Assembly: GCA_004299545.1 (NCBI GenBank)
Contig: SCRB01000854.1
Coordinates: forward strand, 1 to 12,464
Direction of reading: 5' to 3'
Source of the DNA: Rhizobiaceae bacterium
Lineage (GTDB): Bacteria; Pseudomonadota; Alphaproteobacteria; Rhizobiales; Rhizobiaceae
DNA length: 12,464 nucleotides
Every line of letters starts with the position of its first letter. Positions within the stretch are counted from its first letter, which is position 1. Position numbers and translations under genes: made by a program. This document shows, piece after piece, positions 1 to 12,464 of the stretch. The notes under the pieces are model-generated. The model saw only the letters and a program-made list of their open reading frames with translations, had not been told where the DNA came from and did not search any database.

Positions 1-1159
1 GCTGCTCGACGCCATCAAGATGTGGGACAACAAGTCGACCAAGGCGAATTGCGACTATTCCTTCCATATGGCAATCACCTGGTGGAGCGAACAGGTCTTC
101 AACGAGATGGCCGAGGTGGTCGATCGCGGCATTACCTCCTTCAAGCATTTCATGGCGTACAAAGGCTCGCTGATGGTGAACGACGACGAGATGTTCGCCT
201 CGTTCCAGCGCTGCGCCGCGCTCGGCGCGCTGCCGCTCGTTCATGCCGAGAATGGCGACGTGGTGGCGGCGCTTTCCGAAAAGCTGCTGGCCGAGGGCAA
301 TAACGGGCCGGAAGGTCACGCCTATTCGAGGCCGCCGGAGGTCGAGGGCGAGGCGACCAACCGCGCCATCATGATCGCCGATATGGCGGGCGTGCCCCTC
401 TATGTCGTGCACACGTCGTGCGAGCAGAGCCATGAGGCGATCCGTCGCGCGCGCCAGAAAGGGATGCGCGTCTATGGCGAACCGCTGATCCAGCATCTCG
501 TCCTCGACGAGAGCGAATATTTCAACAAGGACTGGGATCATGCCGCGCGGCGCGTCATGAGCCCGCCCTTCCGCAACAAGCAGCACCAGGATTCGCTGTG
601 GGCAGGACTTTCCGCCGGCTCGCTGCAGGTGGTGGCGACGGATCACTGTGCCTTCACTACGCAACAGAAACGCTATGGCGTCGGTGATTTCACCAAGATC
701 CCGAACGGGACGGGTGGGCTGGAGGACCGCTTGCCGGTTCTTTGGACAAAGGGCGTCAATACAGGGCGGCTGACGATGAACGAATTCGTCGCCGTCACCT
801 CGACCAATATCGCCAAAATCCTCAACATGTATCCGAGGAAGGGCGCGATCGTTGAAGGGGCTGACGCCGACATCATGGTGTGGGACCCGAAGAAGACAAA
901 AAAGATCAGCGCCAAAAAGCAGCAGTCGATCATCGATTACAACGTCTTCGAGGGTGTCGAGGTCGAGGGCCTGCCGCGTTTCGTTCTGACGCGCGGCGAT
1001 CTGGTTGTGGACGACGGAAAGCTCGACGCCAGGCCGGGCGATGGTGAATTCGTCGCGCGCGAGCCTTTCCAGGCGGTCAACCGCGCGCTAACGCAATGGA
1101 AGGAAATCACTGCGCCGCGCAAGGTCGAGCGCAGCGGCATTCCGGCAAGCGGGGTTTGA
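1..1159 (+). CDS. hydA: Dihydropyrimidinase / D-hydantoinase, 5'-truncated by window edge
   Basis: Zn-dependent cyclic amidohydrolase that opens dihydrouracil, dihydrothymine or 5-substituted hydantoins to N-carbamoyl amino acids (reductive pyrimidine catabolism, cytoplasmic). The reading frame is open from base 2, giving about 385 residues. Family members are near 485, so roughly 100 N-terminal residues, including the first His-x-His metal motif, lie outside the window. Visible landmarks are the FMAYKG motif with the Lys that is carboxylated to bridge the metals (codon at 161), the His of PLVHAEN (codon 242), the His of VVHTS (codon 410) and the Asp of VATDHCAF (codon 641). The C-terminal composite-domain strands (GADADIMVWDP) are intact and the gene ends at TGA 1157-1159. 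Family membership is firm. Dihydropyrimidinase and hydantoinase cannot be separated from sequence alone; the importer downstream is consistent with either. Confidence 0.95.
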   Translation, partial: LLDAIKMWDNKSTKANCDYSFHMAITWWSEQVFNEMAEVVDRGITSFKHFMAYKGSLMVNDDEMFASFQRCAALGALPLVHAENGDVVAALSEKLLAEGNNGPEGHAYSRPPEVEGEATNRAIMIADMAGVPLYVVHTSCEQSHEAIRRARQKGMRVYGEPLIQHLVLDESEYFNKDWDHAARRVMSPPFRNKQHQDSLWAGLSAGSLQVVATDHCAFTTQQKRYGVGDFTKIPNGTGGLEDRLPVLWTKGVNTGRLTMNEFVAVTSTNIAKILNMYPRKGAIVEGADADIMVWDPKKTKKISAKKQQSIIDYNVFEGVEVEGLPRFVLTRGDLVVDDGKLDARPGDGEFVAREPFQAVNRALTQWKEITAPRKVERSGIPASGV

Positions 1160-1306
1160 CCGGGCTTCGGGAAGCGGACGGTTTCCGCAAGCATCGGGCC
1201 ATGAGCCCGGCGACGCCGAGAGGGTGAGACAGAGGAGCGAATTTGACAAAAAGAGCGTGCAACGCCGGCGAGGGGCCGGACGAAAGCTCGATATGCGGCG
1301 ATATCT

Positions 1307-1717
1307 TTAAGGCACCAGTGCATCCAGTTCGGGCAGCAGGACGACGCTCTCCTGCTCGTTCGGGTCGGTACGGGCGATTACGGCGCGCGTCGGCTTGCCG
1401 GTCGGGTTCGTCGGCAGATGCGGCACGTTCGCGGGGATGTAGACCAGATCTCCCGCCTTTACCTCCATCACCTGTTCGAGCTTTTCGCCGAACCACATCT
1501 TCGCCTCGCCTTCCAGCACATAAATCGCCGTCTCGTGATGCTCGTGCTTGTGGGCTTTGGCTCGGCCGCCCGGCGGAATGGTCAGCAGATGCATGCAAAT
1601 ACCGCTCGATCCAACGGTCTCTTTGGCGATACCTTCGAAATAGCGAAAGCCTTGCTTGCCGTCGAATGTGCTTTCGGCCCGGACGAGCCTGCAAGCCGGG
1701 ACCATTGACGATGACAT
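1307..1717 (-). CDS. Small single-domain cupin protein
   Basis: 136-residue single-domain cupin. Cupin motif 1 is complete (residues 50-70, with metal-ligand candidates H56, H58 and E62 in AHKHEHHETAIYVLEGE). Motif 2 (residues 89-104, GDLVYIPANVPHLPTN) provides the fourth ligand H100. The open frame extends upstream to 1861, but ATG 1717 is preferred because TGGAGGG precedes it by about 8 bases and the family core starts just after. It is convergent with the dihydropyrimidinase gene and divergent from the ABC operon, so it may share a control region with the latter. The retained ligands suggest a metal-binding enzyme (isomerase, dioxygenase or similar) or a small-molecule sensor; no specific reaction can be assigned. 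No signal peptide is seen, so it is probably cytoplasmic. Confidence 0.88.
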   Translation of the reverse strand: MSSSMVPACRLVRAESTFDGKQGFRYFEGIAKETVGSSGICMHLLTIPPGGRAKAHKHEHHETAIYVLEGEAKMWFGEKLEQVMEVKAGDLVYIPANVPHLPTNPTGKPTRAVIARTDPNEQESVVLLPELDALVP

Positions 1718-1787
1718 CGGAAGCCCTCCATGCCGTTTTTCCGGTCTTCGGCGCTGCCAGGCAAAAAGAACTGTGGGACATTTTTGC

Positions 1788-2636
1788 ATGAGCCGGGGCA
1801 CAGCAGCGGTGACGGCGGCGACGAACGGTGCGCCTTCCCGCGAAGGCCTGTCAAGCGCCACAATGGTCGTTCACGCAAAGGGCCTCGGCCTGACCTTCGA
1901 GACGGGTGACGGCCCGGTCGATGCGCTTTCGGATGTCAGCCTGGAAATCGAGAAGGGCGAGTTCGTTTCCTTCATCGGCCCGTCGGGATGCGGAAAAACC
2001 ACCTTCCTGCGTGTCATCGCCGATCTGGAACGGCCGACCAAGGGTTCGATCAGCGTCAACGGCATGACACCGGAAGAGGCGCGCCAGGCTCGCTCTTACG
2101 GCTATGTCTTCCAGGCAGCGGGCCTTTTTCCGTGGCGCACCATCGAGCGCAACGTCACGCTGCCGCTCGAAATCATGGGTTATCCGCAAGCCGAGCAGCG
2201 CGAGCGGGTGAGGCGAACGCTCGATCTCGTCAATCTCACCGGGTTCGAGAAGAAATATCCCTGGCAATTGTCGGGCGGGATGCAGCAGCGCGCCTCGATC
2301 GCGCGCGCGCTTTCCTTCGACGCGGATCTGCTCTTGATGGACGAGCCATTCGGCGCGCTCGACGAGATCGTGCGCGACCATCTGAATTCGCAACTCCTGG
2401 AATTGTGGGCGCGCACCAACAAGACGATCTGCTTCGTTACCCATTCCATTCCTGAAGCGGTCTATCTTTCGACCAAGATCGTGGTGATGTCGCCGAGACC
2501 CGGCCGCGTCACCGATGTCATCCGCTCGACGCTACCTGCGGAACGGCCGCTCGATATCCGCGAGTCGGCTGAATTCCTGAAAATCGCCCATCGTGTGCGC
2601 GAAGGCCTCCGGACGGGGCATTCCTATGAGGATTGA
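1788..2636 (+). CDS. ABC importer ATP-binding protein (SsuB/TauB/ThiZ-type)
   Basis: Nucleotide-binding subunit of a SsuB/TauB-like importer (nitrate/sulfonate/taurine/pyrimidine-precursor family). With the 1788 start it has 282 residues: Walker A GPSGCGKTT at 64-72, Q-loop Q109, signature LSGGMQQ at 161-167, Walker B LLLMDEP at 181-187, D-loop GALD at 189-192 and H-loop H219, so it should be catalytically competent. ATG 1788 has a weak GGA 9 bases upstream. The in-frame ATG at 1863 gives a more typical 257-residue protein but has no ribosome-binding site at normal distance, so the start is uncertain. It is the first gene of the importer operon, divergent from the cupin gene. In the ancestral layout its stop (2634-2636) probably lay next to the first permease gene, which is now about 500 bases away because of the DUF559 insertion. 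Confidence 0.93.
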   Translation: MSRGTAAVTAATNGAPSREGLSSATMVVHAKGLGLTFETGDGPVDALSDVSLEIEKGEFVSFIGPSGCGKTTFLRVIADLERPTKGSISVNGMTPEEARQARSYGYVFQAAGLFPWRTIERNVTLPLEIMGYPQAEQRERVRRTLDLVNLTGFEKKYPWQLSGGMQQRASIARALSFDADLLLMDEPFGALDEIVRDHLNSQLLELWARTNKTICFVTHSIPEAVYLSTKIVVMSPRPGRVTDVIRSTLPAERPLDIRESAEFLKIAHRVREGLRTGHSYED

Positions 2637-2654
2637 GATGAGAGATCGCCGGCG

Positions 2655-2710
2655 CCCTCTCCCCGACGGGGAGAGGGTGGCCGGAGCGAAGCGGAGGTCG
2701 GGTGAGGGGG
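2655..2710 (+). repeat. Left palindromic repeat of inverted pair (RPE/RIME-like)
   Basis: Begins with a 10-bp perfect stem, CCCTCTCCCC (2655-2664) and GGGGAGAGGG (2668-2677), around a 3-base loop, then continues through a GC-rich arm to GGTGAGGGGG. Bases 2656-2710 match the reverse complement of 3076-3130 at 51 of 55 positions; all four differences are transitions. The purine-rich end (GAGGGGG) lies just before the DUF559 ATG at 2712 and can serve as its Shine-Dalgarno sequence. The pattern resembles the dispersed intergenic palindromes of Rhizobiales (RPE/RIME type); exact family membership is unverified. Confidence 0.9.
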
Positions 2711-2711
2711 T

Positions 2712-3143
2712 ATGATTGTCGATCCCACCAAGCGCCGTACCGGCACTACGATCCGCGCTCGCGCTCTGAGATTCCATGATACTGAACCGGAATATCGTTT
2801 GTGGAGCGATCTCAGAAATAGACGGCTTAATGGGTATAAGTTTGTGAGGCAGATTCCGCTTGGACCTTTCATCGTTGATTTTCTTTGCAGAGAAAAATTT
2901 CTGGTGCTTGACCTCGACGGGTCACAGCATGCGGAATCCAGCGATGATATTCGGCGGACAAATTGGCTGAATTCCAACAGCTATTCGGTGCTGCGCTTCT
3001 GGAACGATGAAGTATTGAGGGAGCGACGGGCAGTTCTGGAAACAATATTGGCCGTTCTCGATGGCCGGATTTTTGCCCCCTCACCCGGCCTTCGCTTTGC
3101 TCCGGCCACCCTCTCCCCGTTGGGGAGAGGAAGGGGCACCTAA
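2712..3143 (+). CDS. DUF559 protein (Vsr/PD-(D/E)XK-like nuclease fold)
   Basis: 143 residues. The core (about 25-117) has the DUF559 pattern: EYRLWSDLRNRRLNGYKFVRQ, then GPFIVDF (D56), then LVLDLDGSQHAE (D67, D69, Q72, H73), and the closing VLRFWNDEVL at 93-102. DUF559 belongs to the very-short-patch-repair endonuclease superfamily; D56 and the acidic D67/D69 fit the metal site. Position 67 is Asp where many relatives have Glu. The true biochemical activity of the family is not established. From about residue 122 onward the protein (PSPGLRFAPATLSPLGRG) is simply the translated right-hand palindromic repeat, so the C-terminus is repeat-derived. The stop TAA (3141-3143) overlaps the ATG of the next gene by one base (TAATG). 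Lower GC than neighbours and the bracketing repeats indicate acquisition as a cassette. Confidence 0.85.
   Translation: MIVDPTKRRTGTTIRARALRFHDTEPEYRLWSDLRNRRLNGYKFVRQIPLGPFIVDFLCREKFLVLDLDGSQHAESSDDIRRTNWLNSNSYSVLRFWNDEVLRERRAVLETILAVLDGRIFAPSPGLRFAPATLSPLGRGRGT
3076..3130 (-). repeat. Right palindromic repeat of inverted pair, inside the DUF559 3' end
   Basis: Inverted copy of 2656-2710 (51 of 55 identical). It has a 9-bp stem, CCTCTCCCC (3110-3118) and GGGGAGAGG (3122-3130), with loop GTT. It is read as codons of the DUF559 C-terminus. Its outer edge runs into AAGGGG (3131-3136), which sits 6 bases before the permease ATG at 3143, so the repeat edge provides or overlaps the permease ribosome-binding site. 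Part of that purine run is in the hairpin. Confidence 0.9.
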
Positions 3144-4021
3144 TGACCGCGTTCCGCGAAAAGATCATCCCCGTAAGCGTCGTCGTCCTGGTGATCTTGG
3201 CGGCGTGGTACGCCTTCGCGATCCTGCTCAACGCGCCGTTCCAGACGGACATTAATAAACGGCTCGATCAGAAGCAGGACCTGGTTTCCTTCGTCGAAAG
3301 CACATGGGCTCAGAGGAAGCCGGTGTTGCCGGCGCCGCATCAGATCGCGTCGAACTTCTTCAAGAACACTTTCGAGGTGCGCGTGACGAGCCGGCGCAGC
3401 CTCGTCTACAATTCCTGGGTGACGCTCTCCTCGACGCTGGTCGGGTTCGCCTTCGGCACCATTCTCGGCGCCTTGATCGCCGTGGGCATCGTGCATGTGC
3501 CTGCGCTCGACAAGAGCTTCATGCCGTGGATCATCGCCTCCCAGACGATCCCCATCCTGGCGATCGCGCCGATGGTCATCGTCGTCTTCGCCGCCATAGG
3601 CGTCACCGGGCTGATCCCCAAAGCCCTGATATCGGCCTATTTGTCCTTCTTCCCGGTGGCGGTCGGAATGGTGAAGGGGCTGCGTTCGCCCGAGATCCTC
3701 AATCTCGACCTGATGCACACCTACAACGCATCCAGATCACAGATCTTCTGGAAATTGCGCGTCCCGGCCTCGGTGCCGTTCCTGTTCACCTCGATGAAGG
3801 TGGCGGTCGCCGCCAGCCTCGTCGGCGCCATTGTCGGCGAGTTGCCGACGGGCGCGGTGGCAGGGATCGGCGCCAAGCTGCTCGCCGGCTCCTATTACAG
3901 CCAGACGATCGACATGTGGTCGGCGCTGGTCGCGGGATCGATCGTGGCAGTCCTCCTTGTCGCCGCGGTAGGCGTAACGGGCCGGATCGTCGAACGCAGG
4001 ATGGGGAGTCGCGGGGCATGA
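3143..4021 (+). CDS. ABC importer permease 1 (SsuC/TauC-type)
   Basis: Inner-membrane permease of 292 residues (BPD_transp_1 family). One N-terminal membrane segment (about 7-30) precedes a periplasmic stretch, then the core segments (about 90-117, 127-157, 160-180, 215-232 and 258-280). The cytoplasmic EAA-like loop that contacts the ATPase is at about 184-212 (LMHTYNASRSQIFWKLRVP). The ATG overlaps the DUF559 stop by one base, and the next permease starts inside its own stop (ATGA 4018-4021), so translation is likely coupled along the operon. Permease 2 is clearly a different paralogue, so the transporter is probably a heterodimer. The substrate is inferred from context only (pyrimidine-like compound). 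Confidence 0.93.
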   Translation: MTAFREKIIPVSVVVLVILAAWYAFAILLNAPFQTDINKRLDQKQDLVSFVESTWAQRKPVLPAPHQIASNFFKNTFEVRVTSRRSLVYNSWVTLSSTLVGFAFGTILGALIAVGIVHVPALDKSFMPWIIASQTIPILAIAPMVIVVFAAIGVTGLIPKALISAYLSFFPVAVGMVKGLRSPEILNLDLMHTYNASRSQIFWKLRVPASVPFLFTSMKVAVAASLVGAIVGELPTGAVAGIGAKLLAGSYYSQTIDMWSALVAGSIVAVLLVAAVGVTGRIVERRMGSRGA

Positions 4022-5139
4022 AGCGACCCTCCTGGCAGTCGCTCCTGGCGCTCCTGCTTTGCCTTTTCGGCGGCGTGACGCTGCCGCTTGCCGTCGCCGG
4101 CACGGCCTTGCCGTTCAGCGGCGGAGAGTCGGCGGCGATCCTGCTCCTGCTCCTGGGTTCCGTTGCCCTTTCGCTCAGCAACATGCCGCCGGTTGCGGGC
4201 TCGATCGTCCTGTTCATCGCCGTCCATATCGCGGCCTTCCTGCTGGTCATCGGAATTGCCGGCAATGAAGGGGCGGCGAGGCTTTCCTTTTTCGCGCTGC
4301 TTCTCGCCGGCTGGGTCCTGGCATGGCGGCTCGTCACCATCCTGTCGGCGATCCGTCCGGCTACCAGAACCGGACAAAGGCTGCTGTCCTTCTTCATTCC
4401 CTTTCTTTTCGGGCTCTGGATCCTCATCCTCTGGGAAGGTTTCACGCGCGGGGCCGGCATTCCGTTCGTGCTTTTGCCGCCCCCGAGTTCGGTCGCAGCG
4501 CGTTTCGTCACTTCCCTGCCGATCCTCGTCGCCGACGTCGAGCAGACGGTCTTCAAATCTACTCTTGCCGGCTATCTGATCGGCTGCGGGATCGGCTTCC
4601 TCGTTGCCATATGGGCCGACCGCGTGCCGTTTCTGCGGCGCGGAATGCTGCCGGTCGGCAATGTGGTCTCGGCCCTGCCGATCATCGGCATCGCCCCGAT
4701 CATGGTGATGTGGTTCGGGTTCGGCTGGGAATCGAAAGCCGCCGTCGTGGTGGTCATGACCTTCTTCCCGATGCTGGTGAACACCGTCGCCGGTCTGGCA
4801 GAATCGGGCCATATGGAACGGGACCTGATGCGCACCTACGCGGCAGGCTATTGGCAGACGCTTTTCAAGCTGCGCCTTCCAGCCGCCGCTCCCTTCATCT
4901 TCAACGCCTTGAAGATCAATTCGACGCTTGCGCTGATCGGCGCGATCGTTGCAGAATTTTTCGGCACGCCGATCGTCGGCATGGGATTCCGCATCTCTAC
5001 CGAAGTCGGCCGGATGAATATCGACATGGTGTGGGCCGAGATCGCCGTCGCCGCGATCGTAGGCTCCATCTTCTACGGCGGCGTGGCCCTGGTGGAACGG
5101 CTCACGACGTTTTGGCATCCGTCTGTTCGTGGTGGATAG
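4018..5139 (+). CDS. ABC importer permease 2 with extra N-terminal membrane domain
   Basis: 373 residues, against about 250-290 for ordinary SsuC/TauC permeases. The C-terminal part is the canonical permease: membrane segments from about 122 onward and an EAA-like loop at about 268-295 (LMRTYAAGYWQTLFKLRLP). The first 115 residues add about four hydrophobic segments (roughly 9-30, 38-55, 59-82 and 89-109) not seen in the partner permease. ATG 4018 overlaps the previous stop as ATGA and is preferred; the frame stays open back to 3304 only as an off-frame reading of permease 1. It should pair with permease 1 and the ATPase. The role of the extra N-terminal helices is unknown. Confidence 0.92.
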   Translation: MKRPSWQSLLALLLCLFGGVTLPLAVAGTALPFSGGESAAILLLLLGSVALSLSNMPPVAGSIVLFIAVHIAAFLLVIGIAGNEGAARLSFFALLLAGWVLAWRLVTILSAIRPATRTGQRLLSFFIPFLFGLWILILWEGFTRGAGIPFVLLPPPSSVAARFVTSLPILVADVEQTVFKSTLAGYLIGCGIGFLVAIWADRVPFLRRGMLPVGNVVSALPIIGIAPIMVMWFGFGWESKAAVVVVMTFFPMLVNTVAGLAESGHMERDLMRTYAAGYWQTLFKLRLPAAAPFIFNALKINSTLALIGAIVAEFFGTPIVGMGFRISTEVGRMNIDMVWAEIAVAAIVGSIFYGGVALVERLTTFWHPSVRGG

Positions 5140-5161
5140 GCGGCCTTCAGGGGAGAATGAA

Positions 5162-6145
5162 ATGAAAAAGCGGATGACGTTCAAGCGGCTGGCCATGGCG
5201 CTTATGGCAGGAACGCTCGCCTTGTCGGTCGTGCCGGCGCTGGCGGCCGACAAGGTGACACTGCAGTTGAAATGGGTCGCGCAGAGCCAGTTCGGCGGTT
5301 ACTACGCGGCGAAGGAGAAGGGCTTCTACAAGGCCGAGGGCCTCGACGTGGACATCAAGCCGGGCGGTCCGGACATCGCGCCGGAGCAGGTGATTGCCGG
5401 CGGCGGCGCCGACGTCATCGTCGACTGGATGGCCGCGGCCCTTGCCGCGCGCGACAAGGGCGTACCGCTCGTCAATATCGCCCAGCCCTACGCCAAGGCC
5501 GGCCTGGAAATGGCCTGCCGCGCCGACGGCCCGATCAAGAGCCCGGCGGACTTCAAGGGCCATACGATCGGCGTATGGTTCTTCGGCAATGAATATCCGT
5601 TCTTCGCCTGGATGCACAAGCTCGGTATCTCCACCGAGGGCGGTCCGGACGGCGTGACGGTCCTCAAGCAGAGCTTCGACGTTCAGCCGCTGATCCAGAA
5701 GCAGGCCGACTGCATCCATGTCATGACGTACAATGAATACGGTCAGTTGCTCGACGCCGGGTTCAAGCCGTCGGAACTCAGGATCTTCAACTACACCAAG
5801 CTTGGCAACGACATGCTGGAAGACGGACTTTATGCACTTGGACCGAAGCTGAAGGACGCCGCGTTCAGGGACAAGATGGTCCGCTTCGTGCGCGCTTCGA
5901 TGAAGGGCTGGCAATATGCGGTGGCACATCCCGACGAGGCCGCCGAATTCGTTCTCGACAATGGCGGCCAGGACGAGCATCACCAGAAATATATGGCCGA
6001 AGAGGTCGCCAAGCTTATCGGCAACGGCGTGCTGAACGTCGATGCCTACAAGCGCACCGCCGCCATGGTTCTTGATCAGAAGGTGGTCAAGAAAGAGCCG
6101 GAAGGCGCCTGGACGCATGAGATCACCGACGCGGCGCTGAAATAA
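5162..6145 (+). CDS. NMT1/THI5-like ABC substrate-binding protein
   Basis: Periplasmic solute receptor of 327 residues. A Sec signal peptide (KKR-rich start, hydrophobic 10-27) has a likely cleavage after PALA at residue 28. The mature start (VTLQLKWVAQSQFGGYYAA, then KGFYKAEGLDV) is the signature of the NMT1/THI5-like family, whose bacterial members bind pyrimidines such as hydroxymethylpyrimidine precursors, riboflavin, sulfonates or nitrate-like ligands. ATG 5162 is chosen because GGGGAG lies about 7 bases upstream and the signal peptide starts there; the frame opens at 5129 without one. It is the last gene of the importer operon and is followed by an intrinsic terminator. Together with the adjacent dihydropyrimidinase it suggests import of a pyrimidine, dihydropyrimidine or hydantoin; the ligand is inferred. 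Confidence 0.92.
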   Translation: MKKRMTFKRLAMALMAGTLALSVVPALAADKVTLQLKWVAQSQFGGYYAAKEKGFYKAEGLDVDIKPGGPDIAPEQVIAGGGADVIVDWMAAALAARDKGVPLVNIAQPYAKAGLEMACRADGPIKSPADFKGHTIGVWFFGNEYPFFAWMHKLGISTEGGPDGVTVLKQSFDVQPLIQKQADCIHVMTYNEYGQLLDAGFKPSELRIFNYTKLGNDMLEDGLYALGPKLKDAAFRDKMVRFVRASMKGWQYAVAHPDEAAEFVLDNGGQDEHHQKYMAEEVAKLIGNGVLNVDAYKRTAAMVLDQKVVKKEPEGAWTHEITDAALK

Positions 6146-6177
6146 CCCGCATAGCCGATAGACATTCCAAACTGAGA

Positions 6178-6200
6178 GGGGCGGGCGACCGCCCCTTTTT
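6178..6200 (+). terminator. Rho-independent terminator of the ABC operon
   Basis: Perfect 7-bp GC stem GGGGCGG (6178-6184) / CCGCCCC (6189-6195), loop GCGA, followed directly by TTTTT (6196-6200). It lies 32 bases after the stop of the binding-protein gene and has the correct orientation for the plus-strand operon. Confidence 0.92.
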
Positions 6201-6305
6201 CATCACATTTTCCGGAGGCCGGAAACCCGAGAGCGGCACAGGCGTTGTTCCGTTGCCTTCCGACTTGACGGAGGCAGCCGCAACATGCCGCAGAGGGAGT
6301 CTGCC

Positions 6306-6740
6306 ATGCGCTCGTCAATTCTCTTTTCGCTCGCCATTGCGACCTCCGTCCTTGCCATTTCTCCCGCCTTCGCAAGGATGGTGGTGCTTTCCGCGACGCT
6401 CGACGGAAGGCAGCAGGTTCCGCCTGTCGAGACGACTGGTAAGGGTGCGGCCGAAATCAGCTACGATACCGCCACCCGCCAACTCGACTGGACCGTCACC
6501 TACAGCGGCCTGAGCGGCCCGGCGATCGCGGCGCATTTCCACGGACCCGCCGGACCGGGTGAGAACGCGGCGCCCGTCGTCCCATTCAAACCACCGCTCG
6601 CCAGTCCCGTCAGCGGCTCGGCAACGCTGACGGAAGAGCAGGGGAGGGAACTCCTCGATGGAAAGCTCTATGTCAACATTCATACTGCGGCGCATAAGGA
6701 CGGCGAAATCCGAGGACAGGTGACAAAGGACCCGCTCTGA
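6306..6740 (+). CDS. Secreted CHRD-domain protein
   Basis: 144 residues with a Sec signal peptide (hydrophobic 5-20, likely cleavage after PAFA at residue 23). The remainder is one CHRD (chordin-like) domain: LDGRQQVPPVETTGKG, then AAHFHGPAGPG, then LYVNIHTAAHKDGEIRGQV near the C-terminus. The His-rich AHFHG and NIHT..H..GEIRGQ motifs are typical of bacterial CHRD proteins, whose function is not known; a periplasmic or extracellular location is expected. ATG 6306 is chosen over an in-frame ATG at 6285 because GAGGGAG lies about 6-7 bases upstream and the signal peptide then begins at MRSS. It stands alone: a terminator lies upstream and convergent pobR downstream, with no link to the flanking pathways visible. 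Confidence 0.9.
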   Translation: MRSSILFSLAIATSVLAISPAFARMVVLSATLDGRQQVPPVETTGKGAAEISYDTATRQLDWTVTYSGLSGPAIAAHFHGPAGPGENAAPVVPFKPPLASPVSGSATLTEEQGRELLDGKLYVNIHTAAHKDGEIRGQVTKDPL

Positions 6741-6785
6741 ACCGTGCCAGCCAGGCAGGTCGCGTGAGGAGGCCGCGCAGCAAAC

Positions 6786-8983
<2,198 letters not shown>

Positions 8984-9042
8984 GGCCAGCGGCCGGGCGA
9001 GGCGGCTGTCGCTTGAGGAACGAGGACGATAGAGGTCAGACG

Positions 9043-9786
9043 ATGATACCGAACAAGACGCCGGAGACGGGCTCCTTCTTCCAGCGCGACCGCAACTGGC
9101 ACCCGCCAGCCTTCGCGCCGGGCTACAAGACCTCGGTGCTGCGCTCGCCGCAAAAGGCGCTGCTCTCGCTCGACAATACGATCAGCGAGATCACCGGGCC
9201 CGTCTTCGGCCATTCCATCCTGGGCGAACTCGACAACGACCTGATCCACAATTTCGCCAAGCCCGGCGAGAGCGCCATCGGTGAACGCATCATCGTCTAT
9301 GGCCGCGTGCTCGACGAGCGCGGCAAGGCTGTGCCCGGCGCGCTGGTCGAGTTCTGGCAGGCCAATGCCGGCGGCCGCTACCGCCACAAGAAGGAAGGCT
9401 ATATGGCCCCGCTCGATCCGAATTTCGGCGGCTGCGGCCGCACCATCACGGACGAAGACGGCTTCTACACCTTCCGCACCGTCCGGCCCGGCGCCTATCC
9501 CTGGCCGAACGGAGCCAACGATTGGCGCCCGGCCCACATCCATTTCTCGATGTTCGGGCATGGCTTCGCGCAGCGGCTTATCACGCAGATGTATTTCGAG
9601 GGCGATCCGATGATCTGGCAGTGCCCGATCGTCGGGACGGTCGCCGACAGGGCCGCCGTCGAGCAACTGATCGCGGTGCTCGACATGGAAGCGACGATCC
9701 CGATGGATGCGCGAGCCTATAAATTCGATATCGTGCTGAGAGGCCGTCGCTCGACGTTCTTCGAGAATCGGCGCGAGGGGAATTGA
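9043..9786 (+). CDS. pcaH: Protocatechuate 3,4-dioxygenase beta subunit
   Basis: Catalytic, Fe(III)-bearing subunit of the intradiol ring-cleavage enzyme that turns protocatechuate into 3-carboxy-cis,cis-muconate. 247 residues. All four iron ligands are visible: Y113 (GRYRH), Y152 (GAYPW), H165 and H167 (PAHIHFS), plus the active-site Arg R162. These lie five residues after their Pseudomonas counterparts Y108/Y147/H160/H162/R157. ATG 9043 has GAGGT 6 bases upstream; the longer open frame back to 8839 overlaps pobA and is rejected. The partner gene pcaG normally follows immediately but here starts 543 bases later because a toxin-antitoxin pair intervenes. Confidence 0.97.
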
Positions 9787-9811
9787 TGCGCTTTGGGGCT
9801 AGCGATACAAT
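9783..9811 (+). promoter_or_regulatory. Predicted sigma-70 promoter of the toxin-antitoxin pair
   Basis: TTGATG (9783-9788) and TACAAT (9806-9811) are separated by exactly 17 bases, and each differs from consensus at two positions. The -35 box overlaps the pcaH stop codon (9784-9786). The antitoxin ATG is 32 bases past the -10. Confidence 0.6.
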
Positions 9812-9826
9812 GAATACATATATCGC
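9802..9826. promoter_or_regulatory. Candidate autoregulatory operator (inverted repeat)
   Basis: GCGATA (9802-9807) and TATCGC (9821-9826) form a perfect 6-base inverted repeat with a 13-base centre. It covers the -10 box and probable transcription start of the toxin-antitoxin promoter, the position expected for repression by a ribbon-helix-helix antitoxin. Confidence 0.5.
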
Positions 9827-9843
9827 ACACGAGGTTTGCAGCT

Positions 9844-10071
9844 ATGCCCACATCGATCCGTCTTGATCCTGAAACCGAGAAACGCCTTGATCATCTCGTC
9901 GCTCGGACTGGTCGCACCAAAGCCTATTATTTACGGGAACTCATTGCGCGCGGCCTTGAGGATATCGAGGACTATTACCTCGCGACTGACGCTCTTGAGC
10001 GCTTGCGGAAAGGTGAGGAACAAATCCACTCCTCGGCTGAGGTGAGAAAAGAGCTTGGCTTGGACAATTGA
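9844..10071 (+). CDS. RelB-like / DUF6290 ribbon-helix-helix antitoxin
   Basis: 75 residues. The N-terminal ribbon-helix-helix (about 2-45) has the typical pattern [20 protein letters not shown] followed by [11 protein letters not shown] and the acidic hinge [11 protein letters not shown]. The C-terminal tail (about 50-75) should wrap and neutralise the toxin. It is expected to bind its own promoter as a dimer. ATG 9844 has GAGGT 8 bases upstream. Its last 17 bases overlap the toxin gene, a standard arrangement for translational coupling. It sits between pcaH and pcaG. Confidence 0.88.
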
Positions 10072-10321
10072 CTATCTGACCTCGGCCAAGCAAGAGTTGC
10101 GGAAGCTTGATCGGCAGGCGGCCAGCCGAATTATCGACTATTTGGATGACAGGGTCGCCCCGCTCGGAAATCCGAGAAGTCTGGGAATTGCGCTTGCTAA
10201 TTCCAAAGAGCAATTGTGGCGGTACAGAATAGGCGATTATCGCGTAATTTGTGAGATTCATGACGCGCGTCCGATCGTACTCGTGGTCCGGATCGGTTAT
10301 CGCAGCGAAGTCTATCGGTAG
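10055..10321 (+). CDS. RelE/ParE-superfamily toxin
   Basis: 88 residues with the RelE fold pattern: N-terminal helical stretch [21 protein letters not shown], then [15 protein letters not shown] (54-68; R56, R58, R63) and the terminal [12 protein letters not shown] (R79, R83, Y87). These are basic and Tyr residues of the kind used by RelE-type ribosome-dependent mRNA interferases. Many relatives have His where Y82 stands. The start is TTG 10055 (MAWTIDYL), inside the antitoxin gene, with GAGGTG and AAAGAG upstream; no ATG gives a complete protein. The stop TAG (10319-10321) overlaps the AGGAAG ribosome-binding site of pcaG. The frame is intact, so a functional toxin is likely. RelE versus ParE activity is undecided. 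Confidence 0.88.
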
Positions 10322-10329
10322 GAAGAAAC

Positions 10330-10944
10330 ATGCTCCAGTCCCTCAACCGTCTCAAGGAAACGCCGTCGCAGACGGCCGGCCCCTATGTCCATATCGGCTG
10401 CGTGCCGAATTTCTGCGAGATCGGGGGCGTCTATCCCGAGGATCTCGGCAAGTCCATGGTCAACGACAAGACCAGGGGCGGGCGCATCACGGTCAAGGGC
10501 CATGTGATCGACGGTGCCGGAATGCCACTTCGCGACGCCCTGATCGAGATCTGGCAGGCGGATGCGGCGGGGCTCTACAACAGCCCGTCCGAAATGCGCG
10601 GCGCGGCCGATCCGAACTTCACCGGCTGGGGCCGCTGCCCGACCGATATGCAGACTGGCGAATTCGCCTTCGAGACGATCAAGCCCGGTCGCGTGCCGTT
10701 TCGCGACGGCCGAATGATGGCGCCGCATATCACCTTCTGGATTGTGGCCCGCGGCATCAATATCGGCCTCCAGACGCGCATGTATTTCGGCGACGAGCAG
10801 AAGGCCAATGAAGAGGACCCAATCCTGCAACGGATCGAGCATAGAGTGCGCGTTCCGACGCTGATCGCGCGCGCCGAGGGCGACACCTATCATTTCGATA
10901 TCCACTTGCAGGGAGAAAACGAGACAGTTTTCTTCGATATCTGA
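10330..10944 (+). CDS. pcaG: Protocatechuate 3,4-dioxygenase alpha subunit
   Basis: 204 residues, family size about 200. It begins with the hallmark KETPSQTAGPYVHIG and contains the intradiol dioxygenase beta-sandwich (IEIWQADAAG, NFTGWGR, HITFWIVARGINIGLQTRMYF). As expected for the alpha subunit it lacks the Tyr/Tyr/His/His iron set of PcaH; it completes the active site at the subunit interface. ATG 10330 is preceded by AGGAAG overlapping the upstream toxin stop, leaving 8 bases between the genes. pcaB follows after 16 bases. The usual direct coupling with pcaH is lost, so equimolar production would depend on read-through across the toxin-antitoxin genes or on the internal promoter. Confidence 0.97.
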   Translation: MLQSLNRLKETPSQTAGPYVHIGCVPNFCEIGGVYPEDLGKSMVNDKTRGGRITVKGHVIDGAGMPLRDALIEIWQADAAGLYNSPSEMRGAADPNFTGWGRCPTDMQTGEFAFETIKPGRVPFRDGRMMAPHITFWIVARGINIGLQTRMYFGDEQKANEEDPILQRIEHRVRVPTLIARAEGDTYHFDIHLQGENETVFFDI

Positions 10945-10960
10945 TGCTGTCCTAAAGCGC

Positions 10961-12019
10961 ATGAGCGTTTCCGTTTTCGAGCATCCTTTCCTGTCCGGTC
11001 TCCTCGGGGACGAAGAAGTTGCGGCCTTCTTTTCCGCCGAGGCGGATCTCAAGGCCATGCTCGCCTTCGAGGGCGCTCTTGCCGCTGCCGAGGCGGAAGC
11101 AGGGCTGATCCCTGAAGCGGCCGTGTCCGCCGTCGCGGAAGCAGTGGCGTCATTCCAGCCGGATTGGGCAAAGCTTCGGGACGGAACCACGCGGGACGGC
11201 GTGGTGGTGCCGGAATTAGTCCGGCAATTGCGGGCCGCTGTGGGCGAACCGCATGCCCGGCACGTGCATTTCGGCGCGACCAGCCAGGACGTGATCGACA
11301 CCAGCCTGGCGATTCGAATGGGCCGCGCGCTCGATATTCTCGAGCGACGCATCGACGAGGTGATCGACGCGCTCGATGCGCTCAACGCCCGAGACGGCAA
11401 GATTGAAGTAATGGCGCATACGCGAATGCAGGCGGCCCTGCCCGTTGCCGCATCCCGGAAGATTTTAAGTTGGCGCCAGCCACTCGTACGGCACGTGGAC
11501 GGGTTGTCGGAAGTCTTCTGGGACGCTGATCTCCTTTCTCTTGGAGGTGCCGTCGGCACCCAGGATTTGCTTGGCGAAAGGAAGGACGCGATTCGCCGGA
11601 AGGTTGCGCAAGATTTGAAGGTTCGAGATCCTATTCTCGCACGCCATTCGGAGCGCGACGGCGTCGTCGTCCTTGCCGACTGGCTGTCGCTTGTGACGGG
11701 CAGTCTCGGCAAGATGGGGCAGGACATGGTGCTCGCGGCGCAAAGCGAGGTCGGCGAGATCAAAATCAAGAGTGGCGGCGGATCGTCCGCCATGCCGCAC
11801 AAGGTCAATCCGGTCGGCGCGGAAATTCTCGTCACGCTCGCCCGCTTCAACGCGACACTCGTTTCCGGCATGCACCAGTCGCTGGTGCATGAAAACGAGC
11901 GTTCCGGCTCGGCCTGGACGCTGGAATGGATGCTGCTGCCGCAAATGGTCGTGGCGGCGGGCGCGGCGCTCAGGACGGCAGTGGATCTGGTGGGAAATAT
12001 CGCATTCGTGTCGAAATAA
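10961..12019 (+). CDS. pcaB: 3-carboxy-cis,cis-muconate cycloisomerase
   Basis: Fumarase/aspartase-superfamily enzyme closing 3-carboxy-cis,cis-muconate to 4-carboxymuconolactone, the step after PcaHG. 352 residues, near the ~353 usual in rhizobia and shorter than the ~450-residue Pseudomonas protein. Conserved blocks are present: HVHFGATSQDVIDTS (101-115) and the superfamily signature GSSAMPHKVNP (274-284) with the catalytic Ser loop. ATG 10961 is used although no strong ribosome-binding site is seen; re-initiation after pcaG, 16 bases upstream, is plausible. It is the last gene of the pob/pca run. pcaC and pcaD, which act next, are not in the window. Confidence 0.95.
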   Translation: MSVSVFEHPFLSGLLGDEEVAAFFSAEADLKAMLAFEGALAAAEAEAGLIPEAAVSAVAEAVASFQPDWAKLRDGTTRDGVVVPELVRQLRAAVGEPHARHVHFGATSQDVIDTSLAIRMGRALDILERRIDEVIDALDALNARDGKIEVMAHTRMQAALPVAASRKILSWRQPLVRHVDGLSEVFWDADLLSLGGAVGTQDLLGERKDAIRRKVAQDLKVRDPILARHSERDGVVVLADWLSLVTGSLGKMGQDMVLAAQSEVGEIKIKSGGGSSAMPHKVNPVGAEILVTLARFNATLVSGMHQSLVHENERSGSAWTLEWMLLPQMVVAAGAALRTAVDLVGNIAFVSK

Positions 12020-12038
12020 GTGCGCCTTCGAGGCTCGC

Positions 12039-12464
12039 TCACATCGCGTTCATCGTCAAAAGCTCGTAGACCGCAACATCCTCGCCCTTTCCGTTCGTCA
12101 CGGCGACATCCCAACGCACCTCGCCGTATTCGCTGTTGCGGCGCGTCTTTTCCTTGACGGTCAGGCGGACGGAAATTTCCTCGCCCGGCGGAACGGGCTT
12201 GATGAAGCGCAGATTGTCGAGGCCGTAATTGGCAAGCACCGGCCCCGGCGCCGGGTCGACGAAGAGGCCGGCGGCGAAAGAGAGGATCAGATAGCCATGG
12301 GCGACGATGCCGCCGAAGAGCGGATTGGCGCTCGCGGCTTCCGCGTCCGTATGGGCATAGAAGGTGTCGCCGGTGAAGCGGGCGAAATGCGCGATGTCGT
12401 CTGCCGTGATCGTGCGCGGGCTGGTACGGATGGTGCGGCCGATCTCCAGTTCGGCGAAGCGCAG
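12039..12464 (-). CDS. paaZ: MaoC-type hydratase domain, probable C-terminus of PaaZ (5'-truncated by window edge)
   Basis: 141 residues in frame to the window edge. It has the MaoC/(R)-hydratase hot-dog fold motif FTGDTFYAHTD (catalytic Asp and His five residues apart, as in PaaZ hydratase) and FGGIVAHGY. The following stretch AAGLFVDPAPGPVLANYGLD, then LRFIKPVPPGEEISVRLTVKEK and EYGEVRWDV, is close to the C-terminal domain of bifunctional PaaZ (oxepin-CoA hydrolase plus semialdehyde dehydrogenase, phenylacetate catabolism). The aldehyde-dehydrogenase half would lie beyond the right edge. A stand-alone MaoC protein remains possible because no N-terminus is seen. It is convergent with pcaB, with 19 bases between the two stops. 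Confidence 0.85.
   Translation of the reverse strand: MRFAELEIGRTIRTSPRTITADDIAHFARFTGDTFYAHTDAEAASANPLFGGIVAHGYLILSFAAGLFVDPAPGPVLANYGLDNLRFIKPVPPGEEISVRLTVKEKTRRNSEYGEVRWDVAVTNGKGEDVAVYELLTMNAM

Follow-up and report, generated by a model that had tools for sequence, protein, structure and literature searches.

A complete toxin-antitoxin (TA) pair separates pcaH from pcaG, the genes for the two subunits of protocatechuate 3,4-dioxygenase, which normally adjoin, and both subunit genes are intact, as the initial annotation of this DNA had claimed. The pair is best explained as an autoregulated, selfish type II (RelBE-like) cassette that probably sits in an old and recurrently used site at the pcaH-pcaG junction, a reading drawn from sequence comparisons. 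The window, that is, the whole stretch of DNA analysed (12,464 bases), is an entire contig of a draft genome of 4.59 Mb in 1067 contigs. Its plus strand carries pobA, pcaH, the antitoxin gene, the toxin gene, pcaG and pcaB in this order, and a gene for an AraC-type regulator diverges from pobA. The features are as follows.

6786 to 7820, minus strand: AraC-family regulator (HTH_18 and AraC_binding), divergent from pobA; start codon approximate
7760 to 8983, plus strand: pobA, 4-hydroxybenzoate 3-monooxygenase (TIGR02360, 653.7 bits), upstream of pcaH on the same strand; start codon approximate
9043 to 9786, plus strand: pcaH, protocatechuate 3,4-dioxygenase beta subunit (TIGR02422, 366.5 bits, cut-off 296.4), intact
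9783 to 9811, plus strand: promoter-like TTGATG-17-TACAAT (TTGATG at 9783-9788, TACAAT at 9806-9811), the first hexamer overlapping the pcaH stop
9804 to 10324, plus strand: apparent cassette, from the -10/operator region to just past the toxin stop, as outlined by DNA-level alignment with plasmid TA modules of other bacteria
9811 to 9826, plus strand: operator-like TGAATACATATATCGC, a 12/16 match to the palindrome TGAATACATGTATTCA of relatives, with its second half degenerate in the window
9844 to 10071, plus strand: antitoxin, ribbon-helix-helix (RHH)/RelB-like, 75 aa (NF048017 RelB-like, 102.1 bits, cut-off 50; Pfam RHH_1, 32.3 bits, cut-off 20.5)
10055 to 10321, plus strand: toxin, RelE/ParE superfamily, 88 aa (Pfam ParE_toxin, 55.3 bits, cut-off 23)
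10320 to 10325, plus strand: Shine-Dalgarno-like AGGAAG of pcaG
10330 to 10944, plus strand: pcaG, protocatechuate 3,4-dioxygenase alpha subunit (TIGR02423, 254.2 bits, cut-off 126.25), intact
10961 to 12019, plus strand: pcaB, 3-carboxy-cis,cis-muconate cycloisomerase (NF004631, 493.6 bits)

The pair spans positions 9844-10321 and its two genes overlap by 17 nt. The Shine-Dalgarno-like sequence of pcaG shares bases with the toxin stop TAG (10319-10321), as had been described. The order pcaH-TA-pcaG recurs in G001, G002, G003, G035 and other genomes, three of them in the genus of the window, and is thus not a chimera of the draft assembly. Three further open reading frames in the TA block gave no Pfam match, family matches being limited to the two TA genes, and no RNA family reached its gathering threshold in the window.

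The RHH antitoxin gene lies directly upstream of, and overlaps, a gene for a RelE/ParE-family toxin, so that the pair resembles RelBE and other RelE-ParE type II modules in gene order, overlap, antitoxin fold, toxin length and toxin family. It differs from RelBE proper in its toxin, which scored 24.0 bits against the NCBIfam model TIGR02385 (RelE_StbE), below the cut-off of 27.9, and whose nearest solved structure by sequence is 2khe, which we take to be a toxin-like protein from Thermus, and not E. coli RelE. A profile made from seven junction toxins matched 2khe at 3.9e-31, Rv2866 at 2.5e-12 and the E. coli RelE entries at 2.2e-5 to 2.8e-4. Residues R58, R63, R83 and Y87 are invariant across these seven toxins. 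Three of them, R63, R83 and Y87, pair with the E. coli RelE residues R61, R83 and Y87 in an alignment in which RelE K52 and R81, which are catalytic, have no basic counterpart. The ParE_toxin family also includes gyrase inhibitors. By homology, the toxin would be assigned a RelE-type activity, namely the cutting of ribosome-bound mRNA. Its start is the TTG at 10055, within the antitoxin gene, the sole start codon near the region of homology; this position is TCG in G102 and G213, where the likely start is a GTG two codons upstream.

The distribution of the pair was determined from 394 genomes of the family searched with PcaH, of which 278 matched at E 1e-60 or better. The 142 junctions compared consist of the 140 best-ranked among those listed, the window and G001 (in which pcaH is cut by a contig end and the junction was set by hand); they are ranked by similarity to the PcaH of the window and so stand for its nearest homologues rather than for the whole family. 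The pair was present at 19 of these junctions, in seven genera, and absent from the other 123, where pcaH and pcaG adjoin. Among the genomes sampled it occupied the junction in 4/4 of g1 (the genus of the window), 3/6 of g31, 1/1 of g33, 4/5 of g100, 1/4 of g108, 1/2 of g138 and 5/5 of g145. In the empty junctions, the pcaG start lies between -4 and +2 nt relative to the pcaH stop in 113/123 cases, with gaps of 10-11 nt in seven and of 46-61 nt in three; TGATG is found at the stop in 76/123. In the filled loci, the antitoxin starts 51-69 nt past pcaH and the toxin stops 8-15 nt before pcaG. The flanks are whole in filled and empty junctions alike, with no internal stop in pcaH and no PcaG shorter than 190 aa among the 142.

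The presence of the pair at pcaH-pcaG is therefore patchy within one family. The counter-case named in the initial annotation, an ancient layout fixed throughout the order with decayed toxin genes, is not what these junctions display, since most of the pairs are also intact. The same holds at the scale of the order: in 397 order genomes, 42 of which had a toxin match, neither pcaH nor pcaG was found beside the best-scoring toxin matches outside the family. Remnants of the pair were also sought in the empty sites with longer gaps. Neither the antitoxin nor the toxin was matched at 1e-3 in the 61-nt gap of G419, and nothing operator-like was seen by eye in G143 (46 nt), G390 (58 nt) or G419. Among 18 filled loci checked, G000 and G377 keep TGATG at the pcaH stop, possibly a relic of an old pcaG start.

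We then compared the sequences at the edges of the pair. The -35 box that had been placed over the pcaH stop is present as a sequence, and the pcaH ending AAT-TGA, which gives TTGA, was found in 17/19 loci with the pair and in 50/123 without it (Fisher p 9e-5, kinship ignored). The promoter geometry did not hold throughout, as the spacing between the -35 and -10 elements is 20-21 nt in G002, G236 and G377 (counted by eye) rather than the 17 of the window. TTGATG-17-TACAAT is the single sigma-70-like match in 8900-11050, and shuffles gave a mean of 0.8, so that alone it is not above chance. Sequences of the TGAATACATGTATTCA type were found upstream of the antitoxin in the 19 filled loci, exact in 5/19, at 13-15 of the 16 positions in nine and at 12/16 in five, the last including the window, G001 and G002. 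The score of the window was reached by a fraction of 0.003 of 1000 shuffles of its leader, and none of the 19 filled loci exceeded this fraction when its own leader was shuffled. The pair seems to have a promoter and an operator of its own, and the antitoxin, alone or with the toxin, would repress this promoter.

The same type of operator was found in other phyla, before the non-junction relatives L055-L059, L064 and L084 (13-15 of 16 positions), and in the same family before the non-junction locus L039 (16/16), the other non-junction loci scoring mostly 6-12. The form of the operator tracks the N-terminal strand of the antitoxin: PTSxRL goes with TGAATACATGTATTCA and LALRL with GCTATACATGTATAGC, while antitoxins with KQTAIRL or KQTAVRL have mostly GGGAT- or GGTAT-type palindromes. 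Exceptions are L157, L362 and L366 in the PTSxRL class and L337 in the KQTAIRL/KQTAVRL class, and a fourth class of strand (NKRVTIEM and similar) showed no clear palindrome. This correspondence agrees with recognition of DNA by ribbon-helix-helix proteins. Such classes could insulate co-resident TA pairs from one another.

Comparison with plasmid TA modules (Mycetohabitans, Azotobacter, Pseudomonas and others) outlined the apparent cassette at the DNA level. Positions 9804-10324 aligned with 19 plasmid records, at 66-70% identity in the best 10 of the 19. The homology extends over operator, antitoxin and toxin, the modules differing in that they reside on plasmids; the annotated features under the matches are the TA genes alone. 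The left edge fell at 9804 in 9 of the 10 matches listed, and the right edge at 10322-10324 in the three longest, the other seven of the ten ending within the toxin gene. This alignable stretch does not include the -35-like TTGATG of the pcaH stop, which may therefore be supplied by the host pcaH gene. The GC content of the TA block is 52.1%, compared with 63.8% for pcaH and 61.3% for pcaG.

No plus-strand terminator was found in 8900-11050, so transcripts from the pca side are likely to enter the pair, and those of the pair to continue into pcaG. The pcaG gene would then be read from both the pca promoter and the TA promoter, and it would have traded its close coupling with the pcaH stop for nearness to the toxin stop. 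For the same reason, expression of the pair may be tied to aromatic induction, as the initial annotation had suggested, but the pair seems to be driven from its own promoter and operator. The initial annotation had also suggested that an addiction module in this place would penalise deletion of the catabolic genes. On this view, the pair would have been recruited for killing or stalling any cell from which pcaHG is lost, and so would protect the catabolic operon. A pair that is intact, has a low dN/dS and lies inside the operon in the orientation of the pca genes, with readthrough unhindered by a terminator, is what such a stabiliser would look like, but 123 of the 142 junctions retain pcaHG without it, and pcaHG is likewise intact at each of the 4 filled ones (of 19) whose toxin is broken. 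Moreover, related pairs adjoin fabD and hisS, which are essential genes and need no stabiliser, and the pair appears to be regulated from an operator of its own. The comparisons lend no support to a protective role, and we consider addiction very unlikely as the explanation of the pair; the persistence of a selfish cassette would require no benefit to the pca pathway.

Both TA genes are intact in 14 of the 19 filled loci. The four broken toxins have an in-frame stop (G409), a frameshifted first half (G327) or a lost N-terminus (G147 and G368). In G003 (L195), residues 27-56 of the antitoxin are out of frame before the frame is restored, and the toxin is open; this may be a sequencing error. 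Three of the broken toxins form a decay series within genus g145 (G147, L223; G368, L209; G327, L254) in which pcaHG is kept; G147 and G368 show further changes, in the antitoxin strand and in the operator.

The dN/dS of the antitoxin was 0.02 for G251/G349, 0.10 for G218/G275 and 0.16 for G001/G002, and that of the toxin 0.15, 0.13 and 0.21, respectively. The toxins of G000 and G002 differ by 24 nonsynonymous and 47 synonymous changes, which gives an omega of 0.05, synonymous sites being near saturation. These low values are weaker evidence than they appear, because the broken pair G147/G368, whose toxins have lost their N-termini, was also low (0.20 for the antitoxin, 6 vs 9 changes, and 0.14 for the toxin remnant, 4 vs 8) and several distant toxin comparisons gave 0.25-0.47. 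The dN/dS ratio fails to separate working from broken pairs.

The g145 series also bears on a use of the pair as a regulatory part of the pca operon, in which antitoxin and operator would have been co-opted to tune the ratio of pcaG to pcaH or to shut the operon under stress. All of the g1 and g145 genomes sampled (4/4 and 5/5) are filled, a putative promoter lies before pcaG, and the gap of 8-15 nt between toxin stop and pcaG keeps the two close, as this use would lead one to expect. However, three g145 genomes have a broken toxin, two of them with operator and antitoxin also altered, and pcaG is intact in all three, while close relatives manage without the pair. Such a co-option is highly improbable in our estimation.

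The history of the site was examined on a quick-method tree of 142 rows built from PcaH and PcaG together. The distribution of the pair requires 10 gains or losses on this tree, and starred branches force at least five of them. A single set of 72 rows (support 89, unstarred) contains all 19 filled loci. A second tree was made from 61 TA pairs, namely the 19 junction pairs and the 42 non-junction pairs that remained of 70 usable ones after thinning at 85% toxin identity; on it the junction pairs form three clusters. In AU tests, a single clade for all 19 junction pairs was not rejected (p 0.128), while a single clade for the three g31 pairs was rejected (p 0.034) and one for the g100 pairs was borderline (0.058). 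The pcaHG genes that go with these three g31 pairs form one group (support 98, starred). The initial annotation had proposed comparison of junctions as a way to date the insertion: this yielded the 19 filled and 123 empty sites and the 10 changes, but a single ancient insertion was not rejected.

Such an insertion, at the base of the 72-row group, followed by vertical descent and many precise losses with no exchange, would account for the confinement of all the filled loci to that group, for the result of the AU test on the junction pairs as a whole and for the correlation between TA and flank distances (Mantel r 0.34, p 0.0096, over 15 loci, the four broken or scrambled ones being omitted). 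It does not sit well with the rejection of the g31 pairs as one clade in spite of the single group formed by their pcaHG, it must restore a junction of a few nucleotides at every loss, and the pair of G102 is distant from those of its near-identical congeners. The PcaHG sequences of the congeners G102 and G251 differ by 2.9% (amino acids) and their TA pairs by 36.2%, while G251 and G349 differ by 3.1% in PcaHG and 3.7% in the TA pair. We regard a single insertion without exchange as unlikely.

Comparison of G102 and G251 in steps of 40 columns located the change at the gene edges. Nucleotide identity is 90-97% at the end of pcaH, drops to 42-78% in the TA block, with one step at 87%, and is 97% from the pcaG start codon onward; the 10-nt leader before pcaG is identical. 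Replacement of a whole cassette within an occupied site would be the simplest reading of this profile. Under the recurrent-use reading that we prefer, cassettes would spread and be lost between strains through recombination, with the conserved flanks in pcaH and pcaG as guides.

No recombinase, integrase or transposase was recognised in the TA block, and no consistent target duplication was found across the 19 filled loci. When the 3' end of pcaH was compared with the leader of pcaG at these loci, only G001 stood out (0.004), the next lowest values being 0.078 for G236 and 0.080 for G002. In the G001 locus (L007), the end of pcaH and the leader of pcaG share the 9-base direct repeat AAGGGAATT, whose shuffle fraction of 0.004 is unmatched among the 19. 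Import with long flanking tracts was also considered: in blocks of 60 nt of pcaH and pcaG from four groups of loci, no donor-like tract was seen near the junction by eye.

Relatives of the pair were then collected at other sites. The 85 non-junction loci comprise 25 from earlier searches and 60 from the matches listed; L044, L047-L051, L053, L054 and L160 were omitted as weak, as lacking an antitoxin match or as duplicates. Clustering of neighbouring open reading frames placed 58/85 in four recurrent sites, the remaining 27 having no shared site. Twenty-six loci (e.g., L037 and L156) lie beside hisS, a hisS-like open reading frame being found in 24 of them. Eighteen (e.g., L043 and L373) lie 3' of a gene for an ABC-F-type ATPase, at a distance of 47-197 nt (47-63 nt in 16/18). 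Seven of the 85 (L039 at 1296-1767, L304, L345, L351, L357, L362 and L366) lie 62-88 nt past fabD, with fabG directly downstream in five, and their operator is exact in L039, L304 and L351. Seven lie before a DUF6638 gene and/or after an AAA gene. Neighbours were checked against Pfam in representatives only, which gave hisS for L037, ABC_tran and ABC_tran_Xtn for L043 and L052, DUF6638 for L147, AAA for L343, and fabD-type and fabG-type genes for L039 and L304. At the hisS site, the toxin stop is often 3-6 nt before a gene without a Pfam match.

A quick tree of 104 rows (the 85 pairs and the 19 junction pairs) required 16 changes of site, compared with a minimum of five and with 62.5 in shuffles, and the post-fabD pairs form one group on it (support 98, starred). 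Each site thus appears mostly to retain its own TA lineage. A broader reading, which we put forward tentatively as a possibility well short of even chances, is that one RelBE lineage of this family supplies interchangeable cassettes to a few fixed sites at gene edges (pcaH-pcaG, after fabD, beside hisS, after the ABC-F gene and before the DUF6638 gene), with mostly one lineage per site, with antitoxin strand and operator defining distinct recognition classes, and with exchange breaking at the edges of genes. If this is true, TA pairs that lack a recombinase of their own would enter and swap at operon sites in a novel, guided way.

TA modules within operons are already known, and the pcaH-pcaG site would be a variant with unusually fine data on filled and empty versions. 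In E. coli, mazEF lies in relA-mazG, yafNO in dinB-yafP and ccd in folA-apaH, and such sites can hold different elements, their mode of integration being given as unknown in an excerpt of PMC7167474. The pair described here is like the intercistronic TA modules of that excerpt in that it lies within a working operon, varies between strains and leaves the operon undisturbed where it is absent; as for relA-mazEF-mazG, filled and empty versions of the operon with intact flanks occur among relatives. It differs from them in that the genes split encode two subunits of one enzyme, in that stop and start of the empty site lie within 2 nt in 113/123 cases and seven genera are filled, and in that an apparent exchange of cassettes is resolved to gene edges. 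A search of the open literature (subscription journals lay mostly outside its scope) found no report of a TA pair between pcaH and pcaG. Two candidate precedents were set aside: the excerpt of PMC3516476 (Mesorhizobium, protocatechuate) has a different layout, and that of PMC2590616 (catabolic operon) describes a doc gene on a plasmid.

The movement and integration of chromosomal TA modules are stated to be unresolved in the same excerpt of PMC7167474. The present locus provides a single nucleotide-tight site in numerous versions, both filled and empty, a sharp-edged apparent exchange and a natural series of toxin losses, which makes gain, swap and decay directly open to study, and the paired occupied and empty sites suit the study of how TA pairs settle in working operons. 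The locus also indicates that two subunits of one enzyme tolerate the loss of an overlapping or nearly touching stop and start, which bears on how strict the coupling of subunits within operons has to be.

The window contains a second guest of an operon, a DUF559 gene (2712-3143, 121.7 bits) located between ABC transporter ATPase and permease genes. It is accompanied by 55-nt inverted repeats at 2656-2710 and 3076-3130, which are 93% complementary, the second lying within the 3' end of the gene.
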